Assembly (NCBI RefSeq): GCF_000443995.1
Contig: NZ_AUMC01000010.1
Span: forward strand, 744,001 to 808,000
Source of the DNA: Bacteriovorax sp. BAL6_X
GTDB lineage: Bacteria > Bdellovibrionota > Bacteriovoracia > Bacteriovoracales > Bacteriovoracaceae
Direction of reading: 5' to 3'
Length of the DNA stretch: 64,000 nucleotides
Shown here: piece by piece, positions 1-64,000 of the stretch
How positions within the stretch are numbered: position 1 is the stretch's first letter
How the letters are laid out: each line of letters opens with the position of its first letter
Made by a program: the position numbers and the translations under genes
The notes under the pieces: model-generated
What the model saw: only the letters and a program-made list of their open reading frames with translations
Database searches by the model: none
Told to the model about the DNA's origin: nothing

Positions 1-82
1 CCTCTTTTGCACTTTTTCTATCTGCTAAGGCAGTGTTAAAGAAAAGTGGTAGCGCGGCAAAAAAGAATAATACTTTTTTCAT
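1..82 (-). CDS. Secreted protein, N-terminus only (runs off window)
   Basis: Only the first 27 codons are inside the window. They read MKKVLFFFAALPLF then FNTALADRKSAKE, a classic signal peptide with a predicted cut after ALA, so the product is exported. The ATG at 82 has a strong ribosome site (GGGAGGA, 86-92 on the minus strand). That site can pair with TCCTCC at 102-107, so a small 5'-leader hairpin could mask it. The family cannot be judged from this fragment. Confidence 0.7.
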   Translation of the reverse strand, partial: MKKVLFFFAALPLFFNTALADRKSAKE

Positions 83-85
83 GAA

Positions 86-107
86 TCCTCCCATAAGTTA
101 TGGAGGA
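86..107 (-). promoter_or_regulatory. Leader hairpin covering the ribosome site of the gene at 1-82
   Basis: On the minus strand TCCTCC-ATAA is followed almost at once by TTAT-G-GGAGGA. The six-base outer stem contains the whole Shine-Dalgarno of the downstream gene, so the structure could restrain translation. The loop is very tight, so folding in vivo is uncertain. Confidence 0.35.
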
Positions 108-178
108 GAATGTATCTTTATATTAACAATTTAGGAGTTTAAGTTTGGTTAAGAAAGGTTATGGCGAGTTAAAGAGAA

Positions 179-196
179 GGGCCAATAACTTGGCCC
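179..196 (-). terminator. Probable terminator of the FKBP gene
   Basis: GGGCCAA-TAAC-TTGGCCC is a 7-bp stem with a 4-base loop, ten bases past the stop codon of the minus-strand isomerase gene. A pyrimidine-rich tail (TTCTCTTT) follows in that direction. Confidence 0.6.
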
Positions 197-205
197 CCAT
201 TAAAC

Positions 206-811
206 TTATACGTTTGCTTTAATAAGTTGTACTTTAAAGATAAGAGTTGAGTGTGGAGGAATCTTAGCTCCTGCACCGTGCTCACCATAAGCAAGCTCAG
301 AAGGGATTGTTAATTCCCAAGAGTCACCCTCTTTCATTAGTTGAAGAGCTTCTGTCCAACCTTTGATCACACCACCAACTGGGAATTGAATTGTTTGTCC
401 TCTTTGGAATGAAGAGTCAAATACAGTTCCATCAATTAGTTTTCCTTCATAGTGAACTTCTACAGTAGACTCAGCAGTTGGAGTTGCACCAGTTCCTGCT
501 TCTAGTACTTTATATTGAAGACCTGAAGCCGTTGTTGTAACACCTTCAGCTGCTTTATTTGTTTCAAGGTAGGCACGACCTTCTTCAGCTAGTTTATTAG
601 CTGCTTCAGCAAGTTGTCTTGCCATATGCTCTTGGAACTCAGTCATTGTTTTTTGAGTTTCTTCAGCTGAAAGAGTGCTTTCTTCACCTTTCATTGCAGA
701 TGCTACTGCATTTGCGAAAATTTCAGCATTGATTTCCATTCCTTGTGCAACAAAATCAGAACCAATTTGGCGACCGATAATGTAGCTTACTTTTTCCATA
801 TGAGTTTCCAT
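206..811 (-). CDS. FKBP-type peptidyl-prolyl cis-trans isomerase (FklB/Mip-like)
   Basis: Catalyses proline cis-trans isomerisation during protein folding. The 201-residue product has an N-terminal helical dimerisation domain (about residues 1-80) and a C-terminal FKBP domain with the family motifs VHYEGKLIDGTVFDSS, GVIKGWTEAL, LTIPSELAYGEHGAG and IPPHSTLIFKVQL. The layout and motif spacing are those of E. coli FklB. I chose the ATG at 811 because AAAGGG lies six bases upstream; an in-frame start at 853 would add 14 residues without homology. There is no signal peptide, so the protein is probably cytoplasmic. It is a single-gene unit with a hairpin terminator behind it. Confidence 0.9.
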   Translation of the reverse strand: METHMEKVSYIIGRQIGSDFVAQGMEINAEIFANAVASAMKGEESTLSAEETQKTMTEFQEHMARQLAEAANKLAEEGRAYLETNKAAEGVTTTASGLQYKVLEAGTGATPTAESTVEVHYEGKLIDGTVFDSSFQRGQTIQFPVGGVIKGWTEALQLMKEGDSWELTIPSELAYGEHGAGAKIPPHSTLIFKVQLIKANV

Positions 812-871
812 TAAATACCCTTTGTTTGATTGTATTTTACTAGTTGATGGCACCTTAACATCTAGTCATAC

Positions 872-1092
872 GGTACGTCGATACTTTTCGATATATCAGT
901 TACTTATCACTTTCGTCCTTTCTAAGTCTGATAAATCTTGAGTTTGTTTTAAGCTAGACTAATATGTTTTACTTTTTCATATCAGTAATACTTACTTTCA
1001 TAAGAGTTTATGATGATTGAAGTTGATTAACAGCAATATCCTTGGCCAGTAACTTCGTAAGTTGTGGAATTGTCGAAAAGTATCGACGTACC
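872..1092. repeat. 221-bp segment bounded by perfect 20-bp inverted repeats
   Basis: The left end GGTACGTCGATACTTTTCGA (872-891) is repeated as its exact reverse complement at 1073-1092. The right end stops 4 bases before the stop codon of the metallopeptidase gene. The interior shows no convincing open frame and no transposase. A second segment with closely related ends is at 45400-45610. It could be a small non-autonomous mobile element or a paired protein-binding site. Confidence 0.75.
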
Positions 1093-1096
1093 TCTA

Positions 1097-1864
1097 TCAG
1101 CGTAATGTTCCGTTTTTCTCACCAGTTGGATACCAACACTCAGGACGTTCTAGGTCTAAAACTCCATTGATCATTGTGTCAAAGCGGCATTGGGCCTCAG
1201 GATAGAATGATGGGTCAGTGTTAAGTTCTGTGGCCACATTTGAAGAAAATGTCTCAAAACTCACTTCATCACCAAGGCTTTTAAAGAAGGCCTGATCGGC
1301 TTCCATAGCAGTTAGAAGTCTAAGACAAGTAAAGTACTCGTGCTTGTCTTGCTTTGAGCATAGCTCCTTATAAATAGGTTTCTCTTTTACTTCACGAAGT
1401 TGCGGAAGATACTTAAAGACAATTGCTAAACAATCTTTCGTTGCAAAATAATCAGACTGTCCTTCCATTGAAGAGTGATAGCCCATATTCATTGGATCAT
1501 CTTTCTTAGGCGCACCACCAATTCCGTGGCCGATCTCATGACATGCCGTTAGAGCAAGACCGTCAGGAGTCATTCCCGCAAGTCGAGCAAAGCCACCCAT
1601 TAAGTAAATTCGGTGTTCAATTTGGGAGCTTTCATTTGTTGCCTGAACATATGAGGCATGAACCATATCAATATCCCACCAATATGAGGCAGGTAAACCT
1701 ACTATTGGTAAGTTAATTTGCAAAACTTCATTTTGTGATGGAGCAAGTTCGCTATAAGCTTGATAGAGAGCTTCTTTGACTTGCTCGTATTCGTCCTTGC
1801 TAACGGCCGCAAAGACTGACTTTGTTAATGTAAATAAACAAACTAAAAGGATTAATTTTTTCAT
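1097..1864 (-). CDS. Secreted HEXXH zinc metallopeptidase-like protein
   Basis: The 255-residue product starts with a signal peptide (MKKLILLVCLFTL to VFAA). The core motif CHEIGHGIGG places H109, E110 and H113 as zinc ligands and catalytic acid. MEGQSDYFATKDC, about 20 residues later, offers E134 or D138 as a third, gluzincin-style ligand. Six or more cysteines suggest disulfides and an extracytoplasmic location. I do not recognise a named peptidase family and the substrate is unknown. No good Shine-Dalgarno precedes the ATG. It is transcribed divergently from the DUF924 gene. Confidence 0.7.
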   Translation of the reverse strand: MKKLILLVCLFTLTKSVFAAVSKDEYEQVKEALYQAYSELAPSQNEVLQINLPIVGLPASYWWDIDMVHASYVQATNESSQIEHRIYLMGGFARLAGMTPDGLALTACHEIGHGIGGAPKKDDPMNMGYHSSMEGQSDYFATKDCLAIVFKYLPQLREVKEKPIYKELCSKQDKHEYFTCLRLLTAMEADQAFFKSLGDEVSFETFSSNVATELNTDPSFYPEAQCRFDTMINGVLDLERPECWYPTGEKNGTLR

Positions 1865-1934
1865 GACAAGGTTCTACCTAGATTTCGAATATTGAACAAG
1901 ATATCGGGTAAAATTTCATTAAATAGGAGACTTT

Positions 1935-2471
1935 ATGTACCACGAAGTACTTGATTTTTGGTTTGATGAGCTTACCGACGAGCAAAAGTGGATAAAGGAT
2001 AGCCGCATTGATCACGAGATCAAAAAGCGCTTTGGTAGGCTTCATACGAAGGCTGCAAAGGGAGAGTTATTTGAGTGGAGGGAAGAACATCTTGGTCGCT
2101 TGGCCGAAATTATCATTCTCGATCAATTCTCCCGCAATATTTATCGTGGCGATGCACGCTCTTTTGCTAGTGATGATATGGCCTTAGTCTTGGCCCAAGA
2201 GGCAATCCTACAAAAAGCGGATGAAGGTTTTACGACAAGAAAGAAACACTTTCTTTATATGCCATTTATGCACAGTGAATCTCTAACAATTCAAAAAGAA
2301 GGGCTAAGGCTTTTTGAAAAATTAGATAATGATATGGCCCTTCAGTATATGCATCAGCATATGGGTATAATCGAACGCTTTGGCCGCTACCCACATCGCA
2401 ATGAAGTACTCGGCCGAGAATCTACTCCTGAAGAGATTGATTTTTTGAAAATGCCAAATTCTAGTTTCTGA
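1935..2471 (+). CDS. DUF924 family protein
   Basis: 178 residues matching DUF924, a helical TPR-like family of unknown function. Visible hallmarks are the start VLDFWFDEL, the block GRLAEIIILDQFSRNIYRG, the block YMPFMHSESLTIQKEG, and the C-terminal FGRYPHRNEVLGR. Length is normal for the family. GGAG lies seven bases before the ATG. It is cytoplasmic (no signal peptide), and the next gene begins 14 bases after its stop. The family assignment is secure; the function is not known. Confidence 0.85.
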   Translation: MYHEVLDFWFDELTDEQKWIKDSRIDHEIKKRFGRLHTKAAKGELFEWREEHLGRLAEIIILDQFSRNIYRGDARSFASDDMALVLAQEAILQKADEGFTTRKKHFLYMPFMHSESLTIQKEGLRLFEKLDNDMALQYMHQHMGIIERFGRYPHRNEVLGRESTPEEIDFLKMPNSSF

Positions 2472-2485
2472 GTTATGATTGAGAA

Positions 2486-2815
2486 ATGAAAGATGCAAAA
2501 CTAGTGTGGTCTGATGAGGCCGGTGATTTAAGAAAGAAAAATAGTAAAAATATCTCTAATGAAGAAGTTAATGAATCTGAACTTGTTTTAGAAATTAGAA
2601 GGCTAACTTCAGGAAAGGGAAGAGCAATCGTTGAAATTAGTGGTCTTCCTGCAAATAAAAAGTGGTGTCAGAAACTTGCCAAAGACTTAAAAAAAACTCT
2701 TGGTGTAGGAGGCGCATTTAAAAATGACTATATCGAAGTTCACGGCGAAAAACTTGATCAAGTTAAGATATTGTTAAATAAAAAAAAATTACAGTGGAAG
2801 CAGACAGGAGGCTAG
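2486..2815 (+). CDS. SUI1/eIF1-like translation factor (YciH family)
   Basis: 109 residues. The C-terminal two thirds carry the SUI1 fold signature: a basic segment LTSGKGRAIVEISGLP, KLAKDLKKTLGVGGAFKNDYIEVHGE, and a final LLNKKKLQWKQTGG. Bacterial YciH proteins resemble eIF1 and are thought to act on initiation-codon fidelity; that role is from family knowledge. TATGAT ends six bases before the ATG and there is no clear Shine-Dalgarno, so a leaderless message is possible even though the DUF924 gene is only 14 bases upstream. Confidence 0.85.
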   Translation: MKDAKLVWSDEAGDLRKKNSKNISNEEVNESELVLEIRRLTSGKGRAIVEISGLPANKKWCQKLAKDLKKTLGVGGAFKNDYIEVHGEKLDQVKILLNKKKLQWKQTGG

Positions 2816-2848
2816 ACTCTGATACCTGAGCGTGTTAGTATTGTAGTC

Positions 2849-3181
2849 ATGTTACGTATTATATTTTCAATATTCACAGTAATTATGATTTTTTTGAGCT
2901 TCACTCATGAAGCCCATGAAATTAAATTATCTGGAAATAACTTAGAAAGTATAAAAATACAGAAATCGCAATTAGACCATCCTGATAATTGTGATGATCA
3001 TGATCGCGGAACGGAACATTGCTATATTCATTGTTCGGGCCTACACTACTTAGTTAATATTGATCATGCTGTAAAATTAAAGTCTCCACTTATTGAGCTA
3101 AATAAGAATCAACCTCTTAGATTAAATTTCTTTAAATCCCCAGACCTCGATCCTGCAAAGAAGCCACCTTCTTTATCGTAA
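2849..3181 (+). CDS. Small exported Cys/His protein heading the metal-efflux operon
   Basis: 110 residues with an N-terminal hydrophobic segment (residues 2-18) acting as signal or anchor. After it comes a metal-binding-looking stretch: a Cys-Asp-Asp-His-Asp cluster, then HCYIHCSGLH. This resembles small periplasmic proteins (DUF2946/CzcI-like) found at the head of heavy-metal RND operons, but the match is by pattern and context, not a confident family call. The CzcC-like gene follows after 48 bases. No Shine-Dalgarno is visible; TAGTAT lies seven bases before the ATG. Confidence 0.6.
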   Translation: MLRIIFSIFTVIMIFLSFTHEAHEIKLSGNNLESIKIQKSQLDHPDNCDDHDRGTEHCYIHCSGLHYLVNIDHAVKLKSPLIELNKNQPLRLNFFKSPDLDPAKKPPSLS

Positions 3182-3229
3182 ATTTTTAAATTTCAAATTT
3201 TAACATTCTTATAAAAAAGGATTAATACG

Positions 3230-4453
3230 ATGAATACTAATCGAAGTAGTATCGTGATTCTTGTTATGTTCTTAGGTTTAAACACTTATGGACAGACTTG
3301 TCGAATCTCTGATGCTAACGAATTTTTAAACAAAATTAAGGCAAATCATCAAGTAAACCTCATGGCAAAGGCAAATGAAGAAATTCTTGATGGCGAAATT
3401 AAGTCGGCCAATCAGGTATATAACCCTGAGGTAGAAACAGAAATCGTTTCAGCTGGAAATAATAAAGTTTCTTCTATGCTTAAGTTAACACAAACTTTTG
3501 AACTAGGAGGAAAAAGAGACTCGCGTAAGGCATGGGCTCAGAGATTAAAAGAATTAGGTCGACTTGAATTCAAGGGAGAAAAAGAAAAAGCTGTTTTAGA
3601 AAATATTTTAAATCTTTATCGTCTAAGACAAATTGAAGAGCTTATTCCTGTCTATCAAGAATCATATGGCTCTCTTAAGAAAGTCTATGATAAAAAAAGC
3701 AAGATTAGAAAATCGTTGTCGCCAAGCCAAGAAGTTGAGTATGAGACTCTTTCATTTGCGATGGATGATTATTATATGAGGTTGTCAGAGCTTAAAGCAG
3801 AAAAGGCAAGTATACGAGTACATTTAAAGTTAAATGCAGGAAAGAACTGTGTTGTTTCAAAAAGTGCTTTGCCAAAACTATTTAAATTTAAAGAATTGAA
3901 CTTAAATTTATTAGAATTAAAGGATAGTACGGGCTACAAGAAAAGACTCGCACAGCTTGCTGTTGCAAAGGCTGAGTATGATGTAGCAAAGTCTAATGCA
4001 TATAGTGATCTTAGTGTCGGTCCAATGTATGAATATTCAAAGTCTGATGATGAAAAGGAACACGCCTTTGGCCTAAGCCTTACTTTTGACTTGCCTGTTT
4101 TTAATACCAATGATGGGGCAAAGGCGAAAGGGATTGCTGCTGTTAAAAAAAGTGAGTATCAGATTCGGTACGACGAACTTGATCTACAAATTGATCATAG
4201 AAATTGGGTTCAAAAATATCAACGCTATAAATCAGTTTACAAGAAAATGGCCTCTCAGTCAGTTTTAGAAAAAAAACATAAGAGAATAGAAAAACTCTTT
4301 GATCGCGGCGTAATTTCGACATCGTTAATTATTGAGGCACACAGGCAAATGGTAGATTTCTTTACTAGGCGAAATGACTACGAAATCGGAGCAGTCGAAG
4401 CTTTATGGAATATCTATTTACTAAGAGGAACAATACTAGAGGAACAAATATGA
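3230..4453 (+). CDS. TolC-family outer-membrane efflux channel (CzcC-like)
   Basis: 407 residues with a signal peptide, then two long helical halves of the outer-membrane efflux protein fold. Early motifs such as EILDGEIKSANQVYNPEVE and LTQTFELGGKRDSR are typical of CzcC/CusC relatives, and the second half has GPMYEYSKSDDEKEHAFGLSLTFDLPVF. It should form the outer-membrane exit duct for the pump encoded two genes downstream. Its stop codon overlaps the next start (ATGA, 4450-4453), implying translational coupling. Confidence 0.85.
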   Translation: MNTNRSSIVILVMFLGLNTYGQTCRISDANEFLNKIKANHQVNLMAKANEEILDGEIKSANQVYNPEVETEIVSAGNNKVSSMLKLTQTFELGGKRDSRKAWAQRLKELGRLEFKGEKEKAVLENILNLYRLRQIEELIPVYQESYGSLKKVYDKKSKIRKSLSPSQEVEYETLSFAMDDYYMRLSELKAEKASIRVHLKLNAGKNCVVSKSALPKLFKFKELNLNLLELKDSTGYKKRLAQLAVAKAEYDVAKSNAYSDLSVGPMYEYSKSDDEKEHAFGLSLTFDLPVFNTNDGAKAKGIAAVKKSEYQIRYDELDLQIDHRNWVQKYQRYKSVYKKMASQSVLEKKHKRIEKLFDRGVISTSLIIEAHRQMVDFFTRRNDYEIGAVEALWNIYLLRGTILEEQI

Positions 4454-5016
4454 AAAAAATAATCTTACTTATTTTACTAATAAGCTTAGTTAGTTGTGAA
4501 TCTAATCACGAAGAGCATAACGAACACAACCATGATGAGCATAAGCATGAAGAGCATCAAGAACATAGTGACCAAGATGAAGAGGATAAAGATGGCCATG
4601 ATCATTCTCACGAACATAGTGAAGAAGATGGAGAAGGTAAAGATGAAGATGAAGATGAAGATGGCCATGATCATTCTCACGAACATAGTGATCAAAAAAC
4701 AGGTGAGGGTAAGGCCATTGTTAAAGTAGATGTAAATTATGGAATTCAATTATCTAAAGAAGCTCAAAAAAGGCTTGCTATTAAGACTGTTTTATTTGAA
4801 ACAGGCTTTAATAATATCCCTGATAATGCATATGTAGTTGTGGGAAAAGAGCGTGCACTTTATCGCAAAAGAAATGGCTTCTTTAAACTTGTTGATGAGC
4901 ATGAGTTGACCGGATCGTTTACTAAAGGTGATGAAGTTGTGATCAGTGGGATTGGACTTCTTCGAGTATCAGATATCTTTTCAACTGATGAGTCTGATTA
5001 TGGCCATGCACATTAG
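4450..5016 (+). CDS. His-rich lipoprotein, truncated CzcB-like efflux adaptor
   Basis: 188 residues. The N-terminus has a lipobox (LVSC, Cys at residue 16), predicting a lipid-anchored periplasmic protein. Residues of about 18-90 are a His/Asp/Glu-rich metal-binding tract with HDHSHEHS units. The rest resembles only the C-terminal part of CzcB-type membrane-fusion proteins (GKERALYRKRNGFFKLV, then TGSFTKGDEVVISGIGLL, ending GHAH). Family members usually have about 400 residues; the coiled-coil hairpin and lipoyl domain are absent here and no broken frame nearby supplies them. It overlaps the channel gene by 4 bases and precedes the pump by 18. Confidence 0.75.
   Translation: MKKIILLILLISLVSCESNHEEHNEHNHDEHKHEEHQEHSDQDEEDKDGHDHSHEHSEEDGEGKDEDEDEDGHDHSHEHSDQKTGEGKAIVKVDVNYGIQLSKEAQKRLAIKTVLFETGFNNIPDNAYVVVGKERALYRKRNGFFKLVDEHELTGSFTKGDEVVISGIGLLRVSDIFSTDESDYGHAH
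4591..4691 (+). repeat. 32-bp direct repeat inside the His-rich coding tract
   Basis: A 32-bp unit beginning GATGGCCATGATCATTCTCA occurs identically at 4591-4622 and 4660-4691, 69 bases (23 codons) apart, separated by a GATGAA-rich stretch. The period keeps the reading frame, so recombination could change the number of metal-binding HDHSHEHS units without breaking the gene. Confidence 0.8.
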
Positions 5017-5034
5017 AGATCGAGGGGAATAATC

Positions 5035-8000
5035 ATGATGAATAAAATAATTGAATTTAGTGTTCATAATCGTCTCTTTGTTTTTATCGCGACGGCGATT
5101 CTAATCATTGGTGGTATTTACTCTTTTGAAAAGTTATCAATTGATGCGGTTCCTGATATTACAAATACTCAGGTGCAGGTTAATACTCCTGTTGAAGGTT
5201 TAACTCCTGAAGAAATTGAAAGAATGGTAACATTTCCAATTGAGTCGGCATTAACAGGCATGCCTGGGGTAGAGCAAACACGTTCTGTTTCTAAGTATGG
5301 AATCTCTCAGGTTACTGTTATTTTTAATGATGATGTTGATATCTTTCGTGCTAGACAGCTGTCGTCTGAAAAGCTTATTAATATTGACTTGCCTGAGGGG
5401 TTAAAGCCAGAAATGGGGCCAATTAGTACGGGTCTTGGAGAGATTTTCCATTATTCCTTGAGTTTTAAGGGAGAGGCCAAGTCAGAAGAAGATGAGATGC
5501 TGAAGTTAATGGAGCTTCGCTCAATTCAAGATTGGCTAATTAAACCTAGGCTTTTAACAGTTAAGGGTGTTATCGAGGTTAATACAATTGGTGGTTATGA
5601 GAAGCAATACTTCATTCAGCCGGATATTGATAAAATGGCCAAATTTGGAATTCATTTCGATGATATTGAAAATGCCATTGAGAGTACAAACCAAAATGTT
5701 GGAGGAGGCTATATTCCTCAAACTGGAGAACAACTTCTAGTTCGTGGTGTTGGACTTTTAAAGAGTATCTCTGATATCGAGAATATTGTCATTAAGCGAT
5801 TAGGCTCTCTTGATATCATTCGAGTAAAAGATGTGGCAGTTGTTAAGTTCGATAAAGAGATTCGCACAGGAGCTGCAACTCATAATGGAAAAGAGGTCGT
5901 AATTGGAACGGCCTTCATGCTTCTTGGGGAAAACTCTCGAGCTGTTTCAATTAGACTTGAAGAACGTATCAATGAGATTAAAAAGGATCTACCTTCATGG
6001 GTAAATCTCGAAATCGTTTATAATCGTTCTAATATGGTTAATGCTACTTTAAGTACTGTTGAGCATAACTTAATAGTTGGTGCAGGACTTGTGATGGCCT
6101 TTCTCATGCTTCTTGTGGGAAATATTAGGGCCGCAATTATTGTTGCTGCAACCATTCCAATTTCACTTTTAATTACTTTTATTCTTATGCGCTGGCAAAA
6201 CGTTTCAGGAAATTTAATGAGTCTTGGTGCTCTAGATTTTGGGATTATTGTCGATGGTGCTGTTATTGTTATTGAAAACTGTGTTCACCGTTTACAAAAG
6301 CGAACAAAGGAAATTGGCCGTGCCTTAACACGTGCTGAAATTAAAGATCTTGTTGTGGAAAGTGCTATTGAAATCCGTTCAGCTGCTGGATTTGGTGAGA
6401 TTATTGTTATTACAGTTTTCATTCCACTTTTTGCACTTACAGGTGTAGAAGGAAAAATGTTTGGCCCTATGGCCACAACTTTTATTATGGCACTTGCTTC
6501 AGCTCTAGTTCTATCATTCACTTTAGTCCCAGCATTGGCCGCAACATTCTTAAGCTCTAATACACAAGATCGTGAGCCTAAAATCATGCTTTTAGCAAAG
6601 CAAGCTTTCTCTCCTATTTTAGAATTAGCATTAAAGTTTAAGAAGGTCGTTCTAGGCTTTGGTGTGTCAGCTATAGCTCTTGGGGGAGTTTTATTTATGG
6701 GAATGGGCTCGGAGTTTATTCCTCAATTAGATGAAGGAGACTTTGCTGTTCAGTTTATCCGTCCTGCAAATATTAGCATTGAGAACTCAATACAACTTCA
6801 AAGATTAAGCGAAGATGTCATTAAAGAGTTTCCACAAGTGAAGACTGTTTTTGCAAGAACTGGTGCTGCTGAAATTAGTACAGATCCGATGGGTGTTAAT
6901 ATCTCGGACTCATATGTCATGCTTAAGCCTAGGGATGGATGGCCCAAGCAAGAACATATTAAAAATAAGGCCGATCTCATGGAGGAAATTAGAAAGGCCC
7001 TTACATTAAATATCCCGGCACAAGTGGCCATGTTCTCTCAACCAGTAGAGTTACGTTTTAACGAGTTACTTGAAGGAACAAGGGCATCTGTTTCAGCTAA
7101 GGTTTACGGTGAAGACTTAAAAGTTATTGAAGAAATTGCTGGTAAGGTTTCTGCGGCGATTGCTAAGGCTCCTGGTGCAGGCGAGGTTGAAGTTGAGTCA
7201 AAAGGACTCGCTCCAATGATTCAATACACTCCAAAACTTGATGAGCTTGCAAAACTTGGAGTAAGTAGTAAACCTGTTCTTGATGTTATTTCGACAGCTA
7301 TTGGAGGTGCTCAAGTTGGGGATATCTACGATGGTGTTAAAAAGTATCCAATCATGACTCGCTTATCTGCAAATGAAAGAAAGGATGTTGAGACGATCTC
7401 TAATCTACCTGTTGGGATCTCGGAAGGTTATACTGTTAAGATTAGTGATGTGGCAGATATAGAGCTTTCTGAAACTTACTCATCAGTTAGTCGTGAAAAC
7501 TCTGTTCGCAGACTTGCTATTCTAATCAATCCAGAAACTCGAGATATTGAAAACTTTGTAAAAGTTGCAAAAGAGATTGTTGAAAAAGAAGTTAGTCTTC
7601 CAGAAGGTTACTATATCGAATGGGGTGGAAGCTTTAAAAATCTTATTTCAGCTAAAGAAAGACTAAGTGTTCTAGTTCCATTGGCCCTACTTCTTATTTT
7701 AGTTATGCTCTATGCGGCCTTTAAGAATTATGCACAAGTCTTATTAATTTTTCTATGTGCACCAATGGCCCTTATTGGAGGTGTCCTTTCATTAAAGATT
7801 TTAGGATTACCATTTAGTATTTCTGCTGGTGTTGGTTTTATTGCCTTATGTGGGATTAGTATTCTAAACGGTGTTGTTCTTGTGACATACTTTAATCGAC
7901 TCTTAGCTGATGGGAAATCTCCTGATGATGTTGTGAGGGAAGGGACAATGGTTAGACTTCGTCCAGTTCTTATGACGGCCTTAACGGATATTTTCGGCTT

Positions 8001-8154
8001 CCTGCCGATGATTTTTTCAACAGGGTTAGGGGCAGAGGTTCAAAGGCCTCTTGCAACAGTAGTTGTTGGTGGGATTATATCTGCAACTCTTCTAACACTT
8101 GTTGTTCTCCCTTCATTGTATCGATTATTTATTGAGCAAATGAAGACTGAATAA
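5035..8154 (+). CDS. CzcA/CusA-type heavy-metal RND efflux pump
   Basis: 1039 residues, the normal length of the heavy-metal efflux RND family. It begins with VPDITNTQVQVNTPVEGLTPEEIERMVTFPIE, characteristic of CzcA/CusA. The proton-relay block LDFGIIVDGAVIVIEN places D401, D407 and E414 exactly where CzcA has its essential acidic residues. Twelve membrane segments in two sets of six flank large periplasmic loops. Together with the CzcC-like channel and the short adaptor it should expel divalent or monovalent metal ions. GAGGGG seven bases upstream supports the ATG at 5035. Which metal is moved cannot be read from sequence alone. Confidence 0.93.
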   Translation: MMNKIIEFSVHNRLFVFIATAILIIGGIYSFEKLSIDAVPDITNTQVQVNTPVEGLTPEEIERMVTFPIESALTGMPGVEQTRSVSKYGISQVTVIFNDDVDIFRARQLSSEKLINIDLPEGLKPEMGPISTGLGEIFHYSLSFKGEAKSEEDEMLKLMELRSIQDWLIKPRLLTVKGVIEVNTIGGYEKQYFIQPDIDKMAKFGIHFDDIENAIESTNQNVGGGYIPQTGEQLLVRGVGLLKSISDIENIVIKRLGSLDIIRVKDVAVVKFDKEIRTGAATHNGKEVVIGTAFMLLGENSRAVSIRLEERINEIKKDLPSWVNLEIVYNRSNMVNATLSTVEHNLIVGAGLVMAFLMLLVGNIRAAIIVAATIPISLLITFILMRWQNVSGNLMSLGALDFGIIVDGAVIVIENCVHRLQKRTKEIGRALTRAEIKDLVVESAIEIRSAAGFGEIIVITVFIPLFALTGVEGKMFGPMATTFIMALASALVLSFTLVPALAATFLSSNTQDREPKIMLLAKQAFSPILELALKFKKVVLGFGVSAIALGGVLFMGMGSEFIPQLDEGDFAVQFIRPANISIENSIQLQRLSEDVIKEFPQVKTVFARTGAAEISTDPMGVNISDSYVMLKPRDGWPKQEHIKNKADLMEEIRKALTLNIPAQVAMFSQPVELRFNELLEGTRASVSAKVYGEDLKVIEEIAGKVSAAIAKAPGAGEVEVESKGLAPMIQYTPKLDELAKLGVSSKPVLDVISTAIGGAQVGDIYDGVKKYPIMTRLSANERKDVETISNLPVGISEGYTVKISDVADIELSETYSSVSRENSVRRLAILINPETRDIENFVKVAKEIVEKEVSLPEGYYIEWGGSFKNLISAKERLSVLVPLALLLILVMLYAAFKNYAQVLLIFLCAPMALIGGVLSLKILGLPFSISAGVGFIALCGISILNGVVLVTYFNRLLADGKSPDDVVREGTMVRLRPVLMTALTDIFGFLPMIFSTGLGAEVQRPLATVVVGGIISATLLTLVVLPSLYRLFIEQMKTE

Positions 8155-8161
8155 ACTCTAA

Positions 8162-8199
8162 GGTCTTGAAACTTAAGAGGAATCTTAAGTTTTAAGACC
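8162..8199 (+). terminator. Long hairpin behind the metal-efflux operon
   Basis: GGTCTTgAAACTTAAG pairs with CTTAAGTTTtAAGACC around a 6-base loop, giving a 16-bp stem seven bases after the czcA stop. The following tail is pyrimidine-rich but not a clean T-run, so it may be a terminator or an mRNA-stabilising hairpin. Confidence 0.5.
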
Positions 8200-8327
8200 A
8201 CTTCTTCCTGTTTAAAATAGGCGTCTAAATCTAAGACATCCATTGGTAAATTTTCAAATAACTCGATAGATTTCCTAGATATGATAATTTACTGCCAGAC
8301 TTTTAAGAAGGTAAAAGGGAGCCTGAA

Positions 8328-9110
8328 TTGAATAAATTTATTATTGCCACAGCAATCACTCTATTAAGCACACAAGTATTTGCATCATTATCAGTTAATG
8401 ATGGCCTATCAAGTTGCCGCTTTTCAAAAAGTGAAGCTGCAATTAACTACGCTCGCGCACTTGAGGGTTCTACTAAGGCCGCTGCCTTACTTAAGAGAGG
8501 AGATCTTGCGCAGGTTGAATCTTGTTCAACGGCAATGACTGAAGCTCTTGCAAAGGGTGTGAGTTATAATGAATTAGCTAAAACTGTTAACACAAATTTT
8601 AATCACCTTGAAAATGGAATGGAGATCACTGTTGAGCTGCGTGGTAAGGACTTCTATGAAGTTAAGGGAGATAATCTTACTGGAACTAAGTCCACAATTG
8701 AAGGTGACTTTGATATGGTTATTAGCGTAGAGGGCTCTCGTAATGAAATCACACAAGGAATTCCTGCAAGAGAATTCCTTAATAAGATGAAATTAAATAT
8801 AGTCTCAAAAAAAGCGGTTCAAATTATTTTTGAAGAATACGATGTGGATACAGTTGTTCCGGCTATTGTAAAAAAATCTCTTTTTGGAAAAATTAAGCAA
8901 ATATCGATCAAGGCAGAAGACTTAGAAAGAGCAATCGCCCCAGTTCTTTCCGCTCAAGGTCTCGACTTAGCAGAGGACTTCAAGTTGAATACGGAAAAAG
9001 GCTCATTCACAATGGACTATTCGGTTTCAGCAATGGATTGTGGAGTCAATCAGCTCGATGAATTCGAGTGTCGCTCATCTTTTATCTTTCAATTATCTGC
9101 ACAATTTTAA
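8328..9110 (+). CDS. Hypothetical secreted protein
   Basis: 260 residues with a clear signal peptide (MNKFIIATAITLLSTQVFAS). I do not recognise a family. The mature part has alternating strands and ends in a phenylalanine after an aromatic-rich segment (FIFQLSAQF), and contains four cysteines (the pair MDCGVNQLDEFEC late). The start is a TTG at 8328, supported by AGGGAG eight bases upstream; no ATG fits. It is a single gene between the efflux operon and another secreted orphan; a hairpin at 9125-9148 follows. Confidence 0.65.
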   Translation: MNKFIIATAITLLSTQVFASLSVNDGLSSCRFSKSEAAINYARALEGSTKAAALLKRGDLAQVESCSTAMTEALAKGVSYNELAKTVNTNFNHLENGMEITVELRGKDFYEVKGDNLTGTKSTIEGDFDMVISVEGSRNEITQGIPAREFLNKMKLNIVSKKAVQIIFEEYDVDTVVPAIVKKSLFGKIKQISIKAEDLERAIAPVLSAQGLDLAEDFKLNTEKGSFTMDYSVSAMDCGVNQLDEFECRSSFIFQLSAQF

Positions 9111-9124
9111 TTGGCATAACTAGG

Positions 9125-9148
9125 GCGAGGCCATGTCGATGGCCTTGC
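9125..9148 (+). terminator. Hairpin after the gene at 8328-9110
   Basis: GCGAGGCCAT-GTCG-ATGGCCTTGC is a 10-bp stem with one G-T pair and a 4-base loop, 15 bases past the stop codon; a weak T-containing tail follows. Confidence 0.5.
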
Positions 9149-9230
9149 TATCTTACTGATATCTTTAGATCTCTGACATAAATATTTAATAATTGATATA
9201 ATTACTCCGTTAAGCGTATGGGAGATAATT

Positions 9231-10343
9231 ATGAGGAACTCGATTATTAAGATCTTAGCGCTTGTTGGCCTCTTGGCGACAGCTCCCCAGACTCATGCAA
9301 AAATGATTGTGGAGAAAGAGGAGTACTCTGGCGAGGCCATTGTCGAAGACTTTGCTCTGAAGAACTACTATCGTCGCTTCGTAAATATTACGGATAGTTA
9401 TAATCAAAGACGCAAAGACCCTGAGGTCTATGCTCAGTCCTTTAAAAATATCAAAGAGCAACATAAGTATTTTCGCTGGCTAAAGAAGACTGGCATCGGT
9501 GAGCTCCCTCCTGCAACGATTAAAAACGGTGTGGCCACCATTAGAGTTGGTAACTACAAATTACAATATTCCATTGAAACTCTGGTTAAGAATCAATTTC
9601 TTTTGAATGAGCGTCCTGTTGACTTCAAGAAGCTTGATTTTAATAAGGCCTTTGATGAACTAACTGAAAAGGTAAAGGCAACACGAAGGTTCACGCTTCT
9701 TGATCTTGTGATTCCTGCTGCTCATGCGGATGCCATGAGTGGACTTGAAAATACGCTTCTGGCAACCATGCTCTATGTGAACTCGGACTTCGCTGAAAGA
9801 GAGTGGTGTATTTCTTGTGACGATGAAAATGCAGAGGTAACAAAGAAGAACCTTGAGAGACTTCTAACAAGGGTCGATCAAATGCTTAACTCATGTGAAA
9901 ATGAAACCGCCAAGATTGAAGATATTTATTCAAACCTTTCTTTCTTTGCAGGTGACAACGACCAAGGTGGTTTCCGTTCTGAGTCAGCAACGACTCTAAA
10001 AAATCACTTTCCTGCTATTGAAGGTGAGCTTAAGGACTTTTCATGTGAGAAGCTGGTTTACAATGTGTATAAGGATGAAATCAATCCTGCGGACAGAAAC
10101 CTATTTGTTGAATATTACCGTTTTACACCTGAGAGACAGGCCCGCAATCAAAAGGCCGTGGCCAATTATAAGAGAATTGTAAAATCAAAATGTGATCGTA
10201 TTGCAGCTCTGAATGTATGTATGATCAGTAATTATTATGGAGCAGAGGATATTTATAATGATTCTCGCTCTCCTGGACAAAAGGAATACGATCGCCGTCG
10301 TAAGCCGTCACGAGAGTATCAGATTCGCGGTATTACTCAATAG
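9231..10343 (+). CDS. Hypothetical secreted protein
   Basis: 370 residues with a signal peptide (ending APQTHAK near residue 24). No family recognised. A notable feature is a second small-residue, signal-like patch in the middle (FTLLDLVIPAAHADAM, around residue 160), which resembles an internal processing site. The C-terminal half has seven cysteines, including WCISCDD, consistent with disulfides in the envelope. GGGAG seven bases before the ATG supports the start. A cytoplasmic orphan gene begins 33 bases downstream and may be cotranscribed. Confidence 0.65.
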   Translation: MRNSIIKILALVGLLATAPQTHAKMIVEKEEYSGEAIVEDFALKNYYRRFVNITDSYNQRRKDPEVYAQSFKNIKEQHKYFRWLKKTGIGELPPATIKNGVATIRVGNYKLQYSIETLVKNQFLLNERPVDFKKLDFNKAFDELTEKVKATRRFTLLDLVIPAAHADAMSGLENTLLATMLYVNSDFAEREWCISCDDENAEVTKKNLERLLTRVDQMLNSCENETAKIEDIYSNLSFFAGDNDQGGFRSESATTLKNHFPAIEGELKDFSCEKLVYNVYKDEINPADRNLFVEYYRFTPERQARNQKAVANYKRIVKSKCDRIAALNVCMISNYYGAEDIYNDSRSPGQKEYDRRRKPSREYQIRGITQ

Positions 10344-10376
10344 GCAGCTTAGGAATTATGTGATAGAAAGACGACT

Positions 10377-10892
10377 ATGGACCAATTACAAGAAACATTT
10401 GAAGAAATATTAGAAAAAGTAGAATTTAAGAAAATGGATCAATTTGAAGAATTTCTTCATAAATGCATTCATGTCTCTAATGATTCATCTAAGAGTACAT
10501 ATGCCGTCTATGAGAATATGGTATTCAAATTAGATGCATTCTTTAAAGGTTTCGTTAATTTTCAAAATGAATTCGGTAAAGATAAGAAGTATATCGCAGC
10601 AGTTCATGCCCTAAGTGCCATTTGCTATGGCCTAGGAATTGAGCTTGAAGACGAAGAGCTTTTCATTATTTACCATCTAAAAGACCAAGGTAAATTCAGA
10701 AAAAGAGAAAAAGATCTTCACTCAGAACTTAAAAACCTTTGGGCCGGCTATCCTTACCAAGAATTTGCCATGGCCGATGTGGACTTCTCTCACTCATTAA
10801 AAAACTTAATGCGTGCAAAATTCATCGACTACCGCCGCGGAAACCTTCACATCAATCAGTCTTTGATTATACGTTTTAAAGATCGCTATTAA
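10377..10892 (+). CDS. Hypothetical cytoplasmic protein
   Basis: 171 residues, charged, helical, without signal peptide or membrane segments. I do not recognise a family. The pattern near the end (SLKNLMRAKFIDYRRGNLHINQSLIIRFKDRY) could be a small winged-helix-like tail, but that is a guess. The ribosome site is weak (GAAAG). The stop codon TAA is followed after two bases by the first unit of the 119-bp repeat array. Confidence 0.6.
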   Translation: MDQLQETFEEILEKVEFKKMDQFEEFLHKCIHVSNDSSKSTYAVYENMVFKLDAFFKGFVNFQNEFGKDKKYIAAVHALSAICYGLGIELEDEELFIIYHLKDQGKFRKREKDLHSELKNLWAGYPYQEFAMADVDFSHSLKNLMRAKFIDYRRGNLHINQSLIIRFKDRY

Positions 10893-10894
10893 GC

Positions 10895-11251
10895 ACCCGC
10901 AAAATTGGCCGCCCAAAGGCGGGCTATTGTTTGCGGTGCTAGGCCCCTTACTCTTCAGCTAGAGATTTACGTCGAGAGCGAGGGTTCAAGCCCGAGCGGT
11001 TCGTCTCAAGGCCACCCGCAAAATTGACTGGCCAAAGCCAGTCTATTGTTTGCGGTGCTAGGCCCCTTACACTTCAGCTAGAGATTAGTGTCGAGAGCGA
11101 GGGGCCAAGCCCGAGCGGTTCGTCTCAAGGCCACCCGCAAAATTGACTGGCCAAAGCCAGTCTATTGTTTGCGGTGCTAGGCCCCCAACTCTTCAGCTAG
11201 AGATTAGCGTCGAGAGCGAGGGTTCAAGCCCGAGCGGTTCGTCTCAAGGCC
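10895..11251 (+). repeat. Three tandem 119-bp structured repeats
   Basis: Units start at 10895, 11014 and 11133 and the period is exactly 119 bp, giving 357 bp without interruption. Each unit contains: an outer stem CCGCAAA/TTTGCGG enclosing a 7-bp inner hairpin with loop CAAA; a conserved GGTGCTAG and, about 20 bases on, AGCTAGA; then GGG-ttcaa-CCC-like pairing inside a GAGA.../...TCTC stem. Units 2 and 3 share the inner stem GACTGGC/GCCAGTC, while unit 1 has GGCCGCC/GGCGGGC: different bases, 6 of 7 pairs kept. GC content is far above the surroundings. A diverged solo copy lies at 62031-62205. Confidence 0.85.
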
Positions 11252-11301
11252 AATGGGAAAGTCTACGCAATATAAAAACGATATTTTCACGAAGTGAAAA
11301 T
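11252..11301 (+). repeat. Tail of the repeat array with closing hairpin
   Basis: After the third unit comes AATGGGAAAG-TCTACGC and then the perfect hairpin ATTTTCAC-GAA-GTGAAAAT (11283-11301). The solo copy at 62 kb has the same order: CAATGGGAAGG, GCTGCG, then a different perfect 8-bp hairpin. This tail is therefore part of the element; only the 119-bp part has been amplified here. Confidence 0.65.
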
Positions 11302-11502
11302 GAGTAACAAATTTTAGCCAAAGAAAGTCTGTCATCGTTTTCTCATATAGCCAATTTTCATAATTAAAATCTTTAGCATTTCTTGAGGTGGACACTCATT
11401 GTTCCTATCTTATTTAAACCTATTCCTAAGTTGTTAAATTAGTAATGTTTAGTCCTTGTTGCCCGATAAGTAGTTATCAATTCATTTTTAGGGGTAATCA
11501 AA
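11302..11502. other. AT-rich gap with no recognisable feature
   Basis: With the array before it this forms a 610-bp stretch without a protein gene. In 11302-11502 I see no open frame with a credible start, no RNA gene and no strong hairpin; only the ribosome site AGGGG of the next gene near 11490 stands out. Confidence 0.6.
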
Positions 11503-12417
11503 TTGAAATTTAAAGAAGTTGTTAGAGCTATGTTTGAAGATTTGATCCAGGTGCTTTTTCTTTATGCAAGGTCAACGAAAAAGCACCTGGATACAAAGTT
11601 CATAGTCAGTTTAGTTGCTTGTTTATGTTCTAGCGTCTATGGACGTGATCTTTTATATGGAACTTTAGAGCAGCGTTTTTCCGGTGACCTTAAAGAAAAG
11701 GTTGATAAAAATATATCCGAATTTAAGACAAAAGCCGATAAGATAGAGAAGAAATATGAGATATATATTTCTAGCTGCGTGAGTAGTCTGAAAAAAAATC
11801 AAAACCTTGAAGAGTATACAGACTGCGAAAGGAGGCAGCGTTATTTATTTAAGAAAAAGTTTGGAGAGAGTCCTGGCTACATCATTTCTAAAATTGATTT
11901 GAATATTGAGGATATCTATGTCGCTAATATATTTAAGAGCGCTAAAGGAAAAGAGTCTATTGGGAAACTAGGAATTAAGTTTGAGAAAGAACCTGGTGCA
12001 AGGGATGGAGTTCAAGTTAAGATATATGTAAAGCTAAAGAACGAACATTACTCTGATTTTGTATTTACGTATGGAGTAGTGGAGAAGTTTGAAAATGGAC
12101 GTGTAAAACTTTTATCGAATCAAGATATGTGGATAAATGTTGATGAAATGAAAGAAGTGTTTAAGTTCAAAGACGATGTTTTTAAACTTACAAGAGAAGA
12201 GTTGAGAAAGAAATACACATTTGCTGGAAAAAGTTTAGGTTGTGAAGGTAAGAAATTTGCATGCGTTGATAGTTGCGGAGTTAGTAAGGTGAAGGATGAT
12301 CATGTAATCATGTATCTTGAGAGTGATGATGACCTATTAGATGAGGACAAGGTACTGATTAATGAGTTATTGAATTCAAATGGTGAGTTTGCTTGTTATG
12401 TAAATTTACTTCTTTAA
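11503..12417 (+). CDS. Hypothetical secreted protein with in-frame palindrome insertion near its N-terminus
   Basis: 304 residues, family not recognised. The TTG at 11503 follows AGGGG by eight bases and is the likely start. Codons of about 13-30 are made by a 54-bp palindromic repeat (11539-11592); after it the protein resumes with KFIVSLVACLCSSVYGRD, a normal signal-peptide core. Without the insert the protein would begin with an ordinary short basic N-terminus. The mature part is lysine-rich with several cysteines (SCVSSL, YTDCERR, LGCEGKKFACVDSCG) and is presumably exported if the lengthened leader still works. It is followed by another orphan gene. Confidence 0.6.
   Translation: MKFKEVVRAMFEDLIQVLFLYARSTKKHLDTKFIVSLVACLCSSVYGRDLLYGTLEQRFSGDLKEKVDKNISEFKTKADKIEKKYEIYISSCVSSLKKNQNLEEYTDCERRQRYLFKKKFGESPGYIISKIDLNIEDIYVANIFKSAKGKESIGKLGIKFEKEPGARDGVQVKIYVKLKNEHYSDFVFTYGVVEKFENGRVKLLSNQDMWINVDEMKEVFKFKDDVFKLTREELRKKYTFAGKSLGCEGKKFACVDSCGVSKVKDDHVIMYLESDDDLLDEDKVLINELLNSNGEFACYVNLLL
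11539..11592 (+). repeat. In-frame palindromic repeat (copy A)
   Basis: ATCCAGGTGCTTTTTC (11545-11560) is repeated as its exact reverse complement GAAAAAGCACCTGGAT (11577-11592), a 16-bp stem around a 16-base loop. The 54-bp unit equals 18 codons and keeps the frame of the surrounding gene. Its first 39 bp recur at 13494-13532 with three differences. Confidence 0.8.
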
Positions 12418-12452
12418 GTTGTAAAGCGATGGGAGCTCTTATCTTTGGTAGT

Positions 12453-12464
12453 GAAAAAGCACCT
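12453..12464 (+). repeat. Half-copy of the palindromic repeat
   Basis: GAAAAAGCACCT, in the gap between the two orphan genes, matches the right arm of copy A for 12 bases. It is short, so chance is possible, but it lies between the two longer copies. Confidence 0.4.
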
Positions 12465-12495
12465 TGAACCGAATGCTAATTTATAGGACAGGCTT

Positions 12496-13464
12496 GTGTT
12501 AGATTTTATATTTATATTCTTGTTACTTTATTTTTTACTTTCTCACATTAAAATAAAGGAGAGGAGAGGATTCTATATCCTTTTTATTTTATGTTATTTA
12601 ATCTTAAAACCAATTGCATGGGGGGTGTTAGTAAAAGATGACTATAAAGTTAAAAATAAATACCTTTTTGATTTGTCTAGTGAGTCTCTTGAGCGAGCAG
12701 ATTGGTTTGCTAGAAATGCAACGCTTTTATTCCCTTTGTGGGGAGTTGTTTATTTTATAAAAAGTAAGATTGCAGAGTCTAAAAAGTATCCATATCTTTC
12801 TGATGCGCCTTATTTTTTGAAAGATCTTTCAAAGAGGTGTTTTGACATAAATGAATCATATTCCTTACAAAATGGGGCATGCCGTCAGCTACTTGAAGCT
12901 CTTTATAATATAAAAAATAACGATGCTTTCTCGAGGGATTTTATTAAGGCGATTTGGGATATAAATATAAAAAAGAACTCTAGGTTTAGTGTGTCAAATT
13001 TTGAGCTGTGGAGCGGCAGAATGAGGGATAGTTCGCGTTATAGTATTAAAATTCCTTTGAAGTGTGGGATACCTGAAGAGGTATACTTATACTTTTCTCT
13101 TTTGAATAGTGGGCAGCCTGTGCAAGATATGCTTTCCTATTATAACTCTATGTTTGCTAACGGGGCATGTTCCGGTTTTTCTTACTCTTATCATTTAACT
13201 CTAAGAAGAGCTATTCAGAGTGGTTATTTTTACAATGTTGAAGATCATAATGATGACATAATTTTATACGCTTATGATAATCCTTATATCTCTCGTGCTT
13301 TAAGTTCACTTTATACCTCAGATTTAAATTATGAAAGAAAGAGACCAACATATTTTACTCGACTTTCTAAGTATTACAGAATAACTGCATGTAAATATAG
13401 ACCAAAATACAACTTCAAAGATATAGAAGAAAACTGTAGAAAATATTTTGGATATACTGAATAA
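12496..13464 (+). CDS. Hypothetical membrane-anchored protein
   Basis: 322 residues, family not recognised. Two hydrophobic segments at the N-terminus (about residues 2-17 and 26-45) and a third near residues 72-88 (ATLLFPLWGVVYFIKSK) suggest inner-membrane insertion. The remainder is polar, rich in Tyr, Ser and Lys, with several cysteines. Start is GTG at 12496 with AGGA seven bases upstream. Base composition is more AT-rich than most neighbours. The gene sits between copies of the palindromic repeat, so recent gain is possible. Confidence 0.55.
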   Translation: MLDFIFIFLLLYFLLSHIKIKERRGFYILFILCYLILKPIAWGVLVKDDYKVKNKYLFDLSSESLERADWFARNATLLFPLWGVVYFIKSKIAESKKYPYLSDAPYFLKDLSKRCFDINESYSLQNGACRQLLEALYNIKNNDAFSRDFIKAIWDINIKKNSRFSVSNFELWSGRMRDSSRYSIKIPLKCGIPEEVYLYFSLLNSGQPVQDMLSYYNSMFANGACSGFSYSYHLTLRRAIQSGYFYNVEDHNDDIILYAYDNPYISRALSSLYTSDLNYERKRPTYFTRLSKYYRITACKYRPKYNFKDIEENCRKYFGYTE

Positions 13465-13493
13465 TATAGCTGTCCTTGGGTTTTTATTAGTAA

Positions 13494-13532
13494 GATTTGA
13501 TCCAGATGCTTTTTCTTTACGCAAGGTAAACG
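13494..13532 (+). repeat. Palindromic repeat, copy B (39 bp)
   Basis: Matches 11539-11577 at 36 of 39 positions (starts GATTTGATCCAGATGC). Here the right arm is not conserved; a weaker pairing GATTTGA/TCAAATC spans 13494 to about 13550. It lies in the gap between the orphan membrane gene and the end of recQ. Confidence 0.75.
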
Positions 13533-13574
13533 CAAAATTACCTCAAATCAAAGTCTTATAGGTAATGATCAGAA

Positions 13575-15458
13575 TTAAAAATCGTTATTAAGAGCTTCAA
13601 GGAAAATCTTCCCAAAGCGCTTAAGCTTCTTAGGCCCAACCCCATAGATGCTTTCGAGATCATCGAGAGTTTGTGGGCGTTGGGCGGCCATCTCCATAAG
13701 AGTCTTGTCTGGAAAAATCTTAAAGGCCTGTGTGCGTTTCTGTTTGGCAAGCTTTGATCGTAGAACTTTTAAATTCTCATACGTTGTTTTATCTGTTCCG
13801 TCATTAGGCTTATATGTGGCGACAGCTTTCTTGCGAGTTGTGGCCTTTTTGCGAACTGCTTTCTTCTTTGTTGCTTTTGCTTTAGTCGCAGTGGACTTTG
13901 ATGCTGGTGCACCTTTTTTAAAGTCTGCACGAATCATGACTTGCTTGCGATCTTCAATAACATCGATGGCCGATTGAGTAAGTTTTATCTCTGAACTTCC
14001 GTCCATAACCATCTTTAGATGACCTTGAGCAATTAGTTGGCGACATAGAGAATAGAGAAACCCTTCGTCTTCCTTACTTGCATAACCAAAGCTTGTGATA
14101 TGGTGGTGGCCATTTTTTTGAATGACGCCAGAAATATTTCCTTTGAGAACATCGACGATATAGTGGACGTTGTAGCGCTGGTCAGTTTCATAAACACAAG
14201 TGAGAACGGTCTTGGCAATTTCAGTTGCATTAATAAGCTTCTGCTTAGTCTGTTGACTTAAGCAGATATCACAATTACCACATGGGCCTTGATAGGGGTC
14301 ATTAAAGTAATTAAGAAGAACTTCGCGGCGACAAGTTGTGGCCTCGCAAAAACCAAGAATGGCATCAAGCTTTTCTTCATTCACGCGGCGACGAGCTGCT
14401 GCGCCAACGCCTTTATTAGCAATTCTTTTTAAAAGAACAAGATCTCTTAGCCCATAGAACATTAAAACTTGAGAAGGGAGTCCGTCGCGTCCTGCTCGTC
14501 CCGTTTCCTGATAATAAGACTCAAGACACTTTGGCATATCCATATGGGCAACAAAGCGTACGTCGGCCTTATCAATACCCATTCCAAATGCAATAGTTGC
14601 CACAACGATGACATTCTTTTGGGTGATAAATTTCTCTTGAACTTTTTCGCGGTAGCTGGCACTCATTCCCGCATGGTAGGCATAGGCCTTAAAACCAGCC
14701 TTAACTAATTTATCTGCACACTCTTCGACACCCTTGCGTGAAAGGCAGTAGACGATTCCTGATTGGCCATCAAGATTATCTTGAACAAATTGCGTGAGAC
14801 GATAGAAGTCTTTTTCTTTCGTTGTCTTCTTTTGAACTTCGTATGTAATATTTGGTCGATCAAAAGAGCTGATAAAGAGACTTGAGCCATGGAGGTTTAG
14901 ACAGCGAATGATCTCACCACGTGTTGCTTCACCGGCCGTTGCTGTTAGAGCAATGCGAGGGATGTCGGGAAATTTCTTTGTGATCATGCCAAGCTGCATA
15001 TACTCAGGTCTAAAGTCATGGCCCCATTGAGAAACACAGTGGGCCTCATCAATGGCAAAGAGAGAAATCTCAATGCGATCTAAGATTCGCTGAAAGTATT
15101 CGTTCATCATACGCTCCGGCGAGACGTAGAGGATCTTTATATTTCCATTGAGAAGATTTCCCACAATATCATCTTGTTCACTATGAGAAATTGATGAGTT
15201 TAAGTAAGCCGCTTCGACGCCTTTTTCAATAAGGGCGTCAACTTGGTCTTTCATAAGAGCGATGAGGGGAGAGATAACAATGGCCGTCCCAAAGCGGGCA
15301 AGTGCTGGAATTTGATAGCACAAAGACTTCCCACCACCTGTTGGCATGAGGACCAGTGCGTTATTTCCTGCAATGACACTTTCCACAATCTTTTCTTGAT
15401 TGCCGCGAAAGGTACTATAACCAAATATATTTTGAAGTATCTCGATTCCTTGACTCAC
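13575..15458 (-). CDS. recQ: ATP-dependent DNA helicase RecQ
   Basis: 627 residues, normal for RecQ. Unwinds DNA 3'-5' during recombination and fork repair. Order: superfamily-2 helicase core with Walker A PTGGGKS (K44), DEAH box (137-140) and FDRPNI, HAGM and QETGRAGRDG motifs; zinc-binding cysteines C376, C393, C396, C399; winged-helix RQC domain; a Lys/Ala/Thr linker (about residues 525-548); and a C-terminal HRDC domain with YGVGPKKLKRFG. The start is a GTG at 15458 with no ribosome site; TAAACT lies six bases before it, so a leaderless message is possible. It is divergent from tesA. Confidence 0.95.
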   Translation of the reverse strand: MSQGIEILQNIFGYSTFRGNQEKIVESVIAGNNALVLMPTGGGKSLCYQIPALARFGTAIVISPLIALMKDQVDALIEKGVEAAYLNSSISHSEQDDIVGNLLNGNIKILYVSPERMMNEYFQRILDRIEISLFAIDEAHCVSQWGHDFRPEYMQLGMITKKFPDIPRIALTATAGEATRGEIIRCLNLHGSSLFISSFDRPNITYEVQKKTTKEKDFYRLTQFVQDNLDGQSGIVYCLSRKGVEECADKLVKAGFKAYAYHAGMSASYREKVQEKFITQKNVIVVATIAFGMGIDKADVRFVAHMDMPKCLESYYQETGRAGRDGLPSQVLMFYGLRDLVLLKRIANKGVGAAARRRVNEEKLDAILGFCEATTCRREVLLNYFNDPYQGPCGNCDICLSQQTKQKLINATEIAKTVLTCVYETDQRYNVHYIVDVLKGNISGVIQKNGHHHITSFGYASKEDEGFLYSLCRQLIAQGHLKMVMDGSSEIKLTQSAIDVIEDRKQVMIRADFKKGAPASKSTATKAKATKKKAVRKKATTRKKAVATYKPNDGTDKTTYENLKVLRSKLAKQKRTQAFKIFPDKTLMEMAAQRPQTLDDLESIYGVGPKKLKRFGKIFLEALNNDF

Positions 15459-15588
15459 TAATCTAGTTTAACTGATGAAAGAGGGCCAGCAAAGCATTAA
15501 TAAAGGCTTTGTTAAATCTTTGTAAAAAAGCGAAATGAGCTTCGCTATTTTTGCTGTGATGCCCTAAAATAATATGATTGGAGTTGTT

Positions 15589-16179
15589 ATGAATAAAATT
15601 TTACTAGTTCTATTAATTAGTCTCTCAACTTTTGCTGCGCCAAAAGTTCTCTTTCTCGGAGACTCTCTTACTGCCGGATATGGAATTGATCCAGAGAAGG
15701 CCTACCCAAATCTTGTGAAAGATATCTTGAAAAAAGATGGAATCAAAATTGAAGTCATGAATGCAAGTATTAGCGGCTCTACTTCAGCATCTGCAATCTC
15801 TCGCCTTAAGTGGTCACTAAGAGGCAAGCCAGATGTCATGCTTCTTGCCCTCGGGGCAAATGATGGGCTACGTGGAATAAAGCTTCATTCAACAAAAGAG
15901 AATTTAAAAAATGCTATCAAGCTTGCAAAGAGTAAGGGTGTAAAGGTTATTCTCGCTGGAATGCAGATCCCTCCAAATTATAGCCCTGAGTATACGAAAG
16001 AATTTCAAAAAATGTTTCCTGACTTAAAGAAAGAAGAGGGAGTTACTCTTCTTCCATTCTTACTAAAGGATGTAGCAGGACAGCGTCAGTATAATATTGA
16101 TGATGGCATCCACCCAAATGAGGAAGGACACAAGATTATTGCAAAGACGGTCGCACCGTTTATAAGGAAAGCTTTATAA
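15589..16179 (+). CDS. tesA: SGNH-hydrolase esterase, TesA-like (acyl-CoA thioesterase I/lysophospholipase L1)
   Basis: 196 residues with signal peptide (MNKILLVLLISLSTFAA), so periplasmic. SGNH blocks are all visible: FLGDSLTAGYG with the nucleophilic serine, the glycine block, LALGANDGLRG with the Asn, and DGIHPNEEGH with the catalytic Asp and His. The ATG at 15589 is preferred over one 15 bases earlier because GGAG lies five bases before it. Its stop shares a base with the next start (TAATG). In E. coli tesA is also next to ybbA-ybbP, so the linkage itself is conserved and supports the call. Confidence 0.88.
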   Translation: MNKILLVLLISLSTFAAPKVLFLGDSLTAGYGIDPEKAYPNLVKDILKKDGIKIEVMNASISGSTSASAISRLKWSLRGKPDVMLLALGANDGLRGIKLHSTKENLKNAIKLAKSKGVKVILAGMQIPPNYSPEYTKEFQKMFPDLKKEEGVTLLPFLLKDVAGQRQYNIDDGIHPNEEGHKIIAKTVAPFIRKAL

Positions 16180-16853
16180 TGACTGAATTAGTATTATCAC
16201 TCAAAGAAGTTAGAAAGGATTTTTCTCAAGGAGAAGAAATCCTCAATGTTTTAAAAGGTGTTGAGCTTGGAGTTAGCGAAGGGGAGACCATCGCAATCCT
16301 AGGTAAATCAGGAAGTGGAAAATCAACGCTCTTATCACTCTTATGTGGAATTGATGATGCCACTAGTGGTGATATTTCATATCGCAATAATTCACTTAAA
16401 GATCTAAATAGTGAAGAAATCACTGATCTTCGAGCAAAGCATATTGGTGTGGTCTTTCAACAATTTCATTTATTAGAACATCTAAATGCATATGAAAATG
16501 TTTTACTTCCTCTAGAGGTTAATGGTGTTTCCGATAAAAGTCGTGTTGATTACTTTCTTGAAAAAGTTGGCATGAGTCATCGAAAGACCCACTTCCCAAA
16601 TCAATTAAGCGGTGGAGAGAAGCAGCGAATTGCCATTGCTCGCGCTCTCGTAACTCACCCTGGAGTTCTTCTGGCAGATGAGCCAAGTGGAAGCCTTGAT
16701 GAAAATACAGGTGATGAAGTCATGAATCTCATTTTTGATATCGTTCGCGATGAAAAGATGAGTCTTATCCTTGTTACTCACGATAAGGATTTAGCAAAGA
16801 GGTGTGAGAAGATTTATCACTTAGAAAATGGAGTGCTAAGTCTTGAAGCTTAA
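16179..16853 (+). CDS. ABC transporter ATPase, YbbA/LolD-like
   Basis: 224 residues, one nucleotide-binding domain: Walker A GKSGSGKSTLL, Q-loop VVFQQFHLLEHL, signature LSGGEKQRIAIARAL, Walker B VLLADEPSGSLD and switch histidine LVTHDKDL. This is the MacB/LolD/YbbA branch, which powers mechanotransmission-type exporters rather than importers. The gene overlaps tesA by one base and the permease gene by 11, so the three are surely one operon. Substrate unknown; a role with lipids or lipoproteins is suggested only by tesA. Confidence 0.9.
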   Translation: MTELVLSLKEVRKDFSQGEEILNVLKGVELGVSEGETIAILGKSGSGKSTLLSLLCGIDDATSGDISYRNNSLKDLNSEEITDLRAKHIGVVFQQFHLLEHLNAYENVLLPLEVNGVSDKSRVDYFLEKVGMSHRKTHFPNQLSGGEKQRIAIARALVTHPGVLLADEPSGSLDENTGDEVMNLIFDIVRDEKMSLILVTHDKDLAKRCEKIYHLENGVLSLEA

Positions 16854-19332
16854 AATGGTTATGCGAGAGCTTAGAAGCTCTCCAATGTTCTTTATCATCT
16901 TTATTCTAAATCTCTCGATAGGAATGGTTGGTCTTTCAACCATCGAAGTCTTTAAATCCTCTTTTGATAGTGCTTTAACGGCAAAGTCAAAATCTCTACT
17001 TGGATCTGATATTTCAGTAAGCTCGCGAATTGCGATCACGAAAGATAGCTTAGAGATTGCAAAATCTAATCTCGACTATAGTGAGATGACTCGCAACCGC
17101 TCACTCTATTCGATGCTCTTTAACGGCGAAAAAAGTCGACTCGTCAATATACGAGGACTTGGTCACGGGTTTCCTTTCTATGGTGAGATCCTAGCAAAGA
17201 GTGGCAAGAGCTTTCGTGATTTAAAAGATAATGAAATCTTTATATATCCTGAACTTGTTGGTCAACTTGGTCTTGATGTAGGCAAGGACATAAAGATTGG
17301 ATCTAAAATATTTAAAGTCGCGGGGATTGTCGAAGAAGATGGTTCTGCCGGTTTTTCCATGGGGCAACTTGCTCCAAGACTCTATCTAAAAAATGAAGTT
17401 CTTGATTCTACTGATCTTATCAAACCTGGTAGTACAATTTGGCGAAGCCTACACTTTAAGATGGCCAAAGAGTTAAGCGACAAAGAGCTTATTAAAAGGG
17501 AGAAAGATTTAAAGGCCAAAATCATCGACTCTTCTATTCGCATTCGCTCTCCTCAGTCTAATTCTGAAAGAGTCGGGCGTTCAATGGATTATCTCGCTGA
17601 CTTTCTTGGGCTTGTTTCTCTATGTGGGCTATTCCTAGCAGGTTTAGGCCTCATCTACCTCTTTAGAGGATTCCTTTTAAAGAGAAGAAAGGATTTAGCG
17701 ATTCTTGGATTTATTGGTATGAGAAAGAAAGATATCTTTAAGATCTATACGTTAAAGCTTTTCTTTCTAGGCCTATTTGGTTCACTTTTAGGAATTGCAA
17801 TTGGGACGGCATTTAGTCCTGTTATACAAACCATGGTCAGTCGAAATTTAGGAATTAATTTTGCTCTTGAATTTAGCCTTTCAACTTTCTTTGTCACAAT
17901 GGCCGTAGGGGTTGCCTCTACAATTGTCTTAGCACCAGCTCTTATTATTCCTTATTTAAGAGTCGATCAAAAGGCACTCTTTGATCATGATACGAGCCTT
18001 TCAAAGAACTTCTATGATTATTTGTTATTTATTCCAATTGTAATTTTCTATTGGGTAATGGCCATCTACTTATCTGAAAGCTTGATTGTTGGTAGTGCAT
18101 TCATTGCAGTCTTCCTACTTATTGTGGGGGTCTTCTTTCCTGTGGGAAGTTTTGTTCTTTCATGGCTTGGAAAATTTAATCCAAAGCTTAGCTTATCATC
18201 TAATATGGCCTTTAAGTATGTGACTCGTCATAAGATTTCAACATTGTTTATCTTCTTATGTCTGTTCATTTCAACAAGTCTTATGACTCTTATCCCTTCA
18301 GTAAAGAATATCATTGGAGCGGAACTTTCGATGCCAGCAGAGGAGCGTCCTGTTTATTTTCTCTTTGATATTCAGCCTGAACAAGTTGAGGATCTAAAAA
18401 CTTTTGTTTCTCAGAAGAAGCTGGACCTTCTCAATATCAGCCCAATGGTTCGTGGGCGACTCGTAAAGATTAATGGTGAAGGTTATAACCCAGAAAAACT
18501 TGGGGATTTAACAAGAGAAGAACAAAGAGAACAACGTAGTCGCAATCGCAGTGCTAACTTAAGTTACCGCGATCATCTTGTAAGGGGTGAAGAGATTGTC
18601 GAAGGACGTATGCCTAAGCGTTTTGACTTTGAAAGTGATGAAGTGGCAGAAGTTTCATTAGAACAACGTTATGCGAGTCGTTTGGGTATTAATCTTGGTG
18701 ATGAGCTTGAGTATAATATTCTAGGGATGCCTATTATTGCTAAAGTTGTAGGATTTCGCTCGATTCGTTGGACGAGCTTCCTGCCAAATTTCTTTATCTC
18801 ATTTGGCCCAGGGGTTCTTGAGGATGCTCCAAAGACTTTCATTGCTGCCATTGGAAAAGGTGAGGGTGATGTTAATGATCAGCTTCAATCAGACTTTGCG
18901 GCCAAGTTTCAAAATGTATCTCTAATTGATATTCAAAGCTCCCTTAAAAGGGTTGCAACAATTATGGAGAGTATCACAAAGATTCTCGTTACAATGAGCT
19001 TCATTGTCTTTCTTGTGGGGCTTCTTGTGATCTACTCTCTCATTGCACACCAATTAGAGTCTCGACGAGAAGATATCTCACTTATCAATATCATTGGGAT
19101 TCGTTTTAGTGAGATTAGAAAGTCCATTATGAAAGAGATGGCCTTAATGTCAGTGAGTGCCGTTGTTGTTGGAGTAACTCTAGGACAGCTTGTGACTTAT
19201 GCTGTTGCAAAACTTCAATTCGATTTAAATTATATTTTCAGCTCCACTGAAATTATCGGCTTTGCTATTTTAATCATCGTTCTTTCAATCTTAATTTCTT
19301 TTTCTTCATTTAATCGATTCATTCGAAAATAA
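16843..19332 (+). CDS. FtsX-like ABC permease, YbbP type
   Basis: 829 residues. The N-terminal membrane helix (FFIIFILNLSIGMVGLSTIEV) and first large periplasmic domain are followed by a FtsX domain with three helices (near residues 245-380), two more helices, a second periplasmic domain and a last three-helix FtsX domain ending the protein. This tandem-FtsX plan is that of YbbP. The probable start is TTG at 16843 inside the ATPase gene, with GGAG upstream; ATGs at 16855 or 16861 are alternatives. With the ATPase it should form a periplasm-facing exporter or remodeller. A GC-rich hairpin follows at 19336. Confidence 0.87.
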   Translation: MKLKMVMRELRSSPMFFIIFILNLSIGMVGLSTIEVFKSSFDSALTAKSKSLLGSDISVSSRIAITKDSLEIAKSNLDYSEMTRNRSLYSMLFNGEKSRLVNIRGLGHGFPFYGEILAKSGKSFRDLKDNEIFIYPELVGQLGLDVGKDIKIGSKIFKVAGIVEEDGSAGFSMGQLAPRLYLKNEVLDSTDLIKPGSTIWRSLHFKMAKELSDKELIKREKDLKAKIIDSSIRIRSPQSNSERVGRSMDYLADFLGLVSLCGLFLAGLGLIYLFRGFLLKRRKDLAILGFIGMRKKDIFKIYTLKLFFLGLFGSLLGIAIGTAFSPVIQTMVSRNLGINFALEFSLSTFFVTMAVGVASTIVLAPALIIPYLRVDQKALFDHDTSLSKNFYDYLLFIPIVIFYWVMAIYLSESLIVGSAFIAVFLLIVGVFFPVGSFVLSWLGKFNPKLSLSSNMAFKYVTRHKISTLFIFLCLFISTSLMTLIPSVKNIIGAELSMPAEERPVYFLFDIQPEQVEDLKTFVSQKKLDLLNISPMVRGRLVKINGEGYNPEKLGDLTREEQREQRSRNRSANLSYRDHLVRGEEIVEGRMPKRFDFESDEVAEVSLEQRYASRLGINLGDELEYNILGMPIIAKVVGFRSIRWTSFLPNFFISFGPGVLEDAPKTFIAAIGKGEGDVNDQLQSDFAAKFQNVSLIDIQSSLKRVATIMESITKILVTMSFIVFLVGLLVIYSLIAHQLESRREDISLINIIGIRFSEIRKSIMKEMALMSVSAVVVGVTLGQLVTYAVAKLQFDLNYIFSSTEIIGFAILIIVLSILISFSSFNRFIRK

Positions 19333-19335
19333 AAA

Positions 19336-19354
19336 GGGCCACATTATGTGGCCC
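19336..19354. terminator. Bidirectional terminator between convergent genes
   Basis: GGGCCACA-TTA-TGTGGCCC lies between the permease and the Arg/Tyr-rich gene. On the minus strand it is followed by TTTTTATTTT, a strong intrinsic-terminator tail; on the plus strand the tail is poor. Confidence 0.75.
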
Positions 19355-19371
19355 TCATATAAGTATTGAAT

Positions 19372-19977
19372 CTACCAGTTATATCTTTCGGCACAGAAAT
19401 AACGGTAATCGTATTCGTAGTCATTTAGTTCATCACGAAGATCTGCACATAGGTCATAGCCTGTCGAACACGAGTATGTGTAGAAAGTTCTTTGAACTGA
19501 ATCGCTCCAGCTGTCAACAAGCTCGTAGTTACATGTATCGTAAGCACTGTAGCGGTGACGGTATCCATTGTAGATAAAGTATGGGTAGTCGTAATCGTAA
19601 TCCCAGTAGTAACCATCAACATAAGAGACACTAACTCTTAGCCAACGGTTATTATAAACATAGATTGGTCTTACTGTTCTGTGATAGTCACGGGCCGTTG
19701 TCCAACGACGATTGTGTCTTACATAGTCACGGTTTGGTGTGTGACGGTAGCGGCGGTAAGCGCGTGTCGGATCAGGTCTTGTTCTGCGACGATCGTCATA
19801 TCTTCTATCGCGTTGTCTATTCCGGCGCGAGTCTCTGTTATATCTGCTATCTCTAGCATCACGCGAGCGACGATTTCTTAATTCGTCATCATTATTATTT
19901 CTTCTTCCTCTTTCCGGTGCGGCGAAAGTCGTTGCAGTCAGGGCCGTAAGGACTAGTAGTAGAACCAATTTTTTCAT
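19372..19977 (-). CDS. Secreted Arg- and Tyr-rich low-complexity protein
   Basis: 201 residues with a signal peptide (MKKLVLLLVLTALTATTFAA). Residues of about 22-95 are dominated by Arg with Asp, Asn and Tyr (runs such as RNRRSRDARDSR and RDRRYDDRRRTRP). Residues of about 105-150 are Tyr/Asp-rich (WDYDYDYPYFIYNGYRHRY), and the tail has four cysteines. No enzyme motif is visible and I do not know the family. The charge suggests binding to acidic polymers such as DNA, peptidoglycan or LPS in the envelope, which is inference. Own terminator at 19336; a Shine-Dalgarno (AGAGGGAGG) precedes the ATG. Confidence 0.7.
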   Translation of the reverse strand: MKKLVLLLVLTALTATTFAAPERGRRNNNDDELRNRRSRDARDSRYNRDSRRNRQRDRRYDDRRRTRPDPTRAYRRYRHTPNRDYVRHNRRWTTARDYHRTVRPIYVYNNRWLRVSVSYVDGYYWDYDYDYPYFIYNGYRHRYSAYDTCNYELVDSWSDSVQRTFYTYSCSTGYDLCADLRDELNDYEYDYRYFCAERYNW

Positions 19978-20155
19978 AAAACCTCCCTCTAAGTTTTAAC
20001 TGAATTTGGCAATTTCTAGCCCGTGGGATGACTTTTTTGAAATTAAAATTTTGTATAGCTAAAGAAATTTACTTTCTTACATTTTAAATTACGGGATTTT
20101 GTATGCTTAGAGGATTTTCTTACAGGAATTGAACTTGTAATAAGGTAAAAGTGGC

Positions 20156-20182
20156 AAAAAGGCCTCATGAAGAGGCCTTTTG
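20156..20182 (-). terminator. Terminator of the ABC-F gene
   Basis: GGCCTC-ATGAA-GAGGCC with A-rich and T-rich flanks on either side (TTTTT on the minus strand), 14 bases past the stop codon of the minus-strand gene. Confidence 0.75.
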
Positions 20183-20195
20183 TATTTGAAATTGA

Positions 20196-21791
20196 TTATG
20201 CTTTTGATGCTAAGTAGTCATCGTAGCTAACGTACTTATCTTCAATCACTTTTCCTGTTGTGTGGTCAAGGTCGATAATACGGTTTGCTACCGTTTGAAT
20301 GAACTCGTGGTCATGAGAAGTAAAGATTAGATTACCTTTAAATCTTGTAAAGCCTTCGTTCACTGATGTGATACTTTCAAGGTCAAGGTGATCGGTAGGT
20401 CCATCAACAAGAAGTACGTTGGCACCTGAAAGCATAAGCTTTGACATCATACAACGAACTTTCTCTCCCCCTGAAAGAACATTAGTCTTCTTAAGGGCCT
20501 CTTCTCCAGAGAAAAGCATTTTACCAAGGAAGCCACGAATAAATGTTTCATCTTTGTCTTCTGAGTATTGTCTTAGCCAATTCACAAGATCGTTCTTACC
20601 ATCCATGAAATAGCTTGAGTTATCTTTAGGGAAGTAAGACTTTGTGATTGTTACACCCCATTCAACAGAACCTGAATCAGGCTCCATTTCTCCCATAAGG
20701 ATTTTCATAAGAGTCGACTTAGCAACATCGTTCTCACCGAGAAGAACAATCTTATCGTCTTTGTTAATCATGAACGTAACATTATCTAAAAGCTTAACGC
20801 CGTCGATTGTCTTAGTGATTCCATCAACTCGTAGAATTTCTTTTCCTGCTTCACGCTTAGGATCGAATTGTACAAATGGATATTTTCTTGTCGATTTTGG
20901 AAGGTCATTAAGCTCAAGCTTTTCAAGTTGCTTTTGTCTCGATGTTGCTTGAGAAGACTTTGAAGCATTGGCAGAGAATCGTTGAATGAAGGCCTTAAGT
21001 TCTTTGGCCTTGTCTTCTGCTTTCTTATTTTGGTCTGCACGAAGTTTTTGAGCAAGCTCTGAAGACTTTCTCCAGAAGTCATAGTTACCTGCATAAGTTG
21101 TGATCTTACCAAAGTCGATATCTGCAATATGTGTACATACTTTATTTAAGAAGTGACGGTCGTGGGATACAACGATAACTGTCTTTTCATAATTTAGTAG
21201 GAAATTCTCTAGCCACTGAATGGCCTTGATATCAAGGTTATTTGTCGGCTCATCCAGAAGAAGAATATCTGGTGAACCAAAAAGTGCTTGAGCAAGAAGA
21301 ACCTTAACTTTCTCTGGCCCTGTAAGCTCTTTCATATATTTGTAGTGGTACTCAGTTCCAATTCCAAGACCAGAAAGAAGAATTCCGGCTTCAGACTCAG
21401 CTTCATAACCATTCATTTCAGCAAATTCACTTTCAAGTTCTGCTGCCTTCATCCCATCTTCATCATTGAAGTCTTCTTTCATATAGATGGCATCTTTTTC
21501 TTTCATGATTGAGTAAAGTTTCTCATTACCCATAAGAACAGCTTGAAGAACTTGTTCTTCTTCGTACGCGAAGTGATCCTGTTTAAGTATAGAAAGTCTT
21601 TCACCTGGAGTAATATTGATTGTTCCTGTATTAGGTTCAACTTCTCCAGAAAGAACTTTGATGAATGTAGACTTACCAGCACCGTTGGCACCAATTAAAC
21701 CGTAGCAATTACCTGGCGTAAACTTGATATTAACGTCTTCAAATAGCTTTTTGCCACCAAAGCTTAAACTGACATTGGAAGTGGAAATCAT
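20196..21791 (-). CDS. ABC-F family ATPase (YbiT-like) with degenerate second site
   Basis: 531 residues, two fused ATPase domains without membrane segments, joined by the charged helical linker (about residues 245-300) that inserts near the ribosomal P-site in ABC-F proteins. Domain 1 has an intact Walker A (GANGAGKST, K40) and Walker B (LLLDEPTNNLD, E181), but the signature reads LTGPEK instead of LSGGEK/Q. In domain 2 Walker A is GENDVAKST (two P-loop glycines lost), Walker B is LLVDGPTDHLD (Gly464 in place of the catalytic Glu), while LSGGEKVR is intact. I recall related ABC-F proteins with a similar degenerate second site, so this may be a subfamily trait. Likely a translation factor. 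Confidence 0.88.
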   Translation of the reverse strand: MISTSNVSLSFGGKKLFEDVNIKFTPGNCYGLIGANGAGKSTFIKVLSGEVEPNTGTINITPGERLSILKQDHFAYEEEQVLQAVLMGNEKLYSIMKEKDAIYMKEDFNDEDGMKAAELESEFAEMNGYEAESEAGILLSGLGIGTEYHYKYMKELTGPEKVKVLLAQALFGSPDILLLDEPTNNLDIKAIQWLENFLLNYEKTVIVVSHDRHFLNKVCTHIADIDFGKITTYAGNYDFWRKSSELAQKLRADQNKKAEDKAKELKAFIQRFSANASKSSQATSRQKQLEKLELNDLPKSTRKYPFVQFDPKREAGKEILRVDGITKTIDGVKLLDNVTFMINKDDKIVLLGENDVAKSTLMKILMGEMEPDSGSVEWGVTITKSYFPKDNSSYFMDGKNDLVNWLRQYSEDKDETFIRGFLGKMLFSGEEALKKTNVLSGGEKVRCMMSKLMLSGANVLLVDGPTDHLDLESITSVNEGFTRFKGNLIFTSHDHEFIQTVANRIIDLDHTTGKVIEDKYVSYDDYLASKA

Positions 21792-21971
21792 AAATTATCC
21801 TTCTTATTTAAATTATCAATGAATTAACGGCTTCACCTTAAACTATTTAATGCGATTAGTCCATGGATTTACTGAACTGTTAAATGAATATTATTTTTGC
21901 TTTATCCCTTCTATTTTTACTAGAGCTGGCCATGACCTACAGTATGATACTGATATTACAAGGAGCTAGAA

Positions 21972-22916
21972 ATGAAGTTCTGGGCCACTCTCGTGGTGAT
22001 TATGTTCTTTCTATTTAAGACTGTGCAAGTCTATTCTTATCAACCACATTTTCAAACCACCTATAGAATTAAGGTCTCGGATGAAGGGCATCCTGCTGCA
22101 CTATTAGAGTTACCACGTCGCTATTACTCAAAGAAAAAGTGGCCACTTGTGGTCAATATTCATGCTTATACTAGCTCAATATTTCTCCAATATCTTTTAA
22201 CTCGTCTTTCTTTTCACAAGGACCGGTTAGGTTTTATGATTCTTACTCCTGAGGGACGCAAGAACCCAAAAGGAGAGCGTTTCTGGAATGGGGGAAATTT
22301 TTGTTGCGATTTTTATCAGTCGGGAGTTGATGACACTCTTTATCTTAAAAATCTTATTGATTATATCGCAAATCATCCACGTTTTGATCGTATTGACATG
22401 AGTAGGATCTATTTCTTTGGCCACTCTAACGGTGGTTTTCTTTCGTTTAAGATGGCCTGTACTTATCCTGAGTACGTTACAGCAATAGGGGTGTTGGGAG
22501 CAACACTAGATCTTCGTGATGAGAATGGTGAAGTAATTGTTGAACAGGACCCTTGTCCTGAAGTCAGGGCCATTCCTATTTTTCATATTCATGGGACAAA
22601 GGATAAAACGATTCCATTTGCCGGAAAGGATTATTATCCAGAACATTCTTTTGGCCATGTCGGGGCGCAAGAAGCTGTGGAGAAATGGATTTATCACAAT
22701 CGCTGCAACTTGCAGTCTGATGACAATAGAACGAATGCTACTTGGTTTGTCAGAGGAAAGGAAACGACTATAAAGACTTATAGTGATTGTGAAGACGATG
22801 TCGTTATAAAGTTTGCCGTTGTGAAAAAAGGTCAGCATGCAGAACTTTTGAGGTACTACTTTTATCGCAAGATGCTTAAGTTTTTTCTGAATTACAACAA
22901 TTCTCAGGTGGAATGA
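21972..22916 (+). CDS. Secreted alpha/beta-hydrolase esterase (PHB-depolymerase/LpqC-like)
   Basis: 314 residues with signal peptide (about 1-22). The alpha/beta-hydrolase core shows WPLVVNIHAYTSS, the nucleophile elbow FGHSNGG (S152), and IPIFHIHGTKDKTIPF, where the Asp serves as the acid; a histidine near GQHAELL could complete the triad. The order resembles extracellular poly-hydroxybutyrate depolymerases and feruloyl esterases. The substrate is not predictable. GGAG lies seven bases before the ATG. Single gene; a BLUF gene follows 96 bases later. Confidence 0.8.
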   Translation: MKFWATLVVIMFFLFKTVQVYSYQPHFQTTYRIKVSDEGHPAALLELPRRYYSKKKWPLVVNIHAYTSSIFLQYLLTRLSFHKDRLGFMILTPEGRKNPKGERFWNGGNFCCDFYQSGVDDTLYLKNLIDYIANHPRFDRIDMSRIYFFGHSNGGFLSFKMACTYPEYVTAIGVLGATLDLRDENGEVIVEQDPCPEVRAIPIFHIHGTKDKTIPFAGKDYYPEHSFGHVGAQEAVEKWIYHNRCNLQSDDNRTNATWFVRGKETTIKTYSDCEDDVVIKFAVVKKGQHAELLRYYFYRKMLKFFLNYNNSQVE

Positions 22917-23012
22917 AATGATTCATTATTAAGCTGCAATTTAAGCATTCTTGTCTTCATTTGGACTCTTAAACATCTATAATAAATGTAAATATGCAGA
23001 AAGGTGGTTTCT

Positions 23013-23474
23013 ATGAGCAAAGAATATCAAATCATTTATATCAGCGAAAAAACAGGTGACTTTAAACCAGAAAAGGACTTGGATAAGATTGTCTCTTCTT
23101 CGTTTAGAAATAATAACGCTAGGGATGTAACAGGTGTTTTAATGTATAATAGTGGCTTTTTCTTTCAGGTTATTGAAGGCAAGAAAGATGATGTTATCTA
23201 CACATATAATAAAATTATTTTGGATACTCGTCATCAAAACGTGAATTTATTGACGGATCGTGAGATTGAAAATCGTAGTTTTGAAAATTGGCCATTGGCC
23301 TTGGTTAAACTCAATGATATGGACTTAGATGTTATTGATCATGTGATAGCATGGAATGATTTAATAAATGATTCTCGTCGAAAAGAACCAATCTCTCAGG
23401 AGAAGGTTGACCGCTTGATCGAAGCATTGCGCTACAAGATTGATATGGATACAATATCATCAAAAGCGGCTTAG
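23013..23474 (+). CDS. BLUF-domain blue-light sensor protein
   Basis: 153 residues forming a stand-alone BLUF domain, which binds FAD and senses blue light. Visible: IIYIS with Y9, the cluster FRNNNARDVTGVLMYNSGFFFQVIEG with N34 and Q52, spaced as Tyr21/Asn45/Gln63 of AppA, then DTRHQNVNLL and ENRSFENWPLA. The C-terminal 45 residues form a short helical extension but no output enzyme domain, so it must act through a partner. The ATG at 23013 is five bases after AAGGTGG; an upstream GTG falls inside that site. No light-regulated partner is evident nearby. Confidence 0.92.
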   Translation: MSKEYQIIYISEKTGDFKPEKDLDKIVSSSFRNNNARDVTGVLMYNSGFFFQVIEGKKDDVIYTYNKIILDTRHQNVNLLTDREIENRSFENWPLALVKLNDMDLDVIDHVIAWNDLINDSRRKEPISQEKVDRLIEALRYKIDMDTISSKAA

Positions 23475-23511
23475 ACTTTTCTCTAACTTGTTGGCGTGAT
23501 AATATTCTATC

Positions 23512-24744
23512 ATGTCAAATCAAGTTATCGTTGCCATTGTTGGAGGAGGCCCTGCAGGCCTCTTCTGTGCTTATGAATTATTAAACTCTGGAATAGAGGG
23601 AATTGAGGTTCACCTATATGAACAAACTGGTGGAGTTGGTAAGAAATTCTTAGTTGCAGGAAATAGCGGACTCAATCTTACTCATAGTGAAGAGTTAGAT
23701 AAGTTTGCAAAAAAATATTTTAAAGATGAAGAGCTTTTCTCCTCTTTATTAAAAGACTTTAGTGCAAGTGATCTTGTCTCATGGGCAAACTCCCTTGGTA
23801 CGGAAACATTTGTCGGAACAAGCGGGAGAATTTTTCCAAAGAAAATGAAGGCTGCAGATATCTTACATCAATGGATGAATACACTAAAGTCACATGAAAA
23901 CTTTCATTTGCATCTAAAGCATTCTCTTAAAAAAATTACGCCAGACGGTGACTTGATCTTTAAGTATGATCATAGTGATAAGGCCCAAACAGCGGACTAT
24001 TATATTCTTGCCATGGGTGGGGGAAGTTGGACTAAGACCGGAAGTAACGGGCAATGGATGGATTATATCGAGGCCCTTGGAGTAACAACAGCTCCTCTTA
24101 AGGCCATGAATTGTGGATTTGAGATAGATTGGTCAAAACACTTTCAAGAAAAAGTTGATCGTGGCTTTGTTAAGAATGTTGTTGTCTTTAATGAAACTCA
24201 AAAAGCTAGAGGGGAGATCATGTTAACTCCTTATGGTGTTGAAGGCGGTGCCGTTTATGCTATTTCCAATGGGCTTCGAGATGAACTGGAGCATACTCAA
24301 AGAGCTTATCTTCATATCGACTTTAAACCAGATTTAAAACTAGAAGAGGTCATAGAAAAACTTTCAAATAAAAGTAAGGATTCTCTAACTAATCGACTCA
24401 GAAAGCAATTAGGCTTTGATAAGATTGCTACTTCTTTACTTTATGAAGTTCTTGATCGCACAAAGGCCCAAGTGAATATTGAGTACTTGGCCATGACGAT
24501 AAAGGATTGTCCAATTGAAGTAAAAAGATCGAGACCAATAGAAGAGGCAATTTCCACTTCTGGAGGTGTTTGTTTTGAAAGTTTAAATGATGATTTATCT
24601 GCTATTAAAAATAATCATTACTACTTTGTTGGTGAGATGCTTGACTTTGAAGCACCAACTGGTGGCTATCTCTTACAGGGCTGTTTCTCGACTGCATATA
24701 GGGCCGTAAAATCAATAAAGAAGAAAGAAGGTATCGATGTTTAA
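23512..24744 (+). CDS. HI0933/BaiN-family FAD-dependent oxidoreductase
   Basis: 410 residues. N-terminal dinucleotide motif IVGGGPAGLFCAYELL, the family hallmark AGNSGLNLTHSE, a second glycine-rich motif YYILAMGGGSWTKTGSNG, and the C-terminal FAD segment ISTSGGVCFESLN...TGGYLLQGCFSTAYRA. These define the YhiN/HI0933 flavoproteins, whose physiological substrate is mostly unknown. No Shine-Dalgarno; an extended -10 (TGATAATAT) ends six bases before the ATG, suggesting a leaderless message. Its end overlaps the HIT gene by 8 bases. Confidence 0.9.
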   Translation: MSNQVIVAIVGGGPAGLFCAYELLNSGIEGIEVHLYEQTGGVGKKFLVAGNSGLNLTHSEELDKFAKKYFKDEELFSSLLKDFSASDLVSWANSLGTETFVGTSGRIFPKKMKAADILHQWMNTLKSHENFHLHLKHSLKKITPDGDLIFKYDHSDKAQTADYYILAMGGGSWTKTGSNGQWMDYIEALGVTTAPLKAMNCGFEIDWSKHFQEKVDRGFVKNVVVFNETQKARGEIMLTPYGVEGGAVYAISNGLRDELEHTQRAYLHIDFKPDLKLEEVIEKLSNKSKDSLTNRLRKQLGFDKIATSLLYEVLDRTKAQVNIEYLAMTIKDCPIEVKRSRPIEEAISTSGGVCFESLNDDLSAIKNNHYYFVGEMLDFEAPTGGYLLQGCFSTAYRAVKSIKKKEGIDV

Positions 24745-25150
24745 GTTACACGAAGTTTTAAAAAGAGACTTAATTGAAATAGATGATATGAAACTCTCAA
24801 AGGTAATGCTCTTACCTGATACGGAAAACCCATGGGCCGTGATTATTCCAAAACGCGAGGGGATTCGAGAAATTCATGAGCTCTCTTGGGAAGATCAAGT
24901 GACTTTATTAGAGGAGATTAATGAGGTAAGTCGCTTTCTTACTGATAAGTATGGGCCTCAAAAATTAAATATCGGGGCCCTTGGGAATATGGTTCCTCAA
25001 CTTCATGTGCATATAATCTGTCGTTATGAAAGTGATCGTTCTTGGCCAGATGCAATATGGGGGACGAAGCCAAATAAAGAAATCTATAAAATCAGTGACT
25101 TAGAGGCAACGTTTAAAGCGCATTTTGGAGCGTCGCGTTTATCCAAGTGA
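24737..25150 (+). CDS. HIT-family nucleotide hydrolase-like protein
   Basis: 137 residues. The histidine-triad region reads GNMVPQLHVHIICRYESDRSWPDAIWG, the form seen in the small HIT subfamily with a QLHxH core and a WP..VWG tail, in which the third triad position is not histidine. Such proteins hydrolyse nucleotide phosphoramidates or dinucleoside polyphosphates; here that is inferred. It overlaps the flavoprotein gene by 8 bases, so the two are translated together. Confidence 0.87.
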   Translation: MFKLHEVLKRDLIEIDDMKLSKVMLLPDTENPWAVIIPKREGIREIHELSWEDQVTLLEEINEVSRFLTDKYGPQKLNIGALGNMVPQLHVHIICRYESDRSWPDAIWGTKPNKEIYKISDLEATFKAHFGASRLSK

Positions 25151-25253
25151 CAAGGATCAGCAAAATAAATTTTTTTTCTTTTTTCTTAGGAATTATGGGA
25201 ACACTGAGGTAAAATCTTTCTAACGAAAAAAATTTTTTTACGAGGTTAATTAA

Positions 25254-25451
25254 ATGAGTACAGGTAAAGTTAAATTCTACAATTCAGCTAAAGGTTTTGG
25301 ATTTATCACAAAAGATGACGGTGGAGATCTTTTCTTCCACATTTCTTCAGTTCAAGGTGGAGAGCCAAATGACGGTGATAGCGTAGAATATGAATTAGGT
25401 GAAGGTCCTAAAGGTCCATGTGCCGTAAATGTAAAAGTAGTTCAAGGTTAA
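25254..25451 (+). CDS. Cold-shock domain protein (CspA family)
   Basis: 65 residues, one complete cold-shock domain that binds single-stranded RNA/DNA. RNP1 is KGFGFI and RNP2 is LFFHIS, preceded by the usual GKVKFYNSAKG. The family name is certain; whether it is cold-induced cannot be judged. ACGAGG precedes the ATG by eight bases. A bidirectional terminator separates it from the convergent RNA-binding operon. Confidence 0.95.
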   Translation: MSTGKVKFYNSAKGFGFITKDDGGDLFFHISSVQGGEPNDGDSVEYELGEGPKGPCAVNVKVVQG

Positions 25452-25483
25452 TTTTAAATTATATATTTGAGTACTTAAAAAAG

Positions 25484-25513
25484 AAGGCCCACATTTTGTG
25501 GGCCTTTCTTTTT
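25484..25513. terminator. Bidirectional terminator between csp and cvfB-like genes
   Basis: GGCCCAC-ATTTT-GTGGGCC followed by TTTCTTTTT on the plus strand and TTCTTTTTT on the minus strand: a strong intrinsic terminator in both directions. Confidence 0.85.
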
Positions 25514-25514
25514 A

Positions 25515-26351
25515 TTATTGATTTAATTTGATTCCACTGTCAGAAATAGTAATCATCTTGTCTTTATAAAGCATTCCAATTGCCCTTTTAAAGGTCTTCT
25601 TACTCATATTAAGGAAGTTCTTAATATCTTCCGGAGAGCTTTTGTCATTTAAAAATGAGGAGCCACCGTTTCTTTCTAAGAAGTCGATAATAATATCTTT
25701 TGAATCCACAAGATTCTTTACACCTTGTTCTTGAAGGGCGACATCAACAAGTCCATCCTCACGAAGCTTTTTTACAAATGCTTTATAGTATTTTCCACAA
25801 GAGACGCGTTGGAAGATTTCATTCTTGTAAATCATACCAATGAATTTCTTGTTTACGATAACTCTAAAGCCTAATTCACTTTCTTTGGCGAGATAGACGT
25901 CAACTTCATCTCCTATGGAAATATCGAAATCTGAAGACTCAATATATTTTCCCAGTTTTGTTGTTCCAAAAATACGGCCTGTTCCATCTTCTTTACAGAC
26001 GCGAACAATATGGGATTCGAATTTTCTAACTTTGATTTTCTGCTCATTTCCTGGAACAAGTAGATCTTTAGATGTACCCCAATCAAAGAAGGCACCAAAT
26101 TCTTGAATCTCAATGGCATCTAGTAGGGCATATTCACCAACAACTGCAAGAGGAAGCTCTGTTGTTGCTACAAGCTCTCCTTGTGTATCGGGATAAACAA
26201 ATGCCTTAACTTTTGAACCTACATCAACTTTCAATGGCGCAAAATTCTCTGGCAGAAATACTTCCTGCGTATTCTCTTCATCAATTAGTGTGTAACCGTT
26301 ATGAAGTTTTTTTAGGACCTTTAGTATATTGTTTTTTCCCACGTGGAGCAT
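25515..26351 (-). CDS. CvfB-like S1-domain RNA-binding protein
   Basis: 278 residues. Three S1-like OB-fold modules and a C-terminal winged helix (SKKTFKRAIGMLYKDKMITI) follow the CvfB/YitL plan; motifs include FGAFFDWGTSKDLLVP and SELGFRVIVNKKFIGMIYKNEIF. Staphylococcal CvfB binds RNA and affects virulence-gene expression; the role here is unknown. The reading frame starts at 26351 (ATG) or 26342 (GTG), inside the preceding DUF1456 gene, giving an overlap of about 53 or 44 bases in another frame. It is the last of three genes in an RNA-binding operon. Confidence 0.88.
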   Translation of the reverse strand: MLHVGKNNILKVLKKLHNGYTLIDEENTQEVFLPENFAPLKVDVGSKVKAFVYPDTQGELVATTELPLAVVGEYALLDAIEIQEFGAFFDWGTSKDLLVPGNEQKIKVRKFESHIVRVCKEDGTGRIFGTTKLGKYIESSDFDISIGDEVDVYLAKESELGFRVIVNKKFIGMIYKNEIFQRVSCGKYYKAFVKKLREDGLVDVALQEQGVKNLVDSKDIIIDFLERNGGSSFLNDKSSPEDIKNFLNMSKKTFKRAIGMLYKDKMITISDSGIKLNQ

Positions 26352-26649
26352 TTGGTTTTGCCTTTGGTTTTGGATTTTTATTAAAAGTTTTTTTCACTTC
26401 AGGTGCACTTGCTGCTTTTGCCGCACGCTCTTCACGAGTTCCACGGTTCTTAATGATTAGGCCATTTAAGAACTTTCTGAGAACTTGATCACCACATTCT
26501 TTGTAATTTGGGTGATCATCTTTGCGAAATAATGCTGATAGCTCAGTCTTTGTCATTTCAAAATCAACAAGTTTTAATATTTCGATAATTTCAAAATCTT
26601 TTAGAGAAAGAGCAATTCGTAGTTTTTTTAAAATATCGTTATTCGTCAT
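26299..26649 (-). CDS. DUF1456 (YehS-like) protein with basic tail
   Basis: 116 residues. Residues 1-70 are one DUF1456 unit: MTNNDILKKLRIALSLKD and FLNGLIIKNRGTREER. E. coli YehS has two such units; here the second is replaced by a Lys/Pro/Ala-rich tail (KKTFNKNPKPKAKPNAPRGKK), which looks suited to nucleic-acid binding. Its start shares a base with the stop of the RRM gene (TAATG), and its 3' end is overlapped by the cvfB-like gene. Function unknown. Confidence 0.85.
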   Translation of the reverse strand: MTNNDILKKLRIALSLKDFEIIEILKLVDFEMTKTELSALFRKDDHPNYKECGDQVLRKFLNGLIIKNRGTREERAAKAASAPEVKKTFNKNPKPKAKPNAPRGKKQYTKGPKKTS

Positions 26650-27032
26650 TATTTCTTTCCTAGATGGTCAAATAGCTCATTTAATCCTCGACGGCGACGA
26701 GCTTTCTTCTTTTCAATAATGATTTCTTGAGCTTCTTCTTTTTCAATCTTGGCCTTTGTTTCTTTCTTGCGCTTTTTCTGCTCTTCAAAATTGTCTTTGG
26801 CGATTGATACTTTAACAGTTCTTCCATCAAGCATAGAGCCATCAAGGCCATCGACTGCCTTTTGTGCCATTTGTTCATTTTGCATTTTTATAAAAGCGAT
26901 ACCCTTACTCTTTTGAGTTCCTGGGATTGTTAAAAGGTTTACATCTTGTACACGTCCATAACGTGAGAAGATACCTTTCAATTGCTCAGAAGTGATCTTA
27001 TAATTGAGATTACCTATGTAAACAGTTTTCAT
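26649..27032 (-). CDS. RRM-type RNA-binding protein
   Basis: 127 residues. One RNA recognition motif with RNP2 VYIGNL and RNP1 KGIAFIKM occupies residues 1-80, followed by a Lys/Glu helix and RRRRGLNELFDHL. Bacterial single-RRM proteins of this size (Rbp type) bind RNA; targets unknown. It heads the operon with the DUF1456 and CvfB-like genes, so three RNA-binding-type products come from one transcript opposite a cold-shock protein gene. Confidence 0.92.
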   Translation of the reverse strand: MKTVYIGNLNYKITSEQLKGIFSRYGRVQDVNLLTIPGTQKSKGIAFIKMQNEQMAQKAVDGLDGSMLDGRTVKVSIAKDNFEEQKKRKKETKAKIEKEEAQEIIIEKKKARRRRGLNELFDHLGKK

Positions 27033-27129
27033 TTTTTACCTTAATTTTTAGTGTTAATGGGCCAACTTAGCACTAAATGTTTGAGAAATGGGAAAAAATG
27101 CCAAAATCAGGTAATTTATTTGCGCTATT

Positions 27130-27996
27130 TTAGAAGGAATCCCAGATAAATTGGGCGACTTCTCCTAAATGGTGCTCCTTTTTATGACCTAAGCAGAAGG
27201 TGACAGGTACTTTTGTTTCGAGATGCTTTAAATGGATAAGTTGTCCTTTCTTTAACTCCTTTTCAATTAATGAAAAAGGGAGTCTTCCCCAACCAAATCC
27301 ATTGAGAATAATCTCCTTTTTAGAAGGGGTATCTGTAACCCTCCATTTTAGTGAGTCTTCAATAACCCCAATACTTGTAGAGTCATCTGGAATGGTACTT
27401 CGTTGAATAATCTGTGGAAATTGGGAAAGACTTTTAAAGTTCTGTTGCTTCTTTGGAAGCGCTAGAAATGGATGGTCTTTTGCTACCACAAGATACATGT
27501 CTACTTTGCCAACGATCTTATAATCAAAATTTTTGATACTTGAGAGATCTTCAAAGATTGCAAGGTCGACCCTGTCGTTTAAAAGCATTTTTTCGCCACT
27601 CAGTACTTCTCGCTCAAGAATGATTTCTGTAGAAGGGTAGCGGGCCATGGCCTTTTTGATAATTGGATACAATTTATCGAGGCCGTAAATTCCAGAGACT
27701 GAAATCGATAATCTTGTTTCAACATTTGATGAGATTTGCTGAGTTCTATGAATAAGTTCATCATACTGTTTCGTAAGTTTTGATGCCTCGCTTAAGAACT
27801 CTTCTCCTTTAGCAGTGATTGTTGGCCTATATGATGAACGATCAACGAGCTCAAAGCCTACTTGTTCCTCGAGATTGTTAATTGAGTAAATTACCGCCGA
27901 CTTTGCCTTTGAAAGCTCCGAGGCGGCCTTCGTAAAGCTACCAGCTTTCTCTAAGGCCTGTAGACATTTTATCTGTTCAATTGTTATCCACATCAT
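27130..27996 (-). CDS. LysR-family transcriptional regulator
   Basis: 288 residues. N-terminal winged HTH (ITIEQIKCLQALEKAGSFTKAASELSKAKSAVIYSINNLEEQVG) and a C-terminal two-lobed effector domain (ISVSGIYGLDKLYPII onward). The start is ATG at 27996 (or 27993). The extended -10 TGCTATAAT sits exactly six bases before it, so transcription should begin at the A of the ATG; a further ATG upstream would precede the promoter and is rejected. It is divergent from the YceI-like gene 104 bases away, a likely target by the usual LysR logic. Effector unknown. Confidence 0.9.
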   Translation of the reverse strand: MMWITIEQIKCLQALEKAGSFTKAASELSKAKSAVIYSINNLEEQVGFELVDRSSYRPTITAKGEEFLSEASKLTKQYDELIHRTQQISSNVETRLSISVSGIYGLDKLYPIIKKAMARYPSTEIILEREVLSGEKMLLNDRVDLAIFEDLSSIKNFDYKIVGKVDMYLVVAKDHPFLALPKKQQNFKSLSQFPQIIQRSTIPDDSTSIGVIEDSLKWRVTDTPSKKEIILNGFGWGRLPFSLIEKELKKGQLIHLKHLETKVPVTFCLGHKKEHHLGEVAQFIWDSF

Positions 27997-28002
27997 GGTC
28001 GA

Positions 28003-28011
28003 ATTATAGCA
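28003..28011 (-). promoter_or_regulatory. Extended -10 promoter for the LysR gene, leaderless
   Basis: TGCTATAAT on the minus strand, then TCGACC, then ATG at 27996. The -35 region is poor, as expected for an extended -10. No Shine-Dalgarno exists between promoter and start. Confidence 0.65.
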
Positions 28012-28100
28012 CATGTTGTCGCTAATAATGATCTTTATTTTCCTCTGTATTTTGTTAAGATATTTTAAAAATTATTTCATAATTCAAACGGAGGAATATT

Positions 28101-28640
28101 ATGAGTAAATTTATGGTTATGGCCCTTGCGGTATTTACTGTATTTGCAACAAATGCTGAAAAAATTGATACTTCTAAATCAACTGTTTTTTGGCAAGGTA
28201 CTAAGGTAACAGGTCGTCACTTCGGTACAGTTAAAATTAAATCAGGTGATGTAAAGCTTGAAAAAGGTCAACTTGTATCAGGAAAAGTTGTTGTTGATAT
28301 GAACTCTTTTACTGCAACAGACCTTCAAGGTGAGTGGTTAGATAAATTAAACGGACACCTTAAAAATGAAGACTTCTTTCATGTATCAAAGTATCCAACT
28401 GCAACACTTGATATCAAAAAAGTTGAAGGTTTCACTGTAACTGCTGATCTTACAATCTTAGGAAAGACAAAAGAAGTTAAGTTTTTAGCGGCACAAAAAG
28501 GGAAGAACTTTGTTGGTTCACTAGAGTTTAATCGTACAGACTTTGGCCTTAAGTATGGATCTGCTTCATTCTTTAAGAGTCTTGGTGACAAAGCGATTGA
28601 TGATAAAGTTAGTTTAGCATTTGATGTTGTTGTAAAGTAA
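28101..28640 (+). CDS. YceI-family periplasmic lipid-binding-like protein
   Basis: 179 residues with signal peptide (ending TNAE). The mature protein is one YceI domain: DTSKSTVFWQGTKVTGRHFGTVKIKSG, VVVDMNSFTATDLQGEW, LNGHLKNEDFFHVSKYPTA, LTILGKTKEVKF and FNRTDFGLKYGSASFF. YceI proteins form a lipocalin-like barrel binding polyisoprenoid or related lipids. GGAGG is seven bases before the ATG. Divergent from a LysR gene; followed by a strong terminator. Confidence 0.93.
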   Translation: MSKFMVMALAVFTVFATNAEKIDTSKSTVFWQGTKVTGRHFGTVKIKSGDVKLEKGQLVSGKVVVDMNSFTATDLQGEWLDKLNGHLKNEDFFHVSKYPTATLDIKKVEGFTVTADLTILGKTKEVKFLAAQKGKNFVGSLEFNRTDFGLKYGSASFFKSLGDKAIDDKVSLAFDVVVK

Positions 28641-28663
28641 AATAAACTTTCTTAGACTCCAAT

Positions 28664-28696
28664 AAAAAAGGCCGCTATAAGCGGCCTTTTGTTTTT
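28664..28696. terminator. Bidirectional terminator between yceI-like and symporter genes
   Basis: GGCCGC-TATAA-GCGGCC flanked by AAAAAA and TTTTGTTTTT, serving both convergent genes; it overlaps the last bases of the symporter frame. Confidence 0.85.
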
Positions 28697-29966
28697 ATGT
28701 TAATTTCTTATCTAAGTATCTTTGAGTAACAACAGCTCCAATTATATCACCTTCAACGTTTACGGCCGTTCTAAAAGTATCCAGGGGCCTTTCAATTACC
28801 AGAAGAATACCAATTGCCTCTAGGGGAATTCCCGCGGCCAGAAGAACCATTTGCATCCCTGACATTGATCCTGATGGCATTCCCGGTGCACCTACTGAAG
28901 AGAGCATGGCCATAAAGAAGATGGAGAACATGGCAACACCTGAAAGCTCGACTCCATAAAGATTAGCTAAGAAGATAGCTGCAATCCCTTCAAAGAGGGC
29001 CGTCCCATCCATATTCATTGTGGCCCCTAGTGGGAAAACAAATCCACTAACACCTTTTGATACGCCTAATTCCTCTTCACAAGTTTGCATTGTTACAGGA
29101 AGAGTCGCAGAACTCGACGCTGTTGAAAGAGCAAGAAGTAAAGGTCTTGCGGTCTTTTTAAATAACTTCACAGGGTTTAGTCCGCCAAAGAACCAAGCAA
29201 TTGATGGAAGAACAAGAAGTCCGTGAACCATTGTTGCCCCAAAAACTAAGAGGGCAAATGAGAGAAGCTCCGAAAAGATATCTCCTGATACTTTGACTTT
29301 GAAGTCAAAGACAATGGCAAAAATGCCAATTGGACTTAAGTTGATAATCCAATGGAGAACCCGATTAATAACGATATTGAGATCCTTAACAATTTGATAA
29401 AGGGGACTCGAGGTATGATGAACAATAAGTAAAGAAAGTCCTAGAAGTAGGGCCGCAGTCACAATTCCAAGAATATTATTATTTGCTAGGGCATGAAATG
29501 GATTAACAAGTGCAGTTGTAAAAACATTTTTAATAACAAGTGGGATTGAGTTAGATCCTTCTGCAATAAACTTTGCAGGCTTTTGCTGCTGTATTGAATC
29601 TTTGGTCTTTATTGTTACCCCAGAGTCTTTCCATGGGTGAATAAAGAAGACTGCTGATAATCCAATAATAATTGCAATGATTGTCGTTGAAATATAATAA
29701 GTAATAGTCACCATTCCCATAGATTTAAGTTTTGTGATCTCACCAATACTAATAATCCCACCTATTAGTGAGAAAAAAATCATTGGTGCAATCATCATCT
29801 TGAGAGAGCTGATGAAGACATCCTTAATCATAACAATAATTTGATAAATATCTGGTGGGTTTTTTGACGTTGCCCAAAGTGGATCACCAAAGATTGATCC
29901 TAAAATATATCCAAGTACACCTGCGACGAGTACCCAGAAGCTTAAGTTTTTGACTACTTTACTCAT
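28695..29966 (-). CDS. Dicarboxylate/amino acid:cation symporter (DAACS, GltP/DctA-like)
   Basis: 423 residues, about eight membrane helices and two re-entrant loops. Diagnostic blocks are the serine-rich loop ALSTASSSATLP, the NMDGTALFEGIAAIF transport signature and SSVGAPGMPSGS. These proteins import glutamate, aspartate or C4-dicarboxylates with Na+ or H+. The inserted polar loop at residues of about 115-150 is longer than in GltP. AAGGA lies eight bases before the ATG. Single gene, divergent from tag. Confidence 0.92.
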   Translation of the reverse strand: MSKVVKNLSFWVLVAGVLGYILGSIFGDPLWATSKNPPDIYQIIVMIKDVFISSLKMMIAPMIFFSLIGGIISIGEITKLKSMGMVTITYYISTTIIAIIIGLSAVFFIHPWKDSGVTIKTKDSIQQQKPAKFIAEGSNSIPLVIKNVFTTALVNPFHALANNNILGIVTAALLLGLSLLIVHHTSSPLYQIVKDLNIVINRVLHWIINLSPIGIFAIVFDFKVKVSGDIFSELLSFALLVFGATMVHGLLVLPSIAWFFGGLNPVKLFKKTARPLLLALSTASSSATLPVTMQTCEEELGVSKGVSGFVFPLGATMNMDGTALFEGIAAIFLANLYGVELSGVAMFSIFFMAMLSSVGAPGMPSGSMSGMQMVLLAAGIPLEAIGILLVIERPLDTFRTAVNVEGDIIGAVVTQRYLDKKLT

Positions 29967-30044
29967 TTATTATCCTTTCTGAAAGTACATGAATGTTTAT
30001 TTTAATCCTTAATTAGAATTAAAAAAAGGTTTATAATACTTCTT

Positions 30045-30629
30045 ATGAAAGAAAGATGTGCATGGTTAAAGTTATCTAATAAACAATATGTCGACTATCA
30101 TGATAAAGAGTGGGGAAGGCCTGTTCACGATGATCGAACTCTATTTGAATTCCTTATTTTAGAAGGCGCTCAGGCCGGCCTTAGCTGGGAAACTGTTCTT
30201 AACAAAAGAGATCATTATCGTAAGGTTTTCTATAATTTTGATGTAAAGAAAGTTTCTAAGATCACGCCTGCCAAGATCGAAAAGCTCTTATTAGATCCAG
30301 GCATTATTAGAAATCGCCTAAAAGTTGAGTCAACGGTATCGAATGCTAAATACTTTATTGAAATACAAAAAGAATTTGGAAGCTTTGATAAATATATTTG
30401 GTCATTTACGAATGGAAAAACAATTTACAATACTTTTGCAACTCTAAAAGATTATCCTTCGAAGACTGAGCTAAGTGATAAAATTTCAAAAGATTTGAAA
30501 AAGAGGGGATTCCGCTTTGTGGGAAGTACAATTATATATGCTTTCTTGCAGGCCTGTGGAATTGTTCAGGATCACAGTCCAAATTGTTACTTACATGGAA
30601 AAAAACTTGTAAATAGGTCTTATAAATAG
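30045..30629 (+). CDS. tag: DNA-3-methyladenine glycosylase I
   Basis: 194 residues. Removes 3-methyladenine from DNA in base-excision repair. The zinc-snap ligands C5, H19, H177 and C181 (RCAWL, YHDKEWG, QDHSPNC) match E. coli Tag. The substrate pocket blocks HDDRTLFEFLILEGAQAGLSW and GFRFVGSTIIYAFLQACG are present. No Shine-Dalgarno; TATAAT ends seven bases before the ATG, so the message may have a one-base leader. The stop lies 4 bases from the convergent RND stop, with no terminator between. Confidence 0.95.
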   Translation: MKERCAWLKLSNKQYVDYHDKEWGRPVHDDRTLFEFLILEGAQAGLSWETVLNKRDHYRKVFYNFDVKKVSKITPAKIEKLLLDPGIIRNRLKVESTVSNAKYFIEIQKEFGSFDKYIWSFTNGKTIYNTFATLKDYPSKTELSDKISKDLKKRGFRFVGSTIIYAFLQACGIVQDHSPNCYLHGKKLVNRSYK

Positions 30630-30633
30630 CAAC

Positions 30634-33600
30634 TCAATTTATTGTTTGGCCATTGTCTAAAAATACTTCCTTCTTCGGTTTGTTCTCTGTCACTAGAAAT
30701 TTCGAAAGTAATGAGAAGATTGCAGGTGTTAAGAATAATGTGATAACTGTTGAGATCGCTAGGCCCCAACCCATCGTTAACATCATCTCTGATAACATTG
30801 AATCATAACCAGCAAAACCGTAGGCCGTTGGCAGAACTCCAATAACAGTTGTTAGAGTTGTTAGGATAATGGCCCTAAGTCTCGTTGACGAGATTTGACC
30901 AATTTGCTTAAACAGCTCGTTCTTATCAGTGGTAAATTTTGTATCTTTGATGAGTTTATCGATGAGGACAATCGAGTCGTTAACGACAACCCCAATCATT
31001 CCTAGAGCACCAATAACTGCAAAGAAACCAAAGATTTCCATATTATGGGCCATGAGAATATAGATAACTCCTGAAACGCCAATTGGTATAATTGTCATAA
31101 TAATTAGAGGTGCGGACAGGGACTTAAACTGAATTGTTAAAATCATATAGATAAGAGCGATAACGAGGAAACCGGCCATCATAAAATCACCTGTTGATTC
31201 TCTAGTCTCTTCAATTTCACCAACAAAGTTAATAATTGATGAAGGATACTTCTTTAAGATATCTGGAAAAACCTCGTTCTCATAATGATCAGCCACTTCT
31301 AGAGGAGTAACGCCTGAGCTTTCTTCAATATCAGAATAGACCATTGTTGTTCGCTTATAATTCACGCGCTCAATATTAGATGGTTTAATTACTTCTTCAA
31401 TTGTAATAAAGCGCGAAATCGGTACATATCCACCAGTACCATTGTCAATTCTAAGTTGTTTTAATCTCTCTATATCAACTTTGTAGTTCTTGGCCACAGT
31501 AAGTCTAACTTCAACCTCTTCATCCGTACTCTTAAGAGTATAGAGAACTGTTCCTTGAACGAAAGTACGAAGGGAAGTGGTAACATCACTTGGAGTAAGT
31601 CCAAATCTCAAAATCTCATTTTGATTGATTTTAAAATTATATTCTTTTGTATTTATCGGCCTTTCAATTTCTACATTCTTTAGAGTTTTATTATTCTTTT
31701 GGTGTTGCGCAAGAAGGTCTGCGATCTCGGCCCTAATCTTGTCATCATTTTCTTGTATTTGAATTTCAATAGTTGATCCTGATCCACTTCCCCAGCGTGA
31801 TTTAAAGAAGCGTACTTGCTCAATATTTGGCAGATCTTTCATTTTATTTTTTAAAATATCGATTATCTGGTTGGCCGATAACTTTCTTTCATCTGCTGGT
31901 AGGATTTCAATATTGATATTGGCACGGTTGTAATTAACGGCACCACCGCGTCTCGATTGTCCAATATTTGAGCGGAAGCCCACTATGCTTAATTCCTTCG
32001 TTTGGGAAAGAAGAATATCTTCGATTGGTTTTAGGTATTCATTCATTTCATCTTTAGATGTTCCTTTCTTTGTGTAAACACTTAAACTTAGCTCTTTACT
32101 TTCTTCTCTTGGAAACATGACAAACTTTAGTTTAGTTTTGAAGAGATAGCCTGAAAACGCTGTCGAGGCTATGAAGATTACTATAATTAGAGCACGGTAG
32201 TTTAGTGCCTTTGCTAGAACTCTAGCATAGATGTCTTCGTACTTTCTAAACCAACTTATTTCATCATTATGTTTTTTCTTAGGTTTTCTTTGAAAAACGT
32301 GAGCAGGAAGAACTGTAAAGGACTCTAGTAGGGAGGCCACAAGCATCATGGTGATAATAAATGGTAAGACGTAGACAAATTTACCAAACCAACCACCAAA
32401 GAAGAGAAGTGGGAGAAAGGCCACACATGTTGTCGCAATAGCACTTGTAATTGGCATTAAAAGACTTGCAGCATTTGTTGTTACCTTATCCATTAACTCT
32501 TTTAGAGTACCTTTGTGATCTTCTGTGATTCGGCCAATATTTTCTGCAACAATAATGGCATCATCGACAACAATCCCCATCACTATAATAATAGCAGCTA
32601 GGGTCATATTATTAATAGTGTAATCAAAAATGAGCATACAGATCAGGGTAAAACAAAGCGTAAAAGGTATCCCCATACTTACCCAGACTCCCGATTTAAA
32701 GTCGAGGAATAAAAAGAGAACAAGCACGATAAGTGCAAACCCTAATAACCCGTTACTTGCAACAATAGCGAGTCTATTCTTAACATCATAGGATTCATCA
32801 TCTAGAGTCACGATTTTTAGATCATTGAGTTGACCCTTCTTATATTTTTCAATAAAGGCAACAGTGGCCTTATTTGCTTCAAGAATATCAACGTTATGAC
32901 TCTTCTTTAAGTTAAGCATGATTCCTTCATGGCCATTGATTTTATAGATGCTATTTGTTTTTTCATAAGACTTTCTAAAGGTGGCAATTTGATCGAGCGT
33001 AATACCTTCTCCTTCATAATTTCCTGTTACAAGAAGGTCCTTAAAGTCGCTCTCATCAATTAGTTCATTGATAGAAGTAACTTTCGACTGTTGAGTATCT
33101 TCAAGAACACCAATAGGGGCCCTAATATGACTTTCTCTTAGGCTTGAAACAACTTTATGAATAGAAATTCTATTCTCTTTGATTTTTGCAGGACTCAGAA
33201 GAATATGGTTTTCAGGGTCAAGGTAACCACTTCGATCAACACCTGAAACGGCTGGTAAGGTTTTTACTTGGGTTTCAAAGTTACGAACTAGTTGTTGTAG
33301 ACGTTCGCGATCCGCTACAGATAAGTCTCTTTTTCCTTCTAGATAGAAGCCAATATCAATATATGCTTTCTCAGATGATTTGAACTGGTGAAAAGTTGGT
33401 AGCTTCGCTTCGTTGGCAAGGTCTGCACGAAGTGCTGCATCCTGAATATCTAAATAGACCTCTCTTGGGTTAGGGTAATTTTCAAGCATAACAACGGTAA
33501 TTGAACTCGAACCTGTTGAAGAAACAGAGCGAACCTCTTCAATACCTGCAACATCTTTTAATTCTTCTTCAATTGGCTTAGTAATAAAGAACTCAACATC

Positions 33601-33774
33601 CTCGGCACTGGCACCAGGAAAGACTGTCGAGATTCGAACATAAGGAGATTCGAAGTCAGGCATTTCTTCTTTTGGGATTTTTGTCCATGCAAAGATTGCG
33701 ATGACAAAGACACTGAAGAATAGAACATTAGAAATTAGGAGATTATCGATAAAGTATTGTATAAATTTTTTCAT
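30634..33774 (-). CDS. RND-superfamily efflux pump, orphan (AcrB-like)
   Basis: 1046 residues with the RND plan: N-terminal helix, two large periplasmic loops and helices 2-6 and 8-12. The relay motif MGIVVDDAIIVAEN carries D404 and D405, the acidic pair of AcrB-type (HAE) pumps, unlike the DFG form of metal pumps. It begins with IPKEEMPDFESPYVRISTVFPGASAEDVE. No adaptor or channel gene is adjacent, so partners must be elsewhere. Substrate not predictable; lipid-like or toxic amphiphiles are possible. Confidence 0.9.
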   Translation of the reverse strand: MKKFIQYFIDNLLISNVLFFSVFVIAIFAWTKIPKEEMPDFESPYVRISTVFPGASAEDVEFFITKPIEEELKDVAGIEEVRSVSSTGSSSITVVMLENYPNPREVYLDIQDAALRADLANEAKLPTFHQFKSSEKAYIDIGFYLEGKRDLSVADRERLQQLVRNFETQVKTLPAVSGVDRSGYLDPENHILLSPAKIKENRISIHKVVSSLRESHIRAPIGVLEDTQQSKVTSINELIDESDFKDLLVTGNYEGEGITLDQIATFRKSYEKTNSIYKINGHEGIMLNLKKSHNVDILEANKATVAFIEKYKKGQLNDLKIVTLDDESYDVKNRLAIVASNGLLGFALIVLVLFLFLDFKSGVWVSMGIPFTLCFTLICMLIFDYTINNMTLAAIIIVMGIVVDDAIIVAENIGRITEDHKGTLKELMDKVTTNAASLLMPITSAIATTCVAFLPLLFFGGWFGKFVYVLPFIITMMLVASLLESFTVLPAHVFQRKPKKKHNDEISWFRKYEDIYARVLAKALNYRALIIVIFIASTAFSGYLFKTKLKFVMFPREESKELSLSVYTKKGTSKDEMNEYLKPIEDILLSQTKELSIVGFRSNIGQSRRGGAVNYNRANINIEILPADERKLSANQIIDILKNKMKDLPNIEQVRFFKSRWGSGSGSTIEIQIQENDDKIRAEIADLLAQHQKNNKTLKNVEIERPINTKEYNFKINQNEILRFGLTPSDVTTSLRTFVQGTVLYTLKSTDEEVEVRLTVAKNYKVDIERLKQLRIDNGTGGYVPISRFITIEEVIKPSNIERVNYKRTTMVYSDIEESSGVTPLEVADHYENEVFPDILKKYPSSIINFVGEIEETRESTGDFMMAGFLVIALIYMILTIQFKSLSAPLIIMTIIPIGVSGVIYILMAHNMEIFGFFAVIGALGMIGVVVNDSIVLIDKLIKDTKFTTDKNELFKQIGQISSTRLRAIILTTLTTVIGVLPTAYGFAGYDSMLSEMMLTMGWGLAISTVITLFLTPAIFSLLSKFLVTENKPKKEVFLDNGQTIN

Positions 33775-33919
33775 ATTTTAATTTTAAGTGGCCAAAATCA
33801 CGAGGTCAAACTCTTTAAACTGGTCACTGGCCTTTGTGTTAAAATTTGGATGTAACAATTTTGTTTTCCGCTACGAATACTTATACGAAGAATGTTAAAG
33901 AAAGTTTCATGGAGGTAAA

Positions 33920-34969
33920 ATGAAGTTTGTTCTCTTAACTATATTAGTCGCTTTTTGCCCTCGGATACATGCGGCCAAGGTAACAGCAATATTCGGTGGA
34001 GGCTGTTTTTGGTGTATGGAAGCGCCATTTGAGAAGCTTAAAGGTGTAGAATCTGTCGTTTCTGGCTATACGGGGGGGACAAATGAGAACCCCAACTATA
34101 TGGAGGTTTCTAGTGGTAGTAGTGGTCATGTTGAAGTCGTTCAGATTACCTATGATGATTCCCTTGTTAGCTATGAAGAGTTACTTGAAGTATATTGGCA
34201 AAATATTGATCCGACTGATAGTGGTGGACAGTTCTCCGATCGTGGTAGTCAGTATCGAAGTGTTATATTCTATGAAAGTGAGAAGCAGAAAGAAATTGCC
34301 CAAAACTCCAAAAACAATCTTGAGGCCTGTAAGAAGTATGACAAACCAATTGTTACGTCCATTGAAAAGGCCCATAAATTCTTTCCAGCAGAAGATTCTC
34401 ATCAGGACTACTATAAGAAGAATCCGATACGTTATAATGTTTATAAAGAATTATCTGGAAGAGCGGGCCATATTCGGGATGCCGCTTCAAAGCCACTAAA
34501 ATGTGAGAAGAAAAAAACAAAGGATAAAGTTATGTATAAGAAACCAGATCTAAAAGAATTAAAAGAGAAGTTATCTCCACTCGAATTTGAAGTAACTCAA
34601 AACGATGCAACAGAGAGGCCCTTTGCTAACAAGTACTGGGATCATAAGGAGGAGGGGATTTATGTTGATGTTGTAACTGGAGAACCTCTTTTTAGCTCTC
34701 TTGATAAATATGACTCAGGATCTGGCTGGCCAGCATTCACGAAACCAATTGATCAAAAAGTTGTTAGCACTAAGCAAGACAATAAACTACTTATGACTAG
34801 AACGGAGGTGCGCTCTTCAAGTGGAGACTCTCATCTGGGTCATGTATTTGATGATGGCCCAGGACCAGAAGGTAAACGCTATTGTATTAATTCTGCCGCT
34901 ATGCGCTTTATTGCAAAGGCCGATCTAGAGAAAGAAGGCTATGGCCAGTACTTGGTATTATTTAAGTGA
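33920..34969 (+). CDS. msrAB: Exported MsrA-MsrB fusion methionine sulfoxide reductase
   Basis: 349 residues. A signal peptide (1-18, ending RIHA) sends it to the periplasm. MsrA occupies about 20-175 with the active motif [13 protein letters not shown] (C29), GYTGG and QYRSVIFY; MsrB occupies about 205-349 with [32 protein letters not shown] and the catalytic C322 in [11 protein letters not shown]. MsrB lacks the two CxxC zinc pairs, as is usual for the non-zinc form. It repairs both diastereomers of oxidised methionine in envelope proteins. GGAGG five bases before the ATG. Confidence 0.95.
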
Positions 34970-35043
34970 CTGAAATTACATTATGATTTAATCTGTTTTC
35001 TTTAAAGATTAGGCCCAAGTCACCGATAAGACGACGAGGGCCT

Positions 35044-36546
35044 ATGAGAAGACTATTTACCTATTTAATTGTATTCAATTTTACGTTTAATTCATTTGCA
35101 TCATGTGGTGGTGTTCTTAAGTCATTTCTTGGAATGAGAAAGAGTTCTTTCTATGACACACCTGAATATGCGCTAAAGCAAAAGATCAATAAGCTTGAGG
35201 TCTTAAATAATCGCTTGAGAAACTCTAGTGAGCACCAAGAGCCAGCTACAACTTTGGCAATTTGGAAAAAAATTGAAAGACTTGATAATAATATCTTTAC
35301 GAAACACTATTCAGTTAACGTAAGAGACTGGGAAGTCTTCTTTCGTGAGTTTGAGATGAACTTTATCTCATTTCAAAGACTTTCAGATATTAATAAGAAG
35401 TTTGAATCAACTGAGATCACAAAATCGAAACTTAAGAGCTACATTAGTTCAAAAGGCCATAGCAGTGAATTTCAAGAATTTATTCTTTCAAAATTTGAAA
35501 ACTCACCAAACTCAGAAATTTTCAAAACCCAATTAGACAAAGAAGTACAAAGTAACCTTCTTCATATTGGTAATCACTACTATGAGTATCGACTTGTGAG
35601 AGAACACTTAAGGGACCTTCGTGGTAGTGACCTTTGTCATAGTGAATGTGAAGAACAGCTTAAAATTCTTCTGGAGAATCTCGGTGTGGAGAGTGAGAAA
35701 GAGCAGCGAAGCCTTCCTATTTTCTTTAAAGGTGTAAAAAGGCCTGATCTTGAGGAGCTAACTAAAGTTGTTCACGAGAACCCTGTTGCCCTGATAACAA
35801 AGCTTAAGAAAGAGAGAAATGCTGAGGTTATAAATTGGCTAATCTCACTTATGCTTCAGCCTGAAATCATTGATTCAATTATGGGGCTTGTTTATAAATC
35901 GAAGCGAATTGGAAAGTACCGTGCAGTTCGTATCTTTCAGGCATTCTATAATGCACAGGCTAGAACGATTCATTTTCCAAAAATCAATAGTATCGTAAAG
36001 AGTTTTAAAAATGATATTGAAAAGAGTTATTCTCACTTAAAGAATGTAAATACATCTGTTCCTAAAGATGAAATTCTTGTTACCTTTGCTCGTATGGTCG
36101 ATGCTCTTGCGGTAAAGAAATGGAAAATTTTAAAAGAACATGCCAAAACTGTTGATTCAAAGTTTTATGAACGCATGATTGCCGCTGAAGAGAAGGCCGT
36201 TGCTCGTGGTGATATTAGTATCACACATAAAAGAAGCCTTATTGGACAACTTATTCAATTTATTCCAGCCTCAACGCCAATTTATCTTTATCAAAGGTCT
36301 AAGTTAGAAGAGAGGGCAACTGTTACTGAAGTTGATGAAAATGGTGAAGAAATCGAGCCAAACTCTCAGGAGTCTAACCCTGTAGTTTCAATTGAGCACG
36401 GTGATGAAATGGATCTTGCTCTGGAGGAAGTTGCAGAAGTTATGGCAGAAGTACAAGAGACTGAAAGAAATCCTTCATCGGTTGAAGTCAGTTGGATTGA
36501 GAAGTTTTTTAGTCGAATTCAGTCATTCTTTAAAGTGGAAGGTTAG
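35044..36546 (+). CDS. Hypothetical secreted helical protein
   Basis: 500 residues with signal peptide (ending NSFASCGG; the Cys is not in a proper lipobox). No family recognised. The body is charged and helical; the last 80 residues hold an acidic tract (VDENGEEIEPNSQ, EEVAEVMAEVQE) and an aromatic tail IEKFFSRIQSFF. GAGGG lies five bases before the ATG. It is first in a three-gene set of exported proteins ending with a papain-like protease, with only 2 bases to the next start. Confidence 0.65.
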   Translation: MRRLFTYLIVFNFTFNSFASCGGVLKSFLGMRKSSFYDTPEYALKQKINKLEVLNNRLRNSSEHQEPATTLAIWKKIERLDNNIFTKHYSVNVRDWEVFFREFEMNFISFQRLSDINKKFESTEITKSKLKSYISSKGHSSEFQEFILSKFENSPNSEIFKTQLDKEVQSNLLHIGNHYYEYRLVREHLRDLRGSDLCHSECEEQLKILLENLGVESEKEQRSLPIFFKGVKRPDLEELTKVVHENPVALITKLKKERNAEVINWLISLMLQPEIIDSIMGLVYKSKRIGKYRAVRIFQAFYNAQARTIHFPKINSIVKSFKNDIEKSYSHLKNVNTSVPKDEILVTFARMVDALAVKKWKILKEHAKTVDSKFYERMIAAEEKAVARGDISITHKRSLIGQLIQFIPASTPIYLYQRSKLEERATVTEVDENGEEIEPNSQESNPVVSIEHGDEMDLALEEVAEVMAEVQETERNPSSVEVSWIEKFFSRIQSFFKVEG

Positions 36547-36548
36547 AC

Positions 36549-36896
36549 GTGAAAATAGTATTGATCTCTCTAATACCACTCATTACATTCGCTGTTGAAA
36601 GAGACTTTCAGGTAATGAAAATTTTTAAGAAGGGCGAATTTAGAGAAGTGAAAATTTATAAGGGAAGGAATAACTCTCTAATGAATAAAGAATGTTTAAG
36701 TTCTAATTTATGCCTCAATGCGAAGGTTGCGCCTAGGGAAGGAAGTGGGCTTACTGGACATCCTGGATCAAAGGCCTGCAAGGAATTTAAAAATAGTCAG
36801 TATAAGATTTTAAAAGATAAGGATAATAATCAGTATGGCTTTTGCCTTTTTTCTGATGGAAGCTTAAAGAGTGCTTGGAGTTTAATCCATGATTAA
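36549..36896 (+). CDS. DUF333-like small exported protein
   Basis: 115 residues. Signal peptide at the N-terminus (MKIVLISLIPLITFAV). The C-terminal half resembles the DUF333 pattern: GHPGSKACKEFKNSQYKILKDKDNNQYGFCLFSDGSLKSAWSL, split here as a conserved Cys, the K-D-x-x-x-x-YG-x-C block and a final Ser/Trp. Start is GTG at 36549, two bases after the previous stop. It overlaps the protease gene by 8 bases. Some DUF333 proteins have been proposed as inhibitors, so a role as partner or inhibitor of the adjacent protease is an attractive inference. Confidence 0.65.
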   Translation: MKIVLISLIPLITFAVERDFQVMKIFKKGEFREVKIYKGRNNSLMNKECLSSNLCLNAKVAPREGSGLTGHPGSKACKEFKNSQYKILKDKDNNQYGFCLFSDGSLKSAWSLIHD

Positions 36897-37989
36897 ATTA
36901 CTAATTATTCTTATGCTCTCTCTTCCTGCTTTTTCTTTAGTGATCACTGAAGATATGCGTTGGAAAGAGTATGAACATAGCGCCTATCAATACCTCCCTC
37001 CAATGGGAAGTGAAAAAGTTGTTAATAAAGTAGAAGTAAAAACGAACCCGATTGTTCGCGATCAAGATGGGTTTGGGACATGTTATTTATTTGCCATGAC
37101 TTCTTTAATGGATCAGTCATGCTTAAAAAGTGGTAATTGTACAAAAGACGATCAAATCTCTGTTTTAGATGTTCTAGGAAAAACTCAACTAAAGTCAGGT
37201 GACCAAAGTGAATTTCTTGGACTTAACGGTGGTAACCTTTCTCAAGTTATTGATGCTTTAACAAAAGGTGAGAAAGTAAGTCTTAAATTTGCAAAAGAAG
37301 AGTGCGCCCCTTATCAACAAATTGAAAATTATAACAATCCAGATAATGATTTTCGAATAGTCAATTATCCTCAGTTACTTGCAATCAATGAAATATATCA
37401 TCAGGTTAAGGATAGTTCTTTAAAAGACGGTGTTTGTAATAAATGCACAGAAGATTTTTTTAAGGACTTCTTTCCTTTTAGCTCAAGTATGTTGGAAAGC
37501 CTTTCTCGTGCAGCAACAAAGATCACTTCAATAAATGCTTTTGAAGAGTTTTTAAATGAAGTACTTATTCCGAAGAAGTGTCAGGAAGACAAAAGTCAGA
37601 TTAAGCTAGCGCCAATTGGATTTAAACAAGAACGTATTAGCGATGTTGAAAAATTTAGAAATAAAATGACTGAACTTTTTGAAAAAGATAAGTCTGCCGC
37701 AATATCGAGTTGTACTTGGACTCGTTATTGCAATGACCCTTCCATTAAGTATATGGAAATGTGTCCAAAGGAGCAGAGGAAACGTTATTGTGGAGGCCAT
37801 GCTTATTTACTAAGTGGATTTCGAAAGATTTGTGATGATAAAAACAAATGTCGAAATCAATACCGTGTCCACAATAGTTGGGGAAAAAACTTTGAAGTTT
37901 TTAATGATAATGGTTGGGTAAACGAGGACTCCCTTTTTAAGGCTTACTTAGATTTAGGCAACCAGCTCGTTACATATACTGAAGATTAA
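36889..37989 (+). CDS. Secreted papain-like (C1) cysteine peptidase
   Basis: 366 residues with signal peptide. The papain active-site blocks are in order: RDQDGFGTCYLFAMTSLMD gives the oxyanion Gln (Q59) and nucleophile C65; GGHAYLLSGF gives the catalytic His; and RVHNSWGKNF gives the Asn. About 14 cysteines suggest a disulfide-rich extracellular enzyme. No separate propeptide is obvious. Its gene overlaps the DUF333-like gene by 8 bases and is convergent with, and overlaps by 4 bases, the next gene. A secreted protease suits a degradative or predatory lifestyle. Confidence 0.85.
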   Translation: MIKLLIILMLSLPAFSLVITEDMRWKEYEHSAYQYLPPMGSEKVVNKVEVKTNPIVRDQDGFGTCYLFAMTSLMDQSCLKSGNCTKDDQISVLDVLGKTQLKSGDQSEFLGLNGGNLSQVIDALTKGEKVSLKFAKEECAPYQQIENYNNPDNDFRIVNYPQLLAINEIYHQVKDSSLKDGVCNKCTEDFFKDFFPFSSSMLESLSRAATKITSINAFEEFLNEVLIPKKCQEDKSQIKLAPIGFKQERISDVEKFRNKMTELFEKDKSAAISSCTWTRYCNDPSIKYMEMCPKEQRKRYCGGHAYLLSGFRKICDDKNKCRNQYRVHNSWGKNFEVFNDNGWVNEDSLFKAYLDLGNQLVTYTED

Positions 37990-39107
37990 TTATTAGCATC
38001 CAATCGTACTCTACATGTCGAACTCTTTGTTTGAGCATCATTAATTTTAAGGTTTGGATGTTTTCTTAACTTTCTTAAAGCTCTTTTTTCCATATTATAA
38101 AATAAACTCTCTCGCTCTAATTCGTCACAACCCTGTGTCCATCTCTTTGTTACCTTAAAAAACTTATTGGCCTCTTTAACAATGCGTATATCGATAATAT
38201 AGTCTTCTGTTTTTGTAATACCACAATCATAGCATTCATCCATCATTGTTTTGTAACCTTGCTTTGCAACGATATCTGGAAACATGTAAGAAAGAGTTTC
38301 TTTCGCATGTTCTCTAATATTATCAATATTGTCGCTAAGGGAACTTCCGTCGCAGGTATAGGTTAGATATTCTTTAAAGTTCTCCTTTATAGAAGAAATC
38401 GATGACTCTGTTAGCTGAACGCATTCATCATACTCTCTGCAATCCTCTGTCATATATTCCGAAAAACTCGCTACTTCTTCGTCGATATGCTGACAGATAA
38501 CATTTTGTTTTTTCTCAAAAGAAAGTAGGTCGTAGAGACCGTTCATTTTTGTCGTGTCATAGTATGTGAGATCTTGGATAAGCTCACTTAAGTTGATTTT
38601 ATTTTGCTTGTCGAGTTCATTAAGTAGTTCTTTTTCTGAACTAGAGATACCATATTCTGATTTATTCTTAGCGGCAACTAATTGTCCTAATTCAGTAATA
38701 AGGTTATAGTTCTCTTTTGCTTTGTCAGGATTGTTCTTTATATAGTCGATAGCGGCCGTTAACTTCTGATCTTCACTAAAGTCTTTTAAGCTAATGCTCA
38801 TCTCCGTAGCGTGACGCTTTTTCAATACCCAAGAGTCTTTATATGCTGAGTCTTTGTAGAGTTTGTCGAAATAATTGATATTTTCCTTTTCTAAATATTT
38901 TGAAAGCGTCTGACGTAGTAGAAAATCTCTATAGCGAGAACCCTCAACAATTTGAAGTACACGTGTTGGCATCTCTTGAGCGAGCTTTTCCATACATTCT
39001 TTTTGGCATTTACTTAGCTCATATTGAGAGCCATCAGGTGCATAATAGATCTTTGCCTGTGTAGAAAGTGTACAAAGTGTAAATAAAAATAACAGATGCT
39101 TTTTCAT
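37986..39107 (-). CDS. Hypothetical secreted Cys-rich protein
   Basis: 373 residues with signal peptide (ending CTLSTQAK). Family not recognised. The mature part is helical and contains roughly a dozen cysteines, among them CQKECMEK near the N-terminus and CYDCGITK later, consistent with disulfides outside the cytoplasm. The 3' end overlaps the convergent protease gene by 4 bases. No clear ribosome site precedes the ATG. Confidence 0.65.
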   Translation of the reverse strand: MKKHLLFLFTLCTLSTQAKIYYAPDGSQYELSKCQKECMEKLAQEMPTRVLQIVEGSRYRDFLLRQTLSKYLEKENINYFDKLYKDSAYKDSWVLKKRHATEMSISLKDFSEDQKLTAAIDYIKNNPDKAKENYNLITELGQLVAAKNKSEYGISSSEKELLNELDKQNKINLSELIQDLTYYDTTKMNGLYDLLSFEKKQNVICQHIDEEVASFSEYMTEDCREYDECVQLTESSISSIKENFKEYLTYTCDGSSLSDNIDNIREHAKETLSYMFPDIVAKQGYKTMMDECYDCGITKTEDYIIDIRIVKEANKFFKVTKRWTQGCDELERESLFYNMEKRALRKLRKHPNLKINDAQTKSSTCRVRLDANN

Positions 39108-39201
39108 AAGTGCCTATAATTGTTAAGTTTAAATTATATCTACCTATATAAAAGCAATTGGGATGCCAGAATTGGGCCTCGTTTAAGAGGCCCTGGTATT
39201 T

Positions 39202-40107
39202 CTATCTTAGAATGTGGTTTTGGATAATTGTTTTTATTTTTTGAGTCGACTCTTTTGAGTCGTAAGCAGGTCTTGAACTCATTTGATCATCCAACTCAAA
39301 TAGTCTTGCCCATAGAGGCGCACCTGTCTTCTTAAAGTCAATCTTCACTGAGTCTTCTGAGTAAAGTTCCTTATCCCAAACTTTTACAACATCACGCCAA
39401 AAGTACTTGTGTGATTTCCACCAGTCAATTGCTGGCTGACAACGACTGTCTGCAACTTTCTCATAAGTGTTATAACTTTTTTCCATTGCTAACTTAAGCT
39501 CCATCCCATTCTCAAGCATATCTAATTTGATATTGTCTTGATCGTGAACATGCCCGTAAGAAGTTTGCTCATGGCGATTCGTTCTTCTAAGAACATTGTA
39601 GTCACTTCGCTTAGAGAATTCTCTTCTTGGAAGAGGAGCGTTTGCTGTACACTCCCAGTAAGAAGTCTTGTCTGTATGAATCCAAGGAGCAGAACACTCA
39701 TATCTTGGAGAGTCATCAACTTGATAAACTCTTTGGACCCAATTTCCTTGTGGGTTCTTTACGGCCTTATTATCCCAATTACTAAATCCTCTATAGTCTA
39801 GTGCATTTGTCGCTTCCCAGTCCCACTGCTGTCTCCAGTGCTTAACGATAGCATGTGGAGTAACTAAGATATGTTGTAAGTTAACCATATCTTCATTTTC
39901 AGAATCAACGAAGATCCACTCTAGCGCACCTGAAGCGTAACGATCGTAAAAATCGTAATCATTGCTATAAGCAAATGTTTCAGCTGATTGAAATTTAATT
40001 GCATAGCATCCAGTCATCTTTTTGATCTCTTGGATATCTTTACTCTTGTCGATTGTTAATCCTGCAAATGCTGGAAGAGCAAGCGCAAGAAGTACTAGAA
40101 ATTTCAT
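39202..40107 (-). CDS. DUF6607 family secreted protein
   Basis: 301 residues with signal peptide (MKFLVLLALALPAFAG). It matches my recollection of DUF6607: a CYAIKFQSAETF start, LQHILVTPHAIVKHWRQQWDWE, WVQRVYQVDDSPRYECSAPWIH, PLPRREFSKRSDYNVLRRTNRHE, WVHDQDN-like and DSRCQPAIDWW blocks. Function unknown. The ATG at 40107 is preferred because GGGGGAG lies five bases upstream; a longer frame from 40317 would run into the icd promoter region. Divergent from icd. Confidence 0.85.
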   Translation of the reverse strand: MKFLVLLALALPAFAGLTIDKSKDIQEIKKMTGCYAIKFQSAETFAYSNDYDFYDRYASGALEWIFVDSENEDMVNLQHILVTPHAIVKHWRQQWDWEATNALDYRGFSNWDNKAVKNPQGNWVQRVYQVDDSPRYECSAPWIHTDKTSYWECTANAPLPRREFSKRSDYNVLRRTNRHEQTSYGHVHDQDNIKLDMLENGMELKLAMEKSYNTYEKVADSRCQPAIDWWKSHKYFWRDVVKVWDKELYSEDSVKIDFKKTGAPLWARLFELDDQMSSRPAYDSKESTQKIKTIIQNHILR

Positions 40108-40280
40108 ATTTTCTCCCCCGAAAATGGTTGCGTGTAAATAGTGATTGATTATTAGAACTCGTGTATGACTTGTCAAACTAAATTGGGCCAAATAATTTGA
40201 ATTTCTTTTCTGTGATGCGCAGCCAATGGACGAAGTTATTGGTTTTATTATAGAATAGGGCGTTTTATAAATTTCTTTAA

Positions 40281-42527
<2,247 letters not shown>

Positions 42528-42544
42528 TAAAATCAATCACTAAT

Positions 42545-42576
42545 AAGAAGGCCCTCTAAAAAGAGGGCCTTTATTT
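42545..42576. terminator. Bidirectional terminator after icd
   Basis: GGCCCTC-TAAAAA-GAGGGCC followed by TTTATTTAT on the plus strand and TTCTTATTA on the minus strand, between convergent icd and the STAS-like gene. Confidence 0.8.
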
Positions 42577-43342
42577 ATACGGCACGCATCTCATCTTTCG
42601 ATTCAATATTTCTCAGCCAATTCCGTGCTTCGTTAATCGCGCCGTATTCAAAGACTGCAACATCAACACTATCTAAATGATCACTGACAACAGAGGCTGA
42701 GCTTCGAATTAACTTATTACTAGTACAAATGCCGACTTTTTCAATGTGTTTGCGGTTCTCTTTAAGGAATTCAAAATGTCTAAGCAGTGATCTTAGATCA
42801 TCCCAGCCTGGAAATTGTTCTGAGTTTACAATAATACCAGAAATGATTTTAGTTTCTTTGTAAACTTGATTGAGAAGATTTTGAATTTTTTCAAAGTCAT
42901 TAACTCGTAGGGGATGAGAAGATGTTAGAGTGAGGATATTGTCATTCTTATCAAAATGAAATTCGATATCTGATTCAACTTCTCGCATAAGCCAGTCTTT
43001 GGCAACGTCTAGCTCGTCTATATTGTAAGACTTAAAATCAATTGGAATAATTGGAGCAAATAACTTTACTGCTCCTGTGATAAGAGCACTGTCTGTCACA
43101 ACGGCACATCTTTTCATGACGTTAAAATACTTTAGGCCCATGGCCGTATCTTCAAAGACTGCACCTGGTGTATAGCCTTCATAGGTTTCATTTAAGTAAA
43201 AAAGAATACCTACTTTCTCTTCTTTTCTTAAGGCCTTATCAAGGATTGGTTCAAGCACATTAATATAATCATCTTTAGTAATGCGGCCAGCTCCCTCTAT
43301 TCCGACGATTCCCTTTTGTAAACCTTTCATCACTTTTAGCAT
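42575..43342 (-). CDS. Double SpoIIAA/SEC14-like (STAS-fold) protein
   Basis: 255 residues made of two tandem copies of the SpoIIAA-like module. Copy 1 (about 8-118) reads GIVGIEGAGRITKDDY then VKLFAPIIPIDFKSYNIDELDVAKDWL; copy 2 (about 138-248) reads ILTLTSSHPLRVNDFEKI then SVVSDHLDSVDVAVFEYGAINEARNWL. The copies share order and the closing ARxWL motif but little identity. Single-module relatives are usually about 120 residues. No partner domain; function unknown. AAAGGAG precedes the ATG. Confidence 0.75.
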   Translation of the reverse strand: MLKVMKGLQKGIVGIEGAGRITKDDYINVLEPILDKALRKEEKVGILFYLNETYEGYTPGAVFEDTAMGLKYFNVMKRCAVVTDSALITGAVKLFAPIIPIDFKSYNIDELDVAKDWLMREVESDIEFHFDKNDNILTLTSSHPLRVNDFEKIQNLLNQVYKETKIISGIIVNSEQFPGWDDLRSLLRHFEFLKENRKHIEKVGICTSNKLIRSSASVVSDHLDSVDVAVFEYGAINEARNWLRNIESKDEMRAV

Positions 43343-43426
43343 ATATTCTCCTTTCCGGTGAAGCTTTAACTGAGATAGTGATTACTTCATCGGAGAGGAG
43401 TGTAATATTTAAACTTAAGATTTTAT

Positions 43427-44626
43427 TTATTTTAGAAGAATTTGATCGGCCAGCTCTTTGGTTAAGTAACCATCTGGAGTGATCCCTTGAGATACTTGGA
43501 ATCGTTGAATTGCAGCAGTAGTTTGTTTTCCCGGTATCCCATCAACTGGGCCAGCTTCAAAACCTAGCTCATTTAGCTTTGCTTGAATCTTCTTTGCCAT
43601 CTCAAAAGACATGAATGATTCTTCGTTCAAGTTGAATTTGTCAAAGTAATCACCACGCTTGGCGATTAAATCAGATAGAACACCTATTCCAAGAGCATAT
43701 TTTTCAGAGTTATTCCATTTAAAGATCGTAAAGAAGTTTGGATATACAATAAACGCAGGTCCATTGGCCCCTTGTGGTAGATAGATTGCTGTTTTTCCAC
43801 TTGTGTATGGGAGCTGAGTTCCGCCTCTTAAGGTGATTCCACGATCAATCCAGTACTGTAGGTCTTCTTTATACTTTAGGCCACTATGGAAATAGTCGAA
43901 GTCACTTGGAAGTTCAATTTCATGTCCCCAGCTTTCATCTCCCTTCCAACCAACTGATGATAAGAAGTTGGCCGACGAGCCAAGAAAATCACGACGACTT
44001 TCCCACATATTAATGTGGCCATCCTTATCGTAATCAATAGCGTAGGCCAGCATTGTTGAAGGCATAAATTGAGTTGAGCCCATTGCTCCGGCCCATGAGC
44101 CTTGCATGCGTTTAGTTGGGTATGTATAAATTCCTCTTTGAAGCATCGTAAGTGCGTTGATGAGTTCTCTTTTAAAGAATGCCGATCGACGCCCATCGTA
44201 TGAAAGAGTTGCAAGAGAGCGAATAATATCAAGCTTACCTGTTATCGAAGAAAAGTTTGTTTCAAGGGCCCAGAACGATAAAAGAAAACGGTCTTGAAAC
44301 TTATAGTCATCCCTAATATCAAGAAAGATATCTTCTAGCTCGGCCTGATACCTTTGGCCTTTTTCAATTCTTGCCTTACTAATTACAATGTCTAAGTATC
44401 TTCCGACACTCATAACAAACTCAGGCTGCCTACGGTCATAATTAATAACATCATCGTTAAATGTGACACCTTCAAAGGCGTCATCGAGTAGGGCGTATGA
44501 GAAGCCATGCTCCTGATTAAGCTCAATTTTTAGTTCATTTAGCCAGTCATTAAACTCTGTTGTTGGAGTAGTTGATGTGGCAAAAATATTAATTGCCAAT
44601 AGCGTTATTGTGATTAGTTTCTTCAT
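43427..44626 (-). CDS. Periplasmic lytic murein transglycosylase (MltB-like) with peptidoglycan-binding domain
   Basis: 399 residues. Signal peptide, then a family GH103 domain: catalytic Glu E122 in FWALETNFSSITG, MQGSWAGAMGSTQFMPSTMLAYAIDYDKDGHINMW, and a C-terminal PG_binding_1 domain (about 330-395, KIQAKLNELGFEAGPVDGIPGKQTTAAIQRFQ). It cleaves glycan strands to 1,6-anhydro-MurNAc ends. The GH103-plus-PG-binding order is that of MltB relatives in Proteobacteria. Start at 44626 gives the normal signal peptide; no Shine-Dalgarno, but TACCTT lies six bases upstream. Confidence 0.92.
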   Translation of the reverse strand: MKKLITITLLAINIFATSTTPTTEFNDWLNELKIELNQEHGFSYALLDDAFEGVTFNDDVINYDRRQPEFVMSVGRYLDIVISKARIEKGQRYQAELEDIFLDIRDDYKFQDRFLLSFWALETNFSSITGKLDIIRSLATLSYDGRRSAFFKRELINALTMLQRGIYTYPTKRMQGSWAGAMGSTQFMPSTMLAYAIDYDKDGHINMWESRRDFLGSSANFLSSVGWKGDESWGHEIELPSDFDYFHSGLKYKEDLQYWIDRGITLRGGTQLPYTSGKTAIYLPQGANGPAFIVYPNFFTIFKWNNSEKYALGIGVLSDLIAKRGDYFDKFNLNEESFMSFEMAKKIQAKLNELGFEAGPVDGIPGKQTTAAIQRFQVSQGITPDGYLTKELADQILLK

Positions 44627-44852
44627 TGGATGAAGGTACACGCTAGGGTTCTCTATTTGAAGACGCGATGGGTCTATTGTTAGATTTTTTTATTATTTAG
44701 TACCTTAACTACCTGATTACTCATTGTAGTTAGGTGTCTAAACTTTGGGCCTTATAGAAACATTTTCAAATTATCAAAGAGTAGATTTATTAAGTGATAA
44801 CTTATTTTTATTCAAATGATAAAAAATACTGATCCCTTTTAGGAGAATAAAG

Positions 44853-45395
44853 ATGAAAAAACTTATGTTGGCCACTGCACTTATTTGCTCATTTTCTTCA
44901 TTTGCAAACGAGCTTGATCTCAACCTAGAGGCCCAAGCTATTCAAGATGTTGAAGAAAGATATGACGAGTCAGGTCTTTATTACAACGTAAGATTAAGTA
45001 TTCCAATTATTCCAAGTGATATTACTGGGGCCGTGGGCTATCAAAGTGAAGATGAGCTTTTTGAAGTTGAAGCATATGCAGGGGTTCGCGCCATTCGATA
45101 CTTAAATGCTAACGATAAGTCTTTGCATATTCCATATGGTGCAAGAGTTCGTGTTGCACTTGATGATTCACGCAGTCTTTATTTAGAGTATCAACGAGAG
45201 GAAGTTGCAGACTTGGGAAATGACGATGGCCTTCTAGAGAAAGAAAATATGTTCTCACTGATAAAGTATAACTCAGATAAGACAATGTTCTTTGGTTGTG
45301 GTGTTGCTAAAAGTGTTCACCATGCTTGGAGTAATGAGAACCATAGTCCAGAAGACTCGACTTATGTTGAATGTAATTTTGGCCGAAAATTTTAA
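44853..45395 (+). CDS. Hypothetical secreted barrel-like protein
   Basis: 180 residues with signal peptide (ending SSFANE). The mature part alternates hydrophobic and polar residues in short strands (YYNVRLSIPI, VEAYAGVRAIRYL, YGARVRVALD, YLEYQREEV) and ends in phenylalanine (CNFGRKF), which suggests a small outer-membrane beta-barrel. No named family. AGGAG seven bases before the ATG. It is followed by the inverted-repeat segment at 45400. Confidence 0.6.
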   Translation: MKKLMLATALICSFSSFANELDLNLEAQAIQDVEERYDESGLYYNVRLSIPIIPSDITGAVGYQSEDELFEVEAYAGVRAIRYLNANDKSLHIPYGARVRVALDDSRSLYLEYQREEVADLGNDDGLLEKENMFSLIKYNSDKTMFFGCGVAKSVHHAWSNENHSPEDSTYVECNFGRKF

Positions 45396-45399
45396 GCGA

Positions 45400-45610
45400 G
45401 GTACGCGGACACTTTTCGCAGTTTTAGCTACTTAAGCTTACACGTATTCAATTTTTCTCAAATATTTAATAGTTTTTCTTCTAAAAGAACAGATGCGCTC
45501 TGTTCTTTTTAGTTTTTAGGTCAATATCAATCTTATTTGCACTTATTTTTGATTTATTATTATCAAATGCGAAGTTAAGTACTTGAACTTGCGAAAAGTA
45601 TCCGCGTACC
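45400..45610. repeat. 211-bp segment bounded by 21-bp inverted repeats
   Basis: The left end starts GGTACGCGGACACTTTTCGC (45400) and the right end (45590-45610) is its reverse complement with one mismatch in 21. It begins 4 bases after the stop of the barrel-like gene and ends 12 bases from the tRNA 3' end. Inside is a strong terminator hairpin. The ends share GGTACG..GA.ACTTTTCG with the element at 872-1092; interiors are not obviously related. Confidence 0.75.
45483..45510. terminator. Terminator hairpin inside the inverted-repeat segment
   Basis: AAAAGAACAGA-TGCGC-TCTGTTCTTTT is a perfect 11-bp stem followed by T-rich tails on both strands; it can end the barrel-like gene transcript and the tRNA-Arg transcript. 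Confidence 0.75.
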
Positions 45611-45622
45611 AGAACTTGATAG

Positions 45623-45699
45623 TGGCGCGGCCGGGAGGACTCGAACCCCCGACATTCAGATCCGAAGTCTGACGTTCTATCCAACTGAACTACGGCCGC
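45623..45699 (-). tRNA. tRNA-Arg (anticodon TCG)
   Basis: 77 bases including an encoded CCA end. On the minus strand: acceptor GCGGCCG pairing with CGGCCGC, D-arm GTTC/GAAC, anticodon arm TCAGA-CTTCGGA-TCTGA with anticodon TCG, and T-arm GGGGG-TTCGAGT-CCTCC. It reads CGN arginine codons. A promoter lies just upstream. Confidence 0.96.
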
Positions 45700-45708
45700 A
45701 TTCGATAT

Positions 45709-45737
45709 ATTATATTCGGTATCTGCGGGCCAGTAAA
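45709..45737 (-). promoter_or_regulatory. Promoter of tRNA-Arg
   Basis: TTTACT, a 17-base spacer, and TATAAT on the minus strand, with the mature tRNA beginning nine bases after the -10. The -35 abuts the end of the DUF2237 gene. Confidence 0.7.
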
Positions 45738-45739
45738 GC

Positions 45740-46123
45740 CTAAGCTTTGTTATAGGCCATTTCTGTTAGAAATTGCATTGGAACAACTGCTATCGTTTCC
45801 TCATGGCAAGCTTCCAGGATAATTGGGCAGGCTTTTCCGGCCTTATACGCCGTAAGCCATCTGCCTGCGCAAAGGCACCAACGATCCCCTGGTTTTAATC
45901 CTGCAAATTGAAATTGTGGCATTGGAGTTGAGAGGTCATTACCATCCTCTCTAGAGAACTCAAGAAATTCTTCTGTGACAATACAGCAAACTGTATGCAT
46001 TCCTCTGTCATTGATATCTGTGCGACAAAAACCATCACGCCAAAAGCCTGTCATTGGTGTACACCCGCACATCTGTAGGGGAGTTCCTAGTACATTTAAA
46101 TGGGCGTTGCTTTCACTTGTCAC
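45740..46123 (-). CDS. DUF2237 family protein
   Basis: 127 residues. Family hallmarks: NVLGTPLQMCGCTPMTGFWRDGFC, MHTVCCIVTEEFLEFS, GNDLSTPMPQF, FAGLKPGDRWCLCAGRW and the conserved EACHE. Conserved cysteines suggest metal binding, but no function is established. Start is GTG at 46123 with AAGGA seven bases upstream. It follows the anti-sigma gene by 17 bases and could be in the same transcript. Confidence 0.9.
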   Translation of the reverse strand: MTSESNAHLNVLGTPLQMCGCTPMTGFWRDGFCRTDINDRGMHTVCCIVTEEFLEFSREDGNDLSTPMPQFQFAGLKPGDRWCLCAGRWLTAYKAGKACPIILEACHEETIAVVPMQFLTEMAYNKA

Positions 46124-46140
46124 AAATTTTCCTTCGTTCT

Positions 46141-46494
46141 TTAATAATCACTGTATTCAGTATCAATGTCATTATATGAGAGGGTGTTAACTTCATCAAG
46201 ACTTTCTAAGACATGGTTATCATTTGAAAAATTGCTTTCAATATAGGCTAAATAATCCTTAACATTGCTTGTTGTATTAGAAGGTTGACTTACATTCAGG
46301 GCAAGAACGAGAGTAAGACAAAAAGTGGCACTAGCAAGCGCAATACTTAGCCATTGCTTTTTTTTCTTTTGCTTAAGTTTAAGATGGTCTTCAAACTTTG
46401 TTTTGAATACTGCCTTCATCTCTTTAGGCGGATTAATAGCCGCCTTTGATTTTAATTTTGTTTTAATATTCTTCTCATTAATTGAATCTTTCAT
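46141..46494 (-). CDS. Putative membrane anti-sigma factor partner
   Basis: 117 residues. A basic cytoplasmic N-terminal part (about 1-46, with KKKKQW), one transmembrane helix (about 48-66, LSIALASATFCLTLVLAL) and a small acidic periplasmic tail ending DTEYSDY. No recognised anti-sigma domain, but the gene overlaps the ECF sigma gene by 4 bases (ATGA), the normal place for its membrane-bound antagonist. Role inferred from position and topology. Confidence 0.6.
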   Translation of the reverse strand: MKDSINEKNIKTKLKSKAAINPPKEMKAVFKTKFEDHLKLKQKKKKQWLSIALASATFCLTLVLALNVSQPSNTTSNVKDYLAYIESNFSNDNHVLESLDEVNTLSYNDIDTEYSDY

Positions 46495-47072
46495 AAAGAC
46501 TCCATTTTATTTTCTAGTGTTTCTTTTAATCTCAACTTAGCGCGATTAATTAAGTTCTTTATCGCTTGCCTTGATTTTCCTAGGATTTCTGCGATTTCAT
46601 CGCCTGAGCAATCATGCATCCAAAGGGTGATGGCCTGCCTTTGCATTGAAGGAAGTATTGAGATGGCCTCAATGATGACCTCTGAATTCACTTCATCAAT
46701 AAGTTTTTCTAAAGCAGATAATTGATCGTCTTCAATATTTACGATCACACTTTCATCTGGAATACTTTGTTCCTTAATTTTTTTGAGGTAGTCATAACTT
46801 TTATTTCGTGCAATTGTCCAAAGCCAAGTCGATACCTGATATTCCTTCCGATACATTTTTCTTTTGTCATATAAAGTTAAAAAAGCATCGTGAACAATCT
46901 CTTGTGCCTTTTGTTCGTCTAAGAGAATATAATAAACGAATTGATATAACTTAGAACTCAATCTTTGATAAAGGGCCTCGAACGCCTGGTGATCATCATT
47001 TTTTGCAACGACTTCCATCAGGTCTGATGAGCCTAGTTTTGATAGCGAATTTGACCAGATAAAATTCTTCAT
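46491..47072 (-). CDS. ECF-type RNA polymerase sigma factor
   Basis: 193 residues. Region 2 is visible as FEALYQRLSSKLYQFVYYIL and YQVSTWLWTIARNKSYDYLKK; region 4 as LPSMQRQAITLWMHDCSGDEIAEILGKSRQAIKNLINRAKLRLKE. There is no region 1 or 3, as in ECF sigmas. The start at 47072 is chosen because the promoter's predicted start site lies at about 47080-47083; an ATG at 47081 is the alternative. A TGAAAC-N16-CGTA promoter upstream suggests it transcribes its own gene. Paired with a membrane partner gene downstream. Confidence 0.92.
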   Translation of the reverse strand: MKNFIWSNSLSKLGSSDLMEVVAKNDDHQAFEALYQRLSSKLYQFVYYILLDEQKAQEIVHDAFLTLYDKRKMYRKEYQVSTWLWTIARNKSYDYLKKIKEQSIPDESVIVNIEDDQLSALEKLIDEVNSEVIIEAISILPSMQRQAITLWMHDCSGDEIAEILGKSRQAIKNLINRAKLRLKETLENKMESL

Positions 47073-47089
47073 TACACGCATACCTATTA

Positions 47090-47115
47090 TACGAATATTG
47101 GTATCAAAGGTTTCA
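47090..47115 (-). promoter_or_regulatory. ECF-type promoter of the sigma-factor operon
   Basis: On the minus strand TGAAAC (47115-47110), exactly 16 bases, then CGTA (47093-47090) extended to CGTATA. This equals the B. subtilis SigW-type consensus TGAAAC-N16-CGTA and suggests autoregulation. Confidence 0.65.
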
Positions 47116-47156
47116 CCCTTAATAATATACTATAATTTCCACTAGTTACTGGCGTG

Positions 47157-47184
47157 TGAAACTTTTTTTTATAAGAATAGTATA
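47157..47184 (+). promoter_or_regulatory. Matching ECF-type promoter of the divergent gene
   Basis: TGAAAC (47157-47162), exactly 16 bases, then AGTATA. Same -35, same spacing and same GTATA as the sigma-operon promoter, on the other strand, leading to the gene at 47214. Confidence 0.6.
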
Positions 47185-47213
47185 ACAGTTAACTAGATAA
47201 ATAGGAGAAAATG

Positions 47214-47669
47214 ATGAAAACACTTTCGATTATGATTTTAACTTTTTTATTAGCTTTTTCTTCACTTGCTGATGGTGATTTTTCAAAGCTCTCTAAAGGG
47301 GAACTTAAAAAGCTAGAAAATGAATTTGCAAAATTTCAAGACAGTCAACATAAGAAGAAGGTTGCATTTGAAAAGAAAGTCTTTTCACAAAAAGAGAAGT
47401 ATTTAAAAGATAATGAAACTCAAATGCTTAAGCATTTAGATGAGATTCATGTTCTTAAAAAGAAGTTACAATTCGGTAAGAAAGAAGAGAATAAGAAAAT
47501 TAGAAAACAAATCAAAGAAAAGAGTAAAGAATTTAGAAGGAGTATGAAAAAGCTACGTCATGAGGATCAGCGAGAGGCTATAAAAAGCATGAAGAAAGAA
47601 TTCTATGAAGAGATGAAAGCAGAAAGGAAGAAGTTTAAAGAGAAAATTAAGTCTTATAGTAGAAAGTAA
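47214..47669 (+). CDS. Small exported highly charged coiled-coil protein, probable ECF target
   Basis: 151 residues. Signal peptide (ending SSLADG), then an almost uninterrupted Lys/Glu/Arg helix (for example FEKKVFSQKEKYLKDNETQ and KKEFYEEMKAERKKFKEK). Size, location and all-helical charge recall Spy/CpxP-like periplasmic stress proteins, though I see no LTxxQ motif, so that is only an analogy. ATG at 47214 is favoured over 47211 by the distance from AGGAG. An ECF-type promoter and a good terminator bracket it as a single gene. Confidence 0.65.
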   Translation: MKTLSIMILTFLLAFSSLADGDFSKLSKGELKKLENEFAKFQDSQHKKKVAFEKKVFSQKEKYLKDNETQMLKHLDEIHVLKKKLQFGKKEENKKIRKQIKEKSKEFRRSMKKLRHEDQREAIKSMKKEFYEEMKAERKKFKEKIKSYSRK

Positions 47670-47678
47670 TCTAAATAT

Positions 47679-47715
47679 AAAAAAGGGGCCTTTCGAGGCC
47701 TTTTTTAATTTTTGT
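47679..47715. terminator. Bidirectional terminator between coiled-coil gene and lipB
   Basis: GGCCT-TTCG-AGGCC with A-rich left and TTTTTTAATTTTT right flanks; the lipB stop lies inside the T-tract, so both convergent genes use it. Confidence 0.8.
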
Positions 47716-48442
47716 ATATTTCTTGAACTAATTGATTAATAAACCTCATACGATATTCTTTATGATTCGTATTGAGATTATCCGAAGAAATATTTACTAG
47801 GGTATTGTAAATATCTCCGGGGAGGCCGCATGGAAAAGTCATCATTAAGGCCTTATTCATTTTTTCTGATGGATAAACATTTAGCGCCATCCCATGCATT
47901 GAGACAAATTTTTTAAGCTGAACACCCATTGATGCAACTTTCTTTTCTCCATGCCAAAGACCAAGGAGTGGCCTATCAAAGTCAAGGTTTTTAATTGTGT
48001 TGTCGCTTATAGTGATAGCATTTACAGCACTTTTAAAAAGGCTATTGATAAGTTCTATTGTTCTTAGTTTTTGTTGAGCAATATTTACAATTGGATAAAC
48101 AATAACCTGTCCAGGGTGGTGGAAAGTTAGACCGCCACCGCGCTTGATTTCGACTACTGGAACATCGATCTTATCCACAAGGGCCTGGTCAAAGTCAACT
48201 AAACCATGTTCTTCAATTTGATTTCTTTGCAGGCCTCTTCCCATTGTGAAGACTTCTGGGTGAGAAGTGATAATATAAATTTTCTGCTCTGGATTATCAT
48301 AGATATATTCATTGGCCTCTTCTTGAAAAGCTAGAGCTTCAAGATAGTCCCAATTGTCTTTTTGAAATATATGAGTTTGGTTCTTAGATTCAAGAATATA
48401 GTTCTTGATTTCAAGCTTGTTAATTAAATCGTTAAACGTCAT
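47705..48442 (-). CDS. lipB: Octanoyltransferase LipB
   Basis: 245 residues. Transfers octanoate from acyl carrier protein to lipoyl domains. Motifs: EIKRGGGLTFHHPGQVIVYPI, the lysine block KKVASMGVQLKKFVSMHGMALNV, and the catalytic cysteine in MTFPCGLPGD. Normal length is about 215; the N-terminal extension is small. The start overlaps lipA by 11 bases, so lipA-lipB form an operon making protein-bound lipoate. Confidence 0.94.
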   Translation of the reverse strand: MTFNDLINKLEIKNYILESKNQTHIFQKDNWDYLEALAFQEEANEYIYDNPEQKIYIITSHPEVFTMGRGLQRNQIEEHGLVDFDQALVDKIDVPVVEIKRGGGLTFHHPGQVIVYPIVNIAQQKLRTIELINSLFKSAVNAITISDNTIKNLDFDRPLLGLWHGEKKVASMGVQLKKFVSMHGMALNVYPSEKMNKALMMTFPCGLPGDIYNTLVNISSDNLNTNHKEYRMRFINQLVQEIYKN

Positions 48443-49415
48443 GACCTTTTGCCCTTAGGTGATCAAGGTAGTCTGCCGCCTTGTAACTACTTCTTACCAT
48501 TGGTCCAGAAGCGACGAATTCAAAGCCTATTTCATAAGCAATTTCTTTATAGCGATCAAACTCTTGTGGCCTATAGTAGCGCTCAACTTTTAAATGCCTC
48601 ATTGTCGGGCGCATATATTGACCAAAAGTTACGATGTCACAACCAACTTCTCTAAGGTCTTTAAGTGTCTCTAGAATTTCTTCATGAGTTTCACCAAGCC
48701 CTAGCATGAGTGAAGTCTTAGTTGAAATATGTGGATAATTTTCTTTATAGAATTTTAAACAGTTTAAAGTTTTTTCATAGCCCGCACGACGATCTCGAAC
48801 ATCATGAGTTAGCCTTTTTACTGTTTCAATATTTTGAGCAATAACAAAAGGATTACTCTTTGCTAATGTGTGCATATGTTCTTGGACAGCATTGAAGTCC
48901 GGAATTAGAACTTCAACAAGTGTATCAGGGTAGTCCTTATTAATTCTTTTAACAACGTTGGCGAAGTGTCCAGCACCAAAGTCAAGGAGGTCGTCACGAT
49001 CAACGCTTGTTACAACAAGATACTTTAGAGACATTGTTTCGACCATCTTGGCCGCATTATCGATTTCATTGAAGTCTACAATGCCTTTTGGGTTTCCTGT
49101 ATCAACGTGACAGAATTTACATGCACGTGTACAAGTTCCTCCTAGGATCATCATCGTTGCCGTCTTTGCTGACCAACACTCTGACATATTTGGACAGCTT
49201 GCTTCTTCACAAACTGTAAAAAGTTGTTTTTCTCTTAATTCTTTTCTGACTTCATTGAAGTTATCACCAGTTGGGATTTTATTTCTCAACCATTCGGGCT
49301 TTCTTTCTAGATTGCGCGCCTCTTGTTTCTTTCCAACATTAAGACGTGCTTTCTTTTCTTGAATTTTTTTACGAGATTCTTCGTAATCCATTTGATTTAC
49401 TTGGTTATCAGTCAT
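48432..49415 (-). CDS. lipA: Lipoyl synthase LipA
   Basis: 327 residues. Radical-SAM enzyme inserting two sulfurs into the octanoyl group. The auxiliary-cluster cysteines are C69, C74 and C80 (CEEASCPNMSEC) and the radical-SAM triad is C95, C99 and C102 (CTRACKFC). RRAGYEKTLNCL and SLMLGLGETHEEI are typical, and the conserved RSSY sits near the C-terminus. GAGGA is about nine bases before the ATG. First gene of lipA-lipB. Confidence 0.96.
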   Translation of the reverse strand: MTDNQVNQMDYEESRKKIQEKKARLNVGKKQEARNLERKPEWLRNKIPTGDNFNEVRKELREKQLFTVCEEASCPNMSECWSAKTATMMILGGTCTRACKFCHVDTGNPKGIVDFNEIDNAAKMVETMSLKYLVVTSVDRDDLLDFGAGHFANVVKRINKDYPDTLVEVLIPDFNAVQEHMHTLAKSNPFVIAQNIETVKRLTHDVRDRRAGYEKTLNCLKFYKENYPHISTKTSLMLGLGETHEEILETLKDLREVGCDIVTFGQYMRPTMRHLKVERYYRPQEFDRYKEIAYEIGFEFVASGPMVRSSYKAADYLDHLRAKGHDV

Positions 49416-49498
49416 TTATATAATCCTCAAAATATGTCTTTGCTTATAGCAATTTAAAGCTCGTAAGTTAAGACATATACTGAGAATCTATGAAATTT

Positions 49499-51802
49499 CT
49501 ACACCTTAGCGGCGTCAGCTTCAACTTTTGAGCTATTTAAACTTAGTAATGCGGCAGGCAAGATTACTAAATCTGCAACTAGGGCAAGAGTTAGGATCAC
49601 TGAACAGTAAACGCCAAATTTCTGGTTTGGAACAAAGTCACCTAAGTAAAAGAGTCCAAAGGCAATTGTTAGCATTGTTGTTGTTAGTGCTAGGGCCTTA
49701 CCTGTTTGATGCATTGTCGATGCAAGCGCATCATGACCGCTCATTCCTTGAAGAACCTTGAGTTTGTAATTTGATATGAAGTGGATGGTATCATCAACAG
49801 CAATACCCAAACACACTGCAAAGACGATAACGTTACCAATATTTAACTCATCTCCTGCAAAGTACATAATCCCCGCTGCCACTGATAGTGGAAAGACGTT
49901 TGGAATAAGGGAGAGTAGAGCAAGCTTAAGGTCTTTGAAAACAAATAAAATAATGAGAAAGATAATTGGTAGTGAAATACTCATTGAAGTCAAAAGAGTA
50001 TTTACAACAAGGTCGTTAACTCGATTGTAGATCGGAGATTGTCCCGCCTCATATATCTTAATACCAATTTCATCGGCCTTTTTTAAGATTTTATCCGTTT
50101 TAGCGATGGCCGCTGTTGAGTCATTTACATCCCACATAACGAGGACTCGGAAGCGACGATTATCAAGTGATAGCTGATTTTTGAGATCAAGACCTTGCGG
50201 TAACCCCAGGGTATAGAGAAAAAGTTGGTCTGCTACCGCTCGACGAGTTTCAGGAATAGCATAGAATTCCTCATTATCACTATGAAGAGTTTTATTCATT
50301 TGTTTTACAATATCTAGAATTGAACTAACTCGAATAATCTTCTCGTCTTTAAGCATCCATTGAACTAGCTCTTCTGACTTCTTTAAGAATGCTGGGTCTT
50401 TTACACCTTCAGGCTTTTCTGAGTCAAAAACAAGTTCAATCATTCTAGAGCCGCCAAATTCCTTTCTAACCATATTGAAGGCCTTCTTAACTGGAGTTCC
50501 TTCGTCAAAGTACTCAATAGGGTCAGCATTAATATAATTTTGCATCCCAAAGTAAATTGAAGTAATTGTGATTATTGGAGTCACGATATTAATGATAACT
50601 TTGTACTTTTCTGCAAACATGAAGATACCATCGAATGCATGGAATTTATCGTCACGGTCTCCAACTTTAAAATGAACTTTTGTAAGAAGTGCTCCTAGGA
50701 AGAAATAAGTGTAGAACCACGCTACACAAGTCCCAATCCCAGAAAGAATCCCTAGATTATAAATTGGCTTAATATCAGTAGAAGTAAGAGAGAAGAATCC
50801 AATCGCAGTTGTTAGTGTTGTCAGTAGCGTTGGAATAAAGTTCTTCTTTAGAGCTGCAATAGCTGCATCGTGCTCATTCATGCGATCGAAAATATAGAAG
50901 TGCCTATAGGTGATTAAAATGTGAATTGAGTCTGCAAGGCCAATTGCAATTAAGATGGCCGGAAGTGCCGCAATAATACTCGATAGCTCTATTCCTAAAT
51001 GTCCTTCGATTCCAAATGTTGTAATAATTGCGAGGCCAACGAGAGAGAATGGAAGAACGATACCTAGAAGGTTTCTAAAAAATAAGAAGAGAATGAGAGA
51101 GAGAACCCCTACAACGATAGGAAAGACAACCATCATGTCTCGATCTGATGCTCTTTGAAGTGACTCATTGATAAAAGAGATACCTCCGAGATAGAACTTT
51201 ATTCCTTCGGCCTTATTATATTTTTCAAGGAGTTTTTCTGTATCTATAACGACTTGATCATATGGTGGTGTTCCTTCGAAAGTATCAAGGAATGCCCTGA
51301 TATAAGTGAAACGACCAGATTTCGAAATTGTTGAGTTAACAAGCTGTCGATCGTTCGTGGCAAGTTTTTCTTTTAGCTTTAAGTTCTCTGTAGTTAATTC
51401 AACTTCTTCATCTAAGAAAGGTGTAATGAAAATATCATCATCCTCTGATTCAATTGAATTGTGATTCGTTAAACTTTCAACGCGTACAATATGCTTAATT
51501 TGCCACAAGTCTTGAGTGATATCTTGAATTGTTTTAATCGTATTTTCATCAAAGAGGCCATCTTCTTTGTAGACCATTATGTCAATTGTATCTGAACTTC
51601 CAAAGATTCCTTCGTGCTCTTTAAGATCTAATAAGCGTTGGTCATGATCCATTAGCCAACCCTTAACTGAGTAGTTAGCATGAATTTTCGGTAGGCCTGA
51701 ACTTAGGGCAATTAAGAAGATAAATGAAATTAGAAGACAGGTTTTAGTATGATCGACGATATACTTAGAGACTCTTTCTGCAAGTGAGTGGACACGTTTC
51801 AT
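49499..51802 (-). CDS. MMPL/RND-superfamily exporter
   Basis: 767 residues with twelve predicted helices in two sets of six and two periplasmic domains, shorter than AcrB. Each half has a sterol-sensing-like segment: LPAILIAIGLADSIHILITYRH in the first and AVCLGIAVDDTIHFISNYK in the second. Such MMPL/HpnN-like proteins move lipids or other hydrophobic molecules in the envelope; the substrate here is unknown. AAAGGA is nine bases before the ATG. Single gene. Confidence 0.87.
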   Translation of the reverse strand: MKRVHSLAERVSKYIVDHTKTCLLISFIFLIALSSGLPKIHANYSVKGWLMDHDQRLLDLKEHEGIFGSSDTIDIMVYKEDGLFDENTIKTIQDITQDLWQIKHIVRVESLTNHNSIESEDDDIFITPFLDEEVELTTENLKLKEKLATNDRQLVNSTISKSGRFTYIRAFLDTFEGTPPYDQVVIDTEKLLEKYNKAEGIKFYLGGISFINESLQRASDRDMMVVFPIVVGVLSLILFLFFRNLLGIVLPFSLVGLAIITTFGIEGHLGIELSSIIAALPAILIAIGLADSIHILITYRHFYIFDRMNEHDAAIAALKKNFIPTLLTTLTTAIGFFSLTSTDIKPIYNLGILSGIGTCVAWFYTYFFLGALLTKVHFKVGDRDDKFHAFDGIFMFAEKYKVIINIVTPIITITSIYFGMQNYINADPIEYFDEGTPVKKAFNMVRKEFGGSRMIELVFDSEKPEGVKDPAFLKKSEELVQWMLKDEKIIRVSSILDIVKQMNKTLHSDNEEFYAIPETRRAVADQLFLYTLGLPQGLDLKNQLSLDNRRFRVLVMWDVNDSTAAIAKTDKILKKADEIGIKIYEAGQSPIYNRVNDLVVNTLLTSMSISLPIIFLIILFVFKDLKLALLSLIPNVFPLSVAAGIMYFAGDELNIGNVIVFAVCLGIAVDDTIHFISNYKLKVLQGMSGHDALASTMHQTGKALALTTTMLTIAFGLFYLGDFVPNQKFGVYCSVILTLALVADLVILPAALLSLNSSKVEADAAKV

Positions 51803-51905
51803 ATAATCAATTTCCTTTGAAGTTTGCCTTAATACTATATTAAGTTTTATAAAGAAAAGCTAAGAATTTTGGGGAAAGATTATAAGAAATACTTGATTGA
51901 TGTAG

Positions 51906-51971
51906 ACGCTCTAGCAAAATAGTGTCGATACTCTTAACGTGTTCGAGAACGAACATTGTAAGCTAGAGCGT
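51906..51971. repeat. Long inverted repeat between the pentapeptide and MMPL genes
   Basis: ACGCTCTAGC (51906-51915) pairs with GCTAGAGCGT (51962-51971); a smaller hairpin GTTCG-AGAA-CGAAC sits inside. There is no T-run, so it is not a standard terminator. The interior contains AGTATCGAC on the minus strand, reminiscent of the ends of the 872-1092 element, but only over nine bases. Confidence 0.5.
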
Positions 51972-51988
51972 TTGTCTAAAACTAGGCT

Positions 51989-52546
51989 TTATTGGATTCC
52001 AATGAAATCCATTCCTAACTTAGAAATGGCATTCTCTCTTAAGAATGGCATTTTTGTATTGATATTAAATCTAGCACCTTTAAGGTTACAGTTGATAAAG
52101 ATAGTTCCAGTTAAATCAACATTAGAAAAGTCGCAACCAATAAGGTTGCAGTTTTTGAAAGTTACACCTCTTAGGTTTGCCCATCTAAAACTTGTCGCTG
52201 CAAGATCACACTCATCAAATGTACTATCTTCTAAATTGGTGCACTCTAAGCTCACGTCCTTTAGATTGATTCTTTTAAAACGATTCTTTGCAAGGTTCGA
52301 CCAAGTAAAGTCAGCTCCCTCATAGTTTGAGTTATTGTGCTTTGCGTATTTGATATTACACTTTCTAAGGTCACTCTCATTTAAGTCAGAGTGACGAATA
52401 TTAATTTTATCTAGCATCGAGTTATCGAAGGAACTCTTCTCAAGCTTAGAGGCACTGATTAATCGTAAGTTATCAACATTCCTTAGGTTGATACGATTCT
52501 CATTTTGTTTTTTGATTGCTGTAAACATCGTGTTTTGCGTTGTCAT
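51989..52546 (-). CDS. Pentapeptide-repeat protein
   Basis: 185 residues. From about residue 25 to 175 the sequence follows the A(D/N)LXX five-residue pattern with Phe/Leu at the centre (SSFDNSMLDKINIRHSDL, GADFTWSNL, SFRWANLRGVTFKNCNLIGCDF), giving a right-handed quadrilateral beta-helix. Some such proteins mimic DNA and protect gyrase; others are scaffolds, and nothing here decides. ATG at 52546 is favoured since AGAGG lies six bases before it. No signal peptide. Confidence 0.88.
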   Translation of the reverse strand: MTTQNTMFTAIKKQNENRINLRNVDNLRLISASKLEKSSFDNSMLDKINIRHSDLNESDLRKCNIKYAKHNNSNYEGADFTWSNLAKNRFKRINLKDVSLECTNLEDSTFDECDLAATSFRWANLRGVTFKNCNLIGCDFSNVDLTGTIFINCNLKGARFNINTKMPFLRENAISKLGMDFIGIQ

Positions 52547-52611
52547 ATCCATCCTCTTTGTAAAACTAGAAAGATAGTAGCGATTTTATTTAGCTATATT
52601 AAGTCAATTGT

Positions 52612-52640
52612 TTGTAAATTCGGAATTTCCGAACTATTGT
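52612..52640 (+). promoter_or_regulatory. Promoter with overlapping palindromic operator for the LysR gene
   Basis: TTGTAA, 17 bases, TATTGT. The spacer contains the perfect palindrome TTCGGAA-T-TTCCGAA (52619-52633), which includes a T-N11-A LysR box. The ATG follows six bases after the -10 with no Shine-Dalgarno, so the message could be leaderless and autoregulated. Confidence 0.5.
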
Positions 52641-52646
52641 GTCCTT

Positions 52647-53540
52647 ATGAATTGGAATCATCTCTATTGTTTTTATGAAGCTGCAAAGCACAAGTCCGTT
52701 AAGAAGGCCGCTGAAAAAATGGGTCTTGCTTCGTCAACCGTCAGTGAACAGATCAAAAAGTTTGAGCAAAATTACGGCGTGCAGCTTTTCGAAAGGAAGG
52801 TTAGAGAGATCGTTTTAACAAAAAAAGGTGAGGAGGTTTATTCTCATGCTAAGGGTGTTTTCTCCAATGGGATGCGTCTTGTTGATAATTTAACACCTCA
52901 TGATGACGGTGGTTATGATGTGACCTTTTCAATTGAGTCTCATCTTGAGTCGCCGAATATCGCTGCGGTATTAGCGGATTATTATTCTGCATATAGCGAC
53001 TTTGGTCATACCATTACAAAGCGCTCAAAGAATTTCTCTCAAACAATGTACTACCTTGAGAATGATACTGTGGATGTTGCCATTAGTGATAAGAAGCTCT
53101 CTAACGAGCTATATGAAAATTATCTTGTTGCGCAAACCCAGCTTCGCTTCTATGTAAACACTACTGTTGCAGCGAAGTACCGCGATTTACCATTTGAAAG
53201 ATTAGTAAAAAAACTTCCGGTCGGTTTCCTTTCGTCAGATGAGAAGATGATTGTTAATGCAAAGCAAGTTCTAAAAGAACAGAAGGTTTACCTAAAGGAA
53301 GCATTCTTCAGCGAGCACCTTTATTACTTATCGACATTGGCCCAGAGAGGGGAAATAGTTCTTGCTGCAATTGGCAATGAGTCGATTTTTCAGGAGTTGT
53401 ATTGTCTAGGTCCACAGCATGATATTGGTGTTCCAACATATGCAATCCTTAAAAAGAAAAATGAAAACTTACTCTTTGCTAGAAAGTTAAAAGATTTATT
53501 GATGATTGATGCAGATGCTAATCAGCTAAATCTACATTAA
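52647..53540 (+). CDS. LysR-family transcriptional regulator (NhaR-like)
   Basis: 297 residues. The HTH reads MNWNHLYCFYEAAKHKSVKKAAEKMGLASSTVSEQIKKFE, the opening style of NhaR and relatives; the effector-binding domain follows from about residue 90. A longer frame from 52608 is rejected because its first codons lie in the operator-like palindrome. It may repress itself through that palindrome. Divergent from the pentapeptide gene; no sodium antiporter gene is near. Confidence 0.87.
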   Translation: MNWNHLYCFYEAAKHKSVKKAAEKMGLASSTVSEQIKKFEQNYGVQLFERKVREIVLTKKGEEVYSHAKGVFSNGMRLVDNLTPHDDGGYDVTFSIESHLESPNIAAVLADYYSAYSDFGHTITKRSKNFSQTMYYLENDTVDVAISDKKLSNELYENYLVAQTQLRFYVNTTVAAKYRDLPFERLVKKLPVGFLSSDEKMIVNAKQVLKEQKVYLKEAFFSEHLYYLSTLAQRGEIVLAAIGNESIFQELYCLGPQHDIGVPTYAILKKKNENLLFARKLKDLLMIDADANQLNLH

Positions 53541-53582
53541 TTTCTAATTGCCGACCTGTTTAAAACTAGTTAGCATTTGTCG

Positions 53583-55487
53583 ATGAAAAAAATTTCCCTT
53601 ATTAGATCCATTATAATGACAATTCTTGTCTCTGTTTCTCTTTATTTATCCACTGAGACTAGGGCCGAAGATATTGGTTTTCTTAAAGATGGAAAGATTA
53701 AAGACATTATTGTTAGAGAGATTGCTAACCTCAACTTATCAACAACTGTAAAGTTACTTGACTGGGATAAGCTCAAAGGTGTTGGTGTCGGACTAAAATA
53801 CGGTTATGAGATGACTCCTTCATATTTGAAAGGGAAATTTGCTCGCGTTGATGAGTGGAGTTTCAATCGTCACGTAAACCCTGGCTCATATATTGATAGC
53901 GTGACGCCAATTAACTTAACATTTTCTAAAAATGACCGAGTTACTTTTATTCGCCACTTCGATGATCAAAAGAAAGCAATTCTTGCAATTCCATATTCAA
54001 TTAATAAGCTTCCTTATAATGCTGAAAGTACACTCAAGAGATTGGCAGTAGGGGACTTTGTCAGTATCCCGGCCCAGATGACACTGAACTTTGGAGTCAG
54101 TGCAGCGTATGGTTACGGGGATATTATCGATGCCAGCGCTTTTGCCAATGTCATTACAAGTGGAAATTACAATATTAATATTTATCGCATGGACGAAAGT
54201 AAGGTTCGTCTAAAAATTGTAACAAGAACTTCTACGGAAGCAAAAACTGGCGCAAAGGTAAAGAGTGACTTCTTTGTTGCACTTGTAGAAAAGATAAATA
54301 CACCAGACTTTGTTTCTAAGAACTTCCGGCTAAAATTATTAGAGTATAACTTAGGACGAGGAATTGGAGAGCAATACGTTCTTGACTACATCTTCGACCT
54401 AAGCCTACCTCATGCAAGGGAAGCCTTTGATCGAATAATTAAACCTAAGTACAAATTAGATACGGATAAGATGATTGGTCAATATACAGGTCGTAAGTAT
54501 ATTGAAGAAAAACTTGTTTCTGACTTTAGTTTAGCAAATGAGATCGCTACATTTGGGACAGGGGTAAAGTTATTATTTCAAGGTTTTAATGAGTATAAAT
54601 TCAAGCGTCGAGGGTTCAAGCTAGGAATCTTCATTAGTGATGTTAATTACAATTGGACTTATTATAAAAATAATATCTCGATTTTAAACGGACCTGATGT
54701 TGGCGAGTACTTCTTTCCTAATAAAGTTTATAAATATAGTGAAGAGTTCAATATTCTTATTCACAAAAGAAAAGATAAGATTGAAGAATCATACTTTTCT
54801 TTTATCCCAAAGGATAGAGTAACTGAAACTTCTGTTGATTTTGGAACAAATTATATTAGAAAAGATCGATATTTTACAAAAGGTGAATGGAAGTCAACAA
54901 GAAAGAAGATTAAGGCGCTAGTTCCAAATTTTATTTTTTCTAAAATTGACTTTAAAGAGCTAGATTCTGTCGATACAAATATCACAACAGAAGTTAAATA
55001 TCGTCTTGTTTTAAAAAAAGAGATATTTGAATATATAAAAAATGTATCTCTAGATCGTATTATCGATGAAGTAAATAAGATTAAAAAAGATCGTGGCTAT
55101 CGTGTTATTTCACAAAATCGTAGTGGGAGGCACTTTATCAGTAAGGTCTTTTTCTGGCAAAGGGCCCATACGCGCCATGTTGCTAAAAGAATCCGTCGAA
55201 TTCTCAATTCGGATGTCGAAAATATTTATATAAAACTTGAAAAGGTGATTGATAACATCGACAAGAATAGTTTTCGAAAGTATTTCTATCGAGTTGTGCA
55301 AAGCCTTGTTCCTATTGATGATTTATCAAGTTTAATGTTTTTTAAATTAGATATTCTAGGTAACCGTACTCAACCAGTACATTTTAATTATGGAGAACAC
55401 GAGTTTCCTAAGGTTTATTATGAAATCCTCGATATTAACCGCGACTTTCACGACTCAAAAAGAGACTTTCAAATTATTACGGAGTAG
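53583..55487 (+). CDS. Hypothetical large secreted protein
   Basis: 634 residues with signal peptide (about 1-28, ending TRAED). No family recognised. The body mixes beta-rich stretches (VGLKYGYEMTPSYLKGKF, LTFSKNDRVTFIRHF) with a basic C-terminal half. TTGCCG, 17 bases, TAGCAT, six bases, ATG gives it its own promoter in the 42-base gap and a probable leaderless start. pdxH begins 3 bases after its stop, so the two may be cotranscribed. Confidence 0.65.
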   Translation: MKKISLIRSIIMTILVSVSLYLSTETRAEDIGFLKDGKIKDIIVREIANLNLSTTVKLLDWDKLKGVGVGLKYGYEMTPSYLKGKFARVDEWSFNRHVNPGSYIDSVTPINLTFSKNDRVTFIRHFDDQKKAILAIPYSINKLPYNAESTLKRLAVGDFVSIPAQMTLNFGVSAAYGYGDIIDASAFANVITSGNYNINIYRMDESKVRLKIVTRTSTEAKTGAKVKSDFFVALVEKINTPDFVSKNFRLKLLEYNLGRGIGEQYVLDYIFDLSLPHAREAFDRIIKPKYKLDTDKMIGQYTGRKYIEEKLVSDFSLANEIATFGTGVKLLFQGFNEYKFKRRGFKLGIFISDVNYNWTYYKNNISILNGPDVGEYFFPNKVYKYSEEFNILIHKRKDKIEESYFSFIPKDRVTETSVDFGTNYIRKDRYFTKGEWKSTRKKIKALVPNFIFSKIDFKELDSVDTNITTEVKYRLVLKKEIFEYIKNVSLDRIIDEVNKIKKDRGYRVISQNRSGRHFISKVFFWQRAHTRHVAKRIRRILNSDVENIYIKLEKVIDNIDKNSFRKYFYRVVQSLVPIDDLSSLMFFKLDILGNRTQPVHFNYGEHEFPKVYYEILDINRDFHDSKRDFQIITE

Positions 55488-55490
55488 GGT

Positions 55491-56093
55491 GTGAGTGATT
55501 ACAAAGAATTTTTAGGTGACTATAAAGAATCTCCTGTTGAGATTTTTGAGACATGGTTTAAAGAGGCAGTGGCCAAGGAAGAAAATGGGCCGGCATTCAT
55601 TCTTTCTACAGTTGATGAGTTAGGGCAACCAAATGCTAGAACCCTTCTCTTAAAGGAAGTTGTCGATAATAGGCCACTATTTTTTACTAACTATAATTCT
55701 GTAAAGGCCCAGGAAATAACTGCAAATCCTAGCGTGGCCATGACGTTTTATTGGCATCGTCTTGGAAGACAAGTCAGAATTAGAGGCTCAATTTCAAAAT
55801 GTGATGCTGAAGTATCAAGAAACTATTTTCAATCTCGTGCTCATGAGAGTCAGGTTGCTAGCTCTATTTCTGATCAGTCTTCACCTGTTGTCGATCGTGA
55901 AAGGTTAGTGCGAGAATATAACGAAGGACTTGAGCGTTATAAAGAAGAGGTTCCGTATCCTGAGAATTGGGGTGGCTATTTAGTCGACATTAAAGAAATA
56001 ACATTCTTCATTTACGGTGAGTTCCGTTTAAATGATCGCTTTCAATTTATTAAAAAAGGTAATGAGTGGCAATCTCTAAGACTCTATCCATAA
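55491..56093 (+). CDS. pdxH: Pyridoxamine 5'-phosphate oxidase
   Basis: 200 residues. FMN enzyme making pyridoxal phosphate. Motifs: AFILSTVDELGQPNARTLLLKEV, FFTNYNSVKAQEI, FYWHRLGRQVRIRGSI, FQSRAHESQVASSISDQSSPV, and the C-terminal FRLNDRFQFIKKGNEWQSLRLYP. GTG start at 55491 after GGAG. Its last 28 bases overlap the next gene in another frame. Confidence 0.95.
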   Translation: MSDYKEFLGDYKESPVEIFETWFKEAVAKEENGPAFILSTVDELGQPNARTLLLKEVVDNRPLFFTNYNSVKAQEITANPSVAMTFYWHRLGRQVRIRGSISKCDAEVSRNYFQSRAHESQVASSISDQSSPVVDRERLVREYNEGLERYKEEVPYPENWGGYLVDIKEITFFIYGEFRLNDRFQFIKKGNEWQSLRLYP

Positions 56094-56611
56094 TTTTATT
56101 TATTCTTTTAGTTTTTACCTCTAGGGGAAATGCTTCCGAGTTATATGCTGGAGGTGGGGCATCACTAAGTGGTGTTATCTCTGAAACAGATTATTACAAT
56201 GGAGCAACCGCCATCTTTCCTTCTGCAAATATTGGAATGAAGTTTGGTGCCCTTGCCCTTGAGGGCTTCTTTAGAACAGGAACACTTTCTAATGATCATC
56301 AAGGCTTTAAGATTGATCTCGATACTAATCAATTCGGCTTTATGCTTCGTATCTCACCAGAAGAGTGGCTTGATATGAATCTTGGAGGACATTGGACGAT
56401 GGTTGAAGGAAGTTCTTCTGTTTACAATGGACAAACGCTTACAGGACTTGTGAATCGAACATATAATTCTGTGATTTTAGGTATGGGATTTAATATCCCT
56501 TTTTCGGATCAATTAAGAGTTCGTACAGATATGAATTACTACTCTGGAAAAGAGATATTTTCTCTTTTTCAGTTTGATATCTCTATCGTTTATAGCTTTC
56601 TTACTTTTTAG
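56066..56611 (+). CDS. Outer-membrane beta-barrel-like protein
   Basis: 181 residues. Signal peptide (ending RGNAS), then amphipathic strands (ELYAGGGASLSGVI, ANIGMKFGALALEGFF, VILGMGFNIPF) and a C-terminal aromatic FLTF, all typical of eight-strand barrels. The GTG start at 56066 has AAGG about six bases upstream and lies inside pdxH. Convergent with the next gene, overlapping by 11 bases. Specific function unknown. Confidence 0.7.
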   Translation: MAISKTLSIILFILLVFTSRGNASELYAGGGASLSGVISETDYYNGATAIFPSANIGMKFGALALEGFFRTGTLSNDHQGFKIDLDTNQFGFMLRISPEEWLDMNLGGHWTMVEGSSSVYNGQTLTGLVNRTYNSVILGMGFNIPFSDQLRVRTDMNYYSGKEIFSLFQFDISIVYSFLTF

Positions 56612-56993
56612 AATCCTTACTCGCTGGAAGTCTTCCGCTTTCTCTTGTGATGTACTTTGCTAGTTCTGGTGTTACAAGACCGTTCCTGTCGAGAACTTTC
56701 GCAAGTTTGTCGTTATCTGTTTTAAGAGAGTAGATATGTTGCTTGGCCTGCTGGTTTGCAGAGACAAGGCTTTGCATATTGTTGAGTGCCGTTTGGTACT
56801 CATTTTTTATACCTTGAATTTTTTCTTTCTGATACGCAACTTGTTGTCTTAGGTTAGCGATCTCTACTGCCTGACTAATTTGAGCATTTAGACTTTTTTC
56901 AAATTGAATTGCATCTTGATCTTTATATTCACGTCCAGCTTTAATTGTGAAAGCGATTAGAACAAGTAAGTTAGCGACAATAATTTTTTTCAT
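56601..56993 (-). CDS. Small exported coiled-coil protein
   Basis: 130 residues. Signal peptide (MKKIIVANLLVLIAFTIKA), then a long heptad-patterned helix (about 30-110: IANLRQQVAYQKEKIQGIKNE) and a short tail with LVTPELAKYITRESGRLP. No family recognised. GGAG about seven bases upstream supports the ATG at 56993 over one 12 bases earlier. The 3' end overlaps the barrel gene by 11 bases. Confidence 0.65.
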   Translation of the reverse strand: MKKIIVANLLVLIAFTIKAGREYKDQDAIQFEKSLNAQISQAVEIANLRQQVAYQKEKIQGIKNEYQTALNNMQSLVSANQQAKQHIYSLKTDNDKLAKVLDRNGLVTPELAKYITRESGRLPASKDSKK

Positions 56994-57096
56994 AAATATC
57001 TCCATTATTCTATGTACCTATCGACATAATAAAAAAAATCATTAATATTTTTCGAAAACATCCGAAATAATAAGTACTTATACTTTGGGGAATAGA

Positions 57097-57357
57097 ATGT
57101 TTTTGATCGATGTAAATTTATTTGAAGATGAGTTCTACCTTTTACCTGTTGAACAGAGGAAAGGGGATCAATATAAAATCCAGTGCCATTCAATTGAATC
57201 GGCAAAACTGTTGCAGGAAACGTTAGGGCAGATCAAGCATCTGCATCCAACAAAAGATAAGTCACGTTTCAAGCTCTTAAGAAGAGAGAAGCAGTTTGGT
57301 TTTGAAGTTAAAGTTTTAGGTTATATCGAAGAAGAAGAAGAAAAAAAGGCCTCATAA
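57097..57357 (+). CDS. Hypothetical small protein
   Basis: 86 residues, charged, no signal or membrane segment (MFLIDVNLFEDEFYLLPVEQ start, acidic EEEEEKK end). No family recognised. ATG at 57097 follows TTGGGG by six bases. Its stop codon lies in the loop of the terminator hairpin at 57345, so translation and termination signals overlap. Confidence 0.6.
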   Translation: MFLIDVNLFEDEFYLLPVEQRKGDQYKIQCHSIESAKLLQETLGQIKHLHPTKDKSRFKLLRREKQFGFEVKVLGYIEEEEEKKAS

Positions 57358-57375
57358 GAGGCCTTTCGTTTTATT
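57345..57375. terminator. Bidirectional terminator overlapping a stop codon
   Basis: GGCCTC-ATAA-GAGGCC with A-rich left and TTTCGTTTTATT right flanks. The TAA of the small gene is in the loop; sodB converges from the other side. Confidence 0.8.
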
Positions 57376-57949
57376 AAAGATTTGAGTTAACGAAGTCCCA
57401 GTTAACTAGCTTCCAGAAAGCTTCGATATATGAAGGACGAGCGTTTCTGTAATCAACGTAGTAAGCGTGTTCCCATACGTCAATTGTCATTAGAGCAGTG
57501 TGACCATCAGTCATTGGAGTTTGTGCATCGTCAGTGTTAACGATCTCTAGTTCTCCACCCTTAGTTTTAACTAGCCAAGTCCAACCAGAAGCAAAGTTAG
57601 TTGCTGCTGAATTAGAGAATTCTTCTTTGAACTTATCAAATGATCCCCATTTTGCATTAATAGCGTCAGCTACTGCACCAGTTGCCTCACCACCTGCGTT
57701 TGGAGCAAGACAGTTCCAGTAAAAAGTGTGATTCCATACTTGAGCAGCATTGTTGAATAGGCCACCAGTTGACTTCATGATGATTTCTTCAAGAGTCATA
57801 TTTTCGAATTCTGTACCTGGAATCGCAGCGTTTAGCTTTGTTACGTATGCATTGTGGTGCTTTCCGTAGTGGTACTCAATTGTTTCAGCTGAGATATGAG
57901 GTGCTAGAGCATCCTTTGCCCATGGTAGTTCTGGAAGTTTATGTTCCAT
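57374..57949 (-). CDS. sodB: Superoxide dismutase, Fe type likely
   Basis: 191 residues. Metal ligands H27, H74, D157 and H161 sit as in E. coli FeSOD (H26, H73, D156, H160). [25 protein letters not shown] and [13 protein letters not shown] are family motifs; AAQ before the second His favours iron over manganese. No signal peptide, so cytoplasmic. AAGGAG lies seven bases before the ATG. Confidence 0.95.
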
Positions 57950-58117
57950 TCTTTTCTCCTTAATTCTAGATTCTTATATTGTTTTTTGAACAGCTCCATT
58001 CTAATGCGTTTGTTCTTTAAGTGCAAAACGCATTAAGTTATAGAAATTAATTTTGCCCTTTTGAAATTCTCCTCAAATTTTACTCAAGAATTTTGCCCAG
58101 ATGTCGACTTTAAGTTA

Positions 58118-59074
58118 ATGCATTTTCGACGTCAGCTACCTACATTTACTCTATCAATATTAATTATTTGCCTTGTGGCATTTAATGTAAATGCGAGCAG
58201 CTGGGGACAACGTGGTGGAGTAATTCACTCGGCTACTGACAAGTATGGTGGAAATTGGCGCAAGCTGAGCTCGACTCAAGAGGGTAGCATTGAACAATTA
58301 ATTGAAATCGTCTCAACCTCAAAGCTTGGGATTCAGTTAATTGATAAAGCACGCTTAAGGGCCGCTAAGGATCGCAAGCGTCTTGAAGATGTTATTGATA
58401 GTGGTGATGCTTCAGTAACGGATACGACCCTTGTGAGAAAGTTTAATCCAAGTTCTCCCGAAAGTGTGCGCTTTGAAACAAGGTCTAAGGTTTATATTGA
58501 TAAGTCTCATTCAACAAAGAATGCGGTACTAGATCTAATTCATGAGTTAACTCACTATATCTATAAGAAGCCATTTAATCCTTATTTAAGTGACTTCTCT
58601 ATTTCTACTTTCTTGAGTGATACGATTCAGGGCAAGGGCGGTGAAGTTGATGCTTTTTTAGTTGAATGTCGGATTGGACGTGAAATATATGGCCTAAAAT
58701 CAATCTCTCCGCAGTGCTTAAATATTTTAAATGGAGAGGAGTTCTCAAGGGAGCTTGCATTAAAGGAATTTTATAAGCTAGGTGTACATTATGATCAGTT
58801 TAAGCATGCGGTAAACAAATTAGGTATCTCTCATGAAATAGTTGAGCATAGCTCGAGCGAAGACTCTAGCCTCATCTCTTCTGCCTGGTCTAAGCCGTAC
58901 CCAGTAGCTGTTATTGAGGAGTTTGAAACGATCATGACTAAGGTATGTCAAAATGATCTTAAGCGTATGACCTACCTAAAAGAGAGTCAAAGCCGCTCCA
59001 TTGCAAGTACAAATAAGAAAGTAGCTCAGGTAGAATCTAAATTTAATGCTAGATGTCGTTCATATTTAGACTAA
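58118..59074 (+). CDS. Exported HEXXH metallopeptidase-like protein
   Basis: 318 residues. Hydrophobic signal segment (about 8-27, FTLSILIICLVAFNVNA). Motif LDLIHELTHYIY gives H142, E143 and H146 for zinc, and GKGGEVDAF (E176) 30 residues later fits a gluzincin third ligand. Otherwise no family known. Start is uncertain: ATG at 58118 gives a normal signal peptide but has no Shine-Dalgarno; a TTG at 58061 would add 19 residues. It lies upstream of the nuo block but 162 bases away, so probably separate. Confidence 0.65.
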   Translation: MHFRRQLPTFTLSILIICLVAFNVNASSWGQRGGVIHSATDKYGGNWRKLSSTQEGSIEQLIEIVSTSKLGIQLIDKARLRAAKDRKRLEDVIDSGDASVTDTTLVRKFNPSSPESVRFETRSKVYIDKSHSTKNAVLDLIHELTHYIYKKPFNPYLSDFSISTFLSDTIQGKGGEVDAFLVECRIGREIYGLKSISPQCLNILNGEEFSRELALKEFYKLGVHYDQFKHAVNKLGISHEIVEHSSSEDSSLISSAWSKPYPVAVIEEFETIMTKVCQNDLKRMTYLKESQSRSIASTNKKVAQVESKFNARCRSYLD

Positions 59075-59236
59075 ATTTTATTGACGACTGAACTCAATAA
59101 TGTCTCTATGCACCAAGGTTTCCGCACAAAAATCTATCTTTTTTCCTCGGCTTTAATTGACTACAAAGCTAAGCATTGGTAATTTATAAGCTAAGAATTT
59201 CATAATTTTATACATCTATAAAAAGGATTGCTGGCA

Positions 59237-59719
59237 ATGCAAGATAGTGTTGTTTTATTAAAACTTGATGACTTCCTTAACTGGGGAAGAAAGAACTCTC
59301 TGTGGCCAATGACATTTGGTCTAGCTTGTTGTGCTATTGAAATGATGGCAACTGGTGGTGCTAAGTATGACTTAGAACGATTCGGTTGTGGTGCTTTCAT
59401 GGCGACACCAAGACGTGCGGACTTAATGATTGTTGCAGGTACTGTAACTCTTAAAATGGCCCCAAGAATTAAGACTCTCTATGAACAAATGGCCGAGCCG
59501 AAATATGTTATTTCGATGGGGTCATGTGCTAACAAAGGTGGGCCTTACTGGCAACACGGTTATCACGTTTTAAAGGGTGTTGATGAGATAGTTCCTGTTG
59601 ACGTCTACGTTCCAGGTTGTCCTCCAAGACCAGAGGCCCTAATCGAAGGTTTAATGACACTTCAAAAGAAAGTTGCCAACGAAAGGCTTCTTAAAGATAA
59701 GTGGGTGAAGCATGCTTAA
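59237..59719 (+). CDS. nuoB: NADH-quinone oxidoreductase subunit B
   Basis: 160 residues. Carries the N2 iron-sulfur cluster next to the quinone site; ligands C31, C32, C97 and C128 ([34 protein letters not shown]) are all present. AGGA lies nine bases before the ATG. First gene of a four-gene complex I block; it overlaps nuoC by 8 bases. nuoA, which usually precedes it, is absent. Confidence 0.96.
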
Positions 59720-60347
59720 TGAATTAGTAACTTTTATTAATGATAAAGTTAGTGGTGCAAATGCCTCTTTAATTGAGAATGAAGCGGGTGATAAGCCAAT
59801 CTTAGTTGATGCTTCAAAAATTAAAGACGTTTGCTATGCGCTTAGAGATAGTTCTGAATATCAGTTCAACGTACTTCAAGTTGTATCTGGTGTTGATTAC
59901 GATAGTGAAATTGAAGTCAACTATATGCTAGCTTCATTCATTACAAATTCTGATGATGTAATAATTAAAGTTAAGCTTCCAAAAACAAATAAAGATGATG
60001 TTCCTAAGATTGATTCTGTATGTGACGTTTGGAAATCTGCTAACTTCTTAGAAAGAGAAGTTTACGATATGAATGGTGTTGAATTTGTTGGACACCCTGA
60101 TCATAGAAGAATTCTTTGCCCGGAAGATTGGGAAGGTTTCCCACTTCGTAAAGATTACGAAGTTCAAAAAGCTTGGCACGGTTTCGAAGTTAATCCTGAA
60201 CATAAAATGAATATCGCAGATCACGAGTTCTTTGCTAAGGCGAGAGTTGAAGCTGCAGAACCAAAGAAAATCACTGGTTCATGGGATGGAAAGATTTCTG
60301 CTGATTTAGAGGCCGCTCTAAATAAGAAGATGGAAGAAGCTAAATAA
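59712..60347 (+). CDS. nuoC: NADH-quinone oxidoreductase subunit C
   Basis: 211 residues. The 30-kDa subunit of the peripheral arm, without cofactor. Conserved end: [42 protein letters not shown]. The C-terminal 45 residues are a low-identity extension. Separate from nuoD here (not fused). Overlaps nuoB by 8 bases. Confidence 0.94.
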
Positions 60348-60368
60348 TTAATTTTAAGGATATTTTTA

Positions 60369-61514
60369 ATGGAAGATAATACATTAAAACAAGAACAAGA
60401 AGCCTTACATACTGATCTACTGACAGTAAATATGGGGCCTCAGCACCCTGCCACTCACGGGGTTTTACGTGTTGAGATTAAAACAGATTCTGAAATCGTT
60501 GTTGAAGCGACACCATACCTTGGTTACTTACACCGTTGTATGGAAAAGCACAGCGAGAATCTAGACTATCGTGGAATTATTCCTTTCACTGATCGTATGG
60601 ACTACCTAGGTGCCATGGGAATGGAATGGGGATATGTTCACGGTGTTGAAAAGATGCTTGGAACCGAAGTTCCTGAAAGAGCAGAGTACATCAGAGTTAT
60701 TGTAGCTGAGCTACAAAGGATTGCATCACACTTAATGTACTTTGGTACATATGCAATTGACCTTGGTGCTTTTACTCCTTTCTTATATGCATTCCAAGAT
60801 AGAGAAGAAATCCTAAGAATCTTTGAAGAGCTTTCTGGGGCACGTCTTCTTTATAATTATATTTGGATTGGTGGTGTATGGAATGATATTAACGATGATC
60901 AACTTCGTCGTATTGATACTTTCTGTACTAAGATGGAAGAAAATATGAAGAAGTACCACGACCTCGTTGGTATGAATGCAATCTTCCGTAACAGAACTGC
61001 TAATGTTGGTATTGTTACTCCTGAAATGGCCTATGAATATGGTGCAACTGGTGCTGTTCTTAGAGGTTCAGGTGTAGAATGGGATCTTCGTAAGAAGAAG
61101 CCATACGGACTATACGAAAAATTTGATTTTGATGTTGTTACTGGTAAAGGTGAAATGGGAACTGTTGGTGACTGTTGGGATCGTTACTATGTACGTGTAT
61201 TTGAAATTTTTGAATCAATTAAAATCCTTCGTCAAGCTCTTGATGGAATTGAGGCCGGACCTGTTATGGGGAAAGTTCCAAAAATCATTAAGCTTCCAAA
61301 AGGTGAAATTTATACAAAAACTGAGTGTCCACGTGGAGAACTTGGTTACCACATCGTTTCAGATGGTGGGAAAACTCCTTACCGAGTTAAAGTTAAGTCT
61401 TCATGTTTTACACACACTTCAATGCTACCTGAGCTTGGAAAAGGTCAAATGATCGCAGACTTCGTTGCTACGATCGGAAGTATTGATATTGTACTAGGAG
61501 AGGTTGACCGATGA
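60369..61514 (+). CDS. nuoD: NADH-quinone oxidoreductase subunit D
   Basis: 381 residues. The 49-kDa subunit forming the quinone pocket with NuoB. Hallmarks: NMGPQHPATHGVLR, YLGYLHRCMEKHSENLDY, MNAIFRNRTANVG, and the C-terminal GELGYHIVSDGGKTPYRVKVKSSCF and ADFVATIGSIDIVLGEVDR. Start has AAGGA upstream; it overlaps nuoI by 4 bases (ATGA). Confidence 0.96.
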   Translation: MEDNTLKQEQEALHTDLLTVNMGPQHPATHGVLRVEIKTDSEIVVEATPYLGYLHRCMEKHSENLDYRGIIPFTDRMDYLGAMGMEWGYVHGVEKMLGTEVPERAEYIRVIVAELQRIASHLMYFGTYAIDLGAFTPFLYAFQDREEILRIFEELSGARLLYNYIWIGGVWNDINDDQLRRIDTFCTKMEENMKKYHDLVGMNAIFRNRTANVGIVTPEMAYEYGATGAVLRGSGVEWDLRKKKPYGLYEKFDFDVVTGKGEMGTVGDCWDRYYVRVFEIFESIKILRQALDGIEAGPVMGKVPKIIKLPKGEIYTKTECPRGELGYHIVSDGGKTPYRVKVKSSCFTHTSMLPELGKGQMIADFVATIGSIDIVLGEVDR

Positions 61515-62029
61515 GCACTCAAGCAACTTACCAAACAGGTGAGCAACTAACATTAGGAAAATGGTTTAAGAATATCTGGACTGGAATTAGAACAGTTACT
61601 AAAGGTCTAGGGATTACTTTTAAGTATGTATATGGTGTAAAGCCTGTAACAATTGAATATCCAGAAGTAAGAGAAGAGCTACCAGCTAACTCTCGTTCAC
61701 GTCTATTTAATGACGTAGAAAACTGTATTTCTTGTTATCAGTGTTCAACTGCTTGTCCAGTTGATTGTATCTACATTACAGCAGTAAGACGTGAGAAAGA
61801 TGCTCCAGCTCTTAAAACAAAGAGTGGAACACCAATCAAGTTAGATCTTATGCAATATACGATTGATACTGCCCTTTGTTGTTACTGTGGTCTTTGTACT
61901 ACTGTTTGTCCAACTGAGTGTCTAACTCACACGACAGACTATGAATTCTCTCAATATACTCTTGATGAGATGAAGTACGACTACCTTGCGCCAGATATTA
62001 AAAAATGGCGTGAGCGCATTGTTAAATAA
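61511..62029 (+). CDS. nuoI: NADH-quinone oxidoreductase subunit I
   Basis: 172 residues. Two [4Fe-4S] clusters (N6a, N6b) bound by CISCYQCSTACP and CCYCGLCTTVCP. Hydrophobic N-terminus (TLGKWFKNIWTGIRTVTKG) associates with the membrane arm. Last of the block; no nuoH, J, K, L, M or N follows. The repeat at 62031 begins one base after its stop. Confidence 0.94.
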   Translation: MSTQATYQTGEQLTLGKWFKNIWTGIRTVTKGLGITFKYVYGVKPVTIEYPEVREELPANSRSRLFNDVENCISCYQCSTACPVDCIYITAVRREKDAPALKTKSGTPIKLDLMQYTIDTALCCYCGLCTTVCPTECLTHTTDYEFSQYTLDEMKYDYLAPDIKKWRERIVK

Positions 62030-62030
62030 G

Positions 62031-62205
62031 CATCCGCAGTATCTTGCGTAAGCAAGATATGATGTGGTGCTAGCTCACTAATACTTTAGCTAGAAAATTA
62101 TATTCAACAAGCCTGCATTTATGCAGGCTTTGTTGTCTCTGGAGCAATGGGAAGGGCTGCGTTATACTCAAATAGCTTCAGCTATTTGATGTTTCCTCAG
62201 CGCAG
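62031..62205 (+). repeat. Solo copy of the structured repeat, downstream of nuoI
   Basis: Parts align in order with the array at 10.9 kb: TAAGCATCCGCA at the stop codon; inner hairpin ATCTTGC-GTAA-GCAAGAT; outer CCGCA/TGTGG; GGTGCTAG; TTTAGCTAGAAAATT; hairpin GCCTGCA-TTTA-TGCAGGC; TGTCTC; CAATGGGAAGG; GCTGCG; final hairpin CAAATAGC-TTCA-GCTATTTG (62169-62188). Hairpin sequences are unrelated to those in the array while their positions and pairing are kept, which indicates selection on structure. Confidence 0.7.
62106..62135 (+). terminator. Hairpin able to end the nuo transcript
   Basis: AACAA-GCCTGCA-TTTA-TGCAGGC-(t)TTGTT, followed by GTCTCT. It is also the middle hairpin of the structured repeat. 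The T-tail is short, so termination is likely but not certain. Confidence 0.5.
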
Positions 62206-62323
62206 AATACCCCAAAATGTTCCCCAAATAGACACTGTTTAAGATATATACGAGCTAACTCCCCAGAAATACATTAGATAATTGGCACACAAAGTGCATC
62301 TCTATAGGTATAGAGGGGAAAAT

Positions 62324-62845
62324 ATGAAAACACTTATCAAATCAATTTTAGTTCTATTTGTTGCACTTAACTCATTTGCTTACCAGCAAATCTTTGCAAC
62401 TTCTGGTGATTTAAAAATTAGAACTAAGTACTATGGTGATCAAGATATTAGATCAATTAGAGTTTTCGGTGATACTGTAAGTGCTTATTCAAAAGATCCA
62501 AATAGTAGAGATTATAATGATGTTCTTTTTAAAATTACAAAAGAATATGCACAGTACAAGGAGTTCCTATTTGATATTCTAGAAAAGGGTGATTTCGTTA
62601 TCCTTCCTAATAAAACAGGTAAGATTGAAGATTTAGAGATTATCTATAATGGTAAAAAATATAGCTTTATTGAGGCGGCGCTTTTCTTAAATAGAAAAGA
62701 TCTTTGCGGCCTAGGAATGGAGTGTCCAACAAGTAATGCTGCTATAAATGATGGAAGAAGAACAACTGCGCCAGGTACGCAAGGGCCACTAAGAAGAGCA
62801 GACGCTAGAAAAGTTGATTACATGACAAGAGTAAATATCTTCTAA
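62324..62845 (+). CDS. Hypothetical secreted protein
   Basis: 173 residues. Signal peptide (MKTLIKSILVLFVALNSFAY), then a small mixed domain with CGLGMEC and a basic C-terminal tail (NDGRRTTAP, RRADARKVDYMTRVNIF). No family recognised. ATG at 62324 has AGAGGGG seven bases upstream; an earlier frame start is not needed. Convergent with plsC, 12 bases apart. Confidence 0.65.
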   Translation: MKTLIKSILVLFVALNSFAYQQIFATSGDLKIRTKYYGDQDIRSIRVFGDTVSAYSKDPNSRDYNDVLFKITKEYAQYKEFLFDILEKGDFVILPNKTGKIEDLEIIYNGKKYSFIEAALFLNRKDLCGLGMECPTSNAAINDGRRTTAPGTQGPLRRADARKVDYMTRVNIF

Positions 62846-62857
62846 TACGAATAAAGG

Positions 62858-63577
62858 TTAAGATAGTTCTTCAGCAAGTTTATTAATATGGGCAAGCATT
62901 CTTTCACGAGTCTTGTACATGAGATCCCCAATATCATCCATCGTCAATCCCTCAGTTGAAATCGGCTCAAGAGCTTCAATGATAACTTTTCCAGGCTTAA
63001 GTTTTCTTAGGTCAAATGACTTTTCATATTCAGAAAATACGACAGGATAAATTGGGAGCTGTCCTTGGATGGCAACAACAAATGGGCCCTTTTTAAATGG
63101 TAGAAGTCCACGTCCTTTAGAGCGAGTTCCTTCTGGCATAATCCATACATTACAATTATCTTCTTTAATTGTACGGGCCACCTCCGCCATCGCTCTCCAG
63201 GCCTTCTTTCGGTTGGTACGATTAATTAAAATATTGCCTGCCAAGTAATACATTTGGCCAAAGATAGGAATCCATACTAGAGACTGTTTTCCTAATGAAA
63301 CTGTTCGTCTTGGTAGTGCCGGCCCAACAAAGAAGATATCGAGGTTGGATTGATGGTTAGAAATAATTACTGAATTTCTAACGTCTTTGTGGTCTTTCTT
63401 TACCCTTGCATCAATTTTAAGATGTAAAAATAAACGAGTTAGCCACGAGTAATAGTTGGCGATAAGATAAGTATTTCCTCGATTCGCCGGACGCAACATA
63501 CAGATTGGAATCCAGATTAAAGTTCCAATAACTAAGAATAATCCTGCTGTGAATAGACGAAAATACATTAAAAGCAT
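62858..63577 (-). CDS. plsC: 1-acyl-sn-glycerol-3-phosphate acyltransferase
   Basis: 239 residues. Makes phosphatidic acid. The HX4D catalytic motif is NHQSNLD (H75, D80), and MPEGTRSKGRG at about 148-156 binds the glycerophosphate. N-terminal helix (about 8-28) anchors it to the inner membrane. No Shine-Dalgarno; TGCTATAAA lies exactly six bases before the ATG at 63577, the same layout as the LysR gene at 27996, so a leaderless message is likely. ATG at 63568 is the alternative. Confidence 0.92.
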   Translation of the reverse strand: MLLMYFRLFTAGLFLVIGTLIWIPICMLRPANRGNTYLIANYYSWLTRLFLHLKIDARVKKDHKDVRNSVIISNHQSNLDIFFVGPALPRRTVSLGKQSLVWIPIFGQMYYLAGNILINRTNRKKAWRAMAEVARTIKEDNCNVWIMPEGTRSKGRGLLPFKKGPFVVAIQGQLPIYPVVFSEYEKSFDLRKLKPGKVIIEALEPISTEGLTMDDIGDLMYKTRERMLAHINKLAEELS

Positions 63578-63583
63578 TTCTAC

Positions 63584-63592
63584 TTTATAGCA
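63584..63592 (-). promoter_or_regulatory. Extended -10 promoter for plsC, leaderless
   Basis: TGCTATAAA on the minus strand, then GTAGAA, then ATG. No ribosome site. Confidence 0.55.
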
Positions 63593-63653
63593 TAGGAATT
63601 ATCTGTGTCAGACTATAAAATTAAAGTGTATTAACGCTATTTATAAGTAACTG

Positions 63654-64000
63654 TTAAAACAGTGTGATTAATAGAACAGAGCCAATTGCCATAAGAATTC
63701 CAAGTCCCTTTGGCACAGTTAACGAGATATTTTCAACAAATATATCCCATAGGACACTTGTCACCATTTGGGCCGCAATTAGGCCTACTGTTGTTTTAAC
63801 GGCACCAAGCTCATAGATTCCAAGAGGCAGTCCAACAACGAATAAGAATCCAAAGAAGCCAGGGATGACATACCACCACTTAAATTGGAACTCTTTTAAG
63901 CGAACAAACTCAGGAAAGAGTTCAGGGTTGTGCTTAACGAAAAAGAAGAAGCCAGTACATACAACAAGAGTAACAAAATTTCCAAGAAGGGCCATCCATG
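63654..64000 (-). CDS. DMT-superfamily transporter (YdcZ/DUF606-like), 5' end beyond window
   Basis: The frame is open to the window edge, so the N-terminus is missing; 113 residues follow the first visible Met. Four hydrophobic segments remain, with motifs WWYVIPGFFGFLFVVG, LGAVKTTVGLIAAQMVTSVLWD and a final helix GLGILMAIGSVLLITLF, which fit the five-helix YdcZ/DUF606 small transporters (about 150 residues). Substrate unknown. Confidence 0.75.
   Translation of the reverse strand, partial: WMALLGNFVTLVVCTGFFFFVKHNPELFPEFVRLKEFQFKWWYVIPGFFGFLFVVGLPLGIYELGAVKTTVGLIAAQMVTSVLWDIFVENISLTVPKGLGILMAIGSVLLITLF

Follow-up and report, generated by a model that had tools for sequence, protein, structure and literature searches.

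Integron attC sites form a two-part hairpin with an internal loop close behind the stop codon of a gene. In Escherichia coli, approximately 11% of predicted REPs are no more than 15 nt from a stop codon, and REP hairpins at this distance stall ribosomes and lower translation (PMC12306157). Exonucleases are blocked by 3′ stem-loops (PMC7509114). BOX elements of Streptococcus pneumoniae are described as small modular repeats with a variable tandem inner module, predicted RNA structure, chromosome-wide occurrence and low mobility (PMC3049150), and ERIC/RU-1 elements are intergenic repeats of approximately 127 bp that are co-transcribed with upstream genes and have a reported effect on mRNA stability (PMC2229807).

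Here we describe a real and apparently undescribed family of small structured repeats in the marine predatory genus Halobacteriovorax, represented by a tandem array in a 64,000-nt stretch of the genome of Bacteriovorax sp. BAL6_X (hereafter, the window). Like stop-proximal REPs, the repeats are palindromic and dispersed, with a GC-rich hairpin beside a stop codon and within the transcript. Unlike those REPs, they hold the stop codon inside the stem, at zero offset in all scored copies, and they have a second long-range helix and a conserved tail; the genes for REP-associated Y1 transposases (RAYTs) occur here with other palindromes. The described traits of BOX are all shared, but the BOX account used here, with which we compare by description only, reports no fixed position relative to stop codons. 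The repeats are also like ERIC/RU-1 in the traits given above, with a possible effect on mRNA stability, whereas neither the TA target sites nor the terminal inverted repeats typical of such MITEs are evident, and orientation and offset are fixed; the element ends, read by eye as 5′ TAAGC and 3′ AAAGTTA, form no clear inverted repeat. The conserved AAC/GTT core of attC sites is lacking and no cassette arrays were seen. The placement rule is without precedent in the literature that we searched, in which we found nothing on such repeats in Halobacteriovorax.

A tandem array that begins inside a stop codon

The array follows a gene for a 171-amino-acid protein of unknown family on the plus strand (10377–10892 in the open reading frame list; no Pfam or NCBIfam match). 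TRF reports 3.0 head-to-tail copies at 10894–11252 with a period of exactly 119 bp, 92% matches and 0% indels, as an earlier note on this DNA had described, and the contiguous units leave no room for spacers, which bears out the same note and leaves a CRISPR array unsupported. The GC content of 0.568 is well above that of the window (0.372) and of the 500-bp flanks (0.344 and 0.320), again as claimed. Between 6 and 12 positions differ between units, so these are not identical copies produced by assembly.

The array had been thought to start two bases past the stop codon. Instead it begins inside TAA 10890–10892, which forms the 5′ foot of hairpin 1, the last A pairing with T10940. Hairpin 1 of unit 1 (10892–10940) consists of an outer stem (10892–10903/10930–10940), an ATT/TATTG internal loop, an inner stem (10907–10913/10918–10924) and a CAAA loop; the stems covary in alignment A2. 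It is followed by the 5′ strand of the long-range helix P3 (GGCC, 10942–10945; partner GGCC, 11010–11013), which covaries across 19 copies, by a AGCTAGAGA block (10957–10965) with variants in many copies, and by the hairpin 2 region CGAGAGCGAGGGTTCAAGCCCGAGCGGTTCG (10973–11003), common to the copies behind ahcY, rpsA, atpD and a gene for a lipoprotein-like protein. Unit 2 (11011–11131; hairpin 1, 11011–11059; P3, 11061–11064/11129–11132) and unit 3 (11130–11251; hairpin 1, 11130–11178; P3, 11180–11183/11248–11251) are each supported by TRF and by a match to covariance model R2.

The core element ends in a conserved tail, AATGGGAAAGT (11252–11262), which is also found 3′ of the etfA, groEL, nfu, M3 peptidase, guaA and S1-domain-protein copies. 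The shared tail hairpin of the earlier note is real: it is an optional hairpin, ATTTTCACGAAGTGAAAAT (11283–11301), and its CACGAAGTG core recurs behind the rpsA and guaA copies with stems that differ from those in the array; the core occurred 0 times in 400 kb of other sequence sampled from the same genome. The suggestion that an internal part of a larger element was amplified does not hold, as each amplified unit comprises almost the complete element (hairpin 1, P3 and hairpin 2). A further copy in the window (62027–62155, plus strand; R2 match of 43.1 bits) starts at the stop codon (62027–62029) of a gene that we call nuoI-like on the basis of an NCBIfam match under the curated cut-off; it has hairpin 1, P3 (62073–62076/62141–62145), hairpin 2 (62111–62128) and the tail AATGGGAAGG. 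The main point missed by the earlier note is that stop codons anchor the family, which has about 18 dispersed copies, and that the array arose where one of these was amplified locally.

RNA structure and covariation

The order of parts is hairpin 1 (outer stem, ATT(G)/TATTG internal loop, inner stem), a (TG)CTAG linker, P3 enclosing hairpin 2 and, usually, AATGGGAAAGTTA. Alignment A2 comprises 16 sequences; of the 18 pairs in hairpin 1, 12 show double changes. Paired cells amount to 94.9%, compared with 78.1 ± 1.7% after shuffling (0 of 500 shuffles as high) and 29–42% in slid controls, a percentage that is flattering because the structure was partly derived from the aligned sequences; less affected are P3 and the count of double-change cells, 48 compared with 17.4 ± 3.3. 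P3, which was picked by eye, occurs in four versions (GCTCC/GGAGC, GGCC(C)/(G)GGCC, GCGCC/GGCGC and ACCTC/GAGGT) and keeps 93 of 95 pairs over 19 copies; when its strands were re-dealt, the mean was 78.8 and the maximum in 2,000 trials was 87. Hairpin 2 also varies in a compensatory manner among copies. On the sense strand, G·U outnumbers A·C by 7 to 3, counts too small to settle the strand. The fusA copy of G005 (L038) is more complex, with a hairpin 1 that has grown multi-branched and a P3 pairing that is now TACCTC/GAGGTA.

Within the array, the inner stem of unit 1 was said to differ from the others at nearly every base; compared with unit 2 it differs at 3 of 7 pairs (6 of 14 bases). That 6 of the 7 pairs are kept was correct, as read from the sequence: two of the changed pairs are compensatory and one is a G·G mismatch. 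The significance of single-unit folding is only moderate (z = −0.55, −4.16 and −3.10 for units 1, 2 and 3). The case for structure therefore rests on covariation across copies, which strengthens as copies are added, the opposite of the loss that the earlier note had named as grounds for refuting it.

No Rfam 15 family matched the array or eight copy-bearing loci at gathering or relaxed thresholds, in keeping with the earlier failure to place the array in a known non-coding RNA family; the best sub-threshold match, to Hammerhead_1 on the minus strand, had an E value of 0.81 and 15.9 of 34 bits. The only tRNA found was an unrelated tRNA-Arg. Nor does hairpin 1 have the form of an intrinsic terminator, as TAGGCC or TAGCTCC follows it directly, without a T run, and separate terminators lie downstream in several loci; a terminator scan flags the inner stem alone because TATTGTTT follows it.

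Anchoring on stop codons

All 18 scored loci with hairpin 1, from this genome and three congeners, start exactly at the in-frame stop codon that ends the upstream gene, with sense orientation and offset 0, and so fall well within the 15 nt that defines stop-proximal REPs. The copy behind the gene for an S1-domain protein (L124) likewise begins at the stop codon in the sense orientation. Copies on UAA have the form TAAGCA..TGCTAG, and the last A of the stop codon is paired with U in 12 of 12. In copies on UAG the whole codon is paired with CUA, within stems such as TAGCGTC/GACGCTA, TAGCGAA/TTCGCTA and TAGATGCGTC/GACGCATCTA. The exceptions are units 2 and 3 of arrays, which are off any stop codon, and the groEL copy of this genome, which has lost hairpin 1. 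We considered whether hairpins at stop codons are a general habit of these genomes: among 360 genes sampled here and 338 in G007, there was only a weak excess at offsets 0–4, with candidates of another type. As the 360 other genes show no comparable habit, anchoring is a property of the family.

A dispersed family in Halobacteriovorax

The 3.23-Mb genome of the window contains about 18–20 copies, and about 18 genes carry one; these counts rest on searches and samples, of which the first was an unbiased BLASTN of the array. That search gave 15 matches in its own genome. Covariance models R1 and R2 gave 17 matches with hairpin 1, to which the 3′ half at groEL and the S1-domain-protein copy add two more. 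A second array with a period of 117 bp lies behind etfA, and a third, in the related species G003, lies behind an nqrF-like gene with a period of 153 bp that includes a terminator. In the etfA array (G000:C9:300418–300903), units 2–5 lack the 5′ half of hairpin 1, and AATGGGAAAG can pair with TTCCC before the next unit, rebuilding a hairpin. Tandem repeats of approximately 58 bp (GCGACACTTTAGCGAAGCTAAAGTTAGC plus a spacer) at G000:C10:273700–274000 lie directly behind an element, and the same hairpin occurs behind the M3 peptidase copy.

The element is also present in three congeners, including G005, and was not found in the other genomes of the family and phylum that we searched; a lone match in G015 (E = 0.03) is terminator-like. 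When 84,980 species were scanned for the pattern, 42 contigs were obtained, with the real element only in two contigs of Halobacteriovorax sp. ARS37; the remainder are chance matches, judged by stem and flank. The hairpin 1 pattern matched no viral contig, so a phage origin is unsupported. The earlier alternative of a structured RNA or a mobile palindromic family is thus borne out by the lack of an Rfam match, by covariation that rises with more copies and by dispersed copies. The check proposed in that note, with covariance models and searches of this genome and its relatives, found the dispersed copies, but these are not REPs in the strict sense, because the RAYT genes here have other palindromes.

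Hosts in the window’s genome, some named by reading the sequence, include etfA, ahcY, atpD, rpsA, guaA, ychF, nfu, a RelA/SpoT-family gene, an M3-family peptidase gene, the nuoI-like gene and genes for the S1-domain protein, GroEL (half an element), a lysine-rich protein, a lipoprotein-like protein and the 171-amino-acid protein. Elsewhere, hosts are ahpC and fusA in ARS37, and groEL and the nqrF-like gene in G003. Thirteen of 15 hosts exceed the 90th percentile of 369 background genes for codon usage like that of groEL, atpD and rpsA, a reference that consists of three of the hosts themselves and was scored leave-one-out; without this set, the figure is 10 of 12. The ranks under 90 are those of the window gene (76) and guaA (84).

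Turnover and a second sequence type

Inner stems, P3 types, hairpin 2 types and tails are freely combined among copies, which points to recombination between them. The same approximately 50 nt (TAGCGTCATTG..GCTAGCTCCCCAT) lie behind rpsA in the window’s genome and behind ahpC in ARS37. Because unrelated genes, also in other species, carry near-identical modules, modules and whole elements appear to have spread between genes and species, in addition to local tandem amplification. Occupancy is mostly not conserved between species, and therefore no single site needs the element. The exception is ahcY, which has it in two species of the genus and lacks it in G003, G004 and G005. At groEL, stop-anchored two-part hairpins of differing sequence occur in five further genomes (G003, G005, G007, G010 and G012); the groEL hairpins of G012 and G005, used as queries, found no further full copies.

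A second, unrelated sequence type (CAAAATGC..GCATTTTGACG, GCTTTACCGTTGTGC, GCATGGGCGG; type II) occurs in the same bacterial family, with several copies exactly on stop codons. In the Halobacteriovorax marinus-like genome G007 (3,435,933 bp), 106 nt of type II sequence are identical behind groEL and rny, both on the stop codon; ssb, in two species, and an fkp-like gene also carry type II on the stop codon, and other type II copies are unanchored. The type II loci are L221, L228 and L232 (groEL, rny and fusA of G007), L224 and L236 (ssb of G001 and G004) and L223 and L230 (G004). At G001:C10:393500–401500, two near-identical type II elements, of which one is on the stop codon of ssb, flank a RAYT gene at a distance of approximately 4 kb from each other. 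The window’s genome has four divergent single-copy RAYT-like genes (L262–L265) with palindromes of their own nearby, such as GGTGCCATGCWCCTTTGGTTTCGCA and GTACCCGCGCCCCT, and such REPs also occur behind some elements.

Possible functions and origins

We estimate a probability of about 0.5 that this non-autonomous modular repeat family provides a cis-acting 3′-UTR structure that acts on translation termination or on the stability of the mRNA 3′ end. Placed at the very start of the 3′ UTR, the element would act on its own mRNA. To terminate, a ribosome would have to open the foot of hairpin 1, which would close in the absence of a ribosome and bury the stop codon. The stable pair of helices may then block 3′-to-5′ exonucleases at the end of the coding region, slow the ribosome at the stop codon, or both, effects for which the 3′ stem-loops and stop-proximal REPs cited above are precedents. 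The exact offset, the covarying helices, the codon usage of the hosts and the recurrence at ahcY and groEL favour this reading. An intrinsic terminator or the next gene of an operon lies downstream of several copies, which places these inside the transcript. Stabilization and ribosome slowing are predicted to have opposite effects on output; the bias to highly expressed genes leans towards stabilization, although selfish insertion into busy transcripts would give the same bias. Counting against a role in cis, occupancy apart from ahcY mostly differs between species, units 2 and 3 of the arrays touch no stop codon, and the extra units of the G003 nqrF-like array lie beyond the terminator.

It is possible, if somewhat unlikely, that the repeat is a selfish mobile element of no benefit to the cell, inserted at stop codons by some enzyme that recognizes, and thereby conserves, its structure. 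If abundant mRNAs supplied an RNA or single-stranded DNA intermediate for insertion, this would explain the sense orientation, the zero offset and the preference for highly expressed genes, and patchy occupancy across species, near-identical copies at unrelated genes (among them the identical groEL and rny copies of G007), tandem amplification and module shuffling all fit. Neither such an enzyme nor an autonomous copy was found, however, and a preference in insertion would, by itself, hardly put all copies on in-frame stop codons while sparing every other intergenic TAA or TAG. Nor would insertion alone remodel the outer stem to match a particular stop codon, as in the UAG copies that pair with CUA. 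Mobilization as a REP or REPIN by a RAYT seems quite improbable: Y1_Tnp genes are present (four in this genome and at least one in every Halobacteriovorax genome searched) and the hairpins are REP-like in having internal loops and in often being intergenic, yet the palindromes that flank these four RAYT genes are others, such as GGTGCCATGCWCCTTTGGTTTCGCA beside the C6 gene, and model R2 found no copy in the stretches of about 6 kb around them. Approximately 20 copies rather than hundreds, all at offset 0, are also unlike REP placement.

The 3′ UTR is a common source of small RNAs, and a trans-acting family of approximately 120-nt units, released from there and arrayed for dosage, would suit both the position and the exposed conserved blocks (the CTAG linker, AGCTAGAGA and AATGGGAAAG). 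We consider this improbable, as it would leave the start inside the stop codon unexplained, several copies lack the exposed blocks, and promoter-like matches near the array are at chance (19 compared with 15.5 ± 3.9). A signal for stop-codon readthrough is hardly credible: the hairpin does begin at the stop codon, and 16–44 open codons follow several copies, but in 5 of 18 copies another in-frame stop comes within about 10 codons, and the frame in which the element is read differs between UAG and UAA copies, so there is no conserved peptide. A more ambitious and rather unlikely proposal joins function to spread in a transferable RNA element that targets stop codons, is gated by termination, and moves from one highly expressed gene to another, and from species to species, along a route in which stop codons are recognized. 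Each terminating ribosome would open the foot that contains the stop codon, and the foot would close once translation stops; in this way the RNA-decay machinery would be informed of ribosome traffic.

Repeats of this small interspersed kind are commonly taken to be loosely placed clutter, whereas every scored copy here is base-exact in position, oriented with the gene and built around the stop codon, and most copies lie behind genes with the codon usage of high expression. How such a repeat locates stop codons is the question that follows. At least one more sequence type in the same bacterial family, type II, is similarly placed at groEL, rny, ssb and an fkp-like gene. The exact placement offers a clean natural test of how structure at a stop codon affects termination, recycling and mRNA decay.
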